Positions 1 to 64,000 of a stretch of 64,000 nt of DNA are shown piece by piece (within the stretch, counting starts at the first letter, position 1; each line of letters starts with the position of its first letter). This stretch comes from Petasospora fabianii (lineage: Eukaryota; Ascomycota; Saccharomycetes; Phaffomycetales; Wickerhamomycetaceae). The notes under the pieces are model-generated. The model was not told where the DNA came from. It searched no databases and was given only the letters and a program-made list of their open reading frames with translations. Position numbers and translations under genes: made by a program. The stretch lies in assembly GCA_022641835.1 (NCBI GenBank), contig CP048718.1, positions 434,001-498,000 of the forward strand, read 5' to 3'.

Positions 1-676
1 AGCCTGTCTGATGGCGTAGACCTGGGAGACGTGACCACCACCGGTGACACGGACTCTGATGTCAACGTTGGCGAACTTGTCCAAACCAACGAGGACGAGT
101 GGCTCGTAAACCTTGAATCTGAGGATCTCTGGCTCAACGAGGGTGATTGGGGCACCGTTGACCTTGATCAAACCCTTACCCTCCTTAACGTGGGCAACGG
201 CGGTAGCAGACTTCTTCTTACCGAAGGTCTAAACGTGAATGTTAGTAATTGCTCGGGGTTTCAAAAGACATGTCACAGTAATTGAGAAGAGAAGAGGAGA
301 ACCATATTAATCAGGCGTTGATGTTGTGGTTCGACGTTGCTATGAGGGGTGATAATGATGATTGCAACACCGGTCTTTTTAAACGTGTGGACAGTCATTA
401 GGGAGTTCGAAAATGACAACTGGATGCGTTTTGTAGTGGATCCTTGGACTCGTCAAAAGGTGGGTTCGACAAATGTATTGATAAAGTTGCTTCAAGTTCA
501 ACTATTGGGCACTTGGTGGTTTTTGATTGAGAATTCGATATTCCCAGTATTGACATTGAAGATGGGCTGGCGGGAATCGGTAGCGCTGATGGAATGATCT
601 CTCTTTCTTATAGTCTGTGATGTGTTCACTCGCTAGAACGTACCTGGACACTCTTAACTGTTCTCTCGGTGGACAT
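1..676 (-). CDS. RPS16: 40S ribosomal protein S16 (uS9), 3' end outside window
   Basis: Small-subunit ribosomal protein uS9, whose C-terminal tail in the full protein reaches the decoding centre. Two exons are visible: exon 1 is 644-676 (11 codons, [11 protein letters not shown]) and exon 2 runs from 228 off the left edge (76 codons, starting [15 protein letters not shown]). The intron, 229-643, has donor GTACGT, branch TACTAAC at 241-247 and acceptor TTTAG; splicing is in phase 0 and recreates the S. cerevisiae Rps16 sequence almost residue for residue. The remaining C-terminal part lies outside the window. The gene is divergent from RPL13 across about 370 bp, as in S. cerevisiae. Confidence 0.95.
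229..643 (-). other. Spliceosomal intron of RPS16
   Basis: A 415-nt intron with donor GTACGT (638-643), branch TACTAAC (241-247) and acceptor TAG. The branch-to-acceptor gap is 12 nt. I looked for a box C/D snoRNA inside and saw none. Confidence 0.93.
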
Positions 677-1045
677 GGTTGCTGGTGTTGATGTGAGATA
701 TGTATAGGTGTCGTGCTTGGAGTCGGCCTGAACAAATTTGATTTTTGCGTTGAAAAAAAAAGGCGCGTGGAAAAGACGGCCAAATACGGAACTATTCGCG
801 GATTTTTAGGCTATGGCAGGTGGATCCAGGACGAGTTCGCGAAGAGACAGCGCGAAATCTTGTGACTGCTCCTACTACGACATCCAGACACCACCCACGC
901 GACGTCCCAAAGCGGGACTGGTTACGCAGCGATGTCCCGATTTTTCACGCTCGCGAACCAGCGACGCCCAAACAAAATTTCGTCAAAAGTTGAACACCAA
1001 CTCATATCGAAGGCTTGAAGAGGAGTTCAGCAAACAACAGACAAA
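677..1045. promoter_or_regulatory. Shared promoter of RPS16 and RPL13
   Basis: This 369-bp divergent intergenic region contains an A9 run near 750, several CGCGAA-type motifs (TTCGCG at 795-800, TTCGCGAA at 836-843, CGCGAAA at 851-857, TCGCGAA at 951-957) and a C-rich CACCACCCACGCGAC stretch near 890. The last is loosely Rap1-like but not a clean match. A reading frame of about 100 codons overlaps the region and has no recognisable similarity. Confidence 0.6.
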
Positions 1046-2000
1046 ATGGGTACGTTTTTACGCCAGGAAAGTTGAAGGAATCACAGAGTCAACGTATCCA
1101 CAAATGATACACCCAAAGACCACGTTATTTTGAGCGTCAGGGGCCGTTCCCAGGCCCTTGGCAAGTCACATATAAAGCACCCAACGACGGTTCAAGATCG
1201 ACTATGAACTCACATTAAACATATTATTTGTCTCTGGCACACAGCAATAACCACCCATGATTATCAGTTTAAATTGTTTGCTCACGGAGAAGATCCATTT
1301 TGAATCACCATAATCCCAACAACGTCATTTGATGCAGACTCTGTGGATCCAAGTTCCACTACAACTTCACAATAACTCAAGAATTGAATACTAACATCAC
1401 ATAGCTATCTCTAAGAACTTGCCTCTTTTGAAGAACCACTTCAGAAAGCACTGGCAGGAGCGTGTCCGTGTCCACTTCGACCAGGCCGGTAAGAAGGCTT
1501 CCAGAAGACAGGCCAGAGCTTCCAAGGCTGCTGCCATTGCTCCAAGACCACTTGACATCCTCAGACCTGTTGTCAGAGCCCCAACTATCAAGTACAACAG
1601 AAAGGTCAGAGCTGGTAGAGGTTTCACTCTCCGTGAGATCAAGGCTGCTGGTTTGACTGCTGCTTACGCCAGAACCATTGGTATTGCCGTTGACCACAGA
1701 AGACAGAACAGATCCACCGAGATCTTCGAGCTTAACGTTCAGAGACTCAAGGAGTTCCAGTCTAAGTTGATTGTCTTCCCAAGATCTGGTAAGGCTCCAG
1801 AGGCTGAGCAGGTTCTTTCTACTGCTGCTTCCTTCCCAATTGCTCAGCCAGCTGTTGAGTCTGAGCCAAGAGCTGTTGAGGTTCCAGAGCAGACTGCTTA
1901 CAGAACCTTGAGATTGGCTAGATCTGAGAAGAAGTACAAGGGTATCAGAGAGAAGAGAGCCAGAGAGTTGGCTGAGGCTGAGGCTGAGAAGAAGAAGTAA
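1046..2000 (+). CDS. RPL13: 60S ribosomal protein L13 (eL13)
   Basis: Large-subunit ribosomal protein eL13. Exon 1 is only four bases (ATGG, 1046-1049), as in S. cerevisiae RPL13A. Intron 1050-1404 has donor GTACGT, branch TACTAAC (1389-1395) and acceptor ATAG. Exon 2 is 1405-2000. The joined product starts [19 protein letters not shown] and is 199 residues, the same length as Rpl13A, with the lysine-rich AEAEKKK end. A start inside exon 2 at 1419 would lose the conserved first residues. The gene is divergent from RPS16 and convergent with RPP1A. Confidence 0.96.
1050..1404 (+). other. Spliceosomal intron of RPL13
   Basis: A 355-nt intron following a 4-nt first exon. Donor is GTACGT, branch is TACTAAC at 1389-1395, and the acceptor lies 9 nt after the branch, the shortest gap in the window. 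No snoRNA boxes were seen. Confidence 0.93.
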
Positions 2001-2480
2001 GCGGTGTTTCGTTCGTGACTAATTTATGTACAAAAGAATGAAAAAAAATGGGTTTGAAAATAAGAAAACTTGAATGTTGTAGCTTTTAATCGGTGCAGTT
2101 GCCTATCAGATGTGTCAAATGAACATTTCCGGGCCATTATAAAGTCCCATTGCCAACCAAAGGTTGTACGCTCATCTTGCAGAATCCGCATCGCGAGTTG
2201 GTACTAGTGTCACATAACCGTCTGACATAACAACTCAACCTCCTTATCGCTATCCGGCATTTGATAGTATAATTTGATTTAAGATAACTTGCAAGACACC
2301 TGAAAGTTTTCTCTACATTTAATTCAATTCGTATTCGTAAGCCTTGAAAACGGCATCATTATATTTTAGACCCTTCAGAACAACATATTACCAGTAGTCA
2401 GCAAAACATAGACACCGAAACCGAACAACCCAATAACGTCAAATACTTTCCTTTTGCAAATGATATTAAAAGGGAGGCGC
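2001..2480. other. Intergenic, RPL13/RPP1A 3' ends
   Basis: This is a 480-bp convergent intergenic region that must hold both 3' UTRs. It is AT-rich, with TATA- and AAT-rich patches typical of yeast polyadenylation regions. No gene or repeat is seen. Confidence 0.6.
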
Positions 2481-2804
2481 TTAGTCGAACAAACCGAAGC
2501 CCATGTCGTCATCGGACTCCTCCTTGGCTTCCTCCTCCTTCTCCTCAGCAGCGGCCTCACCGGCAGCCTCACCAGAAGCAGCAGCAACGGCACCACCGGT
2601 AGCTGAAGCAGCACCAGCAGAGAAGTTGGTGAGCAAAGCCTTGATGTCCTGACCCTCGAGGGCCTTGGAGAAGAGGTCGGCGTAGATACCCTCAATCTCG
2701 ATGTTGGCGACCTTGGTCAAAGCCAACAAGTTGTCGGCAGAGATCTCAATCTCGGCGTCAGCGAGGATCAAAGCGGCGTAGGAAAGAGCAGACTCGAAAG
2801 ACAT
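2481..2804 (-). CDS. RPP1A: 60S acidic ribosomal stalk protein P1
   Basis: Acidic P1 protein of the ribosomal stalk; P1/P2 pairs bind P0 and recruit translation GTPases. It has 107 residues (S. cerevisiae Rpp1A has 106). The N-terminal helical dimerisation region ([20 protein letters not shown]) is followed by an Ala/Gly-rich hinge, an acidic run and the universal C-terminus [11 protein letters not shown]. It sits beside RPL13 and RPS16, as RPP1A does in S. cerevisiae, which favours P1-alpha over P1-beta. Single exon. Confidence 0.95.
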
Positions 2805-3215
2805 TGTGATAGTTTCAAGAATAATCAGTTTAAGCTGGGAAGCAGACTATTTCTTTGGAGAGCTTTCTAAAAAGCCCTCTCGCGTAGAGGGTTGGAAATT
2901 TCCATCCGTCTCGCGAAAAAAAATGTTTGAACGAGAGTGTGAAGGTGGTGTGCGGGTTTCTGGAGCCTTTGGATGCGTTAATGGTCACGTGTAGTGTGTT
3001 AGGGCAGTCGCGGTCCAAACTCTTTGTTCGTTTTCTCCCTGCGAGGCTGCGGAGCTGATGAGCTTATCAGATAAGCGCAGGTGTAACTTAATACAGACGT
3101 CTCTTTAAGTGGATGGTTTCTAAGGCACTTTTTTAGATCTCATAAACTAAGCATGTATCATATATAGGTTTTATCAAAGTGTCTTAAATAGTACAACACT
3201 ATCATCACACCAGTA
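2805..3215. promoter_or_regulatory. RPP1A promoter and SIP5 3' end
   Basis: Reading upstream of RPP1A there is a CGCGAAAAA stretch near 2911, a Cbf1-type E-box GTCACGTG at 2984-2991 and a Tbf1-like TTAGGG at 2999-3004. Cbf1 and Tbf1 sites are known ribosomal-protein promoter elements in many non-Saccharomyces yeasts. The rest is AT-rich SIP5 3' flank. Confidence 0.5.
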
Positions 3216-4499
3216 TCAACGGCCAGAGCTTGATTCTCTTCTCTTTCTTGTCTCCTCATCCAATAAACTGAGACGCATCGCCTCTTCAATCATACGCTGC
3301 TCAATATCAGCTTCATTTGTCTGGATAAGCATGCTGCTTGCATGGATAGCACTAGCAGTAGCAGCTCTTTTGGCCAGTTTGGCCTTTGCAGCAAGCAACT
3401 TGGTCTCCCAATCTGGTCTAATGTAGTCCGTTGAAACAACTGTTGGATGTGTTACGGGAAGGGAACCACGTCTAATGGAGACACTAGCCTTACGGAAGTA
3501 TTCTTCCTGCATTTCAAATGATGTGACTTCTTCATCCTCAGCGATGGCATTATCAGAGGTGGCAGTTTGCGGATTCTTGAATGAGCGTGGTGCGATGCCT
3601 CCAAGACCAGTTCTTATCTGTCGTGGTGCCTGATATGTTACACCAAAGTTCGGCGTTGCGCAATATGGACAGTTGGCAGGTTCACTCATCAACTCGTTTG
3701 GATCATTCTTCGTAGCATTTGGGTCATCATCATGGTCGTGTGGGAAATGTGGCTCGAGTCGCTTAATCTGAACAAAACATTCCGTACAGATGGCTTGCGA
3801 ACAACATCTTGAATAGTTCAGCCATTTTGGATAATAGAGGAAACAGATCGGACACTCTGCACAATTTCGATACAAGATTAACTTCAAATCCCTTGAAGCT
3901 GCTTGCTTGGATGTGGCACGCTCTTGTCTGTAGCGGTCCTCCTCTGCTTGTTGCCATTTGATTCTCTTGATTTTCAATTCCTTGTTGAACTTTTTGGACA
4001 AATGCTTTCTGAGCTCTTTTTTCGAAAGTTGGGTCTCATCGACAGCATCGGCATCATACTCGAGATCTTCATCCTCATCCTCAGCATCCTGTGGGAGAGC
4101 ACGCAACCGCGTGGCGTCCAACACTTCGATTAGTTCATCGTCTGTCCAACTGCTATTGTATTCCTGGAGTGGCGTGTAGAATGGAGCGAGTTTACGCTCG
4201 ATGATGGCTTCCTTAACTATGGAGATTGTGTAATCCAAGTTCAGGTTATACGTTCCGTATGGTGCCAAGTATCCACCATCAACGTTCTCGTCATATTTTA
4301 CCAGGAGACCCTGAGCATGGAGTTGCTTAAACTTTTCCCTTTCGGCACGACTCTGCTTCTTGCTAGCGAACGTAGAGCCATTTTTGATTTTGGCAGAGGG
4401 CACTAGGACGTTGATTCCCTGTACAAGGGAGTTTGTTCTCCTTCTAGATGGGGAAGACGTACTGCCTCTGCGTTCTTCTTTAGCGGGGACGTTTCCCAT
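3216..4499 (-). CDS. SIP5: SIP5-like zinc-binding protein (Snf1-interacting)
   Basis: Homologue of S. cerevisiae Sip5, described as an interactor of Snf1 kinase and of the Reg1/Glc7 phosphatase. It is 427 residues and single exon. The N-terminus has a possible myristoylation-type MGNVPAK, then a Ser/Arg patch. An acidic stretch ([16 protein letters not shown]) precedes a Cys-rich zinc module around residues 205-290: [14 protein letters not shown], a CC..CTEC group, then [13 protein letters not shown]. The C-terminus is Ala/Ser-rich, with a possible ubiquitin-interacting helix ([12 protein letters not shown]). Its place next to RPL13/RPS16 matches the S. cerevisiae chromosome XIII block. Confidence 0.85.
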
Positions 4500-5342
4500 G
4501 TTGGTATAGGGGGTGGGTGTATCAGAGAGCGGTGAGCAGGAGTGGTTATTGAGTGTTGCTTAAGGTCTGCAGAGGGCTCGCTGCTGTTGGCTAAGTGTCT
4601 GCGGTTTGATTGGGCAAGTTAAGGGCACTAACCGCCGGTTCTTGGATGCTGGCAGTATAGGCGTGTGAGTGAAGAGGACAGGGTTGGGTATGGGGTTTGT
4701 TTGCCGTTTGATCCCGCGTTTTAGCTTTCACCCGCGCGCAAGCACCGCCAACCGATCTTTGTTCACGACTGAACCCCCACTTTCGCCTAATTTTTAGCGT
4801 ATTATACAAACTGTTAATTATCAGGATAGGGCCACAACATGACTAAGTTATTCTGGCCAGCCAGAGGGAGTACAAGTACTGCGCTTTGTCTTGTCTCCCG
4901 GGTGAGATACTGCTGACTCAGACGACCCTCTCTAGGCCAATATATGTTACCTATGCGAAGTCCGGCCAAGCCGGCTGTGCTTTATCGCGCGCCCGACCGA
5001 GTCCGGGGAAAGTCTAACTGGTCAAGACAGATCTTGAGCAGTACAGGCCATCGAACTGGTGCCAAGTCTGGCAAATTTAAAAGAAGTGAAGTGTGAAAAA
5101 TTGTTCAAGATCAAATCCGACTACCTGGTTAGTGTCTGGTTAGTTCATGAACACTCGAACCACTAGGAGCAAAAATTGAACGGACATCGAATCTTATGCT
5201 CCAGAGTGACATGCATAACGGACAACGACACTACTTCGGCTTCACTCGGCCCTTGAAAAACAGCCAAGGACGACAGTTTACTAGATTTGCTGACCAATCA
5301 GAGAAATTAGAAGTGTAATAGGAGTAGCAAAAAGTATGACTT
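4500..5342. other. Intergenic between SIP5 and tRNA-Arg
   Basis: This 843-bp stretch includes the SIP5 promoter. I see GC-rich CCGG-containing patches (4960-5020), which could be zinc-cluster factor sites, and a short repeated GGTTAGT near 5126-5144. No convincing gene or LTR was found. A T5 run on the minus strand (5329-5333) just past the tRNA serves as its terminator. Confidence 0.5.
5329..5333 (-). terminator. RNA polymerase III terminator of tRNA-Arg
   Basis: Five T residues on the transcribed strand about 10 nt after the tRNA 3' end, the usual Pol III stop in yeast. Confidence 0.7.
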
Positions 5343-5435
5343 CTTCCCCGCCAGGACTCGAACCTGGAATCTTCTGGTTTCAGAAGTAACTACTTAAATC
5401 GTAGCCAGACGCCGTGACCATTGGGCCACGAGGAA
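5343..5435 (-). tRNA. tRNA-Arg(ACG) with a 20-nt intron
   Basis: The cloverleaf is visible on the minus strand: acceptor TTCCTCG pairs with CGGGGAA, the T arm is CCAGG-TTCGAGT-CCTGG, the anticodon stem is TCTGG/CCAGA and the anticodon is ACG (5400-5402), read as ICG for CGN codons. The mature sequence closely matches S. cerevisiae tRNA-Arg(ACG), which has no intron. Here 20 nt separate position 37 from position 38, the standard tRNA intron site. The gene spans 93 nt: 73 mature plus 20 intron. Confidence 0.93.
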
Positions 5436-5917
5436 CAGAAATCGGTTCCAGCGTCCGAATTAAAGATATTCATAAAGCTGTCTAGTGCCTGGGCAAAAAA
5501 TTGATGTCTGGTTCTACAAGACCACTCTATAGGGTTTCCTAGGGTGACTTTTGAGCTATTGTTTTCTTCAAATGTGGGTTAGACTCGAAATCAACGATAC
5601 TGCTTCTATTCCCTCTATTATAGCCCCCAATCATGTCTAGCTCACCGAATTCTTCAAGGAACGCACTCAAACACAAAATGAACCGACATCCAGCTAGATT
5701 ATCAATAGATTCCAGCACTCAGACTCTCACTTCACCTGTTATCAACGCCGCCCGCTGGCGATTGACAGAGCCCACAAAATTCGCGGATTATCTGGAGATG
5801 TTCTGGAAGAATCTGTGGGTGCCGCCCCTCAAGTTAACACACATGCAAACTTGAACAGCGACCAGAAGTTTCATCAACTCCACTTGATCAGACAAAGGAC
5901 GCTCCAAAACTATAACA
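5436..5917. other. Intergenic upstream of SGT2
   Basis: This 482-bp stretch contains the SGT2 promoter. A 73-codon ATG frame (5633-5854) ends 64 bp before SGT2; it resembles nothing I know and may only be leader sequence. No other feature is seen. Confidence 0.45.
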
Positions 5918-7000
5918 ATGTCCAACAAAGAAGTAGCGCATCTGATCATCAACTTCCTCAAGAACGCCGTCAAGGGTAACGAGGTCCCAGAGGATTACGT
6001 CGAGTCTCTCGATGTCGCTATCGACTGTATTGCCGACGCCTTCGAGGTCGCTAAGGATGATGATGAAGCTACCGTGAAGAAGGTCTTCCAGGGAAAGACA
6101 CTTCCTCAGATCGTTGATGCTGCTAAGAGTGACTCTTCAGCTGCATCTACCGCTGGCGCTGCTGAGGTGCCTGTCCACGTTGATGAGGCTGAGATCGATG
6201 AGGAAACATTGGCCAAGGCTGAAGAGCTCAAAATGCTCGGAAACAAGGCCATGTCCCGTAAGGACTTCCAGGAAGCTGTTTCCAAGTACACTGAGGCACT
6301 CGCACTTACTCCAAAGAACAAAATTTACCTCTCCAACAGAGCCGCTGCCTACTCATCTCTTCGTGATCAAGAAAGTGCCATCGCTGACGCTAAGGCTGCT
6401 ATTGAGATTGATCCAACCTTCTCAAAGGCCTACTCCAGACTCGGTCTTGCCTACTACGCCTCGGGTAAGCCAAAGGAATCCATGGAGGCTTACAAGAAGG
6501 GCTTGGAAGTTGAAGGCGACTCCCCATCTGACGCCATGAAGAAGGGTTACGAGACTGCCAAGAGTAAGGTTGAGTCCTCCCTCGATCTCGAGCAAAAGTC
6601 CACATCTGACGAAACTAGTCGTGAGGCCCCATCTTCTGCTGGTGCTGGTGCTGGTGCTGGTGCTGGTGCCGGTGCTGGTGGTATGCCAGATCTTGCCGGT
6701 CTTGCCAGTATGCTGGGCGGTGGTGCCGGTGGTGCCGGTGGTATGCCAGATCTCAGTGCCATGATGTCTAATCCAATGATCGCCCAAATGGCTCAGCGTA
6801 TGATGTCAAACCCAGACATGTTGAACAACTTGATGTCCAACCCAAACATTAGAGATATGGCTAACCAGTTCGGTAATGGAGGTGGTATGCCAGACATTGG
6901 TTCTCTCATGTCGAACCCAGCTCTCAGAGATATGGCTAGCCAGTTCATGAATCCAAATTCCGGCTCCAATGGTTCTAACGGTTCTGAAGGTTCTAACTAA
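5918..7000 (+). CDS. SGT2: Sgt2, TPR co-chaperone of the GET pathway
   Basis: Homologue of yeast Sgt2/human SGTA, a cytosolic co-chaperone that receives tail-anchored proteins and passes them to Get4/Get5 and Get3. It is 360 residues; S. cerevisiae has 346. Residues 1-75 form the N-terminal dimerisation domain that binds Get5 (KEVAHLIINFLKNAVKG). Three TPR repeats lie at about 98-205 (AEELKMLGNKAMSRKDF, NRAAAYSSLRDQESAIADA). The C-terminus is a Gly-Ala repeat (6639-6675) followed by Met/Asn/Pro-rich NPMIAQMAQRMMSNP and NPNIRDMANQF repeats, the substrate-binding part. In S. cerevisiae SGT2, TSR3 and DNL4 are consecutive, and all three occur here within 15 kb. Confidence 0.95.
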   Translation: MSNKEVAHLIINFLKNAVKGNEVPEDYVESLDVAIDCIADAFEVAKDDDEATVKKVFQGKTLPQIVDAAKSDSSAASTAGAAEVPVHVDEAEIDEETLAKAEELKMLGNKAMSRKDFQEAVSKYTEALALTPKNKIYLSNRAAAYSSLRDQESAIADAKAAIEIDPTFSKAYSRLGLAYYASGKPKESMEAYKKGLEVEGDSPSDAMKKGYETAKSKVESSLDLEQKSTSDETSREAPSSAGAGAGAGAGAGAGGMPDLAGLASMLGGGAGGAGGMPDLSAMMSNPMIAQMAQRMMSNPDMLNNLMSNPNIRDMANQFGNGGGMPDIGSLMSNPALRDMASQFMNPNSGSNGSNGSEGSN

Positions 7001-7200
7001 GAGTACGGATGATACCATGATACCATGATTGAGTTCATGGGATGAATGTTTACGACATAGGCGATTAATCCAATTCACTTCACGTACGTTTGACTTGTTT
7101 CCCACTAATCTAATACAATTCGTTTAGCATACTTACTACTTGCATGAAACTAGCGCTAATTTAATTCGTAAATCGTAGCATTCATAAACAAACACGTCAA

Positions 7201-10200
7201 TCAAGGCTTGAGAGATCTCAGATCTGACAAGCCCCTGCTAAGCATCATGTTCTGAAACTTCAAGTCTCTGATCTGCTTCTTAACATACTTCTTAGTCACA
7301 ATAGTTAGGAAGTCTGTTTTGAAGTTGAAAAAGTTGTTGACTTCCATCGCTATAGTCTCATGGTTAAACTTGAGGTCCCTATTCAACTCCACCAAACTCT
7401 TCTTCACACCTCTCATGCTCTCCAGAAGCTTTGCCTCATACTTGTGACGTTTCGACTCGATAAAATTAGAGAGGAAGGACGGTTGTGCTTTCTTTGATTT
7501 CTTTGATTGATTGTTTTGGAAACTTGTAACCATGGTGAGATCTTGGAACGACTCTTCATTGACATGAACAAGCCCTTCAACCTCCCCATTGGTGTGTGGA
7601 GTATTACCTTTCTTGTGCTCAACTTGCTTGAACTTCTTGTAGCTGTTGTTGAGTTCAATCAGCTCACCATAGAGCTTCCACCATCTAAAGATCTTGCTGT
7701 TGATCATATTATTCACCTTCAGAATGAGTTCATCACTAGCAAGGGACAGGTACAAGACAGACTCACAAAGCTCGCTATCAAACTCCAGTTCCTTGGACTT
7801 AGACTTCATGATACCAGCAACAAACTTCAACTCCTGGGAAAAGCTGCTGTCAGCTTCAGCAAATAGTGTCTCGGCATCTTTGACCTCAACAGCTTTGCGA
7901 GAATGAAAGTTCACAATTTTGAAGAGTTTGTCGTATGCTGTTCTGAGCTTGTTGAGCTCTTTCAATGAGAACTTGAGGAAGAAGTTGATTTCGCTGATCT
8001 CTTCAGGTTGCAAGAAGACTTCCTCTTTCTCAGTATGACCGTTTCTATCCATAGAATTACCACCAAGAATATCCTCGTGATAATTTAATACTCTGAGCTT
8101 AGTTCTCTGGGTCAACTCCTCCTTGTTATATGAAGGATCAGCCAGGAACTCCCAAAGAAGTTCATAGTTCAACAACGGAGAGTTCAACATAAATGCCTGA
8201 AGTGCAATGTTCAGATGGTCCACAATCTTGTTCAGCTTAAGCTTGTTGAACGTACCAAAGTTTAACAACATGTCAAAGTGCCTGAGAGTGTACTCCAATG
8301 GGATGAATGTGTTCGGGAACTCCATCTTCACAAGCATCACGAGGTGTCTGAATTCAGAAAACGCATGGAGGGTCTCATACTCTTGTCCATTAACACAGCC
8401 TCTGAGGGACAACTTCCAGAAACCGTTTTCAAGTCTCACTCTCATTACACCGATCTGCTTACCGGAACACTTCTGTACCTTGTCATTCAAGTACTGTAAT
8501 TCAATGACTTTAGATACCTGTGGGTGTTTGGCTTGGTCCAAGGCAGTGAAGAAGCTCTTGTCAGGCTTTGCCAGGCTTATCAATGGGTCATGAACAAGCT
8601 TCCTGGTGTTCTCAAGTCTATTGTACTTCGAGTATATCATGAGTGCGGTATATCCCTTCTCGTTCACTTCATTCACATTGATGCGATCATACTTCAGCAC
8701 GATATCAATCTTGGAATTCAAGATGTGGAGTAAGGTGTTCCCCCTGTTATCAATGTGATCTTCATAGTCAAAGACGCTCTCGTTTGACTTGTACCATTCA
8801 TCCACAACATTGAAGACAACCTCAATCAGACCAGAGTAATCAGCACAATCGTAGCTTCTGCATAGGGCAAACAATGGGGTTTGGCCATTCGCATCCTTTA
8901 GTCTCCAATCAATGTATGGTCCCAACTTGGGAATAAGCTCCTTATAGTGGAATAGATAATGACCAGCAGTTCTGCAATGCTGATCCTTAGCATTCAAGTA
9001 GTGGATCAATTCCTCTGTTGTGCAAGAGGAGAGGATGATCTCAGTAATCTCATCGATCATATCAAAGTTCTCACAGTTCAATGCCGCGCATAGAAGACTT
9101 GTATCGTTTATATTTCTATCCTGGATGATGTCTTCGAGTGGGAAAATCTCCTCGTAGTCAATGAGAAGCTTCCATGTATCGTAATCGTTGGACTGGATCG
9201 CTTGCATGAGTAAGGACTCTCCCTTTGGGGTACGACTCTTGAAAGACGAAGTCACTTCGTTAGTGTGGGAATCGGCAAGCTTCTTGAGCTCTAGAAGTTC
9301 CTTGTCGTCAATGCACGAGAAGACTCTCTTGTTCTGTTTGGAATAGGCCCTTAGTGCGGCTACGTTGGAGTCATCTCTCAGGTAGTAAAGGACACCTTCA
9401 AACGTAGAGAGTGAGTAGCCTGTGAGACCGACGTCAACGTTTTGGAAGGAGAAGTTCAAGGCGTAATAGAGATGGTTTTCAAGGTTTGATACACCAGCAT
9501 GAGAGATGACAACGAGTAATAGACCGACAAGAGTATCAGCGTCAACGACAATCTCATCAGTTGCTGAAAGAATGGAGACCGTATCAACAAAGACTTTGAT
9601 CTTGGAAATGGCATCCGTGGTGAGTTCCAGCTTTTTGAACTCTGTTACAGCCTTGGCAACTCTCTTCTCCAAAGCACACTGAATATCCAAGGTCAAATTT
9701 TCGGCACATGGAAGGGATGTTTGATTGATGCTTAGGTTCTCAATTTCACCATAGATACGTGACAAAGAGTCTCCATTCAAGTCACATAATTTTGACCAAA
9801 GCTTATCATACAAGTTCATTTCAACGTAGTTGTAAACGCACTCGTTCAAATCCAATTGAGGAGATTCATCCAACAGTGTTGATACAATGTCATCACTGAG
9901 TGTTTGGAAGATGAGAGATGCCGATTCAATGGATTTCATGAACATTTGTGTTAAACTGTCAGAATCGGGAACATCTCGTGTAGAGAATGACCTAAAGAGT
10001 TTTTCATATTGGGAGCCGACACTTCTTGAGATCAAGGGATACGTTCTCATGAGCTGTTCAAAGCGTACTGAGGGGATTTCGATAGAGCTAGAGAGGCTGA
10101 AATCTTTGGCAGTTGTGTCCAAGCGATTATCATCCACTTTGTCAGAGGGTGGTAGTAGTATGGCCCTCTCCACAGTGTTACTCGATGGAGCGATGAGGTT

Positions 10201-10671
10201 GATCACGGGTGACCGTAGTGGTTCACCGAAAAGCGGAGCAGTGACATGCATGATCATGAACTGTCGTCCCTTCGGGAAATAGTCACTAAAACTCTGAAAG
10301 TACTCACACTTGACAACTTTCAATTGTAGTGACTTTTTAAAGCCTTTACCAGTGAACAATGTGTCTCTCTTCACCAGAAGTTCCTTCCCACTTAGCGACA
10401 TGAAAAGCTTAGCATTCTTGTTCTCGTGTGTCGTTATAATGTGGTCTTTGATAAAATCTTCGGAATAGCACAGATCAGCATAAGTGGTATCCGTGATCGT
10501 GTCGTAGTAGTTCAAAAGAGTTTGTAATGGTGGCGCTACGATGACGGTCCCATCCTCCCAGCTGTTCCTTAGCTTGTTGTAAACGTCCTTGAGCGGTGAT
10601 TTTTCAGGGCGTGGGTTGTTAAAGATGGCATTGAGTAAAGGATTGAGCAGCAACGGGAGATGTGAGGGCAT
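7201..10671 (-). CDS. VRL1: Vrl1, VPS9-ankyrin-PX endosomal protein
   Basis: Homologue of S. cerevisiae Vrl1 (VARP-like), which activates the Rab5 GTPase Vps21 and joins the sorting nexin Vin1 in the endosomal VINE complex. From the first ATG it has 1156 residues. The N-terminus (LPLLLNPLLNAIFNNP) is followed by a VPS9 domain, with the conserved DADTLVGLLLVVI near residue 378 and GYSLSTFEGVLYYL after it. Ankyrin repeats span about 480-720, a PX domain about 740-840 (VMRVRLENGFWKLSLRG) and a helical, BAR-like C-terminus follows. The open frame extends upstream to 10755 with a TTG codon but no ATG, so I start at 10671. The coding frame is uninterrupted, unlike the S. cerevisiae reference, where it is split into YML002W/YML003W. 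Confidence 0.85.
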   Translation of the reverse strand: MPSHLPLLLNPLLNAIFNNPRPEKSPLKDVYNKLRNSWEDGTVIVAPPLQTLLNYYDTITDTTYADLCYSEDFIKDHIITTHENKNAKLFMSLSGKELLVKRDTLFTGKGFKKSLQLKVVKCEYFQSFSDYFPKGRQFMIMHVTAPLFGEPLRSPVINLIAPSSNTVERAILLPPSDKVDDNRLDTTAKDFSLSSSIEIPSVRFEQLMRTYPLISRSVGSQYEKLFRSFSTRDVPDSDSLTQMFMKSIESASLIFQTLSDDIVSTLLDESPQLDLNECVYNYVEMNLYDKLWSKLCDLNGDSLSRIYGEIENLSINQTSLPCAENLTLDIQCALEKRVAKAVTEFKKLELTTDAISKIKVFVDTVSILSATDEIVVDADTLVGLLLVVISHAGVSNLENHLYYALNFSFQNVDVGLTGYSLSTFEGVLYYLRDDSNVAALRAYSKQNKRVFSCIDDKELLELKKLADSHTNEVTSSFKSRTPKGESLLMQAIQSNDYDTWKLLIDYEEIFPLEDIIQDRNINDTSLLCAALNCENFDMIDEITEIILSSCTTEELIHYLNAKDQHCRTAGHYLFHYKELIPKLGPYIDWRLKDANGQTPLFALCRSYDCADYSGLIEVVFNVVDEWYKSNESVFDYEDHIDNRGNTLLHILNSKIDIVLKYDRINVNEVNEKGYTALMIYSKYNRLENTRKLVHDPLISLAKPDKSFFTALDQAKHPQVSKVIELQYLNDKVQKCSGKQIGVMRVRLENGFWKLSLRGCVNGQEYETLHAFSEFRHLVMLVKMEFPNTFIPLEYTLRHFDMLLNFGTFNKLKLNKIVDHLNIALQAFMLNSPLLNYELLWEFLADPSYNKEELTQRTKLRVLNYHEDILGGNSMDRNGHTEKEEVFLQPEEISEINFFLKFSLKELNKLRTAYDKLFKIVNFHSRKAVEVKDAETLFAEADSSFSQELKFVAGIMKSKSKELEFDSELCESVLYLSLASDELILKVNNMINSKIFRWWKLYGELIELNNSYKKFKQVEHKKGNTPHTNGEVEGLVHVNEESFQDLTMVTSFQNNQSKKSKKAQPSFLSNFIESKRHKYEAKLLESMRGVKKSLVELNRDLKFNHETIAMEVNNFFNFKTDFLTIVTKKYVKKQIRDLKFQNMMLSRGLSDLRSLKP

Positions 10672-11059
10672 TGGTGTGCTATCAGGTGTGTGCGATGCAG
10701 TGCGTTGGGGGTGGTATAAAGGAGTGGGGAGTAAACTGTTCTTCACTGCATCCAATGGTTCTGGTGGTTATCCTAGCTATATGTCGTGAGTTATATTGAG
10801 TTTGTGAGATTCTGTTTGCAAGGGTCCTAGAGAGAACGATCAGATGAAGTGAGAAATATGAGTTTTATACAGCGATATCATTATAATGGAGGTCCCTCCA
10901 CTCCGCCTCCAGCGCTTGGGCCGTTGTCTACTTCCGAGGGCTCCCCTTGCCCTCGGGTTTTCGAGATTTTTTCGGATCTTCTCGGGCTCATCGTCTCTCC
11001 AAACTGATTCATTTCATATCTAAGCGAGAGCTTTAGATCAGTTGCTGTGATTATCTGCG
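10672..11059. promoter_or_regulatory. Divergent VRL1/TSR3 promoter with PAC and RRPE-like motifs
   Basis: This 388-bp region holds, close to TSR3, a reverse-oriented PAC core CTCATCG (10987-10993) and the T-rich GAGATTTTTTC upstream of it (about 10963), resembling RRPE. PAC plus RRPE is the known signature of ribosome-biogenesis genes, which fits TSR3. Confidence 0.5.
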
Positions 11060-11914
11060 ATGGGAAAGGGTAAGAACAAGGGATCTGATGATGCACCACG
11101 CCGTCCACAGAAGACGTCCGGTGGTGGGTCTAGGGGAAGACGTGGTGAGACGAAACACCATGAAACAAAGGGTAAGTTTCACACTAAGCTAGCGATGTGG
11201 GACTTTGACCACTGTGATCCGAAACGTTGTTCAGGAAAGAAGCTCGAAAGACTTGGTCTGATAAAGAGTTTGAGAGTGGGTCAGAAATTTCAAGGTGTTG
11301 TTGTCTCGCCAAACGGTAAGGGCGTTGTGTGTCCTAACGATAGAGAGATTGTCGAACAGAATGGTGCAGCCGTTGTTGAGTGTTCATGGGCCCGATTAGA
11401 TGAGATCCCATTCAACAAGATTGGTGGAAAGAACGAGAGACTACTACCGTACCTTGTTGCTGCTAACCAGGTCAATTACGGAAGACCATGGAAGTTGAAC
11501 TGTGTGGAGGCCCTTGCAGCATGCTTTGCCATTGTTGGTCATACTGATTGGGCTGCTGACCTTCTAAGTAATTTCTCATGGGGTCATGCCTTCTTGGATA
11601 TCAACAAGGAACTTTTAGAAGTCTACCAACAATGTACAGATGCTGAGTCTGTTCAGAAGGCACAAGACGAATGGTTGGAAAAGCTTCAGGATGAGGTGAA
11701 ACAGAGAAAGGAGCGTGATGACGGTGAGGATATTTGGATGCAGGGAAACACAAACCGTCGTGATCTACCGCCGATGTCTGACTCTGAAGATGAGGATGAA
11801 GATGATGAAGATGCTGACGATGACGAAGAAGAAGACGAAGAGGAAATTGGTGAATACGAGCAAGAGAGTGAACCGGAACTTGATGCACTAGGAAACATTG
11901 TAATCAAAGATTAA
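11060..11914 (+). CDS. TSR3: Tsr3, 18S rRNA aminocarboxypropyltransferase
   Basis: Transfers the 3-amino-3-carboxypropyl group from S-adenosylmethionine to the hypermodified m1acp3-pseudouridine of 18S rRNA, a late cytoplasmic step in 40S maturation. It is 284 residues. Family signatures are MWDFDHCDPKRCSGKKLERLG (about 47-67), SPNGKGVVCPND, VVECSWARLDE, RLLPYLVAANQVNYGRPW and the FSWGHAFLDIN segment. The C-terminal 60 residues are a very acidic tail (SEDEDEDDEDADDDEEED), common in fungal Tsr3. Single exon. Confidence 0.95.
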   Translation: MGKGKNKGSDDAPRRPQKTSGGGSRGRRGETKHHETKGKFHTKLAMWDFDHCDPKRCSGKKLERLGLIKSLRVGQKFQGVVVSPNGKGVVCPNDREIVEQNGAAVVECSWARLDEIPFNKIGGKNERLLPYLVAANQVNYGRPWKLNCVEALAACFAIVGHTDWAADLLSNFSWGHAFLDINKELLEVYQQCTDAESVQKAQDEWLEKLQDEVKQRKERDDGEDIWMQGNTNRRDLPPMSDSEDEDEDDEDADDDEEEDEEEIGEYEQESEPELDALGNIVIKD

Positions 11915-12007
11915 ATGATCCGATAATGTGCATTTTCACACGTAATGAATACAACGAATCTCATGACATTTCAATTATAGTCTATAAAAAACCTAGTTGA
12001 ACGAAAA

Positions 12008-13492
12008 TCAAGCCTGTGCCTGTGTAATCCCAACACCGAATCCAACACCAATCATAGCCAACGCGATCATAAGATACAAAACACCTGTCAATATTGAGAT
12101 CCTCTTAAGCCCAACGCTGACATTACCAATATGAGAATCCAAAAGTCCCAGACCGAGGAAGAAGAACAATGGTGGTATGATGAACGACACGCAGAATATG
12201 AGCCATGCGATGACATTTGTATTCGGTTGTGGTTTCACTGGACGGTTTGATCTATCGAATTGGATCTTTTCCAAGAGAGAATCATCTGCAAAGTCACCAT
12301 CATCATTTGGATTTCTCAAATAGTACGGTGTGACTATTGGAGTATCTGAATAATCATGTGATGTTGGTCTCAACTTGAATTCTTTCAACCCTGCTGGCTT
12401 TTTGACGACGGCATCACCACTGTATACCTTTGCCCTTCTCGTGTCTCTGATGGATATGTCATCGACGACTTCTGTGAAGTTTTCACTGGATGGGGAATGG
12501 ATGGATGGAATGACACCGGCATCAATAGTTGCGTTATCGGTTGATGAGTGGAATTTCACGGTAGCTTGTGCATTTTGTACCGCGTTAGATGTGAGGAGAT
12601 GTGGGGTTCCCTTTTGTCTCTTTCGTGTTTCTTCAAAGTTTAGGATAGATTCACGAGTAGTTGAGCGAGCTGATTTGAATGATGAGAGTGTGGATGAGGA
12701 TTTCTTATGTGGAATTTGACCAAGACCTGTAAATGGTTCTAGTGGATCATCTGCTTGGTTGGGTATGATAGGTTCGGTAGATCCTGGGATTGGTACAGGT
12801 GGATATGGTACTCTAAACTCTGGCGATGGGACACGTTGTGATAGTGAGGCTAGTGGGGGTTGTGGGTGATCGTGTTGTGACGATAAAGCGATTCCTGAGT
12901 CAGATGGTTGAGAGGATCCCTTAGCGTAGTCACTACCTTCGACGTTACCCGAACTACCACTACCACTACCACTACCTGAAGTTGGGTATGAGCCTGTTCC
13001 TGAAAGCGGTAGTTGAGCATAAGCGGAGATTCGGAACGAAGAATGTGACATACGTTTGACATTCTTCCGTAATTGTTGTTCTCTTGATGAATCTGAGCGA
13101 GATAATGATACTGATTTTCTGTTGGTGTGTTTGACTTGACTGTTATCATCAACTTCATTAAGGATGTTTGCAAGTACCGAATTACGAGGTTCATGATTGA
13201 CGAGTTGGTCAATATTAAGAGAGGAAAGTCCAGTAAGAGAGATGTCTCTAGATTCATCACTTGTTTCGTTGATAACATCTTGGTAGACGCTAAAACTTCT
13301 CAAATTACCATCTTCATCGAGATATGACTCCCTAAAATGTGAGCGTCGCTGTCCCGTTGATCCAGAAGATGAACTATTGTTGAAAAGTTGTGACTTGTTG
13401 ATTTGTTTCATCAAGAATGATTCTTCAGAATCTGTGGACATTGATTGGTTGGGTGGCCCACTATGGTCAGATGTATTATATATCTCAGTCAT
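12008..13492 (-). CDS. Ser-rich protein with two C-terminal membrane helices (BUD8/BUD9-like)
   Basis: A 494-residue protein with a long, Ser/Thr/Pro-rich, apparently disordered N-terminal part (1-426), with no evident signal peptide and a short Gly-Ser run. Two membrane segments lie at the very end, 427-451 (VIAWLIFCVSFIIPPLFFFL) and 465-488, separated by a 13-residue loop, with a 6-residue tail. This layout and the DTPIVTPYYLRNP segment before the first helix recall Bud8/Bud9, cortical landmarks for bipolar budding, but I recognise this from layout more than from strong sequence identity. It could be another fungal tail-anchored Ser-rich protein. Confidence 0.5.
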   Translation of the reverse strand: MTEIYNTSDHSGPPNQSMSTDSEESFLMKQINKSQLFNNSSSSGSTGQRRSHFRESYLDEDGNLRSFSVYQDVINETSDESRDISLTGLSSLNIDQLVNHEPRNSVLANILNEVDDNSQVKHTNRKSVSLSRSDSSREQQLRKNVKRMSHSSFRISAYAQLPLSGTGSYPTSGSGSGSGSSGNVEGSDYAKGSSQPSDSGIALSSQHDHPQPPLASLSQRVPSPEFRVPYPPVPIPGSTEPIIPNQADDPLEPFTGLGQIPHKKSSSTLSSFKSARSTTRESILNFEETRKRQKGTPHLLTSNAVQNAQATVKFHSSTDNATIDAGVIPSIHSPSSENFTEVVDDISIRDTRRAKVYSGDAVVKKPAGLKEFKLRPTSHDYSDTPIVTPYYLRNPNDDGDFADDSLLEKIQFDRSNRPVKPQPNTNVIAWLIFCVSFIIPPLFFFLGLGLLDSHIGNVSVGLKRISILTGVLYLMIALAMIGVGFGVGITQAQA

Positions 13493-15505
13493 TGTGATAG
13501 TTGAAGTCTCGTAGCTATTCTGCCAGAAGAGAATGAATGGGACGAGCCGGGCTTTAAATTGTTATGTAGTGGTGTGGAATGAGTGAGAAGTTGATCGGTA
13601 TGCGAGACGAGAGAATGCTCACAGAACGTGTGAGTAAGTCAGGTTGAATGTGAGATTGAGGGATTTTCAATTAGAAGCAGAACTATCAATGATTAGACTT
13701 CCTTTTCTTTGGCCTAACCAAGCTTTGCGCTTGCACACGACCAACTTGTTCTTCTTCATCATATGTTTGAGTTTGTTTGTTTACATTTGTTTTTTATTGA
13801 ATGAGGCTATGATTATGTCAGCAATGTTTACTTTTCGTGGCCCTACCGGAAGGATATACTCTCTCCTACAAAATTTGAAGAGTAGGTATTTACAACCTTC
13901 ACTTCAGAAAACGGCTCTGGAGGGCATTATTATGTATTAGAAGCTTTCCTTGACAGCTGCTATAAGGAAATGACGCTGTTTAGACTTGAATATATTAGTA
14001 ACTGGGCATTAGGTGTCTCGAGGATCTTGATCTATGCCGATCATCGATGCGAATGCATTGTTTCGTGGAATTCGCGGGACATCTTCTCGCAGCGTGACAG
14101 GTTTTCCACTGGTCGAGAACAGCAGCTATTGGCAATTCTTTTGGCAGTTCTAGTTGGTGGAGATTAGGATAATGAGAAGAGAATTTGAGTAGCTCATTGT
14201 TACGCATAATGATATGACCTATTCACTAAATGGTCTGCGTATCAAGCTTGCCTTTTAACTGGGGGGGGTTCTATTTTGATGCAGCAAATTTTTCTCGTTA
14301 ACTAGCCGTCAAGCATGGTGGGAAGTAGAACGACGTATATGCATAAGAAGACGAGAGAGTTGAAATTGGCTGATGGTGTTCAGTAGGGGTTTGATGTTTG
14401 TGACCTTGTTGTTGTGAAGAGTGTATCACTAATGATGGTGGCTAAAGAGAAATCTACCACTGGCCGCTATCAAGTCTTTAGACTAATGGTCAATGAGAAA
14501 TTGTAGTGTGTTATCGGGAATAGGAAAGAGATATTACTGCTTGATGCCTTAAGGAGAGCCTTACTCCATGTGACCGAGCATCTTAGTGAAGGCAGCTCGA
14601 TGCACTTCTTGTTCAAGTGAGTTTGAGAAAGTGTGCCAGTTGGAAGTGCCTTCGCGGGGAACCCAGGGTCTCTGAACAGGGGCAACAAGGAAGGGTAAAA
14701 ACAAACACTTTTAATAGCCTATTTAATTCCTAATTCAACTTATACTAAGTAACAGTTGGACATTATAGTTGACAGAGCACACACAGAGCACGGAGAGAGT
14801 ATCCTGCCCATACATCTCACTCGCCTTGGTGCTCCAGTGTGTTTGGCGAGGTGCGCCACGCGGGCGTGCGTGAAACGGTCAATGGAACAAGGATCTGGGA
14901 TAGGAATCTGGATCTGATGGCAATCTGATTGCAGCCATTGCCCAGCGGTTTGCCCAGTGTCAGATACCAGGAGCGTGACTTTGCAAAGGGGCAAAAAACA
15001 GAACCTAGCAATTCCTACATGAGGCAACTAAAACATAGCCTTCTTCATAATGACAAAACACGCTTTTCCAGTTTGTTGAGGCAGAATGAGACAAACGCTC
15101 CACTATGAAACATAAATAAATCCGAATTAACTACGACAACGCCTTGTTCTAGAAATGGAGCGCCTGCGTCCCATGTGTCTTGGTATGCGCGAAATGTCTC
15201 GTGCCCACAGGAGCTATTCGCGTTGTTTGTACTGTTTGCACTTAAAAATAGTGTCGCGTGTCCCTAAACGCCCCTAAAATTGCGTGTGTGTGGTCCCTAC
15301 CATGGCTTTTCTGTGTAGCATAGCCTGGGCGAATGTCCCGTGTCTGTTGCGCACACCTTTGACACCCGCGTGGGCGTCGCCACCCCTCCTTTTGCTATAT
15401 AAAACCCAGCCTGGCTCCACATCATCCACTACGCCCACCAGAACAACAAGATCATATACAGACTCCCCACATAGAGCGGCTCGCACAAAAACCTTTAGAA
15501 CCGCC
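13493..15505. other. Long intergenic region upstream of HAC1
   Basis: About 2 kb, long for this genome. Close to HAC1 there is a good TATA box (TATATAAAA, 15396-15404) about 100 bp before the ATG. A UPRE-like CAGCGTGAC lies at 14090-14098. A G8 run is at about 14261. Short frames here (such as 13644-13940 and 14740-15027) show no similarity. A non-coding transcript is possible but cannot be shown from sequence. Confidence 0.5.
15396..15404 (+). promoter_or_regulatory. HAC1 TATA box
   Basis: TATATAAAA lies 102 bp upstream of the HAC1 ATG at 15506. It also shows that the in-frame ATG at 15284 lies upstream of the likely transcription start and is not the real start. Confidence 0.7.
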
Positions 15506-16650
15506 ATGACTGACGCTGCCATCCCATCCAACTTCAAGACATCTTTACCGCCTCGCAAGAGAGCAAAGACCAAAGAGGAGAAGGAACAGCGCAGAATCGA
15601 GCGTATTCTTAGAAACAGAAAGGCGGCACATGCCTCTCGTGAGAAGAAGAGAAAACACGTTGAGTTCCTTGAGACTTATGTGCTTGACCTTGAGAAGCAA
15701 ATGCATCTCGTGAAGCAGTTGAATGATATATTGCTTTCTTCTTATAACAAGGGCGATAATGCCGAAGTTGATCTCTTGCGTGCCAAAATCTCGGCACTCC
15801 CTGACTTGAATGCCAAGAAGGCACAGCATGCCACTGAGCTCGACAGTGTCGGATATGAGGATGAGGAGGAGGATGAGGAACAGCATGAGCTGCAGCACAA
15901 ACAACGTACTGAGCAGCAGATCACTAGCAATAATAGCCCATTCCCAAAGACCCCAGAGTCCTTTGCATCGTCTCCAAAATCTAACGATGTGCCAGAGCTC
16001 GATGACTCTAGAGACTCTATGTCTTCTCAGTCCTCCGAGGCTGGCTCTTACACACCACCATTCTTGTCCCAGCACTCTTCCCCTGTTACTATGGACAAGT
16101 TCTCTCTGGATATTAGCACTGCCGAGCCAACATTTGCTGACTCGAGCATTAACACCAACAATGATGTCTTTATCAAGAGAGAAACCATTGATGATTTCCT
16201 GCCCCAAATCCCACAGATGGATTCGGTGACCCTCACCGAGAAGCTTAACGTTGATGAATTTCAAGTGAAATTGGAGGACAATGATTTCATGTTTGATGAG
16301 TTGCGCAATCCAGCAGTGATTGCGGCTGACGAGACAACTATGACCATTGGTTGGTGCTCACAACATCACCATGTATCGGGTGAGATTATTTGGATATCAC
16401 CGCTCGCGAGGTTTGTTTCCTATTGTGTCCAGATGGATCTGAGAATCAGATGATTCTCTCTATTCCGGACACAATTGGGTCCACCCCTTGTATGGCTGAT
16501 CTCAAATGTCTCCTTGATTGTGATGATGCTTGTTTGAAGCCCTTTTTTTCATGCCAGTGTGTCTGTCTTGTTCAACTATTGCCCGATGCGCCATCGAACA
16601 TGTTTGATTTGAATGATTTCATGATGCTTGACGATGGGTTCCAGTGTTGA
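15506..16650 (+). CDS. HAC1: Hac1, bZIP regulator of the unfolded protein response (Ire1-spliced)
   Basis: Transcription factor of the unfolded protein response, made from mRNA spliced in the cytoplasm by Ire1 and tRNA ligase. Exon 1 is 15506-16313 and exon 2 is 16586-16650, giving a predicted active form of 290 residues. The start MTDAAIPSNFKTSLPPRKRA matches yeast Hac1. The basic region is at about 36-50 (NRKAAHASREKKRKH), followed by a leucine zipper to about 82, then Ser/acidic segments. Joining the exons gives RNPDAPSNMFDLNDFMMLDD, which parallels the spliced S. cerevisiae end RNPEAQSGLNSFELNDFF. Unspliced mRNA would instead continue into the intron and stop at 16451-16453 with a different tail. 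Single copy, with a long private promoter. Confidence 0.93.
16304..16324 (+). promoter_or_regulatory. HAC1 5' Ire1 cleavage hairpin
   Basis: A perfect 7-bp stem (CGCAATC 16304-16310 with GATTGCG 16318-16324) closes the 7-nt loop CAGCAGT (16311-16317). The loop matches the Ire1 consensus CNG|CNGN, with the cut after 16313. The S. cerevisiae HAC1 5' hairpin has almost the same stem and the loop CAGCCGU. Confidence 0.93.
16314..16585 (+). other. Non-spliceosomal (Ire1-type) HAC1 intron
   Basis: Predicted 272-nt intron, compared with 252 nt in S. cerevisiae. Its boundaries are not GT/AG. The 3' site is the loop CCG|ATGC (16583-16589), between ATTGC and GCCAT, which pair with one internal mismatch. 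The length leaves remainder 2 modulo 3, which is needed to move exon 1 into the frame of the conserved tail. Both CNG|NNGN loops are in the one phase combination that restores the tail. Confidence 0.9.
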
Positions 16651-17512
16651 TTGTGTTCCTTGATTCCTGAGTTTTATAACTTTGGGGTTTTTATTTATTA
16701 TACCATTCCCTCATCTGACTCTCTTATTTTTCAGTCTTCTTTTTTGTTTTAACTCTTTGGACTTTCTGTTAATTATTTTTTTGTCACGTTTTTTAACATT
16801 TGTCTTTCTGGTTATCTTGATTTTATTGATGCCTCGTCTCTCTTGACTGCTGTTATCCTCAATTGATCTATGAAGTTGATATATTCTGGAGCATTTGGGT
16901 TCGTTGAAAAGTTTTGTGGTGAAGTAATGATGGATGTTGAGTCATGTGGCGCTGGATATCATAGCGACTGGGCTTTATTTCACTGAAATTAGTACCTCAT
17001 TGTGGGCTTGATGCAATCTGGGCTTTAAGAATATGTTGGCTTCTCAATTCTTGAAAGGATTTGTGGTTGAGTTGGATGCTAAGGTTTCAATAAAGAATAA
17101 GGTTTCTGGAGACAAGTGGTATTCGGCTTGAGACATTGGCTCGTTGAATATTTGGAACTGATTGGAATGTTTCTTTTGAGGATGAATACGGAGAACTGAC
17201 AAGGACACTTTATCACATTGGCACTCTGGAGAAAACTATCAAGGAAATCATAGCTGAAAGGAAAAAAAAAAGAGGGTTATCTTATACCATCATCCCTGGG
17301 AGGGATTGCGATCTGCTATCATCGGATCTGGTTTGTGTGTTTCCACACCGGTTAATTCAATTCTGTATGTACACTAAAGTATGATAATTTGGTTTTATCT
17401 ATGTGTTGTAGTAGACAATGCGTTCGTTATTGCTTGTGCTAATGTGCAGCTTTTTCGCGCTGGGGTCATATTGTCTTTAATCTGACGTATAACGTTCTTC
17501 AACAAGACTGCG
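16651..17512. other. Intergenic, HAC1 3' UTR and LIG4 promoter
   Basis: An 862-bp stretch that is T-rich just after HAC1, as expected for its long 3' UTR. S. cerevisiae HAC1 has a 3' UTR element for mRNA targeting; I could not identify an equivalent. Near LIG4 there is a TTCGCG motif (17454-17459). No gene is seen. Confidence 0.5.
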
Positions 17513-20419
17513 ATGAGACGCCATGATCGTCAAAAGCAACAAGTAACCAGCTCCGAAGCAATGGAGACTAAAGTCAAGAAGGAAAATACAGGGTCACTGG
17601 TCTTACCGGCTGACACTGTACCCAGTAATCCAGACGAGGAGCTTGAGGCCACTGCACCCAAGAATCATGGTAAGGTGTTTCTCTTCAAGGCACTCTGTGA
17701 TGACGTATTCCATCAACTCGAGCTAATCAATAGCTTGACGAACGAACAACTTCGTAATAGAGGGGTTGACAATAGAACGGACCTCAAATACAAGACGTTC
17801 CGCAACTTCTACCAATCTTGGAGGCAAAACGTGGGGAACAACATATATCCAACATGGCAACTCATATTCCCAGATAAGGACATTACAAGGACTTATGGAA
17901 TGGCCAAAGTGACAACATTGCATTACATCCTTGAGATTCTTAAAATCTCGAGAAAGACACAGACTTGGGAAGATGCACACGCTTGGGATCGAACCGATGC
18001 TGCAAAGGACAAGGGCCGTCTTGCCTTCATTGATAAGTGTATGGAGATCATCACTGCTCGTCGCAAGCTTTCCAAAGGCGGGGAACTCACAATTGATGAT
18101 GTTAATGACTTGTTGAGCAGGCTCAGTGATGCAAAGGGGAAGGAGGAACGTTTGGAGGTGCTTGAGATTGCAATGGAGAAAATGTCTGTGACGGAGTTAC
18201 GATACTTCTTGATTATCATCCTCAAGGAAAGTGTCACTTTCAAGTCTGAGGCTGCTGCCTTCTTTGAGTGGCATCCAAATGCAAGGGAGTATTATCAATA
18301 CGTTTTAAGTCTCAAGAAAGTGGCTTATAGGCTACATGACAAAAATGAGATTCCCGATGCTCAAGAGATGTCCATCACCTTGGGGAACCCGTTCCTCCCA
18401 CAGCTATCAGGAAGACCAAGACATAACTACTCTGCTGTTGCTCAGCAGATGCGAGGTGAATTTATCATAGAGGAGAAGATGGATGGTGAGAGACTCATCG
18501 TTCATTGGATGAATGGGGGAAACGACATCAAGTATTTCAGTCGAAAGGGTTCAGACTACACCTTCATGTACGGCCATTGCAAAAGTGAAGGCAGAATCTC
18601 CAACTACATCAACATCAAGGAGGGTGTACAAAATTGTATTCTCGATGCTGAGATTATCGCATATGACCCATTGACAAACAAGTTCCTACCATATGACGCT
18701 GTCAAAGGTGTCAGTGGAACAGTGAACTGGGAAGACAGTGACCCGAATGACCCAAGACCTTTCTTGATGGTGTTTGATGTTCTACTAGTGAACAATACCA
18801 ATTTGACAAAACGTTCCCTTCTCAAGAGAAAGAAAGTGTTGGATCAAATACTAATACCCACTGAGGGCCACGTTGAGATCATCCAGAAGAAGATCACAAA
18901 ATCGGCAGAAGATATCCAGAATGTTTTGAGAAGATGCATTGAATCTGGTTCCGAAGGTTTGGTCGTGAAGGGGACTCGATCTGTCTACACTGTGAACAGA
19001 CGTTCAGAGCAGTGGATCAAGATCAAACCAGAATATCTTCAAGAGTTTGGTGACAATCTTGACCTTGTTGTTATTGGAAGAGAGAAGGGATTGAAAGATG
19101 TCTATCACTGTGGGTTAAGGTCGACGGCTGGTGACACCTATGATGAGAATGGGGACATTGTTGCACATGACACCAAGTTCCTAAGTTTCTGCTCAATCGC
19201 TAATGGGTTCGATAAGGAAATGAGAATGAAGATTGATGAAGATACGAGGGGCAAATGGCACAATATGAAGAAAGAACTGCCCCCACCTCATCTCATACAA
19301 TTTAAATCCAAGAAGCCAGTGGAATGGATTGATCCAACCGAGTCTATTGTTCTAGAGGTCAAGGCAAGATCAGTCGACAGAAGATTCTCAAACAAGTACG
19401 CCGTTGATACTACGTTGTTAAATGCAGTTTGCAGAAAGCTGAGACCGGACAAGGATTGGAAAACTGCAGCTACTGTTGATTCTTATCTCGAACAGAAGAG
19501 GAATGCTCGAAATAGTGATCGTACACAGACTCTCATGATTGAGAAGAAAAGAAAGAAACTGATTCTCAAAAGACAGAGAGAAACACAGGATGAGGTGGAG
19601 TGGAACGATCCCAACACCATTGGCACCCAGTCGTCACTCTTCCAGGACTTCTTGTTTATGATCTTGAGCGACGTCTACTATCAAGGTCGGAGAGTACCAC
19701 AAGAGGAATTTCGGGAGCTTCTTCGCAGTCATGGTGCTAGGATTATCGAAAGTGAGAATTTAGCAGATGATCTAAAGACATTCAGGATCGTTACTTCCAA
19801 GAACACAGTGCAGGTGGTTGCTCTAAGAGGTAGTGGTTATGACATCTTGAGGACGTCTTGGATCTATGACTGCATCCGCATGAAGAGGATTGTGAAGATT
19901 GCACCGTCTCATCTGTTTTCATGCTCTGAAACAATGGTTCAAGCAGCTGCACGAAGGGTCGATGTTCTGGGCCACGTCTACGAGGATGATTATGACGAGT
20001 CCAGCTTGGAACAACTCCTGACTAACCTGAAGAACGTGGGCTACGTGAGTGGCCTGAGTTATGACTCCAGTGACATCGAACTGGAACAAACTCTTCAATC
20101 GGCCCTTCTCTTTGGAGGCTTGACCGTCTATATTGTTCACAGCGATGATGACTCGGACTATGACTTCCGCTACCTCAAGATGATGCTGGAAGGGTTTGGT
20201 GCCACTATTACCAATAGTTCATCCGATTGTAACCTGGTGGTTACTGTATCCGGCTCCAATGATGTGATGAAAAAGGTCAATAAGGTCCGTGAAGAACTTG
20301 CCAAACAGGCAGCAGCTATAGATGTTGGCTACCAGACTGTTCGATTAGTCAGTTCGAGCTGGGTGATAGACTCTGTCCAGAATGGCTACAAGATGGATGA
20401 GCAGGACTACTATGTATGA
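17513..20419 (+). CDS. DNL4: DNA ligase IV
   Basis: ATP-dependent ligase of non-homologous end joining, acting in the nucleus with Lif1/XRCC4. It is 968 residues; S. cerevisiae Dnl4 has 944. An N-terminal DNA-binding domain is followed by the adenylation motif EEKMDGERL, where the nucleophile is Lys322, then SRKGSDYTF, LDAEIIAYDP, SEGLVVKG and WIKIKPEY. An OB-fold follows, then tandem BRCT domains at about 710-805 and 870-968, which grip Lif1. The sequence between the BRCTs contains an acidic EDDYDESS segment. TSR3, BUD8-like and HAC1 lie upstream; TSR3 and DNL4 are neighbours in S. cerevisiae. Confidence 0.95.
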   Translation: MRRHDRQKQQVTSSEAMETKVKKENTGSLVLPADTVPSNPDEELEATAPKNHGKVFLFKALCDDVFHQLELINSLTNEQLRNRGVDNRTDLKYKTFRNFYQSWRQNVGNNIYPTWQLIFPDKDITRTYGMAKVTTLHYILEILKISRKTQTWEDAHAWDRTDAAKDKGRLAFIDKCMEIITARRKLSKGGELTIDDVNDLLSRLSDAKGKEERLEVLEIAMEKMSVTELRYFLIIILKESVTFKSEAAAFFEWHPNAREYYQYVLSLKKVAYRLHDKNEIPDAQEMSITLGNPFLPQLSGRPRHNYSAVAQQMRGEFIIEEKMDGERLIVHWMNGGNDIKYFSRKGSDYTFMYGHCKSEGRISNYINIKEGVQNCILDAEIIAYDPLTNKFLPYDAVKGVSGTVNWEDSDPNDPRPFLMVFDVLLVNNTNLTKRSLLKRKKVLDQILIPTEGHVEIIQKKITKSAEDIQNVLRRCIESGSEGLVVKGTRSVYTVNRRSEQWIKIKPEYLQEFGDNLDLVVIGREKGLKDVYHCGLRSTAGDTYDENGDIVAHDTKFLSFCSIANGFDKEMRMKIDEDTRGKWHNMKKELPPPHLIQFKSKKPVEWIDPTESIVLEVKARSVDRRFSNKYAVDTTLLNAVCRKLRPDKDWKTAATVDSYLEQKRNARNSDRTQTLMIEKKRKKLILKRQRETQDEVEWNDPNTIGTQSSLFQDFLFMILSDVYYQGRRVPQEEFRELLRSHGARIIESENLADDLKTFRIVTSKNTVQVVALRGSGYDILRTSWIYDCIRMKRIVKIAPSHLFSCSETMVQAAARRVDVLGHVYEDDYDESSLEQLLTNLKNVGYVSGLSYDSSDIELEQTLQSALLFGGLTVYIVHSDDDSDYDFRYLKMMLEGFGATITNSSSDCNLVVTVSGSNDVMKKVNKVREELAKQAAAIDVGYQTVRLVSSSWVIDSVQNGYKMDEQDYYV

Positions 20420-20569
20420 ACTAAAGATTATGCTACGAGAACAACGAACTTAATAATCAAGTAATGACATGACATGATGCAGTAATGAGTAAAGATGCAG
20501 TAAGATGTAGTTTGTAGGTCCAACAAAGTACACTATAATATGCGATACGGGTATGAGTTTTTGTAATCA

Positions 20570-23500
20570 TTAACGTTTGCGTCTCTTCTGGTTCTGAATG
20601 AAGATACTGGCTGGCCCCTTTGGTCTCTTTGGCTGGGCTGGACGAGGAGCAATAGTGCCAGAACTTGATGGCCTTGGTGGTAACTGACCGGAATTGGACT
20701 GATGTGGTGATGGATTGGCAGATGCTTGTGGTGGCAGAGATCCAGATCTCGAGGCAGTGGGGAAAGCTGATGGACCATTAGGGACAGATGATGGACGCAT
20801 CGATGACGAAGATGGGCCGGGTGGAGGTGGTACCCGAGACGGAGCGTGAGATGGGGCCCTAGTGTCTCTAATAGGCGCTGGAGCAGCTGGATGAATGGCT
20901 GTGTTGGCGACAGGTCCAGATGAAATGATTTGAGAAGCAGTCGGTGGCTTGGATGACGAAGCTGATGAAGAGACAGGGCCGTTGAACTTAGACGACTGTG
21001 GGTTTCCAGGCCCTGATGGTTTGGAATTGGTATCAGCTACTGCATTTCTCCCTTGTGTTGATAGCTCAGCCACAGGAGCCGGTTCATACGCATCATCATG
21101 ATCTCCTTCCAGAGAAGTTTGCGAGACATTCGGTGGAGGAAGTGTACCAGACTTGCTTGGCTGATGAGATGCTGTTGTTGAGGAGGTTGAAGCAACACTC
21201 TCGGGAGCGTTTGAATTCTTGTGCTTACCCTTTGCCCGCTTCTGTTTCTTGCCATCAGGTTGAGAAGTGCCATCTCTGACAGATCTTGACACATATCCCG
21301 TGCGTGGCACAGGTGCTACTCCAGAAGAAGCTGTCTTTTGCGTAGAGGAAGCATTACCAACAGCTGACTTTGTAAATCCCATCTTGGCCTCAACAAGACA
21401 GTTTCTCTCCTTGGCATCGGTGATCAAGTCTCTCCAAAGCTCATTCTTCACCAAAGATTCTTGATGACCAAGGATCCAAAGCGAAGATTTCGGTCTGGTC
21501 AAGGCAACGTTCATACGACGGAAGTCTCTCAAGAAACCGACGCCGCGGCTGGATGGGTCTGCTCTAACACATGACATGATGATAATTTCCTTTTCCTGAC
21601 CTTGGAAACCGTCAATGGTGTTGAATGTTATCTCATTTAGGATAGCCTTACCCCACTCTCGTATAAATCTGTTACGCAAGAGACTGTTTTGTTCCTTATA
21701 AGGAGTGATGATACCAATCTTGTTCTTAAAATCAAGCTTACCAAACTCATCAACAAGCTTATGGACCAATTCAAGAGCAATATCGACCTCCGTCTCATTG
21801 ACAAACGAGAAAGTCTTTTTGTTTTGGGACTGTTTACCTTCAGTAATGTCATAGAAACGATAAGGTGGAAAGAAGGCATTCTTGTGCCATGGCCTTGTCG
21901 TCAGAGCATCATTTTGAGGACCATCCAACAACTCGCTGTTATAAAACTTTTTCGATGGGAACTTGGAGATAGCGGAATTCATACGGTACTGGACATTCAA
22001 CAAGAGTGGTTTGGTGTTCTTGGCCATTCTGACAAACAAACTCTGATCGTAATTGGAGTTAGAAGCTGCACCTGACAACACCGTTGGTGGCAACTGGTTT
22101 GGGTCACCAACCATGATACAACGGCTGCAACCATATCTCAAAGGAATGACGGCAGATAACTCAGTACATTGACAGGCTTCATCAATGATAACCGAGTCAA
22201 ATTTGATACCCAAGTTGGCGACCATATCATGTGCAGATCCAGAAAGTGTGGAACAGATGATCTCGGCTTCACCCAGAATCTTGGCCTGATAATTTCTTCT
22301 TGTCAGCTCTCTTGTTCTGTAGGCAGAATTTTGTTTCTCTCTCTCCTCATCTAACTTCTTCTTGACACCATTTATTTTAGAGGTCAACTCTCTCTTTTTC
22401 TTGTATACCTCGTCACCGGCTGGCTTCTTTTCATCAGCGGTTAGCGCCTTGCACTTGTCAAGTTCAGACTTTAAGCCATCAAGCTCTTTGAAGAGATCGT
22501 CCTTGTTATCTGTAACAGTAGTTGACTTCCCGAGTTGGGCATCGACCAGCTCTTCCAAAGTAACATCCTTCACTGCAGTGTTAACGGCATCTGAGCGACC
22601 AAGACGGACCAACTTAGGTGTGTAGAGCTCTCCCTTAGCATTTCTGATACCGCTCTTCATACGCAGAACAAGTTCATCAACAGCAGCGTTACTCGGAGCA
22701 CAAACCAGAACCTTTCGATTCTTCGGGATACTCGCCGCCGTGGGCTGTGCTTGTGGAACAACAATGGCGTTAGATGCACGGAATGTAGACAACATGTAAC
22801 CAATAACACCGAGAATGGTCTTAGTCTTACCAGTACCTGGCGGACCTTGAATCAGCGAGAAACCTTCAGTACCAACCGAGATCCCGATTGCGTTAGCCTG
22901 AGACTCATTGACATCATAGTTGGTCAAAATCCCCTTGATGTCATCCTCATGGATAACTGCTGGTGGGTTTGGCTGAGCTTTCAAGATCTGATCGGCCAAG
23001 TTATAGTACTTCAGCCCGAACAAGGACGAGTACTCTCTCTCAATTGTGGTCATCTGCATGACACGCATCAGCATGATCGGCATCTGTGGAGAGAGCCACT
23101 GCAAAGATGCGGAACGTGTGACTCTCAACGTGATATCAGCCCTATCACCCTTGAGGAACTTAATCTCATGAATTTTAGCAAAGCAAGTCAATTTGCACGA
23201 CTTGAACATCTTCGCCGTCGGTTCCTCGACAACCTTCTCAGCAAGTGCCAGAACAACCAAGTCAGACTCAGTAAATCCCTTAGTGGCTACCTCTTTCTTA
23301 GACATCGAAAAGAACACGTCAAAGAAGTCATTGACGGAGCTCTTAGAACCAATGCTGATATTTATCGGCTTGAACTCTTCCCTCTGCCTTGCGGAGCAGA
23401 TAGCCTGCCAGCATTCAACCAAAAGCAACGGCTCGTACACCTTCTGATAGTCCTCAGCAGTCTCAAATTTATCAGGAACTTCCTTCAAAGTGGTCATGTT

Positions 23501-26500
23501 TGGGTCTGGGTACTCGCTATCACGGTCAAACGACCATTTTAATATGGTGTTGTAGAGCGGCTTAAGGTCAACATTGAGTCTCAGTCTGCTGTTGATTTCC
23601 TCTCTCTTGGTCTCGCTGACCGTCTTCTTCTTGGTTTTCGACCATTCTTGGAGACGTTTTACCTTAGGTTTTGAGATATCGAACAAGGAACGCAAGTCAC
23701 CGGTATCAGAGTCATCAGAATCAGCATCAGAGTCATCACTATCACCGCTCTTTGATAGAACTGGTTTGCCGGTTCTTGGAATACCCAGACTCTGTGCTTT
23801 CTTCTCAGCAGCCTCAAGTTTCGCCTTCTCCTTCTCAGCAGCGATCTTTTTACTCTTCTCAAGTCTCTCTTGTAAGCTACCTTTCTCTTTCAGCTTCAGT
23901 CTTGACAGCTCCAATGCAGACAATGGCATATTACGCTTGTTGGCTGCTGGAACAGGTGGTGCTCTTTTCTCTAGACTTCCGAAATTGTCAATCTTCATTT
24001 GAATTCTTGGACGAGCAGTAGCAGTTGGGTCTGGTGTGCTTAATCTGGAAGCAGCGACGTTAGAAGTGGAGACTTTTGGAGTCCCCGATCTGGAAGAGGA
24101 TGCACTTTCCTTTGCACTGAGCTTGGCCAGCCTGTGTGCCTCGGAGTCCTTGACTATTTTGTCGACAATCTCAGCATCAAAGATACGAGCCCTCTCCAAT
24201 ATATCCTCAGTTTGGGACTGAGAAAGCTTATTGTTGAAGCCCTTGGCCCTAGAACCGTAGCGAGCCAGCAACTCGATCAATCTTGGCTCCAATCTGTAAT
24301 CCAACTCCGTAGCCAAGTCAATAGTGGACGAGATCAATTTAACACAAGATGAGAGCAGGGCAGGATCACTCAGTCTTAACCAGACAAGCATGTGATGGAA
24401 TGTGTTAGTGATCTCGTTGAACACAGTAAGTGAGTCGCCATCCTCGAAGACATCTTTAATGGTCTTGAAGCAGCCAAGAACTGCATGTGAGAGTTCCAGT
24501 GTATCTCTAGTAAAGTCGACCAGGTCGGTATAAGTGTCAGCCCAGTTGATTGTCTTCTCGTAGATTAAGTCCAAGAACTTCCAACACTTCTTCCAAAAGA
24601 CAACCAGTAGCTTTCTGGTGTTAGACGTGAATGTGTGATGATCAGCAAACAAGCCATCCACAGGACTGTTCAATGCCTGTACAACATCGATAAGTACTTT
24701 GACTGCACGTGGACATGGCTCGTAGAACTCGATAAAGATCAAATTGCTCAAATTCTCGTTGATGGCCTGTATACCAGACTCGAGACTGTTCTCCAATAAG
24801 GCGTGAACACCTTCCATTCTTCCTGCAGCATCGAAAGTCTCGTACAAAATATCAACAGCAGATTGGTAGACGGACTCCTCTGGCGAAAAAACACAAGCCC
24901 AGTAGCCCTTCAGACTCTTAGCATTCGAGAGCATCATTCTCATGTTTTTGGGATCAACATCACCAAGCTTCTCAAAGAAGCGAGAGAGATACTTGAAGAA
25001 CTCATTGACTTCTCTCTGCTGAGGAGGAGTACCGACACCCGGCAAGATCGTAGAAACACTATCCAGAGAGCACAAAACCTGGAAGGAGAGCTCCAAATGG
25101 CGTGCCAAATCCTGACTCACAATTCCGTGGATCAAAGAAGGAGCAAATCTCAATGTAGAGGGACGCTTGCCCTTGTGAATGTCGTAGCTATTTTGAGCAA
25201 ATGTCAAGACGTCAAATCTCAAAGCCTTAGAGATAACGTCAGTCGCAGCGTTACCAATTTCAGCATTCTTCTGTTTCTCCTCTTGCGGGTAGAAGATAGC
25301 ATGGTAAACGGCGTAGTCAAAGAATCTAACAAGTTTCGTGTTCACAATGACTCTGGTATCACTTCTAGCCAAAAGGTCAGTAATCAAGGTAGAGCTGTAG
25401 AGCTGACTTGGAATAATCAAAGCTCCTGAAATGAGCTCGCAAGCTTTCAAGAAGATGGTTGCCTTGACATCCAGTGGAATACTGGACTGGCTCTCAACAA
25501 AAGCAATGAACTGCAAAGCAATGGTCTCAATTGACTTGAGTTTCTGAGAAGTTCCCAATGTAGACAAGAATGGGTCGATCCACGTTACCATATCTGCTAC
25601 TCTGGCCTCGGCGTTCAATTCACCTGCAACTGGTACTGTGTTCTTCAATATGCAAAGGTTCTTGACTAAGTTCGGATTGCGAATAATACTGCCCATAATA
25701 TTCTGGAAAGTGAACTCGCCAATCTGATTCCAGAAGTCAGCTCCCACACGGGAAAAGAGCAATGAGAGAACTCTAAGAGTGAAGGGGAGAGAAACATCTG
25801 GGTATGACATAATATCGTCTCTTAAGAGGTGGATAAAGTTCAATGTGAGAGAATCCTTATCGTCATCTTCACTGAGATCAACAGGTCTGGAAGTACCAAA
25901 GAGTGCCAGTTTGTCAACAAGTGCGGATGAATCAAGAAGCTTAAGGAATGGATACATACCACGGTAGAACTTCTCACGAGAAGCATCATCATTAGTGCTG
26001 GTAAAGTCTGTTTGAACCGAGCGAACCTGATATTCAAATTCCTCCATGATATCTAAGTGAATCTGGTTTCCCTGGAGTAGTTGCTCTGGGTTGTAGAGTT
26101 GTTCAAGGGTCTTGAAAGCCCATCTCTTCTGGATTGGTGTACCTTCGAATGCAAGGAAAATGTGACCAGCTGCCAATGAGACCGGAGTTGATGTGAATGG
26201 ATGCTCACGCTTCAGCAGAAGGAGATGTACTTGATCGAAAAGTGATCTCAATTCTGAGTTCAAACGAAGCATGTGAGGCGCACAAAGACACTCAACAGTA
26301 CTTTTCAATAAATCTGTGGGTACGGGTGAATGTTTATCCGTCAGTTGAGAAGATTCGAAGGAGGCTAGTTGACTTTTTATTCTAATGACGAGACGCTTTG
26401 CCTCCCAAGTCAAGATCATCTCAGAGAAGCGCTCGACACTCGCATGATGAACATGTCTTTCTGTGATGAAGATCTCTTTCAACTTTACTCTGCCTCTATG

Positions 26501-26809
26501 GAGCAGAACAATGCACTTGGAGCACTCGTTGATGGCGTTGGCGATCTTGTCCTTGTACCATGCCAATGCATCATTGCCATCTTCTGGAAAGGAGAACAAG
26601 ATGAGAGCATGCACACTCGCGGGATACATTGACTTGTTGCAGAATAAATGAGGTTCCTCACTGTGTGTGTGTATGAAGTTCACAACAGCTTGGATACCTT
26701 CTTGTTGCAAAATGTCATCGGTTGGGTTTTCGTTGGACCTCTTGATAAGATCAGTCAGCTCTTTGATCTCTCTCGCGTCAAAAGCAGCAGAAGTGGCATC
26801 TTCCGCCAT
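20570..26809 (-). CDS. SEN1: Sen1, RNA/DNA helicase of transcription termination
   Basis: Superfamily 1 helicase of the Nrd1-Nab3-Sen1 complex; it ends non-coding transcription and removes R-loops (human senataxin). It is 2079 residues in one exon. The N-terminal helical domain (about 1-900) is followed by a Ser/acidic linker. The helicase core has Walker A QGPPGTGKTKTIL near residue 1320, DEACQCTELS near 1540, GDPNQLPPTV, QYRM and the TIDGFQGQEKEIIIMSCVRA and NVALTRPK motifs. The C-terminal 250 residues are Pro/Ser-rich with basic patches, consistent with nuclear import and Glc7 or Nab3 contact, and end in KRRKR. CRN1 is divergent next door, the same neighbour as in S. cerevisiae. Confidence 0.95.
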   Translation of the reverse strand: MAEDATSAAFDAREIKELTDLIKRSNENPTDDILQQEGIQAVVNFIHTHSEEPHLFCNKSMYPASVHALILFSFPEDGNDALAWYKDKIANAINECSKCIVLLHRGRVKLKEIFITERHVHHASVERFSEMILTWEAKRLVIRIKSQLASFESSQLTDKHSPVPTDLLKSTVECLCAPHMLRLNSELRSLFDQVHLLLLKREHPFTSTPVSLAAGHIFLAFEGTPIQKRWAFKTLEQLYNPEQLLQGNQIHLDIMEEFEYQVRSVQTDFTSTNDDASREKFYRGMYPFLKLLDSSALVDKLALFGTSRPVDLSEDDDKDSLTLNFIHLLRDDIMSYPDVSLPFTLRVLSLLFSRVGADFWNQIGEFTFQNIMGSIIRNPNLVKNLCILKNTVPVAGELNAEARVADMVTWIDPFLSTLGTSQKLKSIETIALQFIAFVESQSSIPLDVKATIFLKACELISGALIIPSQLYSSTLITDLLARSDTRVIVNTKLVRFFDYAVYHAIFYPQEEKQKNAEIGNAATDVISKALRFDVLTFAQNSYDIHKGKRPSTLRFAPSLIHGIVSQDLARHLELSFQVLCSLDSVSTILPGVGTPPQQREVNEFFKYLSRFFEKLGDVDPKNMRMMLSNAKSLKGYWACVFSPEESVYQSAVDILYETFDAAGRMEGVHALLENSLESGIQAINENLSNLIFIEFYEPCPRAVKVLIDVVQALNSPVDGLFADHHTFTSNTRKLLVVFWKKCWKFLDLIYEKTINWADTYTDLVDFTRDTLELSHAVLGCFKTIKDVFEDGDSLTVFNEITNTFHHMLVWLRLSDPALLSSCVKLISSTIDLATELDYRLEPRLIELLARYGSRAKGFNNKLSQSQTEDILERARIFDAEIVDKIVKDSEAHRLAKLSAKESASSSRSGTPKVSTSNVAASRLSTPDPTATARPRIQMKIDNFGSLEKRAPPVPAANKRNMPLSALELSRLKLKEKGSLQERLEKSKKIAAEKEKAKLEAAEKKAQSLGIPRTGKPVLSKSGDSDDSDADSDDSDTGDLRSLFDISKPKVKRLQEWSKTKKKTVSETKREEINSRLRLNVDLKPLYNTILKWSFDRDSEYPDPNMTTLKEVPDKFETAEDYQKVYEPLLLVECWQAICSARQREEFKPINISIGSKSSVNDFFDVFFSMSKKEVATKGFTESDLVVLALAEKVVEEPTAKMFKSCKLTCFAKIHEIKFLKGDRADITLRVTRSASLQWLSPQMPIMLMRVMQMTTIEREYSSLFGLKYYNLADQILKAQPNPPAVIHEDDIKGILTNYDVNESQANAIGISVGTEGFSLIQGPPGTGKTKTILGVIGYMLSTFRASNAIVVPQAQPTAASIPKNRKVLVCAPSNAAVDELVLRMKSGIRNAKGELYTPKLVRLGRSDAVNTAVKDVTLEELVDAQLGKSTTVTDNKDDLFKELDGLKSELDKCKALTADEKKPAGDEVYKKKRELTSKINGVKKKLDEEREKQNSAYRTRELTRRNYQAKILGEAEIICSTLSGSAHDMVANLGIKFDSVIIDEACQCTELSAVIPLRYGCSRCIMVGDPNQLPPTVLSGAASNSNYDQSLFVRMAKNTKPLLLNVQYRMNSAISKFPSKKFYNSELLDGPQNDALTTRPWHKNAFFPPYRFYDITEGKQSQNKKTFSFVNETEVDIALELVHKLVDEFGKLDFKNKIGIITPYKEQNSLLRNRFIREWGKAILNEITFNTIDGFQGQEKEIIIMSCVRADPSSRGVGFLRDFRRMNVALTRPKSSLWILGHQESLVKNELWRDLITDAKERNCLVEAKMGFTKSAVGNASSTQKTASSGVAPVPRTGYVSRSVRDGTSQPDGKKQKRAKGKHKNSNAPESVASTSSTTASHQPSKSGTLPPPNVSQTSLEGDHDDAYEPAPVAELSTQGRNAVADTNSKPSGPGNPQSSKFNGPVSSSASSSKPPTASQIISSGPVANTAIHPAAPAPIRDTRAPSHAPSRVPPPPGPSSSSMRPSSVPNGPSAFPTASRSGSLPPQASANPSPHQSNSGQLPPRPSSSGTIAPRPAQPKRPKGPASIFIQNQKRRKR

Positions 26810-27291
26810 TATGATTGATGATATAAATATAACAGGTGCTGACCTACAACAGGCTCATGGAAACAGCCCTGAATGTGTCAGACGTGTGTGAAGACTATCG
26901 AGAGCGATGAGTTCAGTGCGACGCGTCTGAAAAGTGTAGCGGGGTAGGTGTCTCTCTGCTCTTAATGTCAATCTCGTTGGCTGAGGGGTACACTAAATGT
27001 TCCTGTATCCAACCGAGGGAACTAGAGGGCTGGATCACCGAGTCGCTGTGGATAAAGAAGTAATAGTGTTAACTCGTAGTGTGGTACCCAAGCAGGTTTG
27101 AACGCGTTTTTCGCCATCAAACAAGTTCGCGGAAAGGGCCCAGGGCTCCAAACCATTTTAGGTGTGGAATTTCTAGGTTTCGAGACCGATAAACACACAG
27201 GTCAAACAATTATCACCTAGTTTCGCAGTTCTTTACCCTTCCAAACAGACGCACTCCATCCTTAAACTAGCCATTGGAGAATTGCTCGAAG
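26810..27291. promoter_or_regulatory. Divergent SEN1/CRN1 promoter
   Basis: This 482-bp region has two ACGCGT (MCB-type) hexamers at 26921-26926 and 27102-27107 and a TTCGCGGAA at 27125. A third ACGCGT lies in CRN1 intron 1 (27326-27331). MCB sites usually mark G1/S genes; here their role is unknown. Confidence 0.45.
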
Positions 27292-29382
27292 ATGAGGTAC
27301 GTTTGTTGCTACTAACTAAGAGATGACGCGTCTTGCGGGGGAAGCTCAAGTCAACAACACTGTGTTCAGTACTTGTCTGCCAACATTGAAACTAACAACA
27401 ATTATTCCAGTGGAAGATTCGTCCGTGCTTCAAAATATCGTCACGTCTTTGGCCAGCCATCCAAGAAGGAGCTGTGCTACGATAACATCAGAGTTTCCAC
27501 CAATGCTTGGGACTCGAACTTGATCAAGGTAAGTCCTGCATGATATTTGATCCAACTGATATAGCACAAGACACTAACGATCCTACCCTAGGCCAACGGA
27601 AAGTACATCTCCGTCAACTGGAACGCATCTGGTGGTGGTGCCTTTGCAGTGATCCCAGTCGACGAGGTTGGTAAGGCCCCAGATAAAGTTCCGTTATTTA
27701 GAGGTCATACAGCCACTGTTCTCGACACAGACTTCAACCCATTTAACGACAACATCATCATTTCAGGTTCTGATGACTCCAAGGTTGGTCTCTGGAGGAT
27801 TCCTGATGACTACTCGTTCCACAATTACGTCGACAGTAACGGTGATATCAAAGACATCGCCCCGGTTGCCATGTACACTGGTCACAAGAGAAAGGTTGGA
27901 CACGTTAAGTTCCACCCAACTGCGGAAAACGTCGCTGCAACATCTTCGCTAGATTACACAGTGAAGTTGTGGGATGTTGAAAATGGAAAGGACAAGATCA
28001 CACTTACCCACAAAGATCTGGTCACTTCCTTCGCCTTCAACTACAATGGTAATTTGCTGGCCACTACCTCTCGTGACCGTAAGCTTCGTGTCTGGGATAT
28101 CAGAGCCAACGAGATTGTCAGTGAAGGCCCTGGTCACACTGGTGCCAAAGCCTCCAGAGTCGCCTGGATGGGTAACTCTGACCGTATTGGTACCACCGGT
28201 TTCTCCAAGCTCTCTGATCGTCAGATGGGTGTTTGGGATGCTACCAACATTGAGGCAGGTCCAATTGGTGGCTTCTACTCCATTGACTCTTCAGCTGGTA
28301 TCTTGATTCCATTCTTCGATGAATCTAACCAAATCTTCTACGTGGGTGGTAAGGGTGATGGTAACATTCGTTACTACGAGTTCCAGGATGATGAGCTCTT
28401 CCCATTGTCCGAGTACCAATCCATTGAGCCTCAGAGAGGTTTGGCTATTGCACCAAAGAGAACCGTCAAGACATCTGAAAACGAGGTGCTTAGGGTTTAC
28501 AAGACCACTAAGGACTCTATGATCGAGCCAATTTCCTTCATTGTCCCAAGAAAGGCCGAGGTGTTCCAGGATGATATTTATCCAGATGCTCCATCTTCCA
28601 AACCAGCTTTGTCGGCAGAGGAGTGGTTTGCTGGCAAGAGTGTTGATGGTCCAATCCTCATTTCTATGGAGGATCTCTACAATGGTGACGAGCCATCTCT
28701 CAGACCATCTACCGTGGCCTCTACACCGGCCAAAACCGAGTCCGAATCTCCAAAAAAGGCTGAACTTGCTTCGCCAAAGAAGGCTACTCCAGCTACGCCA
28801 AAGAAGGAGAAAACACCAGATTCTGAACCTGCGATCAAGGAGGCTGATGCCGTCTCTGCAGGCTTCACGGCTCCAAAGACCAAGGTCGATGACCTGCTCC
28901 AAAAAGATGAGGTTAACTCCTTGCTCAAGAAGGCCGCTACCTTGGACTCCGAGAAGGAAACTGTGAAGGCCGCTGACAGTGACGCTGATGATGCTGCCTG
29001 GGACGAGGAACCAACCAGGGAAATTACCCCAGCTCCAAAGGAGGATGTGAAACCAGAGCCAAAGAAGGCCGAGACGCCAAAGGTTGAGACACCAAAGGTT
29101 GAGACACCAAAGGTTGAAACACCAAAGGTCGAGACACCAAAGGTCGAGACACCAAAGAAGGAAGAACCGGCTCCAAAGGTAGCCGAGACGCCAAAGGAGG
29201 CTCCAGCCGACTCTGCTTCGGGTTCTAAGCCACTCACACTCAAGGGCTCAATTGAGAAGCTCTCATCTGTTGTGGAGCACTTTGAGGCTGTTGTTGCCAA
29301 GCTTGAAGCCGCTAATTTGGAGAAGGACGAGAGACTCAAGGCCCTTGAGGCCAAGGTCTCCGAGCTTCTGGAGAAGAAATGA
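27292..29382 (+). CDS. CRN1: Coronin
   Basis: Actin-binding coronin that bundles filaments and regulates the Arp2/3 complex at cortical patches. Three exons: 27292-27296 (ATGAG), 27411-27528 and 27592-29382, giving 637 residues (S. cerevisiae 651). The joined start is MSGRFVRASKYRHVFGQPSK, the family signature. WD40 propeller residues are about 20-330, followed by the coronin extension (DDIYPDAP, ALSAEEWFAGKS). A unique charged region of Lys/Pro/Ala repeats contains six ETPKV-type units, and acidic DDAAWDEE segments lie before it. A C-terminal coiled coil (about 598-637) should trimerise and bind Arp2/3. The first methionine of exon 3 (27649) is not the start. Confidence 0.95.
27297..27410 (+). 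other. CRN1 intron 1
   Basis: A 114-nt intron with donor GTACGT, branch AACTAAC ending at 27396 and acceptor CCAG 14 nt on. A second perfect TACTAAC at 27310-27316 is too close to the donor to be used. Confidence 0.9.
27529..27591 (+). other. CRN1 intron 2
   Basis: A 63-nt intron with donor GTAAGT, branch CACTAAC ending at 27578 and acceptor CTAG 13 nt on. It is in phase 0 between IK and ANGKYI, and removing it restores the coronin sequence. Confidence 0.9.
29071..29160 (+). repeat. 15-bp coding minisatellite in CRN1
   Basis: Six tandem copies of a 15-bp unit (GAGACACCAAAGGTT and variants) encode ETPKV repeats in the unique region of coronin. Units differ mostly at silent sites. Confidence 0.9.
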
Positions 29383-29497
29383 AGGATTTTGAACTGCACC
29401 CCTGAGGATAAATATAAATATGTACTACAATGATGTATTAACGATAAGTCATTAGATTTGAGACTGTACTTTCCTTGAGTAGCATATCATCGCTTAG

Positions 29498-31261
29498 TCA
29501 ATCGGTCTTCTCTGGCTTGGTGACGCTGTTTGATGTGGCCCTTTTGATGTTTACCAAATTATCCTTGAGTCTATTTCCGAATGAGCCAGTCCTGGACGTC
29601 TTCCCTGTTGATGTGAAAGTCCTGACGGGAACATCCGGTGGAGAAGTAGAGACAGATGGCTCAGATAATGATGACGTGACAAAGCTCGGCCTAGCCGGAG
29701 CAGTGTGTGCTGGTTGAGGTGATGGCCTGAAGTCGGCTTGTTTCGCCTTCTGTGGGTCCACGAGTCTGATAGCCTTTTTCAAAGTTGTGATTTCCGTATT
29801 GAACAATGACTTCAAGATATCGTTCATTGGTTCCAGTGATTCGACTCTTTCTTCAAGTGTCGTCAATGTCTTGGTTAATAGTGACTCAATCTTGGCATTG
29901 GTTGCTGAGGGTAGGGCATCAGATGTCTGGGATTTCAATGTGACAGCCAAATCTTTCTCGAGTGTAGAAATGACATCGGACATGTCTTCCCAGATCAGCT
30001 GACTCTCTTTGAACACCGTTTCTTTGTTGAGGAAATCATTGACACCATCTTGGAATGAAGCAACCTGCCTCTTGACGATCTCAATCACCTGTTCAGGGCT
30101 GAGCATTGAGGCCGGCTGAACGTAACTCTGAGCACCGAATCTCATCAAGAATGATCCCAGCATCGATGTTTGGTCGTTCAAATCCATTTGTGACATCTGA
30201 GAAACCATTGATTTTTCTTCTGACAATTTAACGATGGCTAGCTTCTCAGAGCGCTCAATTTCTCTGAGTTGTTCCATGTGTGAGCTGGAACGACTATCAA
30301 TAATACTCTCCACTTGATCTATCTCACCTTTCAAAACGCTTTTCTTGTCTTTCAACTGCTTGAGCCTCTGTTCCAACTTCTTGATGTCCTCGTCAACGCT
30401 AAGGTGCTCCTCTTTCAATTGTGCGAGCCTTCTGCCCTCATCGTGATCTAAGCTTCTGATCTCCTTAACTTCTTCCAACAAGGATGTCTTTGTAGATTGC
30501 CAAAGCTCGAAAGTACGGAGAATCTCCACTCTTCTTCTGTATTGAGCCTCGTAGAGCTCCCTCATTCCCTGATAAACGAACTCAAGACTCTTGAAGGCGT
30601 CCCCGATCAATCTCCTCACACGATGCGTACTCATCCCCTTTGCTGAGATATCTGCATGCATGGAGAGCAGCTCCTGAAGGCGCACCTTCAAGCCTTTCTC
30701 CTCAGTGAGCAAGTATTGCAAGGAGTCCGTATTTGATGAGTTGAGATCTCTGAAGATGTGGCTTGATGGCTTCCGAAAGCCCCTCAGAGTTGGGTCATCG
30801 ATGGCACCGTTGTTGAAGTACTGGGACTGTGGCTGCATGATAGTGGTGTTGTGTTGAGACTCGGGCCACAAGGCGTGAGACCCGTCTTCCCCTGTGTAAA
30901 TAGCATCTTCTGCAAGAGATGACAAGTGATGTTGGTCACGTTCAAGGCGCATGGACCTTGTCAATGGGACATCCTGAAACAGAATACGGGAGGTGGCGTA
31001 CTGGAAATCAGCTGCTGGTGGGGTGTGGGGCTCGCCACTCCCTGTAGTAGAGAGATAACTTTGACTACTGGGGCTTCTTCTGGTTATGGATGCAACTCTA
31101 TGGAGCTCTTGTGACAAATCGCTCGCGTCGTGCCGTGATGGAGCAAGCTGAGCATTTGTGAGAGATGCCTCAGCGGAGTGTGGCGGCGGGCTGGCCGAGT
31201 TGCTGCTCGCAATGGACGCGCTTTTCTTCCTCCGTTGGAATGATGATCGTATCTCGCCCAT
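29498..31261 (-). CDS. Coiled-coil protein of unknown function
   Basis: A 587-residue protein that I do not recognise. The first 200 residues are Ser/Pro-rich with basic patches (RRKKSASIASSNSAS). A long helical region at about 230-400 is strongly coiled-coil (LEEVKEIRSLDHDEGRRLAQLKEE-type heptads) and is preceded by MSTHRVRRLIGDAFKSLEFVYQG. A second helical part at about 430-535 and a Pro/Ser/Thr-rich tail with basic residues (NRLKDNLVNIKRATS) follow. The frame runs upstream to 31480 without an ATG; the TTG there is unlikely as a start, so I use 31261. It is divergent from VPS26 and convergent with CRN1. Size and layout suggest a cytoskeletal or trafficking scaffold, but that is only a guess. 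Confidence 0.75.
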   Translation of the reverse strand: MGEIRSSFQRRKKSASIASSNSASPPPHSAEASLTNAQLAPSRHDASDLSQELHRVASITRRSPSSQSYLSTTGSGEPHTPPAADFQYATSRILFQDVPLTRSMRLERDQHHLSSLAEDAIYTGEDGSHALWPESQHNTTIMQPQSQYFNNGAIDDPTLRGFRKPSSHIFRDLNSSNTDSLQYLLTEEKGLKVRLQELLSMHADISAKGMSTHRVRRLIGDAFKSLEFVYQGMRELYEAQYRRRVEILRTFELWQSTKTSLLEEVKEIRSLDHDEGRRLAQLKEEHLSVDEDIKKLEQRLKQLKDKKSVLKGEIDQVESIIDSRSSSHMEQLREIERSEKLAIVKLSEEKSMVSQMSQMDLNDQTSMLGSFLMRFGAQSYVQPASMLSPEQVIEIVKRQVASFQDGVNDFLNKETVFKESQLIWEDMSDVISTLEKDLAVTLKSQTSDALPSATNAKIESLLTKTLTTLEERVESLEPMNDILKSLFNTEITTLKKAIRLVDPQKAKQADFRPSPQPAHTAPARPSFVTSSLSEPSVSTSPPDVPVRTFTSTGKTSRTGSFGNRLKDNLVNIKRATSNSVTKPEKTD

Positions 31262-31679
31262 TAAAGATGATCTATATCGTGAAATTGCAATGCCAATAAG
31301 ACAAGTTTGTACACTGTTATAACAAGAGACGCGCCGTTCGGGAACAATCAATTCCTTATCGACATAAATTGTGTCAACAGTGGAAATAGGACGGGTTCGC
31401 GATTTCGCGGGGCCATTTTCGCGAAGGCACTTGTCCGATAAAAGGCGGTCCGAATTTGGGGGTACGAGCTTACTCGACAAAGCTCTCAGGCGACTGACTT
31501 GGTAAAGCTGCTTACATCACTGTCCACTGATTCTCTAAGAAACGTTCTGACCCTTTAGACTTACCACTTTCTGATCTGTGCCCCCTGGAGAAGATACATT
31601 TGCTACGCATAACCAAGATTGCAGAGATTGCCTTTCAATCAACCCACACCAAGAACAACCAAGAACAACAGTCGACACC
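31262..31679. promoter_or_regulatory. Divergent promoter with clustered TTCGCG motifs
   Basis: This 418-bp region contains three TTCGCG hexamers within 30 bp (31396-31401, 31404-31409, 31418-31425), the last as the palindrome TTCGCGAA. A repeat CCAAGAACAA is seen twice just before VPS26. Confidence 0.5.
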
Positions 31680-32549
31680 ATGTCACTATTCTTCAAATCA
31701 CCAATTGATGTAGAGATGAGATTTGAGGGTGAAGACACCCGCAAAACAGTGGAAGTTAAGGGCCCCCAGGGAAAAAAGGACAACCTTCCACTCTATGAAG
31801 ATGGTGAAAGCGTCTCGGGAACTGTGACGATACGTGTCAAAGATGGTAAGAGAGTGGAGCACACGGGCATTAGGGCCCAGTTATTTGGATCAATTGAAAT
31901 CTCTAATGGTCAAAAAGATGACTTTTTATGCTTGAGTCATGATCTGGCGCCACCTGCTGAGTTGGACCACTCCGAGACGTATCCTTTCCACTTTAAGGAC
32001 GTGGAGAAGAGATATGAGAGTTATAGAGGTAAGAACATCAACGTTTCATATTACGTCAAGGTCACGGTATTCAGGAAAAGTGCTGACATCACAAAACTCA
32101 AGAAGTTTTGGGTGTACATATACTCCAGCCCTGCGGACTTGAAGAAGTCAATCAAGCTTGACATTGGTATAGAAAACTGCTTGCACATTGAGTTTGAGTA
32201 CTCAAAATCAACATATTCGTTGAAGGACGTGATTGTGGGACGTATCTATTACCTTTTGACACGTCTCAAGATCAAGCATATGGAAATATCATTGATGACG
32301 CGGGAGACAGTCGGCGTTCAACCAAACCAATTGAGTGATTCGAGCACGATCAGATACGAGATCATGGATGGCTCACCAGTCAAGGGTGAGACGATTCCAA
32401 TCAGAGTTTTCCTCGGTGGATATGACTTGACTCCAACTACGAAGACAAATCTGTTCAGTGTCAAGAACTATTTGAGCTTAGTGATCATTGATGAAGATGG
32501 AAGACGTTACTTTAAACAGTCCGAAATTGTGCTCTTCCGTGCCAAGTGA
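31680..32549 (+). CDS. PEP8: Vps26 (Pep8), retromer subunit
   Basis: Arrestin-fold subunit of the retromer cargo-selective trimer (Vps26-Vps29-Vps35), which returns receptors from endosome to Golgi. It is 289 residues, shorter than S. cerevisiae Pep8 (379) and nearer the human core. The start MSLFFKSPIDVEMRF matches family N-termini; an earlier in-frame ATG (31578) adds unrelated residues. Signature segments are VEKRYESYRGKNINVSYYVKVTV, GIENCLHIEFEYSKSTYSLKDVIVGRIYYLLTR (the Vps35-facing part) and the end FSVKNYLSLVIIDEDGRRYFKQSEIVLFR. The C-terminus stops right after this core. Confidence 0.96.
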   Translation: MSLFFKSPIDVEMRFEGEDTRKTVEVKGPQGKKDNLPLYEDGESVSGTVTIRVKDGKRVEHTGIRAQLFGSIEISNGQKDDFLCLSHDLAPPAELDHSETYPFHFKDVEKRYESYRGKNINVSYYVKVTVFRKSADITKLKKFWVYIYSSPADLKKSIKLDIGIENCLHIEFEYSKSTYSLKDVIVGRIYYLLTRLKIKHMEISLMTRETVGVQPNQLSDSSTIRYEIMDGSPVKGETIPIRVFLGGYDLTPTTKTNLFSVKNYLSLVIIDEDGRRYFKQSEIVLFRAK

Positions 32550-34100
32550 GACCGATTGCAGCACGCAAAATCAATAGATATGACGGATACGAGTTGATTC
32601 TGTAGGTTAGCCCCTAAAGGGTGCTGACAAAAGACAGATATTTAATCAGTTACAGGATCCGGCTGATTGGGTCCAGAGCTGCTAGTTCAGCCCCTGCTCT
32701 AAAACTTAGAGGTTGCAGCCTCAACGAAGAACTTGACACTGTATAACAATACTCACTCAGGCTCATAAGCATGAGTTGCAGTCTGCCCACATGCCCATGC
32801 CACGAAACTGTCCTGTTTATCGGTTCTCCCAGCCGAGATGCTCCGCATGGATCTTCATGCTGATTGCGGTAAGAAGTGCGCCCCGACAATGAAAGATTAT
32901 CGCTCATCATCTAACTAGTCAGGTCGACTGTATAACATTCTGAAATTTAATTTATTCGTGAAATGATTCGCTTCATAGCAGTGTTGACCCAAATGTACAC
33001 CTTAGTTCACCTACACATATCATTAAACACTAATTCCGCAATACACATATTACCTCCCCGCTCCCATCCCCTTTCCTTTATTGATAACGATTGTTGAGGA
33101 GCGTTTCTCCTTTGTTATTAAGCTCCGAGGTATCGTGCCTGTGCGCTGCTCAGCCTTCTCAGAACGACCGTTCCGTCAGAGTTTATCCGAGCACATACGG
33201 GACTACAGCCGTACAGCGCGTCACCCGTGCATGAAGCAACTCAAACGTTAGCGGCTATCAAGCATTCTCCTGAGCAGCACGTCAACCAAAATAAGTGTTT
33301 ACAGAAACAGGTGCCCTGGTGCCCTGGTTTCCTGGTACTCTGGTACCCACTGCTCTGCCATGGAGGCTAGGGCACTTGTCTCACTGCGAACGGTCGACGG
33401 TTCACTTCCGCAGCTGGCGGACACTAGTGAGAGCCCGTCGCGATAATATTTCCGGCATTTGTAAGAACGCTTACTTTTGACTCAGGGGCATTGGTCTTGA
33501 CAGGTGCGTTCAAGAAGTGTCCAGTCTTCGACTATGTGTGTCTCTTAGTCAACTGACCCCTTTGAGTTGAAGGTACATATTCCGTTGCCAACCTTATCTC
33601 AGCGCTATTGGCTTCAGAAGCCCAGAGCTTATCAACTCCGATGAAGGAAAAAGAAACGTGAAGCCCGAAAAAAACTGCACGTAGGGCATCGAGGGGAGTG
33701 GAGATAGCGAGTAAACGGCTCTAAGCAATTGCATGGCACAAAAAAAAAAACTTTTCAAGAGCGACATCTTCATCAAGCTTCTCCCTCGCACGACACTCAC
33801 AGGTCTATTAAAACACCTTTGGTAGTTCCCTAAAGGTATCTCACTGGTTCCCCGGTCAGTTTTACCTGAATCATCGCTATCTCCGGCCTTACAGTGCCGT
33901 TCGTTGTCCCTTGTTCTGCCTATCATCTTACCACCGACGGAGAAGCCGGCCAAATTCCTTATTCCCTACGGTCCTAGGCTATAAGACACATCCAACGCGC
34001 CATCCAGGTCCCTGTCACGGCATCTAAGCTCGCTACTCTTCCCCAGATCAGCTCAAGCTTGACTACTCCCCCACAAAACACACATTGATACCCACATCAC
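32550..34100. other. Long intergenic region upstream of the permease gene
   Basis: About 1.55 kb with no supported gene. Two CTTATC sites (GATAAG on the minus strand) lie 35 bp apart at 33593-33598 and 33628-33633, about 500 bp before the permease ATG, with another GATAA at 33083. A CCTGGT-rich direct repeat is at 33311-33345, and an A11 run is near 33738. The short minus-strand frames here start at non-ATG codons and have no similarity. Confidence 0.5.
33593..33633. promoter_or_regulatory. Paired GATAAG sites (possible nitrogen regulation)
   Basis: Two GATAAG elements in the same orientation, 35 bp apart, upstream of a nucleobase-type permease. Such pairs (UAS-NTR) are bound by Gln3/Gat1 in S. 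cerevisiae. Function here is inferred from the motif only. Confidence 0.4.
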
Positions 34101-35813
34101 ATGACTGACTCTCTGTCTGACGAGAAGAAGGCGGTGCTCGCCACAACGAACTCCCAAGAGCTCGAAGATTCGTCCATTACCCAACCATCATCTCATGATG
34201 GTAAGCTTTCGGTTTGGCAACGCTTTAACAAGCTTATCACTGTCACCGATGCTGAAGGTGCCTCTTCACACCGTTGGAGTAATCCAGATATGGAACCTGT
34301 CCCACTAGAGGACCAGAGTTGGAAACCATACCATTTCCTCGCTTATTGGATTTCAGACTCTTATTCTGCTTCTTCTTGGAGAATTGCTGGCTCTTTTATT
34401 GACTTGGGTATGTCTCCTGGTCTCTTTTACGGTTGTAATATCATCGGTTATGTCCTCAATGCTTGTGTCATCGCTCTCCACGGTTTGATTGGCTCCAAGT
34501 ACCACATTCCATTCTCTGTCCAGTCAAGAGCTTCATTTGGTTTCTACTTCTCATATGTGATCATTATCATGAGATTCATCGTTGGCTGTTATTACTATGG
34601 TATTAACGCCTACACTGGTGCTGAGTGTATTCAGACTCTTATTCTCTCCATGTCACCAAACTGGTCAATGAAGGATACCATTCCAAGTTCGGCCACGACT
34701 ACCTCCATGATGATTTGTTACTTCATCTATAACCTTATCTGTATTCCATTCCACTACATCAAGGCTCCACAGATCCGCAAGTTCCTCGTCTTTAAGATGA
34801 TTACCGGTCCAATTGTTGGTATTGTGCTCATGATTTATCTTAACCAGAAGGCAGGTGGTACCACCAAGATCTGGTCTCAGCCAAATAAGGTACACGGTAC
34901 TTCCCTCCGTTGGCTCATTGTCCAGTGTATTGCCACCAACTTTGCCTCCTATGCTACCATGGCTGTTAACGTTAATGATTTCACTAGATACTCCAAGAGC
35001 AAATACGCAGTTGTATCCCAAGTTTATGCTATTCCAGTCAACCAGGGTATCCTTACCCCAATGGGTATTGTTGGTGGTATTGCGTCTGAAATCATCTATG
35101 GTGAGGTTCTTTGGGATCCACTCCTCATTGCCCAGAAGTGGATCCACACTCCAGGTGGTCGTGTTGCCGCATGGTTTGTTGCCTTTTCGTACCTTATTGC
35201 CCAGATTGGTATCAACATTTCTGCCAACTCCATCTCTGCTGCTAATGATTTGACTGCCTTGTTCCCAAAGTATGTCAATATCAGAAGAGGTCAATACATT
35301 GTGTTGGCCCTTGGTGGTTGGGCACTCTGTCCATGGGAGGTCCTGGCTAACGCTACAACATTGACTGCATTCATGGGTGGTTACTCTATCTTCCTTGGTC
35401 CTATTGCCGCAATCATGATTTGTGATTACTTCTTCGTTCACAAACAAAGATATGATACCCCAGCCTTGTACGACCCACAAGGCAAGTACAAGTTCGGAAG
35501 ACTCGGTACCAACTGGAGAGCTATTCTGCCATTGCTCGTTGGCTTTGTCCCACTTTTACCTGGTTTGGCAACATACATTAACACTAAGATCACCATGCCA
35601 GATGGTGTGCTGCATTTGTACCTGATTGGTTACTTCTACTCATTCTCATCAGCCTTCTTCGTGTACTACGTGACATGTTACTTCTTCCCACCTACTGAGG
35701 CTTTGAGTGCTGAGGCGGTCATTCCACCACACCACGAGGAGGATGAGCCAGACTACAAGGTTGAAGGTAAGGCTAAGCTGGCCAAGTACATTCTCAAGTC
35801 TGCTGTTGTTTGA
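34101..35813 (+). CDS. NCS1-family permease (uracil/uridine/allantoin type)
   Basis: Nucleobase-cation symporter-1 family plasma-membrane permease, in the Fur4/Dal4/Fui1 branch. It is 570 residues (Fur4 has 633), with about 12 membrane segments and a soluble N-terminus. Family signatures include RWSNPDMEPVPLEDQSWKPYHFLAYWISDSYSASSWR, the RASFGFYFSYVIIIMRFIVGCYYYG segment, the FTRYSKSK stretch, and PWEVLANATTLTAFMGGYSIFLGPIAAIMICDYF, followed by NWRAILPLLVGFVP. The C-terminus ends in an acidic, lysine-containing cytosolic tail, possible ubiquitylation sites. Substrate cannot be read from sequence: uracil, uridine and allantoin are all possible. Upstream GATAAG sites suit nitrogen control. Confidence 0.88.
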   Translation: MTDSLSDEKKAVLATTNSQELEDSSITQPSSHDGKLSVWQRFNKLITVTDAEGASSHRWSNPDMEPVPLEDQSWKPYHFLAYWISDSYSASSWRIAGSFIDLGMSPGLFYGCNIIGYVLNACVIALHGLIGSKYHIPFSVQSRASFGFYFSYVIIIMRFIVGCYYYGINAYTGAECIQTLILSMSPNWSMKDTIPSSATTTSMMICYFIYNLICIPFHYIKAPQIRKFLVFKMITGPIVGIVLMIYLNQKAGGTTKIWSQPNKVHGTSLRWLIVQCIATNFASYATMAVNVNDFTRYSKSKYAVVSQVYAIPVNQGILTPMGIVGGIASEIIYGEVLWDPLLIAQKWIHTPGGRVAAWFVAFSYLIAQIGINISANSISAANDLTALFPKYVNIRRGQYIVLALGGWALCPWEVLANATTLTAFMGGYSIFLGPIAAIMICDYFFVHKQRYDTPALYDPQGKYKFGRLGTNWRAILPLLVGFVPLLPGLATYINTKITMPDGVLHLYLIGYFYSFSSAFFVYYVTCYFFPPTEALSAEAVIPPHHEEDEPDYKVEGKAKLAKYILKSAVV

Positions 35814-36186
35814 ATGATGTGTTGCATGACATTAATGAGCTATGTTCCTAAAGTGTAGATATATATGATTGTTAGTTTGCCTGTGCTGTTTGTTGAATAT
35901 GAGTTGACGATTTTATTTGGTTTATTAGACTGGAGCTGTCCGTAGCACTTGTTAATCGTCACCGTAGTGTCTACCCCGCGTCTCCGGGCAAACATCCAAA
36001 CACCACTTTTGATCAGCCGGTACGGGCACCCGGCTCTATGGTCATTTGCGAGATCGTCTCCGAAACCCGGGGCAAAAACTGAGCGCGCGCGTGCCAATCA
36101 GCGCCGGGCTGAAAACAATCATTTGTGCTTCTCCAGACTTTACCTTCCACTACTCACTACTTTCGTTGAACAACAAGATTGACGCC
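35814..36186 (+). promoter_or_regulatory. SDH4 promoter with CCAAT box
   Basis: This 373-bp stretch holds the permease 3' end and the SDH4 promoter. A CCAATCA at 36094-36100, about 90 bp before the SDH4 ATG, suits the HAP2/3/4/5 complex, which activates respiratory genes. GC-rich CCGG/CCCGG patches lie just upstream. Confidence 0.5.
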
Positions 36187-36723
36187 ATGTTTGCCCTTAC
36201 CAAAGTCGGTCTCTCCGTTGCCAGAGGCTCTGTCCAACAGACAGCCTTCAAGGCCACCGCTACAACTGCCCTTCACACCTCTGCAGTTCGCAAGTTTGAT
36301 ATTCCATTCTTGAAGCAGATTCCACAACCTCCAGGTTACATCGTTGGTACTGTCAACGATGCTTACATCGGTCCTAAGGCCTCCAGATCCCATGGCTCGC
36401 TTCACTGGACCGCCGAGAGACTCATTTCCATCGGTCTTGTCCCACTCGCCACAGTCCCATTCTTCACAGGCTCCGTTGCCCCAGTCCTTGATGCTACTTT
36501 TGCCGGTCTTATATTGGCTCACTCATTCATCGGTTTCCAGTCCTGTATCATTGACTATATCCCAAAGAGAGTCTATGGTAAGCAGCACGATTACGCCATG
36601 TGGCTTTTGGCCTTTGGTACTGCCGTCGCTGCCTACGGTATCTATGAGATTGAGTCTAAGGATGTTGGCTTGACTGGTGTGTTGAAGAAGCTGTGGAACA
36701 AGCCAGAGGAGAAGAAGAACTAA
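36187..36723 (+). CDS. SDH4: Sdh4, membrane anchor of succinate dehydrogenase
   Basis: Small membrane subunit of complex II in the mitochondrial inner membrane; with Sdh3 it holds the ubiquinone site and heme b. It is 178 residues. The N-terminal 34 residues are an Ala/Thr/Arg-rich mitochondrial targeting sequence. Three hydrophobic segments follow. The motif AHSFIGFQSCIIDYIPKRVYG contains Asp123-Tyr124 of the quinone site, and His112 lies 11 residues before Asp123, the usual heme-ligand spacing (as in E. coli SdhD). The S. cerevisiae protein has Tyr there. The paralogue Tim18 is an alternative but less likely given the SDH4-CSN9-NVJ3 order. The start is the ATG at 36187; the frame is open further upstream without matching the family. 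Confidence 0.94.
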   Translation: MFALTKVGLSVARGSVQQTAFKATATTALHTSAVRKFDIPFLKQIPQPPGYIVGTVNDAYIGPKASRSHGSLHWTAERLISIGLVPLATVPFFTGSVAPVLDATFAGLILAHSFIGFQSCIIDYIPKRVYGKQHDYAMWLLAFGTAVAAYGIYEIESKDVGLTGVLKKLWNKPEEKKN

Positions 36724-37010
36724 GCACCCGGTTTGCTTAGAATCTGCATTTCCATGGTGATCAGCTTCTACAGTCACCTGGTGTTGAGAGTGCCCTGAGT
36801 CAACCGTGCTGAGTCCGCGGTGCTGGTTAAGATACACTTACTTAACATGACGTGACGTGACGGAGATGTTCACTGTGGTTCTATATATTTTTTATTTAAT
36901 TCTGGTTGGGTTTTCATTCTACATATTCACATTTTGTTTACTCCTTGTCATTGTAGTGATAAATGCTTTATGTGTTCATCTCATGTCATGTCCAATATCT
37001 TCAGTCTCAA

Positions 37011-37820
37011 TCATTTTCCAGACCCGATCTTGCGCTTGCGAGAGGTGAGGGAATCAACGCTTGAACTATCATCGATTGATCTGACAGTAGCACTCGGCGT
37101 TGATGTTTCATCCTCGATTGATAAATCCTCGGATTGTGCTGGGGTTTCCGCTTGGAGTGGCTTCAAATCCACTGATGATCCTGCAACCTGTGACGCTTCC
37201 TCTGAACTTGACGATGTATCACCTGCAATCTGAGAAACGTATCCGTATCCAGACATGATCCTGGCGGTAAAGTCATCAAGCTTCCTGATGAGGTCCGAAA
37301 CGCATCTTGCACCATACTCCTGTGTCAATGACTCCTTCTCTGGTTCGTCATCAAGAAGAACATCGCGACCTTGAGATGCTTGAACCTTCACCAGCTCATC
37401 CTCCCCGAGTAATCTGGCATCAATAACGCCTGCTGATACTGATTCTGTGAGGAATATCTCAAGATCCAGCTTGGATCCAAAATCAAGCTTGTCTTGGAGG
37501 AACTTGTACTCAAGTCTCTGTTCAAGAAATGTTAGTCCACGTTATCAAGTGATTATTGGGAGATTCTTACTCACGCTGCTCTTGAGGGCTTCCGTAGCAA
37601 GACTGAGTTGCTTCAGCTTGTAGACAGCGCTGGGTGAGAGGCTGATGAACTTTTCCTTGTGAGTGATGTAGTGGTTATAATCTCCAAAGCAAAACAGTTC
37701 GACTGTGTTCTTGAGCCTTTCGTTTTCCTTGAAGATATCGGCAAACTGGTCATCCAGCCGAATTTTGTTGTAACCAAATATATTGGAGTCCTCCAGCGAT
37801 GCAACGATACTCTCAGCCAT
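37011..37820 (-). CDS. CSN9: COP9 signalosome PCI subunit (CSN7/Csn9)
   Basis: PCI-domain subunit of the COP9 signalosome, the complex that removes Nedd8/Rub1 from cullins. Two exons, 37575-37820 and 37011-37517, join in phase 0 into 250 residues (S. cerevisiae Csn9 has 162). The segment VELFCFGDYNHYITHKEKF, then LSPSAVYKLKQLSLATEALKSS, parallels human CSN7 (LNLFAYGTYPDYIANKESL). The end of the winged-helix part, SQGRDVLLDD, matches the CSN7 IGRDI. A helix and a Ser-rich acidic tail with basic RKRKIGSGK end follow. It lies between SDH4 and an NVJ3-like gene, exactly as CSN9 does in S. cerevisiae, including strands. Confidence 0.88.
37518..37574 (-). other. CSN9 intron
   Basis: A 57-nt intron with donor GTGAGT (37569-37574), branch GACTAAC and acceptor ACAG 13 nt after it. 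Removing it joins LKSS to RLEYKFLQDKL in frame. Confidence 0.88.
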
Positions 37821-38032
37821 GATATTTTGTAAGTCCAGATCAATTGAAACTAGTTCTTTGTAATATAGAGGTGGTTGATAATGATAAATCGAAGCGCCAA
37901 ATCGCGGAGAATCGTTTCTATAAACATCCGCTCACCACTTCGAAATGTAAACACAGCAGCAGACGACTATCAACTGGGTCTCCATATTATAAGCTATTAG
38001 ATGTCACTGTTTGGGACTCCAGCTATAGTGAA

Positions 38033-39484
38033 ATGAGCTCAGAACGCCCCCTGAATCCACGGCAGCGCATTGTGAAGCTTCGATCGTACAATAAGACGCC
38101 ATTGAAGCGCTCACCAGGTGCCACACCTCTCCGTCCATCCACACCCTCAGACAAAGCTGATAGCGAGACTGACTCCACTAAATCTCAAACTCCAGTGAGC
38201 CAATCACCCGAATATCTCCAGCAGCTTATTAAGAAGCAGTTCTTTCCGAACTCCAGCTGTAACAACTTCCAAGACGTTCTCCCCGCGCTCACATCTTCAA
38301 CTGATGTCGACACTGAGCTATACGCCCTGATAGGGCTTCTCTTCCGCAGCTTCATTCACAAGTGGTATAAAAACATAACAGACGATACCGAGTTCACAAA
38401 TGAGCTTGTTAAGGTGGTAGCTCACATCACACGGCAATTGGAAACGAGACTGAAGGCGATCGATGTCATTGATTTACTCTTCGATGATATCCCCTTTGTT
38501 CTAGATGAGCATCTCTCGTCATACAGAAGAGTTTTGAGAGAGTTGGGCTCATCGTATTTGCCGTTCGAGACCATTGACTCAGGGTTTGATCACATAAGCT
38601 CACATATAGCACTCACAAGGAGTCCTGAGAGCAAAGATCTGTACCTCAAGATGTTGGCCAATAGCATACTTGAAAAGCTTCTTCCTCCAGATGAGTTCAA
38701 ATCTGAGCTCGTGAAGAAGTTCGTTGGTGCATTGATCGGTGACATGCTTTTCAAAATTATCACAAACAAGCTATCCCAGCCGTATCAGATATTTGAGATC
38801 ATTCAGCTGCTTTGTAAGGCTATTGTTGGAGACGCTGAGAAAACCCCCAATAAGGGTGCCCCAACTCCTGATACCAATCCGCCAATCGAGACGCCAAATA
38901 ACTTGTTTACTTCAGCGATATCATCCATCAGTCACTTCATTGCGGATACAACCTCGAGCAAGTCCCCTTGTGGCTCTAGGTCTCACAAGAAGGTTGGCTC
39001 ACTTCACGTTTTTTCATTCATCAACAACTTGTTCTGCATAAGCAAACACAGACCAACCATTTATTCCGCTATAAAGACGTTCTCCCTCTTAGCAAAGCAC
39101 GACAAGCTCGACCATATATTCTATAACCTTCTTCTGAACAAGGTAGTGAAGCCACTCTGTTCTGTATCTATCTTCAAATCGGCGATCAAGGCCGCAAGAA
39201 CCAATCTGTTCCCAACAGATGAGGACATGGGTCCACCACGCATTGAGCCCGATCTTGAAGAGTTCGAGAAGATTAGGCAAACTACAAAGGATTACTTGCT
39301 CAAAGTGTGTAAAAAGTTTCAAGCTGTATCATACTTGTTCTTGGCTACGAATGACGAGGAGCTGGATGCTGTGATTGATGACTTTTTGACGAGCTTCGAG
39401 CATCAACGACTAAATGAGCATCTCGTATTTAGACTTGTTGACCTTCTTGTGCTGAGATTGATACCTGAGATGAGTGAGTCTTAA
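38033..39484 (+). CDS. NVJ3: PXA-domain protein, NVJ3-like
   Basis: Relative of S. cerevisiae Nvj3, a PXA-domain protein of the nucleus-vacuole junction related to Mdm1 sorting-nexin-like tethers. From the ATG at 38033 it has 483 residues (Nvj3 463). The N-terminus (residues 1-60) is Pro/Ser/Thr-rich. The PXA domain occupies about 70-275: LIGLLFRSFIHKWYKNI, DVIDLLFDDIPFVLDEHLSSYRR, then ALTRSPESKDLYLKMLANSILEKLLPP and GALIGDMLFKIITNKLSQPYQIFEIIQLL. No PX domain is visible. The open frame begins at 37844, but those 63 extra residues overlap the CSN9 promoter. Its place next to CSN9 supports the name. Confidence 0.87.
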   Translation: MSSERPLNPRQRIVKLRSYNKTPLKRSPGATPLRPSTPSDKADSETDSTKSQTPVSQSPEYLQQLIKKQFFPNSSCNNFQDVLPALTSSTDVDTELYALIGLLFRSFIHKWYKNITDDTEFTNELVKVVAHITRQLETRLKAIDVIDLLFDDIPFVLDEHLSSYRRVLRELGSSYLPFETIDSGFDHISSHIALTRSPESKDLYLKMLANSILEKLLPPDEFKSELVKKFVGALIGDMLFKIITNKLSQPYQIFEIIQLLCKAIVGDAEKTPNKGAPTPDTNPPIETPNNLFTSAISSISHFIADTTSSKSPCGSRSHKKVGSLHVFSFINNLFCISKHRPTIYSAIKTFSLLAKHDKLDHIFYNLLLNKVVKPLCSVSIFKSAIKAARTNLFPTDEDMGPPRIEPDLEEFEKIRQTTKDYLLKVCKKFQAVSYLFLATNDEELDAVIDDFLTSFEHQRLNEHLVFRLVDLLVLRLIPEMSES

Positions 39485-39533
39485 TATAATGATCTAATGG
39501 TACTACTAAGCGTGTCTTTGAACTTTTATAGTC

Positions 39534-40919
39534 TCAAAGAGCATCATCAAGAACCTCAACTTGTGGGGCCAGTGGTCTGCCCTTCACTATCTTATCGTAC
39601 TCCAGTTGAACAGCCGCATGCCAGACGTTCAGAACATCATGAGGAACATGCATCAAGTTTTCCAGTGTGAGTCTTCTCAGCTGCCAAGTCTCATTCTCAA
39701 TAACGCTATCGCCTTTTAAAAGCTTGTTCATGACCTGCGGAAGCTCATTGAGGAGATACTTCACAGTGTATTCATACTCGGTCAGTTTTGAGGTGATTGC
39801 CATGATTTCAAGGTATGGGAGACGAAGAATCTGTGTTGAAGTCAGTTGAGGTTGGATGATGTCAAAAGCCGTCTTGTCGGACATGAGATGTCTAAAAATT
39901 GGAATTGTGTCGATGGTGAGCTTGAGCTGTTTGAGAACATTGACTTTGTTAGAGGCCAAAAATGAAGGATTCACATGAGATAAGAGGAAGGTATCTTGTT
40001 TAGCGATGCTGATGTATTTTGTCTCAAGTGTTCCAAAGAAATCTGGTGATGCATACGACACCTTGGCAAAGAGTTCCTCGATGGAAGTCACCGCAAAGTA
40101 CTCCACATCGATGTTGTTGGCCCTGTCAGCGTACAGCTGAGCAATGTCGTCAATCTGTTTCACGACATCAGCCATGAGCCAGGATTTGTCCAGATGTGTC
40201 TGTGTGATGTCCACAACGTCCGTGTAGAACTTAATCAATGTCAAAAGAACCAATACATCCTTCTGATCAAGGATATCGAACTGGTAGAGATTGTGTGGAG
40301 CCTCATTGGATTCCACTCTTGGAAGAAGTAAGGTCAAGATATTGAGCACTCTACCGACTAAGATCGGATTGCCACTTTCCTTCATGTCGAGCAGCACATC
40401 GACGGTGCTATCACTCATGGCACGACGTCTCACCAAGACACCTCTGAACAGCACTTCGAGCGCACCTTCGGCTTCACTAACAACCGCCACTGAAGTCTCT
40501 GCCTTACTCAGTATCTCAAAAACACGATGTATTATTCTAGTGTTTGCGATAATGTCCACCGGGTGTGCCTTCGAGATCACCTTGAGAGCGATGATCTGGA
40601 TGTTGGGATTCGGTGATGCGAGTGCCTCCAGGACATAGGGAACGTCGAGCTGGTGACTGATCGTGTCATAGCTGAGCTGCGAGAGAATAGCATCGAGTAA
40701 TGTTATCAGGGGGGCAAAGTCTATATCGAGGTTATCGTTCATAAGTGTGGAGACCGTGGCTTGAAGAAGACTTATTGTCTCCTCTTCGTTTTCTGTGATG
40801 AGAGACTTGTCGAGCGTGAGCCGGTCTGCAAAGTCATTGACGAGCTCTTCATTGGTCGCTGACTCAGATCCATTGGATAAGCCTTCGATATGGCTTAATA
40901 TGGTGGAGAAGTCAGTCAT
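39534..40919 (-). CDS. HSM3: Hsm3, proteasome regulatory-particle chaperone
   Basis: Chaperone of 19S base assembly, an S5b/PSMD5 relative that binds the C-terminus of Rpt1. It is 461 residues (S. cerevisiae 480), mostly ARM/HEAT-type helices. The C-terminal segment LRLPYLEIMAITSKLTEYEYTVKYLLNELPQVM is very close to S. cerevisiae Hsm3. The open frame reaches 41015, with extra residues encoded by an A18 run and a hydrophobic stretch; I start at the ATG at 40919 (MTDFSTILSHIEGLSN). It is divergent from CHM7 with only 173 bp between. Confidence 0.9.
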   Translation of the reverse strand: MTDFSTILSHIEGLSNGSESATNEELVNDFADRLTLDKSLITENEEETISLLQATVSTLMNDNLDIDFAPLITLLDAILSQLSYDTISHQLDVPYVLEALASPNPNIQIIALKVISKAHPVDIIANTRIIHRVFEILSKAETSVAVVSEAEGALEVLFRGVLVRRRAMSDSTVDVLLDMKESGNPILVGRVLNILTLLLPRVESNEAPHNLYQFDILDQKDVLVLLTLIKFYTDVVDITQTHLDKSWLMADVVKQIDDIAQLYADRANNIDVEYFAVTSIEELFAKVSYASPDFFGTLETKYISIAKQDTFLLSHVNPSFLASNKVNVLKQLKLTIDTIPIFRHLMSDKTAFDIIQPQLTSTQILRLPYLEIMAITSKLTEYEYTVKYLLNELPQVMNKLLKGDSVIENETWQLRRLTLENLMHVPHDVLNVWHAAVQLEYDKIVKGRPLAPQVEVLDDAL

Positions 40920-40991
40920 TTTGCGATCAATAGTGGCGAGTGTCCTCAAGTCGGTGGCGTTAGTGTGGAGAAAGTTGATGAAGCAGTAAAT

Positions 40992-41009
40992 AAAAAAAAA
41001 AAAAAAAAA
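40992..41009 (+). repeat. A18 tract in the HSM3/CHM7 promoter
   Basis: An uninterrupted run of 18 A residues in the 173-bp divergent promoter. Poly(dA:dT) tracts exclude nucleosomes and are common in yeast promoters. Confidence 0.85.
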
Positions 41010-41092
41010 GTACAAACAAACAGAATGATTTGATGGCGGATAAGGACAAGTTTACACGGTTGACACCGTGATAAGCACAGCTCTCCACTGCA

Positions 41093-42397
41093 ATGCCGAC
41101 CTCATCCCTCAGAGATATCGTAATTAGCCATAGGCTCTTCACCAAGTCTCGTCTCTACTCGCTCTACTCAGACTTCCGTAAGCTCAAGGAGGCGAACCCA
41201 GATGGATACGAGGCCAACCTCATCGCATGGAGGTCGCTCATCGACTCCTTCTTCACGCAGCAAGTTCTCCAGCACGCGTTTGTGCTGAGCACCGAACATC
41301 TCCAGAACGACCTCACGCTTGCAGAGTATGGAAAGCCACTCGCTGTGGACCTCGTGCTCGAGGACATGGTGCGGTCCGGCGATCTCATCCCTTACAAGCA
41401 GTTCACTGAGACTAGCGACAGCATCTACACAACCCGTTGGGTGAGGCCAGTGTTATCATGGGCAGTAAACCGGTTCATCTACGACACGAGCTACAAGATC
41501 GGTGATAAGAAGAATGGACTCAGGGCCGACAAGCTAATTTCGAAGAAGACCTTGGAGAAGTACGAGAAGGAGATTACAAGGAAGCTCATAGGAGATGCAG
41601 AGAGCACTCACACCAAGAACGTCTTCACTAAAATGCAACTCAGAGAGACCATTGATGCCTTGGATATACAGGTTGATGGTTCAACTGTTCAACTATCCGA
41701 CCTTGACTTTGAGATCCTTCTCAAATTCCTCGAGAGAGACAACAAGAAGATCAAGGTAAAGGACGACGTGGTCAAGTTTGGTGACGAGGATGTGACGGAT
41801 GAAGACATTGGCATCTGTCAAATCAAATCAACCATGTCATCGCTAGAACTACATATTACAGAGCTTCAAGTCAAGATCGATTCAACAGACAAGAAGCTCA
41901 AACTATCACTAAAGAACAAGGCTAGCAAGGATGTCTCGCTTAACCTTCTCCGCTCGAAGAAAGTCGCTGAGCAAGCACTCACCAAGCAGATCGCATCTCT
42001 CACCCAATTGGAATCAGTCCTATACAAGATTGACGAATCATCGACGAACATCCAGCTAGTGAATGCTCTCGAGAAAGGTACTGATCTACTCAAGTCTCTC
42101 AACTCACAGATTGGTGGTAACGAGCGTGTTGAGCAAGTTATGGATGATGTTGAGGAGCAGAAGTACACGGCTGATAAGATAACAGAGGAGATATCAAGAC
42201 TCGGGAACGGTGTCAGTGAGGATGATATCGAGGCTGAGTTTGAGGAGATGCTGGCTCAGGAGACAAGGGATAAGAATTCCACTGACGATGTTGCAGAGCA
42301 GCTATCTAAGCTCAAGATTGCCCCATCCGGCGATCTTACAACTCAAGATACGGAGACTACAAGTGAAGAAAGAAAGGAAGCCGTCTCCAACAATTAA
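41093..42397 (+). CDS. CHM7: Chm7, nuclear-envelope ESCRT-III protein
   Basis: CHMP7 homologue that recruits ESCRT-III to the inner nuclear membrane for nuclear pore surveillance and envelope sealing. It is 434 residues (S. cerevisiae 450). The N-terminal half has tandem winged-helix folds (residues 1-200), including ITRKLIGDAE, and the C-terminal half is an ESCRT-III core (ICQIKSTMSSLELHITELQVKIDSTDKKL, then LLRSKKVAEQALTKQIASLTQLESVL and a short EDDIEAEFEEML). A MIM1-like acidic tail ends with EQLSKLKIAP. PEP8 and CHM7 are about 10 kb apart here and also close on S. cerevisiae chromosome X. Confidence 0.93.
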   Translation: MPTSSLRDIVISHRLFTKSRLYSLYSDFRKLKEANPDGYEANLIAWRSLIDSFFTQQVLQHAFVLSTEHLQNDLTLAEYGKPLAVDLVLEDMVRSGDLIPYKQFTETSDSIYTTRWVRPVLSWAVNRFIYDTSYKIGDKKNGLRADKLISKKTLEKYEKEITRKLIGDAESTHTKNVFTKMQLRETIDALDIQVDGSTVQLSDLDFEILLKFLERDNKKIKVKDDVVKFGDEDVTDEDIGICQIKSTMSSLELHITELQVKIDSTDKKLKLSLKNKASKDVSLNLLRSKKVAEQALTKQIASLTQLESVLYKIDESSTNIQLVNALEKGTDLLKSLNSQIGGNERVEQVMDDVEEQKYTADKITEEISRLGNGVSEDDIEAEFEEMLAQETRDKNSTDDVAEQLSKLKIAPSGDLTTQDTETTSEERKEAVSNN

Positions 42398-42569
42398 TTC
42401 AATTTAATCTCACGAAATCCAAAGGAACAGAATTTGTCATCATCATTCATGAGGTAGATGACAGTCAGGAAAGCTAGACCCCGCCTTCCTACGTAGCTAC
42501 GTTAACAGCCCAAAGATTACAAAACTCGTAATTAATGCATGCATATCATCCCAGAGTGGTTTTAGGTCA

Positions 42570-44549
42570 TTAGAAACCAGTCAATTTCATCAACAGCTGA
42601 GCACCCTTGTTGTCTTCAGCTGCTGCTGCGGCCTTGATTTCCTTCTTCAACTTCTTCAAGTTCTTCTGCAACTGAGCCTTCTCACCAACGCTCTCAAACA
42701 AAGCAACAACAACGAAGGAGGTGTTCTTGTTAGAGATCCACTTGGAAAGATCCTCACCGATCACCTCCTCGTAGAACTTGACACCGAACTCGGCACCTAG
42801 ACCTGGAATCTCGAGCTTGGTTAATGTCTTAGTCTTATTGTTCCACTTACCACATTGGATAAGTGCCTTGAGCATTCTCACGGAGAATGGGTTGTTGATT
42901 AAGTGTTCCTCATCGTCAATGTCACCCTTGTATGCCTCAATAAGAGCATCAATTGCCTCAGCTCTCTTGTCGTCAGATACTGGGGCGTTGTTCAAGAACA
43001 CCTCAGACACAAACTGAGCACCAATGTTCTCGCTCAAGATATCAGTAGTGCTCTCGGCGATACCCTTGTAGAACAATGGGGAAAACTTCTCAAGAAGCTC
43101 ACTTCTTCTCTGGTCAGATGGCTTCTTAGATGTATCTTTCGAAAGCTCAACATACTTCTGCAACTCCTTCTTCACCATTGGGTTGAAGAATCTTCCGTCA
43201 AGACCGTTCAGCAAATAGAGGAAAGGTCTTCTGGAGAACTTATCGGCAACAATATCACCTATATGGTCAGCGATTTCAGCCTGGAATGCCTTGTGTACCA
43301 TAACAGTATCATCAACAGTCATGAAAAGTGTCGTCACCACCAAGTTACCAAACTCGTTCTTGAACAAATTAAGTGCGTGCTCTCTCAAAGATTTCACAAT
43401 CTGCTTTCTCTCCTTAGCTGTAGCCTTGGCAATCAGAGTACAGGCAACTTCACAACCTTCAGCGGTATGGATCAACTCAGCAAACTGGTCTTGAAGAAGC
43501 TCAATCATTGTGCGGGCTTCCTCATCATTGATGATTTGGACATACTCTCTCATAGCAGCGTGCAAAATCTGGAAACCGGTGGAACCCTTCTCCACTGACG
43601 CAGTAATGGTACCCTCCAAGTTCTTAGCAATTGTAGTTCTCTTCTCCACACTCTCTTCAGCAACCTCTGTGATGGTCTTACCCTTACCAGAGTCCTTAAA
43701 GACAGCGTACTCGGCACCCCAGAATTCTCTAATCATCTGCTTTTTCTGGTCTGCAGTTGCGTACAAAACGAACAAATCTTCCACAACGTAGGCACCTTCT
43801 CTGTGTCTCATGAGCTTTCTGAGTTTTCCGTGCAATTCTCCCAGAATGAGCTCTCTAGAGTCCTTAGATCCGTAGTGAAGAAGCTTAACGAGAAGGTATT
43901 TACCGTAGGAACTTGTAGCCAACTCGTAGAAATTACCCTTGAGCGACGATGTAATAACCTCTCTTCTCTCCTTTGATGAGTACTTCACTAGCGTCTGAAC
44001 AACTCTCGAAGCATCGTGCTTCATGACCAAATCCTTGATACAGTCCTGTGCGTATTTCCAAATCTCATCACAAAGCTTGTCACGAACTTCCTTTGGTGGC
44101 TTTGGAGACTTCACTCTGAGACGCTCCCACACAGATTTGATATGCTGCACTTCAACACCGGACTTTCTCTGGAGTTTTCTCTCTGCCAAAAGCTTTCTCT
44201 GCTCAGCATGCTGCTCTGCTGATGTCTTTTTGTTTGGATCGACGACGCGGTCCTCGGTCTCCTCATCTTCGTCGTCCTCCTCTTTGTCTTCTCCAAGTTT
44301 GATCTCGTCCTTGTCTAGCTCATCCTCAGACTGATCGAGTTCGTCATCAGAGTCAGAGCTCTGGTCAAGTTCATCGTCAGAGCTCTCAGAATCGAGCTCA
44401 TCCTCAGAAGCAGAATCAGAAGCTGGAGAATCAGACTCTTCCTCGGACTCACTGACAGCCTTTGCCTTCTTGTTATTGATCTTAGCCTTCTTAGTCACAA
44501 CCTTCTCGGCGGACCCTGTACGCTTGGTACCTCTGTTGGCAGAACCCAT
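42570..44549 (-). CDS. PUF6: Puf6, ribosome-biogenesis and ASH1 mRNA protein
   Basis: Puf-A type RNA-binding protein; in S. cerevisiae it aids 60S assembly in the nucleolus and represses ASH1 mRNA translation. It has 659 residues (S. cerevisiae 656). After a basic start (MGSANRGTKRTGSAEKVVTKKAKINNKK) comes a very acidic Ser/Asp/Glu/Leu region (about 35-115) and then the helical Puf repeats from about 140 to the end (KHDASRVVQTLVKYSSKERR, TSSYGKYLLVKLLHYGSKDSRE, AEGCEVACTLIAKATAKERK). I start at 44549 because the upstream extension to 44681 is not conserved in composition. A GATGAG PAC core (44611-44616) and an A/T-rich RRPE-like AAATTTTTT (44648) lie upstream. Confidence 0.93.
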   Translation of the reverse strand: MGSANRGTKRTGSAEKVVTKKAKINNKKAKAVSESEEESDSPASDSASEDELDSESSDDELDQSSDSDDELDQSEDELDKDEIKLGEDKEEDDEDEETEDRVVDPNKKTSAEQHAEQRKLLAERKLQRKSGVEVQHIKSVWERLRVKSPKPPKEVRDKLCDEIWKYAQDCIKDLVMKHDASRVVQTLVKYSSKERREVITSSLKGNFYELATSSYGKYLLVKLLHYGSKDSRELILGELHGKLRKLMRHREGAYVVEDLFVLYATADQKKQMIREFWGAEYAVFKDSGKGKTITEVAEESVEKRTTIAKNLEGTITASVEKGSTGFQILHAAMREYVQIINDEEARTMIELLQDQFAELIHTAEGCEVACTLIAKATAKERKQIVKSLREHALNLFKNEFGNLVVTTLFMTVDDTVMVHKAFQAEIADHIGDIVADKFSRRPFLYLLNGLDGRFFNPMVKKELQKYVELSKDTSKKPSDQRRSELLEKFSPLFYKGIAESTTDILSENIGAQFVSEVFLNNAPVSDDKRAEAIDALIEAYKGDIDDEEHLINNPFSVRMLKALIQCGKWNNKTKTLTKLEIPGLGAEFGVKFYEEVIGEDLSKWISNKNTSFVVVALFESVGEKAQLQKNLKKLKKEIKAAAAAEDNKGAQLLMKLTGF

Positions 44550-44800
44550 TATGGAATATGTGATTGGGTGAAGCTTTAAAAGGTTATCAAACGTGATTGT
44601 GTGGGTTGGAGATGAGACTTCTGCACACTTAAGATTTTCCGCCCCGAAATTTTTTATTGGTAAGCGCACTCCCCATCGCACAGGTAGTGCCCCTACAGAA
44701 ATGGAATATCTGGGGATTTCAGTTAGGCGTATCTACTGGATCAATGATCAGGTTTACAGAAGAGTATAACGATGCATTAATATTTATGGATTCATTACTT

Positions 44801-47800
44801 TTATGTCGAGGTATACGAAATGATATCTGGAATGCCGAAAACGGGTGGTGCCATTAAGTTGTTCTCCTTGTTACTCTGGGCAGTCACAATCTCGCTCACC
44901 ATCTGATCAATCAACAACACACCAGTCTTCTTGCCTGTCTTAACGAAATCAACAAGCTTTTGATAGTTGGCATATGTGAAGTTGTTTGTGGAAAGTGTCT
45001 TCAAGAGTTTGAAAAGATCAACCTGGATCACAAGATCGGACTTGGTCTTCTCAATTCTCTGACGGATAGCACTGAAAACTTCATCACTGTTGAAGAGCGT
45101 AAGTCTGATCCTGTTAATTGACATAGAGGTGGAGTAGAGAGATAAGAACCTGTTAAGACGACCAAGGAATAATTCATAGTTGAGGGTATCCTTCAACAAA
45201 AGACCCCGCACCAAGAACTGACAATCACCGACAAGTAATAATCTAGGAATCTTGTCACCACCAATCAGCTCATGGAGGGAAACCAAAGCATCCATAGCAT
45301 TACTCTGCCACACTGGATCAATCAAAAGTTCAGTGTAATTTTCCACAATTGCCGTTTCACTCTTCATTATCTTAGCAGCGAGTTTCTCATTGGATGCAAA
45401 TCCACATAACAGGGGGATAATGAACTCTGTACATGGAAGAGTAGAATTCATCAACTTCTGGAATGTCGGCAAGGAGTCATTTTTGATCAAATCAACTTGT
45501 CTCTCTGGATTCAAGTGGCAGACATTAAAGATAAGTGCACAAGTAAGATTCAACAATTCATTGTCGAACTGCTTGGAATTGGCAACTCTTTTCATGGTCT
45601 TCACCAAGAACTTGATCAAGTTCGCACTCTCTGGCAATTCCCCAGTGTTGAAAGACTTAAGGAACCTAAGTAGTTTAATCTGTTGGGTCCTGTTGAGCTT
45701 TTCGTGGACTTTGTAGACGGAGTTGAGAAAAATTGGTTTCGGCTTTAGTAGTGGCGATCCTTTGGTGAAGCATATGATGGAAACAATTTTGTTAACTGAC
45801 GGGAGATCATCGTTGTTGACGAAATGCAAGAGTAGAACAGCGATCCAGTCCAGGAAGTTAGGGTAGCCTAGCGTAATTAGCTGAAGAACTGATATTGAGA
45901 CCACAGCCTCCTGGTATGACTTGTAAATGACGTCGATGATGAATATCACCAGTTCTGGGTGTACCTGGCAATCCTCCTCGAGGAGGCGAAGACATCTCTT
46001 GAAGCAGCCAGACTGGACAAATGTTGACAAATGGGTGGCATCACTTTCAAAAGCAGACAGAAGCGCCTTGCTAGCATTTTGTCTAACATTCAAAGGAATT
46101 TCGTTACCAAGAAGATCTGTCAATGTAGTGAGACCACCAAGCTCAACGAACCAAGAAGTAATAATCACGGACCTTGACATGAGAGTCTCCAAAAGCTCAA
46201 GCTGTGGTGCAACTTCATTTGTCTCGGATCCTTCGAGCCATTGGATCATATTCGATACCATCATTACATCGAATGGCGCTTCAATATCGTCTCTGGTTGA
46301 CTTGAAGTGGGTGATAGCGTCGGCAACAACATCTTCATCGTATGGGTCAAGAACAAGAGAGCGTTTTACTTGATCCCACTCAGTAGCTGAATGCTTCATG
46401 GTCATAGGATCAAAAACATTTGTGCTGTACCGTGTTTGCTTTTTGATGTTCAGTTCACCGAACTCATCTACCAACTCGTTTTCGATAAACTCATGAAGCT
46501 CCGTATCAGAATGTTTGAAGGTGTTGACATCCATAGGCAAGAACTTTTTCGTGTTGTGTCTCTTGATGGAGTTGAAGTCGTTTTCAATGATGCTGTTCTT
46601 GGATTGGACTCTTTTGTGCTGAAGAACAACAGAGTCAACAGCTGGATGCTTTCTTGGTGTGCCTAGCACAACAGTCTTTAGCCATTCATGTTGAAGAAGT
46701 TCTTTGGCTGTAATTCTGTTCTTTGGTTGTTTCTCAAAGCACTTCATCAAAAAGTCACGACAAAGAGGAGAAATGAATTGTGGTATAGGAGGGTGCTTGT
46801 CTGTGACGATAGCGTGTAATGCAGCCATTTCATTCAAGTGCGAGTAGAGCGGCTCAGCGGCAATGAGCTCAACAATTGTCGCACCAAGTGACCAAATATC
46901 AGAAGCTGTTGTGGTTCCATCCATGGAAATGATCTCTGGGGCCATCCAGTTCGGTGTTCCTGCAATGGAGTATGTCTTGATGGTCTTACTGGTCTCCTTG
47001 GTGGACACACCAAAGTCGGTCAACTTTATATCACCCTTGCTTGTGAGAAGGATGTTAGCAGCCTTGATATCTCGATGGACGACACCCTGGTCGTGAAGAT
47101 AGATGACTCCCTCAAGGACAGAAACCATGTATTTGGCAACTTGCTCCTCCTTCAACGGACCCGACGACTTGTACATATTCCGTAGAGAGCCTCCTGAGCA
47201 ATACTCGAGAAATATAAACAACTTCTTCTCGTTTCGTAGAAATCCGTGATACTTCACAATGTTCTTGTGCTTTAATACCTTCAATAAGTCGATCTCTGAC
47301 ATCAACTCCAAGATGTTGTCGTCGTCTTCAATCACAATTTCCTTCACCGCAACATCGGTCCCAGTCTGTCTGTTGAAAGCTCTGTAGACATTGGCAAAGG
47401 CGCCCTTTCCAATAGTTTCCTTGAATTCGTATTGTGCAAGAATATCATTAGTATTGAGAAGCCTCCCAGGTTTCTTCTCCATCCGTTGAGCAGGCGTGAG
47501 TGACACTCTCATTTCCGGCAGCTTCTTATTATGTGTACTTTTTGAGGGCGAAAGCGGGAGGAACCGTGACTGTGATGATCTACGATTGAGCGGTTGAAGT
47601 GGAATCTTTGATGGTTTAGGCTTTGTGGGTGTCCTCAGAAGTGGATTGCTCTTTCTATACTCAAGCTTTGGTATCACATCGAGGGAAGAGTTGTTCTCAT
47701 TAGAACCCCCGGACTTGGTTGGAGAAGACGAGTTGGAGCGTGGCGGCGATGAGGACTGGAGGCGCTTAAACCTGGGTGACTGCAACAATTGAGACTCCTC

Positions 47801-47884
47801 AATCTGAGAGAAGTCATCCAGCAGCTCGCTGTCGTCCTCTTTGAAGCGATCCAGCAGCTCAGCCTTGGAAAGGTTGGGATCCAT
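44801..47884 (-). CDS. CDC15: Cdc15, kinase of the mitotic exit network
   Basis: STE20/MAP4K-like protein kinase that acts after Tem1 GTPase and before Dbf2-Mob1 in mitotic exit (S. pombe Cdc7). It has 1027 residues from the ATG at 47884; the open frame starts one codon earlier with GTG. The kinase domain is at about 152-404: IGKGAFANVYRA, AVKEIVI (catalytic Lys near 181), HRDIKAANILL, DFGVST, APEI. The first 150 residues are an extra Ser/Pro-rich extension with several SP sites, longer than the 24-residue S. cerevisiae leader. The C-terminal 600 residues are HEAT-like helices. It is convergent with nothing and shares its 5' side with LEM3's 3' end. Confidence 0.93.
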   Translation of the reverse strand: MDPNLSKAELLDRFKEDDSELLDDFSQIEESQLLQSPRFKRLQSSSPPRSNSSSPTKSGGSNENNSSLDVIPKLEYRKSNPLLRTPTKPKPSKIPLQPLNRRSSQSRFLPLSPSKSTHNKKLPEMRVSLTPAQRMEKKPGRLLNTNDILAQYEFKETIGKGAFANVYRAFNRQTGTDVAVKEIVIEDDDNILELMSEIDLLKVLKHKNIVKYHGFLRNEKKLFIFLEYCSGGSLRNMYKSSGPLKEEQVAKYMVSVLEGVIYLHDQGVVHRDIKAANILLTSKGDIKLTDFGVSTKETSKTIKTYSIAGTPNWMAPEIISMDGTTTASDIWSLGATIVELIAAEPLYSHLNEMAALHAIVTDKHPPIPQFISPLCRDFLMKCFEKQPKNRITAKELLQHEWLKTVVLGTPRKHPAVDSVVLQHKRVQSKNSIIENDFNSIKRHNTKKFLPMDVNTFKHSDTELHEFIENELVDEFGELNIKKQTRYSTNVFDPMTMKHSATEWDQVKRSLVLDPYDEDVVADAITHFKSTRDDIEAPFDVMMVSNMIQWLEGSETNEVAPQLELLETLMSRSVIITSWFVELGGLTTLTDLLGNEIPLNVRQNASKALLSAFESDATHLSTFVQSGCFKRCLRLLEEDCQVHPELVIFIIDVIYKSYQEAVVSISVLQLITLGYPNFLDWIAVLLLHFVNNDDLPSVNKIVSIICFTKGSPLLKPKPIFLNSVYKVHEKLNRTQQIKLLRFLKSFNTGELPESANLIKFLVKTMKRVANSKQFDNELLNLTCALIFNVCHLNPERQVDLIKNDSLPTFQKLMNSTLPCTEFIIPLLCGFASNEKLAAKIMKSETAIVENYTELLIDPVWQSNAMDALVSLHELIGGDKIPRLLLVGDCQFLVRGLLLKDTLNYELFLGRLNRFLSLYSTSMSINRIRLTLFNSDEVFSAIRQRIEKTKSDLVIQVDLFKLLKTLSTNNFTYANYQKLVDFVKTGKKTGVLLIDQMVSEIVTAQSNKENNLMAPPVFGIPDIISYTST

Positions 47885-48256
47885 CACAAGAGGTATGTGT
47901 GTGCTGTGTGCTGTGTATGCGAGTGTGTGCGTGTGGCGCGTGCAGCGCTGACTGGTAACAACGAGCTAGAGGTTCCAGTATGAAAGCCAAAACCCTCTGA
48001 TGTACCGAGTCGGCTATTTGAGTGAGTCTCTTTAAGAAGCAGCGGTGTAAGTAGTGTGGTGAAGCAAATGTGTAGTTAGTTTCAGATGCGATGTGAAGCA
48101 CAGTTCAAAATCAAAACAAACATTACCGCGAACCATCAGCGGGGTCTTCGAGACTCGACTCTAACGCGCAATCAAGGTACAACCGAAGATCTAAGTGTCA
48201 TTAATGTGAAATTGTGTGTCATAAATAGTGTACAAAGGCTATCAAGGGCTTGAGTC
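47885..48256. other. Intergenic, CDC15 promoter and LEM3-type gene 3' end
   Basis: This 372-bp region contains a GTGTGTG-rich patch next to the CDC15 start (47900-47940) and GC-rich CGCGTGCAGCGC. No TATA box was seen near CDC15. No gene. Confidence 0.5.
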
Positions 48257-49480
48257 TTACTTCAGCAGCTGTTCTTTCTCCAGATTCCAACTGAGTCTCG
48301 AGACGTCACCCGTCTTTCTTGGGAAGACAAGGTGTATGATAAGGAAAACAAGGCCAAGGATCAAGCAGATAGCACCAACAACAATCCAGCAAATACCCAA
48401 GAATGGGTTTCTTCCTCCAATTACGGATCTAGTGGTCAAGTAAATGGCTTTCTTACCGTCAAAGCCATCAACTGGCCAGTGCAATCCAACAGTAACCTGA
48501 TAAGTTCCAGCCTTGAGGACGTCATCATCGTTTCTTCTTGCCATCTTACTGAACTTTGGCAAGCCCGGTGTTTGCATCCAGTTCTGGAACTCAGACCAAG
48601 TAGAAATGTCTGGCATATTATCTTCTGTGTAACCATTTGGGAATTTCTTGACCCAGTTTGGCGGCGGAGCAACCTCTGAGGCATTGTACTTAGTCTTCTT
48701 GAATCTATTCTTGTTCGTAGCCCAGGCGATGCCAGAGTTGGTCATTTCATACTCATCTGAGGTATCATTGACACCGGAAAGAGATGTGAATGTGTCATTG
48801 AACAAAGAATTGGCAATGAGGCCACATGGGTAGTATCTGATACCATCGGCATTCTGAGAAAGGGGTTCACAGTTCTGACCAACAGTGTCCTTAATAGTGT
48901 GTAAGGATGCTCTCTTACCTTGAATCTGGTCCTCACTGTAAGATCTGGCAAAACGTCTGTGGTTAGCGTAAAAGTTCTCAATGTGATACATTAAGTAGAC
49001 GGCTGGGCCAATGTCATTAGGAATCTGGAACTGGAGTTCACAGAGTCCCTGCTCATCCTCATCTGTCTCGGTTTCGTTGATAGAGTACTTCCATTTTGGA
49101 GTAACCGTCATGTTTGTTTTGAAGTTTGCCTCGTAATTAGATTCGCCAACGTCCGAGAAGTAATCCTGTGATGCTAATTTAGCACAGTCTTGATAATAAA
49201 TCTTCATATCCTCAACTTTATAGGAGCCATAAAGCATACCAGCTCCAAGTGGGATAAGGAAGATGGCAAGCCCAATAAAAAGAGGGATAACATACTTCGG
49301 CGTAATGATCGGATGTACTGCCTTAAGTTTCTGCTGTGTGAAGTTGTTCTCCTTAGGTCTTCTATTCTTTTCTTTCACTTGCACCTCCTCTTCCTCACTA
49401 ACCGAGTCGGAGTCGGACTCGTGGCCGAGGTCTGGAGCCGGCGCGTTTTTCTTGAATATGTTACGTGCCTTGAGAGCCAT
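48257..49480 (-). CDS. LEM3: CDC50/LEM3-family flippase subunit
   Basis: Non-catalytic beta-subunit of P4-ATPase phospholipid flippases, needed for their exit from the ER and activity. It is 407 residues (Lem3 414, Cdc50 391). The cytosolic N-terminus carries the family KNRRPKENNFTQQKLKAVHPIITP motif, TM1 is at about residue 70-95, the exoplasmic domain has GLCELQFQIP, HRRFARSYSEDQI, a NADGIRYYPCGLIANSLFNDTF segment and several N-glycosylation sequons, and TM2 follows GGRNPFLGICWIV. The C-terminus DVSRLSWNLE resembles Lem3 more than Cdc50, but the paralogue choice is not certain. The open frame extends to 49522 from a TTG; I start at the ATG at 49480. Confidence 0.88.
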   Translation of the reverse strand: MALKARNIFKKNAPAPDLGHESDSDSVSEEEEVQVKEKNRRPKENNFTQQKLKAVHPIITPKYVIPLFIGLAIFLIPLGAGMLYGSYKVEDMKIYYQDCAKLASQDYFSDVGESNYEANFKTNMTVTPKWKYSINETETDEDEQGLCELQFQIPNDIGPAVYLMYHIENFYANHRRFARSYSEDQIQGKRASLHTIKDTVGQNCEPLSQNADGIRYYPCGLIANSLFNDTFTSLSGVNDTSDEYEMTNSGIAWATNKNRFKKTKYNASEVAPPPNWVKKFPNGYTEDNMPDISTWSEFQNWMQTPGLPKFSKMARRNDDDVLKAGTYQVTVGLHWPVDGFDGKKAIYLTTRSVIGGRNPFLGICWIVVGAICLILGLVFLIIHLVFPRKTGDVSRLSWNLEKEQLLK

Positions 49481-49800
49481 GGCCGTACGTGCAGTGTATT
49501 GTGTCGATGGCCTCTTGGACAAGCTGTTTGCTTACAAACTGAACTAGTTCGCTGACAACAGACACGCCTGCTAAAGCTGTAAATTGTTGTTGATCCGCGG
49601 GCCGAGAGCTTCGCCGCGCTATCGCCGGGATGTTAGTGCTGAATCTTACGCGAAGATGGCATCGGCAGCGTAAACTCTGGTCCAATGCTCCTCCAAAATT
49701 TTTGAAGGAAGTCGAGATGGAGGTCAACTGAAAAACACCACAGCAACACCTTTGACTACTTGTTAATACCCAACCGGCCGCAGAACCACCTAACCCCACA
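49481..49800. promoter_or_regulatory. Divergent LEM3/SUP45 promoter
   Basis: This 320-bp region contains GC-rich ATCCGCGGGCC and TCGCCGCGCTATCGCC near 49590-49625 and a short AAAATTTTTG (49697-49706). No TATA is obvious. No gene. Confidence 0.5.
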
Positions 49801-51123
49801 ATGGATCAGCAGCAGCAGGAAGAGGCTCAGAAGAACATTGAGATCTGGAAGATCAAGAAGTTGATCAAGGCCCTTGAGCAGGCCAGAGGTAACGGTACCT
49901 CCATGATTTCCCTCATCATTCCTCCAAAGTCTCAGGTGGCCTTCTACACAAAGATGCTCACCGATGAGTACGGTACTGCTTCTAACATTAAGTCCCGTGT
50001 CAACAGACAGTCCGTTCTTTCCGCCATCACATCTACACAGCAGAAACTCAAGCTTTACACCAGAGTTCCACCAAATGGTCTCGTCATCTACTGTGGTGAT
50101 GTTATCACAGAGGAAGGTAAGGAGAAGAAGCTCAACATCGATTTCGAGCCATTCAAACCAATCAACACGAAGCTCTACATGTGTGACAACAAGTTCCATA
50201 CCGAGGCTCTTTCTGAGCTTCTCGAAGCCGACGACAACTACGGTTTCATCATCATGGATGGTCAGGGTACCCTCTTTGGTCTGCTCTCTGGTAACACCAG
50301 AACCGTCATCACAAAGTTCACCGTCGACTTGCCAAAGAAGCACGGAAGAGGTGGTCAGTCCGCTGTCCGTTTCGCCAGATTGAGAGAAGAAAAGAGACAT
50401 AACTATATTCGTAAGGTCGCCGAAGTTGCCGTTCAGTGTTTCATTTCCAACGATAAGGTCAATGTCAACGGTCTTGTGCTCGCTGGTTCCGCTGATTTCA
50501 AGACAGATTTGAACAAGTCCGATTTGTTCGATCTCAGACTTCAACAGAAGGTCGTGAAGATTGTCGATATCTCCTACGGTGGTGAGAACGGTTTCAACCA
50601 GGCAATCGAGCTTTCTGCTGAGGCTCTCGCAAACGTCAAATTCATCCAGGAGAAGAAGCTTATCACTGCATTCTTTGACGAAATTTCACAGGACACTGGT
50701 AAGTTCTGTTACGGTATCTCTGATACCATGAAGGCATTGGAGGCTGGTTCCTGTGAGACCATCATTGTGTACGAGAACTTGGACGTGACACGTTATGTCT
50801 ACAAGGACTCAGAGGATAGAGAGATTGTTGTTTTCCATACAGCCGGTACCGAGGTTGATAAGACACAGTCTTTGGACAAGGACACTGGTGCCGAGATGGA
50901 GCTTTTGTCTGAGATGCCACTCCTCGAGTGGTTGGCAGAGAATTACCAGAACTTCGGTGCCACATTGGAGTTCGTCACTGACAGATCATCAGAAGGTGCT
51001 CAGTTCGTGACTGGTTTCGGTGGTATTGGTGCCATTCTCCGTTACGCCCTTAACTTTGAGCAGTTGACCGACGGCTCTGATGATGAATACTTTGATGACT
51101 CCGATGAAGATGCCTTCATCTAA
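49801..51123 (+). CDS. SUP45: eRF1, translation termination factor
   Basis: Class I release factor reading all three stop codons and triggering peptide release with eRF3. It is 440 residues (S. cerevisiae 437). Visible motifs: GTS loop at 32-34, NIKS at 62-65, YMCDNKF (126-132) for stop recognition, GGQ (184-186) for hydrolysis, and GTLFG. The C-terminal domain that contacts eRF3 ends in an acidic [11 protein letters not shown] tail. A short N-terminal Gln run (DQQQQEE) replaces the S. cerevisiae leader. Codon use is strongly biased (CTC/CTT/TTG for Leu), consistent with high expression. Confidence 0.97.
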
Positions 51124-51425
51124 TCGAACATCACATAATAGATTATGTTCGATATTGTGATGCTTGCACTTGAAAAGGAACTACACTAATTGTTTAGAGT
51201 AATGTCCATGACCACGTTGATTTCTTGCGTTTTGAAAACTTTGTTGAAAACCATAGGTGTCGCTGGCAATCGTAGTTCATTAGCCGATGTGCCTTTTTGC
51301 GTCACTAACTCATTTGCGTCACGTCAGCAAAGGAGGGCCACACGCGGTTTGTGTTTTGTGTCAAATCCTTCGCCTGGTGGACATGTTGTATCAATTATTA
51401 AATTTCGATTTGTTCGTTCAATCGT
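51124..51425. other. Intergenic, SUP45 and PUS5-like 3' ends
   Basis: This 302-bp convergent region is AT-rich and includes both terminators. A spurious frame of 131 codons crosses it. No other feature is seen. Confidence 0.5.
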
Positions 51426-52328
51426 TCACTCATTACTATATATGACATTCAGGCCGTCGCCTTTAGACTCAAACTCCGTAGTGAAGTTGAGAAGAAGTTG
51501 CGAGATGTCGTTGGTGAAGTGGCCATCGTTGCCGAGAAATCCTGACCACATTGGGGCAGCATATACCGGTGGAATAAGACACTGATGCTCAGAAGAGCCT
51601 ATCTTGAGGTTCACGTAGGCGGAGTGTAATCCGACAGCTGACTCTGATCCAATTTCAATGCCTGAGGCGCCATACTTCACATCATTGATTAGTGGCCATT
51701 TGAGAATTTCACCAAAGTGTCTTCTGATTTGATGCTTTCTACCCGTTTCGAGTTCAATTATAGCGATGGTATACCCACCCGAAATTACCCATGGAAGAAT
51801 GAATCTGGTAGTTTCGATCCTACCATTGTCTGTCTTTGAATGCACGGTCCCTATGAGTCGTTGCCTTGATGGTGAGTGGCCCGTCTTGATGAGATCTTCC
51901 AATCTGAGGAGGCCAACATAACGTCTTGTGAGCTTATAACCTGAATTACCACCTTGCTTCAAGTTTCGAGAAATCATGGCAGCTGTTCTCTTATCTTTAG
52001 CGAATACAATCCCACCAGTGACACACTTATCGAGTCTGTGAACTCCTCGAATCTGTGGATCAATCTCGGATAGCATCGTTTGTAACCCCTTCCGTTGCCG
52101 CGTATGGTGAAGCCGTTTGGAGTCATCCTGGACTGGCACGCCACAATTCTTATTGATGACAATAAACTTGGGGTGATCCATCACGAGTTGAAAGTATTCT
52201 GAAAAGTCTTGGGGTAATGTCTGGATGGATCTCTTGAGGCCCATAGCTGCGTAGCGTGTCCTTGATTTGGGCCATGTGAAAACATATCGTATATATCCAC
52301 CAGAATATGAGGAAAATATGCCTCGCAT
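51426..52328 (-). CDS. PUS5: RluA-family pseudouridine synthase (PUS5-like)
   Basis: Pseudouridine synthase of the RluA family; in S. cerevisiae Pus5 modifies mitochondrial 21S rRNA. It has 300 residues (Pus5 254). The motif VHRLDKCVTGGIVFA contains the catalytic Asp100, and GRKHQIRRHF and PLINDVKYG are other family signatures. The first 35 residues (Arg/Ser/Tyr-rich, no acids) could be a mitochondrial presequence, which supports Pus5 rather than cytosolic Pus6/Pus9. A second ATG at residue 29 is possible. It is divergent from SCC2 with about 220 bp between. Confidence 0.8.
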   Translation of the reverse strand: MRGIFSSYSGGYIRYVFTWPKSRTRYAAMGLKRSIQTLPQDFSEYFQLVMDHPKFIVINKNCGVPVQDDSKRLHHTRQRKGLQTMLSEIDPQIRGVHRLDKCVTGGIVFAKDKRTAAMISRNLKQGGNSGYKLTRRYVGLLRLEDLIKTGHSPSRQRLIGTVHSKTDNGRIETTRFILPWVISGGYTIAIIELETGRKHQIRRHFGEILKWPLINDVKYGASGIEIGSESAVGLHSAYVNLKIGSSEHQCLIPPVYAAPMWSGFLGNDGHFTNDISQLLLNFTTEFESKGDGLNVIYSNE

Positions 52329-52402
52329 ATTCGAAACAGAGTGGTCTTCAAGTAGCAGGTGTTAGTAAAGCTGTCTTCATAGACCCCAAACCCATCACCA
52401 TG

Positions 52403-52408
52403 ACGCGT
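52403..52408. promoter_or_regulatory. MCB-type ACGCGT upstream of SCC2
   Basis: A palindromic ACGCGT, the MBF (Mbp1-Swi6) site, 144 bp before the SCC2 ATG. Several cohesion genes are MBF targets in S. cerevisiae. A nearby TCGCGCGCGCA (52437) is a weaker match. Confidence 0.45.
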
Positions 52409-52551
52409 AAAGAAGTGAGGTAGTGTATGAAGCTTTCGCGCGCGCATGCTTAATGTAGATCTTCTCGTCTGCCATCACACTCGAGTTACTTCCGAACCAC
52501 CATCAAACGCACCAAATAACGGGCGGTAAGCTCCCTGACCTTGTTTACAGA

Positions 52552-55500
52552 ATGGCTGACCCCAAGCGGTCACATCTGCCCCGAAATCTGCGTGAAGCAT
52601 TAGCGGGAACGCCGCTGACGTACATCGTTCCCTCCCAGCAGCGTGAGTTCCCATCCGATTCAACTTTTCACACTCAATGCTAACAATGTAATACAGTCGT
52701 CAAACATGTGCTCCCGCAGAACCAGCATATTCCAATCATTCCGGAGATTCATTCCACTGACTACAAGGATTACAGGTCCTTTCTGGATACCATGGACGCC
52801 ACTGAACAACGGCGTCTCGCGCAGGCGATGGGCATCGAGAAGGAGATGGCTGAACTGGATGTCTCGCTTGGTGTTTTGGCAAAACCGCTTTCTCATCTCA
52901 CTGAGGGACAGACCAACTCTACACACTCTCTTTTTGAAGGTCTGAGCGGTCTGGCTGCCGAAGTTGCTCACAATGTGGAACTCATCGATGAGGTTGAGCT
53001 CCGCAGTGCTGACGCGCTGGAGACCGCTTCCGCAAACACTTCTATGGCATCACACACCACATTGGACTCTGCCCCAACGACGACATCGATCCAAACTTCT
53101 GCTACAAAAGTTTCAGTACCACAGTCTATAAGGCAGCCCACGCAGCTACCACTCAAGAGAGATCCACTGATCTCACATGATCAAGACGCTCAGATCAAGA
53201 AACGCAAGACTGATATTGGCGTCGAGCATATGCAGATGGAATCCTTGGATTTGAAGACTCTTACAGAGCTTGTGCAAAGCCAGATTGGACTTACTGATGA
53301 AGATGCTGAGTACGAATCAAGTGATTTATGGATTGAGCTACCCAATACGGATCACATCTTGGCTGATAATGTCACTTCCCTTATTGGTAGTTTGCTTCAA
53401 AAAATCAGTCAAACAACTGTATCGGACCAAATACCATTCAATTGTCTTGATCGTATCCAACATTTGATGATGAAATCTGTGAAGTATGGTACTGAGATCG
53501 AATGGAGTGGGGAGGAGATTGTCGAAAGTAGTCAAGCTTTCACGCTTAGTGTGACAGTCTTGAAGTCTATCTCCGTCCTCCTTGCCGTGTTCAACTTGAA
53601 GAGAAAAGAGAAGAAATTATATCTTGATGATTATCTTACAGAGGCATTGGGATTCCTTTACAGGTTTGTCGAAGACTTTCTTACCAATATCAACACTAGT
53701 GCAAGCATGAAGTCCCACAGCTCCCTATCCATCATTAAGTACATCATTTTCCAGATCACAATTTATCTTACATCCAACCAAATCAATGACACGCTGATTA
53801 CCAAGCTTGAGTATATGTCTATGGCTATATTTTTTCACCAAGCTGACAAAGACTTCCTTTCATTCAAGTGGTATGTCATGTCATTACTCACGGCGATCTT
53901 TCAACACAGCCCAGACCAGAGGTCTTTCATATTGGATGAGATCGTGACAAGCATGGATAAACTCCCTACACAAAAGGCTTCTTGCAGGCAAGTGGCACTT
54001 CAAAACGGTGTCAATGTCCAACTTGTAACAATATTGATTTTGAATCTGTTCAACACCCTAAATCTCCAATCTGTCTCATACTCCAACGAACTTCTCTTGT
54101 CCAACAAGGCACTTCATGTTCATGAGAAAGCTGAAAGAATCAAAGAGGATCAGAGGTTCTTAGATATTTCGGCTGCGGTGAAGAAAGATCGAGAGAATTT
54201 GTCTAGCTCTGTTGCATCATCACTTATTACTAAGCTTACCACAAGTCCTAGTGCCAACTCTAAGGCGTTATTTGAGTTATTCTTGCAGGATTTGCTTTCA
54301 CTTGTTTCGCTTCCAGAGTATCCAGCTGCTGAAACACTTCTCTTTGAGATCACCAAGTATGCCTTGTACAACTCTGAGAATCAGTCAGTCATTGCCGAGA
54401 CTCATTTGATGGAGATGATTGGACTTATCGGTTCGAAGATGCTTATGATCCGTGGCCCAGATGACCCACCGCAGAGAGCCATAATTGACATGCTGGAGGC
54501 GAATGCCACTATCTTCACCTACCTCAATAACTCTCGTACTGACACCACAAACATGGGATCTGCTGACTTGTTCCTTGCCAAATGGGTTGATGCGTTGATT
54601 GCTGACAGTCATGCTCCGGAGGTGATCGCTGATGACAGAACAATGAACGCTCTCAATGAATTACTTATTGGGTACTACACGGGAAAAAAGACCAGTGTGT
54701 ATGGGCTGGTTGGCGATGTCAAGAATGAAGCCTTCGTGAAAGACACATATCGAGACATTCTTCTTTACAGCAATTTCATTTCACTCTACCAAAATGTTTT
54801 GAACCACTTGTTGAGTTCGGTTGACCACCCAAAAGTCAAGACCAGAACCAAGGCTTTAAAGAACCTCTCGCTAATAATTGCCCAGGACGACCGTTTCATC
54901 AATGTTCCTCAAGTTAAGGCTTCCTTGTCGAGTCGTATTGCTGATTCATCGCCGCTGGTGAGGCACGCTGTCCTTGATATCTTCTACACTTGCATCTCTT
55001 CCAAACCATGGATGATCCCCGACTTCTACCAGAATGTTGTCCTCACGAATGATAAAGCTGTGTCTGTGAGAAAGAAGTCCATTGACATCGCACTGAGAAT
55101 CATGGAAAAGAGTGACGATTCTGAAATCCAGATCTATGTCTTCGAAAGGGTTTTCAAGAGACTAGAAGATGATGAGGAGAGTGTTCTGGAGCATGTTCAA
55201 CAATTTTTATTGAATTTGTTCCTGCTGAAAGGTCCTATCAAGCACTCAGACTCAGACTCCACACGGGCTATAAAGCAACTTTGCCACTTGTTGCTTGGTC
55301 TCATTTCCAAATCTTCTAAGAACAGGGATTTGTTCGAGGTGTTCCTTGCAGATGACATTATCAGGGTGACAGAACAGAACAAACATTTCCATGATCAATT
55401 GCTCTCTGTGTGCTCACAAGTTGTTGAGATGATGTTTTCTTTGGTTATCAATGGGATTGATACGACTGACCAAACCAAGGTTGGAAATTGCCTTGGTTTG

Positions 55501-57171
55501 CTCTCTATTTTCTCCAAATCTGAGATCCCCTTGATCAACCAAGAACAACTTTTGTCACTTCACCCATACTTGACCAATGATGTTAGTGGTACTTCCACGA
55601 CTTACTACTCGTTGGTGATTTTAAGAAACACATTAGCACACACCAATTCCTTGAGGGAGCAGTTCTTGAACAGTGCCCAGTCCTCGTTGTTGACACGCCT
55701 TACAAAGTTCAACGTGAAGGAGTTGGATGAAGCGATGGCTTCCGTCTGGGCCCTTTCAGAGATGAAGGGTGATACCACAAAGATTGCCAACGCTGCCGCT
55801 TCTTGCTTATTGTTGATCAATCAACCGTTGGAAAAAGCGATGAGAAATGAATTGATAGAGAGTGATCCAAGAGCAGTGAGATTGCTCTACTTACTTGGTT
55901 GCTTTGGAAGATATTGTGATTTGGAGAAGAATAGAGATGTTTTTATGAGGCAGAAGAAGCTGGTTTTGAAGGAGAAGGAAACCATCTTGAGTTTGATCAC
56001 AAAGACTTTGTTGATTTTCACCAAACCGAAGGTGAACAGGCAGATCAGAAGAGTTGCTATCAAGAACTTGATTCAGGTTGCCACTACACATTCCAAGTTG
56101 TTTATGAGTGAACAGGTTTTGAAAGTGTTGGATTCAGAATTCCTTGGGGATAAGGATGATTTCAAAGTTGTGATGATACAAGGGTTGTTGGAGTTCTTTG
56201 AGACTGAGGAGAAGGACGTGTTGAGGAAGTCAAGGCTCAAGAAGTCTTCCTCAACAAGTATTGATGTCCATGTTTTCCATGGTGATTCCAAGCTTTTTGA
56301 GAGCGATGGTATCTGTGCCTCACTTGTTCAAAGATACATGACGCCAGTGTTAGAACTCTGTCTCTCTGCTGATACCGATACCTCTTTGCTCGCTGTTAAG
56401 TATTTGAGATTTGTGGTTAACTTGGGGTTTGCCAATCCACGAATCTGCATTCCAACGATTATTGCCCTTGAGGCGTCTCCTGTGTCTTTTATCAGGATGG
56501 TTGGTGTTGAATTACACAGAGAACTTCATCAGCGTCATGAGAGTTTGATTGATACTTCATACATTCATGGTCTCAAGGAAGCTGTGAGATATCGCTTGAA
56601 GATGAGTGATGATGAGTCTATTCACGGTTCGGGTCATGATTTCTTTACAAGATTTTTCAGTGTCTTGGATGATTCGAAAACGTCTCGAAAGCGTCTCTTG
56701 ACGCAATTTGTCAAGTCACTAAGCTATAACGGTGAAAACATCACATTGGATGATGTTAAATTCTTGATGAACTACACGGGATTCCTGTGTCCGAGCATTT
56801 TGGAGTGTGAATTGACCTCATTTGACGAAATATTTATTCTCATTGATGGAATTGAACTTGGTCTCCAGTCGCATGATACACAAATCAAGCCACTATTAAC
56901 TCAAGTCATGGCAGATCCAGCAAGTCAAGAAACACCAGATAGCATGACCAAACTTGATATGCAGGCAACTATGCTTCTCACATTGCACAAATTTATCAAT
57001 GGACTTCGATATGCATATCGAATCGGCCATAACGTTGATAAGACGGAGATTAAGACTCATGTTAAACCCAAATTACACGAACGCCAAGTGATCAAATGGC
57101 CCAAGTATAAACCTGGATTAGAGATGCTCAATAGTGGTGTGTTTGAAGAGCTCTTACGAGAGATTGGTTAG
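52552..57171 (+). CDS. SCC2: Scc2, cohesin loader
   Basis: HEAT-repeat protein that with Scc4 loads cohesin onto chromosomes and stimulates its ATPase (human NIPBL). Exon 1 is 52552-52642 (MADPKRSHLPRNLREALAGT start), intron 52643-52696, exon 2 52697-57171; the joined protein is 1521 residues (S. cerevisiae 1493). The apparent start in exon 2 is a GTG, which is just an internal Val. The N-terminal 200 residues are the Scc4-contacting segment and a linker; helical repeats follow, including VKTRTKALKNLSLII and SSPLVRHAVLDIFYTCISSKPW in the hook region. The SDH4-CSN9-NVJ3-SCC2 order of S. cerevisiae is broken here by about 12 kb between NVJ3 and SCC2. Confidence 0.93.
52643..52696 (+). other. 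SCC2 intron
   Basis: A 54-nt intron, the shortest in the window: donor GTGAGT, branch TGCTAAC (52678-52684), acceptor ACAG 12 nt on. It joins in phase 1 (CAG CAG C / TC), giving QQLVKHVLPQN. Confidence 0.85.
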
Positions 57172-57268
57172 TTTAGCTTACATTGCTATAATGAATTGAA
57201 TGACACAAAGAACTTAATATATTTGTATTTGCCGCAATGTATCAGGTAAAACCTGTGGCACCAGTTGC

Positions 57269-57780
57269 TCATCTTCGATTATCGTCCCTAGGCGGAGTAG
57301 ACCCTGAGGAGGTATTACCTCTCATGACATACCCTGCTTGTTGTGGTGTATGCATCATGTGTCCTGATAAGTGTTGGATGGCGAGTGGTTGGGGTTGATA
57401 GTGGGAATAGGGTAGTTGATACATCATCATTGGACAAGATGTGTATTGTGGTGGATATATCGGTACTTGGGTATAATGAGGATGATGGAGATGATGCTGT
57501 TGTTGTGGTTGTGGTGGGATATGATTGTGGGAGAGGGAGGGTAGATATATCGGTTGTGACGATGGGAGGGGTATCTGTAGTTGTCGATGTTGGTGTTGGT
57601 CAAAATGGATCGGTTGCATAGATTGTTGATGTTGTGGCCGCATATGATATGCTTGTTGCTGTGGTTGTTGATGATGGTGATGAAGATGAAGACGGGTATG
57701 ATCGTATGGGGTTGATGGTGATGAAGAATGTGAGAAGTCAGTGCGTTGAAGTTTATTTAGATTTCGATTGTGTGGTGATC

Positions 57781-57826
<46 letters not shown>

Positions 57827-58891
57827 GGTGTTTCGTTCATCATCGTCGTCATCGGTATCATGCAAGTCATCAACATCGTCATGTTGACGCTTAGAGCTCG
57901 TTTGTTTCTTTCTGAGTCTGATACGTGCACCTTTCTTATAAAGGAAACTTGTTAAAGGTGAAGATGGGGTTGAACCTGGGAATTTTTTCGGTGTATATAT
58001 CTGAATCTCATCCGAATAAATCTCACTTCTCCAAAAGACATCACCTTTATAAACTTCAAACAGGTCAAACTTCAACTTGAACAAACCAACTTTTCTAACA
58101 GAGAGATCTGGTAAGACAAAGACAATACCATGATTTGATGCCTTACTCTTCTCCTGTGGTAAGAGATGATTTGATTGTTGGTTTGAAGAACTAGTCATTT
58201 TCAACGAAAGTGGCATACCAGATGCCACGTTAGTACCAATGAGTAAATCTTCAACTGCCTTAAGATTATGAGAGTGTGGTAGTAACTTATCACTATTTTC
58301 CTTTGCACTTCGAAGTCTTGCCGTTACGAAGAAAGTTGAATAATGAGCCCATGCAGGGATCCGACATTCTCTCATCTTTTGAATCACTTCAAGCTCTTGA
58401 ATACGTTCTGTACATCTAGCATGTGTTGACTTTATATCGTTAATCAGTTCATCTGTAAGTTGGGACTCGTGCTTCGGTTGGAACCCATCGACACGAAGTT
58501 GAAGAACAGGCGGTGGATGAATCGGTCTATGTTCACTGAAAGGTGGGAAAGCCCTACCGTTGGCCCTAGTGGACACTTTAGCATTCTTGGGTTGTTGAAT
58601 GATCGAGAGGGAGAAAGATGGATTCTTGGGTCTCTTGATGTATCGTTTCTTGTGTTTAGCGATGGCTGGGACTGTACGTGGGACGATATGGTAGATATCG
58701 AGTGGTTGTGTTGTTGCTGTTGATGCTGACGCTAATGCTGATGCTGATGCACATGTTGATGCACATGTTGATGTTGACGTTGATGTTGTTGGAGCATTGG
58801 CTGTGGCCTTAACTGTCGTCGTTGGCACTTGTTCACCGGCCAGTAAAAAGTTGATACTGGACTTATTCGGTGTCGCAGAAGAAGATCCCAT
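57269..58891 (-). CDS. Velvet-domain regulatory protein
   Basis: A 540-residue protein with a velvet domain at about 91-330, the Rel/NF-kB-like DNA-binding fold of VosA, VelB, VeA and VelC. Diagnostic parts: HRPIHPPPVLQLRV (121-134), the core FVLPDLSVRKVGLFKLKFDLFEV (258-280), then KKFPGSTPSSPLTSFLYKKGARIRLRK (302-328). The N-terminal 65 residues are Ala/Ser/Thr-rich. After the domain come an acidic patch (DDVDDLHDTDDDDDE), an Asn15 run and His/Gln/Pro/Tyr-rich sequence, all low complexity. Velvet factors control sporulation and secondary metabolism in filamentous fungi, normally as dimers. Its long upstream region (about 2 kb) suits a regulated gene. Which velvet subfamily it belongs to cannot be told from sequence alone. 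Confidence 0.88.
57781..57826 (+). repeat. TGT/CAA microsatellite coding for Asn run
   Basis: About 15 tandem TGT triplets in the plus strand, encoding the 15-Asn run of the velvet protein. Such tracts vary in length between strains. Confidence 0.9.
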
Positions 58892-60900
58892 GGGGGTGGC
58901 CTGTTTGTAACTTTTCCTAATTATAATTGTAAATGGTAACGTAACACACTGACCTCAAATACGTATTTATCATATGAGCCCGCTCGTTTAGGATATATAT
59001 ATATATTTATATATACTGCAACTGTGCTGGTCAACGCGAGCACAAGCATGCGCGACGGCACAACGCGACACGCGCGGCTGCCCACCGGAAAGAGCAGCCA
59101 GTGGACATATTTGCCCCTCTCTTCAAAATCTCTACTTTTTTTTTTTTTTGCTATTTCTCTCTATATCTATCTCTGTTACCGGTCCTAACGTTATGTAACT
59201 ATGTGCAATGACAAGCACATTTCTCAGCTTTAAAATGTGGTCTTCTGCAATGAGACGCGAGCCGGTAAGTACCAGGCGCGGTAGAGGGTCAACGACTAAA
59301 GAGAAGGATCAAAGTTGAGTAGGTCAGGTTGACAAAGTAGACTATCCCACTAAGGTTCAGACAACAAAGTTTGTGATTAAAATGGCTTCCTTCGTCAGTG
59401 TGGCTCGATCGGATGCCCTTATAGTTCTTATGATCATATGGTTTTTGTAGGTCCGTTGACACCTGCCAGCAAAGCACTATCCAGTACTATAACCCGTCAG
59501 ACCTAGACACGAGCATCAGTGCTCTGCGACCTAGGAGATGGAGCACACATCCAGGGCCTGGCCGACATCCTCTCCCAAGGGAACCCGGTTCTTCGTATCA
59601 AGCACAAATCTGTGCCCCCAGTGTTCTATACCATTCTATGCTCCCCACCCCACAAATACCCCATGATGCCACCATATTGATCTCATGGTAGTAACATCAG
59701 ACCACGGCAAGTAACGCAATAACACAATAGTAATAGTACTAAACTCGGTAATGGTATCAACCGGTCGGGATGGTGTCGTCCCAGCTTTACTAGATTAACG
59801 CATTCAAGACTAAACCGCATTCTCTATGTGCATTTTGCCCAGGTTGATGACGTCGGCAATGCTTGGGAGTCACTCTTCTCGAAGCTTCCGAGTTTTCCAT
59901 CAAGCTTCTGAAGAGGGGCAACGATCCAAAGGGGGGACAAATTGAGATCCGGAATTGTGGCTATTTATCTAGTCAACATCTGGTTGCACGGCGTTGATGA
60001 CGGAACGGTATAGCAGTGATGATAGAAACTATACTGTGGTCCAACACTTATACCTACATTTTTGTAGCATCTCATTTGAACTGTGTAGTGCATCCAGCTG
60101 TAGATATGATACAGATAAGACTCTGTAGTGTTACGAACGATGCCCTTCGTGTTCCATTTGAAGAGTGTGTGCCGTACGTACACCGTTGGTTCAACGATAA
60201 TGTATAATTGGTTGGCGGGTGGTGCTGGATTTTTTTTTCTTTTTTTCCCTTATTCTGCATCCTTAGTTTCCCCTAGCTTATCATTAGGCTCGGTTCAGTG
60301 GTTCAATTTTTCAAAGTATTGATCTGCTCGTGTGCATGAGGGTCCATGTGCCGTCTTCCTTAAGCATCACTACATGACATGTTGAGATACTCTGTGCTTA
60401 ACCCGGAAACGATCCTATGGTCAACCTCTTTGTAATTGACATCATTACACAGTAATCATAATCATGATCTGTTTATATATGGCTTGGACCCTTGGACCCT
60501 TGTAGATATATACACATGTCACTTGATCAATTGAAGACCCTGGTCAAGTCTTAGTAAAGGGTCTCCACTCGTCCATTACATGAGCATGTACCAAAAAGTT
60601 GGCTCCTCAACGACAATCTGTCAAAACTACAATTTACAATACATAAATATACAGTTGCTCAAATAAAACCATCTTGGAATCCAGATCATGTGACTACGGT
60701 ACTTAGTTACTTCGCAAGAGAGACTCCGTTTAGAGCAACCCACAAGTACTAATTCCATCTCATCTGGTTCGCGCACACACACCCAATAGTACCAAGACTT
60801 TTTGTTTGCTCCTAATTGTCTTGAACTCCTTGCCACTTACTGATAACCATTATCTTCAAGTGACAACTAGTGACAACTAGTGACAACCAAAAAAGACATC
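58892..60900. other. Long intergenic region between velvet and RCR-type genes
   Basis: About 2 kb with no supported gene; it contains both promoters. A TA microsatellite (about 58993-59017) and a T15-type run (about 59135-59149) lie near the velvet gene. Three copies of TGACAACTAG (60861-60887) directly precede the RCR-type ATG. Small frames here are not conserved in appearance. Confidence 0.5.
60861..60887 (+). repeat. Triplicated 10-bp repeat before RCR-type gene
   Basis: TGACAACTAG occurs twice in full and a third time as TGACAAC, in tandem, 14 bp before the ATG at 60901. Role unknown; it may be simple slippage in the leader. Confidence 0.8.
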
Positions 60901-61353
60901 ATGCCCTCTCTCAATATTGCTGAAGAACTTGAAAAGAGAAGATACTACTGTAACGCCTATGGCCAGTGTTATAACCGTTCTTCAAGAAGTTATTGGTGGT
61001 TATTCTTCCTCTTCTTCATCCCAGTACTCTTTGTCTTGTTTTGTATGTGTTGTAGAAGAAGAAATCTTAACAGAAGAAATCAAGGAATGCCACCAGTTCC
61101 ATACACTGGATGGACTACATACAATCTTGGAAATCAACAACAACAACAGGGACAGTATCAACAACCATATTATGAGCAAAAGCCAGAAGAAGGATATGGA
61201 TACGCTCCACCTCCTTCTTATGATAACAATGGTCGTACCACTAGTGGAACAGAGTATCAGAGACCAGATGGTCCTCCTCCTGGTTCAAACAATGCTGGTA
61301 ATACCTATTATAACTCCCCACAGGCCCCACAGAATGCTTACACAAGATCTTGA
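60901..61353 (+). CDS. RCR-family membrane protein
   Basis: A 150-residue single-pass membrane protein resembling S. cerevisiae Rcr1/Rcr2 (Congo red resistance, chitin and membrane-protein sorting). Residues 1-32 are luminal, with two Cys (YYCNAYGQCYN). One membrane segment is at about 33-49 (WWLFFLFFIPVLFVLFC), followed by CMCCRRRN, a likely palmitoylation and stop-transfer patch. The cytosolic tail is Gln/Tyr/Pro-rich and holds a PPSY motif (APPPSYD), a PY site for the ubiquitin ligase Rsp5. The open frame runs 7 codons further up from a GTG; I use the ATG. The match is from layout and motifs; overall identity to Rcr1 looks low. Confidence 0.7.
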   Translation: MPSLNIAEELEKRRYYCNAYGQCYNRSSRSYWWLFFLFFIPVLFVLFCMCCRRRNLNRRNQGMPPVPYTGWTTYNLGNQQQQQGQYQQPYYEQKPEEGYGYAPPPSYDNNGRTTSGTEYQRPDGPPPGSNNAGNTYYNSPQAPQNAYTRS

Positions 61354-61489
61354 TTCTCCTTGGTGCAAGAGTCAATACTTACCCTCAATTCTTTCATCAT
61401 ACAGTGTTGCTACCATTAGGCAACTGATGTACAATATTCATTCAGGTATCTTTTTTTTTTTTTCTTCTTCCTATAATTGTAGATTATGA

Positions 61490-63490
61490 CTAGATAAAAA
61501 TGACATCACCAGTGATGACCCGTCCTGATCTCGTTACACAATCAACTCTGACCCTATCACCCCTCTGTGATACATAACATGGTGTTGTCATTGGTCTCTG
61601 AAACTTTGCATTTTCATACACCAACCACATCAACACGTCATCATCATCATCCCATTGCACAAACACACCTTGATCACAAAGTGTCTTCTTCACCTCTTTG
61701 ACACTTTCGACACTTTGTTGAACATCTTCAGTCTCGATGAGCAAATCACCAATCAATACACTAATACCCTCCTTGGAATAATCATCATCACTCCCTTCCC
61801 TGGCTTCATCAGATCCCACCATAACCCATGAAGAATCACCATCCCCACGTCTCATCATCTCATCAATCTCAGACGTCCATCTAATTGCAACACCACTAAT
61901 TACAAGATATTCCCTCTCCCTCATCTTTGGTAACCCAATTGTCGTTTCTAATCTCTTCCAATGATTCGAACCACCACTTTTCAATGGAACACATAACGTT
62001 CCATCCCTCACGTGTGTAACTGATCTATACCGACGCTCAACGTAGTATTGGATCACCAATTGGAAGAACTCATCTTCCTTCTCATTAACATCATGCTTCG
62101 TTATGTGTCTGAAGCTCACTCCAAGTCTCAATGATGAAGATTCAACATCCTTTTGGAATTGAAATATCTGTGTGATTGAGTCCTTTGAGTCGATACCTGG
62201 AATACGTTTAATCTTCAATGAAGTGCCTCCAATGAATGCATCGCTTGTGATCAACTCCAATGATTCATCGTTCAGATTGGTGGGCAATGACATTTGTAAT
62301 GACCCATTTACCCATTTCTTATTAAAAACGGTCTTTCCTTTGGCTTTAAACAACTGGCCCTCCCCTCGAGAGAAATTAGTATAGAAAGACATTCCACCAT
62401 TCTTGCGTTGAGTAAATGGAGCATTGTAATGTGCAATGTATGTGCCAACGCTACCACCTGGATAAGCATCATTAATCTCTCCAATCCAAAATTTACGATC
62501 TCTCTCTAAGAATTCATCAATAGGATCAAAATTCTCATATGTCCATGCTGGTGCAAATAGGGCAACATTAGATGAGTAAACACGAAGGAAATTTATGGCA
62601 AGTCCCGTATCATAACCACCTTTACCAACTTTGGAACCACGACCCCAAACATCAATACCAACAAACAACTTCTTCTTCACTCCAAGCAAACCAATGTTTA
62701 AAATGTTATTCCTCAAAGTTGATTCATCCCACCAATAATTGGTAAAGAAGATATCAGAGGATTCAAAATGATCATAATTTAACTCATTAACCCCATTTTG
62801 ATAAAACACCCGATTCTTCACTGCCATGAAGGCATCATACCAAATGACAATGCCTCGATCAATTCTTTTCTTAATCTCACTCTTTAACACTTCACAGAAA
62901 AGAACAATCTTCTTAGCATCTTCACTTCTTCTAAAGCTCGTCTCCACATTGATTAACCATCCATCAAATCCATACCTCACCGCCAACTCAACAAGCTTAT
63001 CAACATAAACAAACCCTTGATCACCATCCTCATCTCGACGCATCACAAGTCTCTCCAAATCATCATCGGCCCCATTCCCTTCGAAAATCACCGTACCAAG
63101 ACATGGAATCCCTTGACGATGTAATGAATTGATCCATGATACAGGTGGCATACTGATTCTATAATGTGCAAAATAGATAAAAGTATCAATCAAACTAGGG
63201 AATTGGAGGAAATAGTGTGATCCTGAACCATGTGGGAAGTATCCCAGTGGACACCTATCCTCTCCATCCTGGTATCCACCTTTGAAATCATGGCATACGA
63301 GCACACGGAGTGGTGTCTTAGGTTGATCATTGGTGATGCTTCGTTGTCTTGAAGGGAGTAGTGGCTCATGTGGGTGAAGGAACGCTTCTATGTGGGGTTG
63401 TGGGGTAGTAGAGAGATGTTTATCGAGTTCTGCAAGGCTGGAGAAGTGAATGCTAGTAATTGACTCAGGGGAGAAGGTTGTGCTGGACAT
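61490..63490 (-). CDS. GH85 endo-beta-N-acetylglucosaminidase
   Basis: Cytosolic ENGase of glycoside hydrolase family 85, which cuts the chitobiose core of N-glycans, here probably free glycans or misfolded glycoproteins. It has 666 residues, no signal peptide, and no membrane segment. The TIM barrel shows VCHDFKGGYQDGEDR (about 65-79), GTVIFEG (132-138) and YGFDGWLINVETSF (173-186), with the catalytic pair Asn181 and Glu183 in the N-x-E spacing known from Endo-M. FFTNYWW and FVGIDVWGRGS follow. A C-terminal beta-rich part completes the protein. S. cerevisiae lacks GH85, while some methylotrophic yeasts (Ogataea) have one. Confidence 0.92.
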   Translation of the reverse strand: MSSTTFSPESITSIHFSSLAELDKHLSTTPQPHIEAFLHPHEPLLPSRQRSITNDQPKTPLRVLVCHDFKGGYQDGEDRCPLGYFPHGSGSHYFLQFPSLIDTFIYFAHYRISMPPVSWINSLHRQGIPCLGTVIFEGNGADDDLERLVMRRDEDGDQGFVYVDKLVELAVRYGFDGWLINVETSFRRSEDAKKIVLFCEVLKSEIKKRIDRGIVIWYDAFMAVKNRVFYQNGVNELNYDHFESSDIFFTNYWWDESTLRNNILNIGLLGVKKKLFVGIDVWGRGSKVGKGGYDTGLAINFLRVYSSNVALFAPAWTYENFDPIDEFLERDRKFWIGEINDAYPGGSVGTYIAHYNAPFTQRKNGGMSFYTNFSRGEGQLFKAKGKTVFNKKWVNGSLQMSLPTNLNDESLELITSDAFIGGTSLKIKRIPGIDSKDSITQIFQFQKDVESSSLRLGVSFRHITKHDVNEKEDEFFQLVIQYYVERRYRSVTHVRDGTLCVPLKSGGSNHWKRLETTIGLPKMREREYLVISGVAIRWTSEIDEMMRRGDGDSSWVMVGSDEAREGSDDDYSKEGISVLIGDLLIETEDVQQSVESVKEVKKTLCDQGVFVQWDDDDDVLMWLVYENAKFQRPMTTPCYVSQRGDRVRVDCVTRSGRVITGDVIFI

Positions 63491-63908
63491 GAATGTTCTT
63501 GTTCTTGTTGTTCTGTTGGTTGTAATACTATAGGGAGCTGAGGATAAAAGTGAGCTTGGGCGACCGGATATGAGCGGAGCAGAGAAGAATCGGGCAGGAT
63601 GAATGTCGTAAAGATCGTCTAAAATTTTGTTAAACCTTGGAAAAGAAGAAGACTCCTGTTTGATTTTATGACCATAACTCTGCTTGATTTATGACCAGCC
63701 ATCAATTGCGGAACTCGTGGGGAAATAACGTCATGGGTGGGAAAAACGTGCGCGAACCATAAATCTTAGTCATCAATCAACTTGACAGGTTTATCTCTCT
63801 TTATTGACTCTTTATCTAAATCTCTAGATCAAAAAAGAAAAACAATGCATGTGATTATGTCTACTATATCTAAAAGGTCATATTAAATGAATGCAACTCC
63901 CCTCACCT
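63491..63908. other. Intergenic, upstream of the GH85 gene
   Basis: This 418-bp region includes the GH85 promoter and probably the 3' flank of the gene at the right edge. It is AT-rich past 63770. No strong element was recognised. Confidence 0.45.
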
Positions 63909-64000
63909 TTAAAACTCACCAAGCTTAGGACTCCATAGACATCTCCAAGCCAAAACTAACAACACAGCACTCCCGATATACCCCAATGTGGTAACGATAA
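63909..64000 (-). CDS. Possible C-terminus of a membrane protein, cut by window edge
   Basis: On the minus strand an open frame enters from the right edge and ends with TAA at 63909-63911 after 29 visible codons: a hydrophobic stretch (LGYIGSAVLLVLAWRCLW) then SPKLGEF. This looks like a final membrane helix with a short polar tail. Only the tail is visible, so it may be chance. Confidence 0.35.
   Translation of the reverse strand, partial: IVTTLGYIGSAVLLVLAWRCLWSPKLGEF

What the first reader, a model, noticed from the sequence alone, without database searches (positions are those of the whole stretch)
57269..58891. Velvet-domain protein in a budding yeast
The protein carries all the hallmark segments of a velvet domain (PPPVLQLRV, VFVLPDLSVRKVG, KKFPG...RIRLRK). 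Velvet factors are described mostly from filamentous fungi, and S. cerevisiae and C. albicans lack them as far as I know. Here it lies in an otherwise ordinary budding-yeast chromosome. Either the family survived in this lineage or it was acquired. Its Asn/His/Gln low-complexity tail and 2-kb promoter suggest a developmental regulator.
Basis: partly seen in the sequence, partly recalled or inferred. Interest (0 to 1): 0.8.

Follow-up and report, generated by a model that had tools for sequence, protein, structure and literature searches.

The report
Remodelled velvet regulator in budding yeasts
This is a genuine velvet-family gene regulator kept by a budding yeast and some of its relatives; the family's presence in some budding yeasts was already reported, but this branch carries an altered DNA-contact loop and a conserved short tag at its start.

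Summary

Beyond the finding: the orthologs form one fast-evolving clade whose deeper place is unsettled, leaning to VeA. In 15 of 15 rows two arginines essential in A. nidulans VelB are Lys/His and the DNA-contact loop is longer, while dimerization residues are kept. A KSSIxFLL motif lies near the start of 16 of 17 proteins. No LaeA was recognised. Best reading: one half of a VelB heterodimer with changed DNA contact, perhaps a repressor. Function is inferred, not shown.

The parts
57269..58891 (-). velvet-domain gene, 540 aa, single exon
58841..58864 (-). aa 10-17 KSSINFLL, conserved N-terminal motif K[SN][SN][IL]x[FY][LI][LI]
   Evidence: present in 16 of 17 clade proteins, missing only in the truncated model P0002; 0 of 130 other fetched proteins (most of them VelB) have it in their first 60 aa
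57905..58615 (-). Velvet domain, aa 93-329
58508..58597 (-). DNA-binding region aa 99-128 with longer loop; VelB R71/R80/R81 equivalents are K/H/R
   Evidence: 15 of 15 clade rows K,H,R; 37 of 37 other rows have R at 71 and at 80. Loop length median 24 against 17
58340..58453 (-). aa 147-184, predicted helices in the variable region of the domain
   Evidence: helices at model residues 68-77, 82-97, 101-105 (aa = residue + 79) in the AlphaFold2 model
57953..58237 (-). dimerization region, from G219 (= VelB G240) to L313 (= VelB L331)
   Evidence: both residues kept in 15 of 15 clade rows; importance from PMC12077163
57272..57874 (-). Asp-, Asn-, His- and Gln-rich tail, aa 340-540; poly-Asn run of 15 at 57782-57826, 11 in P0002
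57652..57948 (-). 297-nt stretch absent from the deposited C. fabianii protein P0001 (BON22_1166), as if a GT-AG intron; probably a wrong call, since it removes the conserved end of the velvet domain
58892..60879 (.). 1988-bp divergent intergenic region shared with an RCR-type gene

Best explanation
A vertically retained, fast-evolving velvet transcription factor, most likely in the VeA position of the family, that pairs through its dimerization region with the VelB encoded elsewhere in the same genome. VelB keeps the canonical arginine cluster for DNA contact. This partner contributes a longer, altered contact loop (Lys/His in place of two Arg that are essential in A. nidulans VelB, net charge about kept) and so shifts or narrows which sites the dimer binds. 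Its conserved N-terminal KSSIxFLL motif recruits a cofactor, plausibly the Tup1 corepressor. Shown: velvet domain and predicted fold, one clade, residues, motif, VelB in the genome. Inferred: VeA position, dimer with VelB, changed DNA contact, cofactor recruitment, role in filamentous growth or sporulation.
For: Domain and fold. Two velvet genes in the genome, the other a VelB. Of 6 named species with this protein, 5 also showed a VelB: C. fabianii, W. ciferrii, W. pijperi, S. crataegensis, A. rubescens; W. anomalus did not among the 120 VelB hits listed of 572. One clade of 15 rows, 100/100; VelB 28 rows, 99/99. The best tree joins the clade to VeA plus Lipomyces rows (VeA alone where Lipomyces was dropped) in each of six trees (four in 63, 64). 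Residues. N-terminal motif; its K..I..LL spacing also occurs in the Tup1-binding N-terminal domain of alpha2, MNKIPIKDLL (PMC10163088 passages). In A. nidulans VeA is the preferred VelB partner (PMC12614781 section 10).
Against: No interaction, binding or expression data. Support for the VeA join is weak: 53/52, SH-aLRT 6, 99, 79, 87 in quick trees, 88/84 without six fast rows. AU tests reject no rival: with all rows VeA 0.168, Lipomyces 0.264, VosA plus basidiomycetes 0.256, VosA 0.298, VelB 0.491, and the tree with VelB was 0.01 log units better than the free search had found. No VelC and only one VosA row was available. The alpha2 likeness is four spaced residues and may be chance; a genome pattern for the motif was too loose to help. 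The shared promoter has no exact copy of the VosA site that I recalled.
Confidence: 0.6

Rival explanations
1. An ordinary VeA ortholog that works as in Aspergillus, bridging VelB and a LaeA methyltransferase to control development and secondary metabolism.
For: Best trees lean to VeA; length 540 aa is near the Pezizomycotina VeA mean of 554 (PMC10845976); VelB is present.
Against: No LaeA recognised: of 13 Methyltransf_23 matches in the genome, the 12 that I read look like other known enzymes (names recalled), one was not read, and a DNA pattern for a recalled LaeA motif gave 0 hits. The DNA-contact loop departs from VeA in 15 of 15 rows.
Confidence: 0.15
2. A velvet protein that has given up direct DNA contact and acts only as a dimer partner that holds VelB and brings a cofactor.
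For: R71 and R80, essential in A. nidulans VelB (PMC13389560), are Lys and His in 15 of 15 rows; C73 and G74 are lost in 15 of 15. Dimerization residues are kept.
Against: Loop net charge is about unchanged (median +3 in both groups), and K71, E79, H80 and R81 are themselves invariant in 15 of 15 rows, which suggests kept use rather than decay.
Confidence: 0.2
3. Gene acquired from a filamentous fungus, or assembly contamination.
For: Most Saccharomycotina genomes lack velvet genes (PMC10845976). Nine of the 15 clade rows are unnamed, so their hosts are not known.
Against: Same gene in two deposited C. fabianii records; flanked by a Nipped-B/SCC2-type gene and other ordinary genes with similar GC (0.428 against 0.449 for the window); the six named species with it are all budding yeasts; no filamentous-fungus row falls inside the clade.
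Confidence: 0.03

Closest known systems
VeA (A. nidulans; Sac-VeA clade of Chen et al. 2024)
   Same: Velvet domain, long low-complexity C-terminal tail, length, VelB in the same genome; best trees lean here
   Different: Altered DNA-contact loop and N-terminal KSSIxFLL motif; no LaeA recognised. Its variable region has predicted helices; these were not compared with VeA residue by residue
VosA (PDB 4n6q)
   Different: Not placed with VosA in the best trees, though not rejected; VosA keeps R71 and R80
VelB
   Same: Velvet domain; dimerization residues G240 and L331 kept
   Different: Lies outside the VelB group (28 rows, 99/99), and the genome has its own VelB
NF-kB/Rel and NFAT domains
   Different: 13-18% identity; a fold likeness, not membership

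Membership tests
Velvet family (PF11754) | profile score above the curated cut-off over the whole domain | tested here: met
   107 bits against 25, profile 1-236 of 237
Velvet family (PF11754) | velvet beta-sandwich fold | tested here: met
Velvet family (PF11754) | dimerization residues equivalent to VelB G240 and L331 | tested here: met
   kept in 15 of 15 clade rows
Velvet family (PF11754) | arginines at VelB 71, 80, 81 (typical, 84-91% of 4,999 domains per PMC13389560; not defining) | tested here: not met
   K, H, R in 15 of 15 clade rows
VeA subfamily | forms a clade with VeA | tested here: inconclusive
   joined to VeA plus Lipomyces in six trees; careful trees 53/52 and 88/84, quick trees SH-aLRT 6 to 99; rivals not rejected
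VeA subfamily | works with LaeA in the velvet complex | tested here: inconclusive
   no LaeA recognised in the genome by family search and pattern; interaction not testable here
VelB subfamily | falls in the VelB clade | tested here: not met
   VelB group of 28 rows 99/99 without it; a sister position to VelB is not rejected
VosA subfamily | forms a clade with VosA | tested here: inconclusive
   AU p 0.298 and 0.304, one VosA row only
VelC subfamily | forms a clade with VelC | not tested
   no VelC reference was available
Tup1-recruiting repressors | motif that binds Tup1 WD40 repeats | not testable with these tools
   spacing likeness to alpha2 N-terminus only

The most novel reading that the evidence does not exclude
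In Phaffomycetales and Ascoideales the VeA partner was rebuilt, after LaeA was lost, into a corepressor-recruiting velvet subunit with its own DNA specificity: an N-terminal Tup1-type motif joins the NF-kB-like velvet system to the yeast Tup1-Cyc8 repression machinery and controls the yeast-to-filament switch.
Probability: 0.2. Interest if true: 0.65.

Novelty: new variant of a known kind. Interest (0 to 1): 0.4.

Why it matters
Budding yeasts are often described as lacking the velvet system. A two-gene set of VelB plus a VeA-like protein without a recognised LaeA, in a species that makes true hyphae, is a compact natural system for asking what velvet dimers do without LaeA. The clade-wide Lys/His change at two arginines that are essential in A. 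nidulans VelB is a natural test of how velvet proteins read DNA. It also contradicts a statement in a 2026 review (PMC13006574) and points to two gene models in public records that look damaged.

Tried and rejected
Species identification by 5.8S rRNA: RF00002 gave no match in the genome; the species rests on protein identity instead.

The first protein search scored only the 7981 candidates sharing most words, probably because of the low-complexity tail. Repeating it on aa 86-335 added Saccharomycopsis and Ascoidea and dropped the Lipomyces and mushroom hits.

LaeA: Methyltransf_23 in the own genome gave 13 matches; 12 had loci and were read. By recalled names they look like Coq3, a cyclopropane/sphingolipid methyltransferase, Trm140, Bta1, Erg6, Abd1, two Tmt1-like, Trm9, Efm4, Bud23 and Hmt1; these names were not checked by a family search. 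One match had no locus and was not read.

Genome-wide DNA pattern for the N-terminal motif: 61 matches against 24 for the reversed control, too loose to use. Of the 61, 30 had loci and were scanned: four loose in-frame matches lay in ORFs of 100 codons or more, two of them short; I did not identify those ORFs. The window's own site was a match but was not among the 30 loci.

Velvet or stress sites in the shared promoter: no exact VosA-like site; other short patterns at counts not tested against chance. The site strings are recalled.

Tree choices: P0015 and P0023 were left out because they lack the N-terminal part; P0001 and P0002 because their models are damaged; P0018 and most of the 120 listed VelB-search proteins were not used. 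CfVelB and P0027 have identical domains. Six of the 19 yeast-side VelB rows and nine of the 15 window-type rows are unnamed proteins.

Papers opened in passages but not used in the argument: PMC3419727, PMC1310626.

Rejected: contamination, chance similarity, and transfer (see rivals).

Full report

Where it is from. The genome has 12.34 Mb in 16 contigs. The closest proteins are two C. fabianii models, P0001 (BON22_1166) and P0002 (CYFA0S18e00320g1_1). The VelB of this genome is 99% identical to a C. fabianii protein. The taxonomy now lists C. fabianii as Petasospora fabianii, Phaffomycetales. Because two deposited records hold the gene, contamination is unlikely. I take them to be strains 65 and YJS4271 from two genome announcements (PMC5383881, PMC4125763; search listing only); the link of locus tag to strain is recalled.

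Public gene models. P0001 lacks aa 315-413 of the window ORF. In the window the missing part starts with GT and ends with AG, 297 nt, and it holds the end of the domain (SFLYKKGARIRLRK) whose counterpart is present in the other clade proteins. I read this as a wrong intron. P0002 lacks aa 2-136, DNA-binding region included; I found no clean splice explanation.

Partner. A search of the own genome with PF11754 finds two genes, this one and one on contig 6 (208 bits), whose 307-aa product matches VelB in the PDB at 3.3e-43. The window protein was found under a name in C. fabianii, W. anomalus, W. ciferrii, W. pijperi, S. crataegensis and A. rubescens. VelB was found under a name in five of these six; for W. 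anomalus no named VelB was among the 120 listed of 572. Lineages were looked up for C. fabianii, W. pijperi (Phaffomycetales), S. crataegensis and A. rubescens (Ascoideales); those of W. anomalus and W. ciferrii are recalled. Nine of the 15 clade rows are unnamed.

Trees. With 52 rows and 216 columns the 15 window-type rows form one clade at 100/100 on a very long stem (3.41), and 28 VelB rows form a group at 99/99. Within it 19 rows on the Saccharomycotina side (13 named, 6 unnamed; 100/99) sit beside six Pezizomycotina rows, with five Lipomyces-like genera apart from the other 14. This is broadly what retention predicts. It is not perfect: Babjeviella, of another class, joins Ascoidea at 91/61, and the two Ascoideales VelB rows do not group; these are long branches. 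The deeper place of the window clade is not settled: the best tree joins it to VeA plus Lipomyces rows with 53/52, and AU tests reject none of VeA alone (0.168), Lipomyces (0.264), VosA (0.298), VosA plus basidiomycetes (0.256) or VelB (0.491), the last tree being 0.01 log units better than the free search had found. In four quick re-runs the VeA plus Lipomyces join stayed, with SH-aLRT 6 (stricter columns), 99 (six fast rows out), 79 (no VosA) and 87 (no Lipomyces rows, so VeA alone). A careful tree without the six fast rows gives 88/84 and again rejects nothing (p 0.304 to 0.386). The lean to VeA fits the Sac-VeA clade that PMC10845976 reports, but its Figure 8 could not be seen, so I do not know whether these proteins are in it.

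What is different. Aligned to A. nidulans VelB, the positions of R71, R80 and R81 are K, H, R in 15 of 15 clade rows; in the 37 other rows R71 and R80 are R in 37 of 37, and R81 in 36 of 37 (VosA has K). PMC13389560 (abstract and sections 33, 36, 37) reports these three as essential in VelB and as R in 85, 91 and 84% of 4,999 domains. The loop is longer (median 24 against 17) but keeps its net charge (median +3 in both), and the new residues are themselves invariant, so I read remodelling rather than decay. The dimerization residues G240 and L331 (PMC12077163, abstract, part 1 of results and section 8) are kept in 15 of 15. The model shows three helices in the variable region; that region is 80-108 residues long here and 47-209 in the other rows, so its length is not unusual.

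N-terminal motif. K[SN][SN][IL]x[FY][LI][LI] starts at aa 3-10 in 15 proteins and at aa 37 in P0010, whose model may start too early; only the truncated P0002 lacks it (16 of 17). The linker from it to the domain varies from 17 to 148 residues, so the motif seems constrained on its own. None of 130 other fetched proteins has it in the first 60 aa, but most of those are VelB, so this says little about VeA proteins at large. Its K..I..LL spacing is shared with the first residues of alpha2, whose N-terminal domain binds Tup1 (PMC10163088, passages). This is a lead only.

LaeA. None recognised (limits under Tried and rejected). PMC13006574 (passages) states that velvet proteins and LaeA are absent from Saccharomycotina yeasts. 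The velvet half of that does not hold here, in line with PMC10845976 (passages and sections 6, 10, 20), which found velvet genes in part of the Saccharomycotina genomes, and with 12 velvet genes reported in S. fibuligera (PMC5106798, passages).

Biology. C. fabianii isolates from bread made abundant pseudohyphae and true hyphae (PMC11311480, passages); the same passages describe hypha-like growth or pseudohyphae in S. fibuligera and W. anomalus. A link to the velvet pair is inference. The listed rows of four literature searches (30 of 34, 30 of 334, 25 of 1,027 and 15 of 800 papers) showed by title no paper on the function of velvet genes in these yeasts; most subscription papers are not held.

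Verdict. Real, correctly named, of a kind already known to occur in some budding yeasts, and most likely inherited. The part worth follow-up is the remodelled contact loop and the N-terminal motif in a protein whose genome also encodes VelB.

Noticed in passing
61490-63490 (-): Glycosyl hydrolase family 85 gene (280 bits; endo-beta-N-acetylglucosaminidase type by recall), next but one to the velvet gene.
   Followed up: partly
60901-61353 (+): RCR-type (Congo red resistance, chitin) gene, divergent from the velvet gene across the 1988-bp gap.
   Followed up: partly
57782-57826 (-): Poly-Asn codon run whose length differs between records: 15 Asn in the window, 11 in P0002.
   Followed up: partly
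L001:1489-2412 (-), G000:C6, about 17 kb from the contig end: The VelB gene lies close to a contig end, perhaps subtelomeric, and its DNA-binding region has PPV where most rows have PPP.
   Followed up: no
L006:1102-3450 (+): A long protein that looks like a Bta1-type betaine-lipid synthase (name recalled) in this yeast genome.
   Followed up: no
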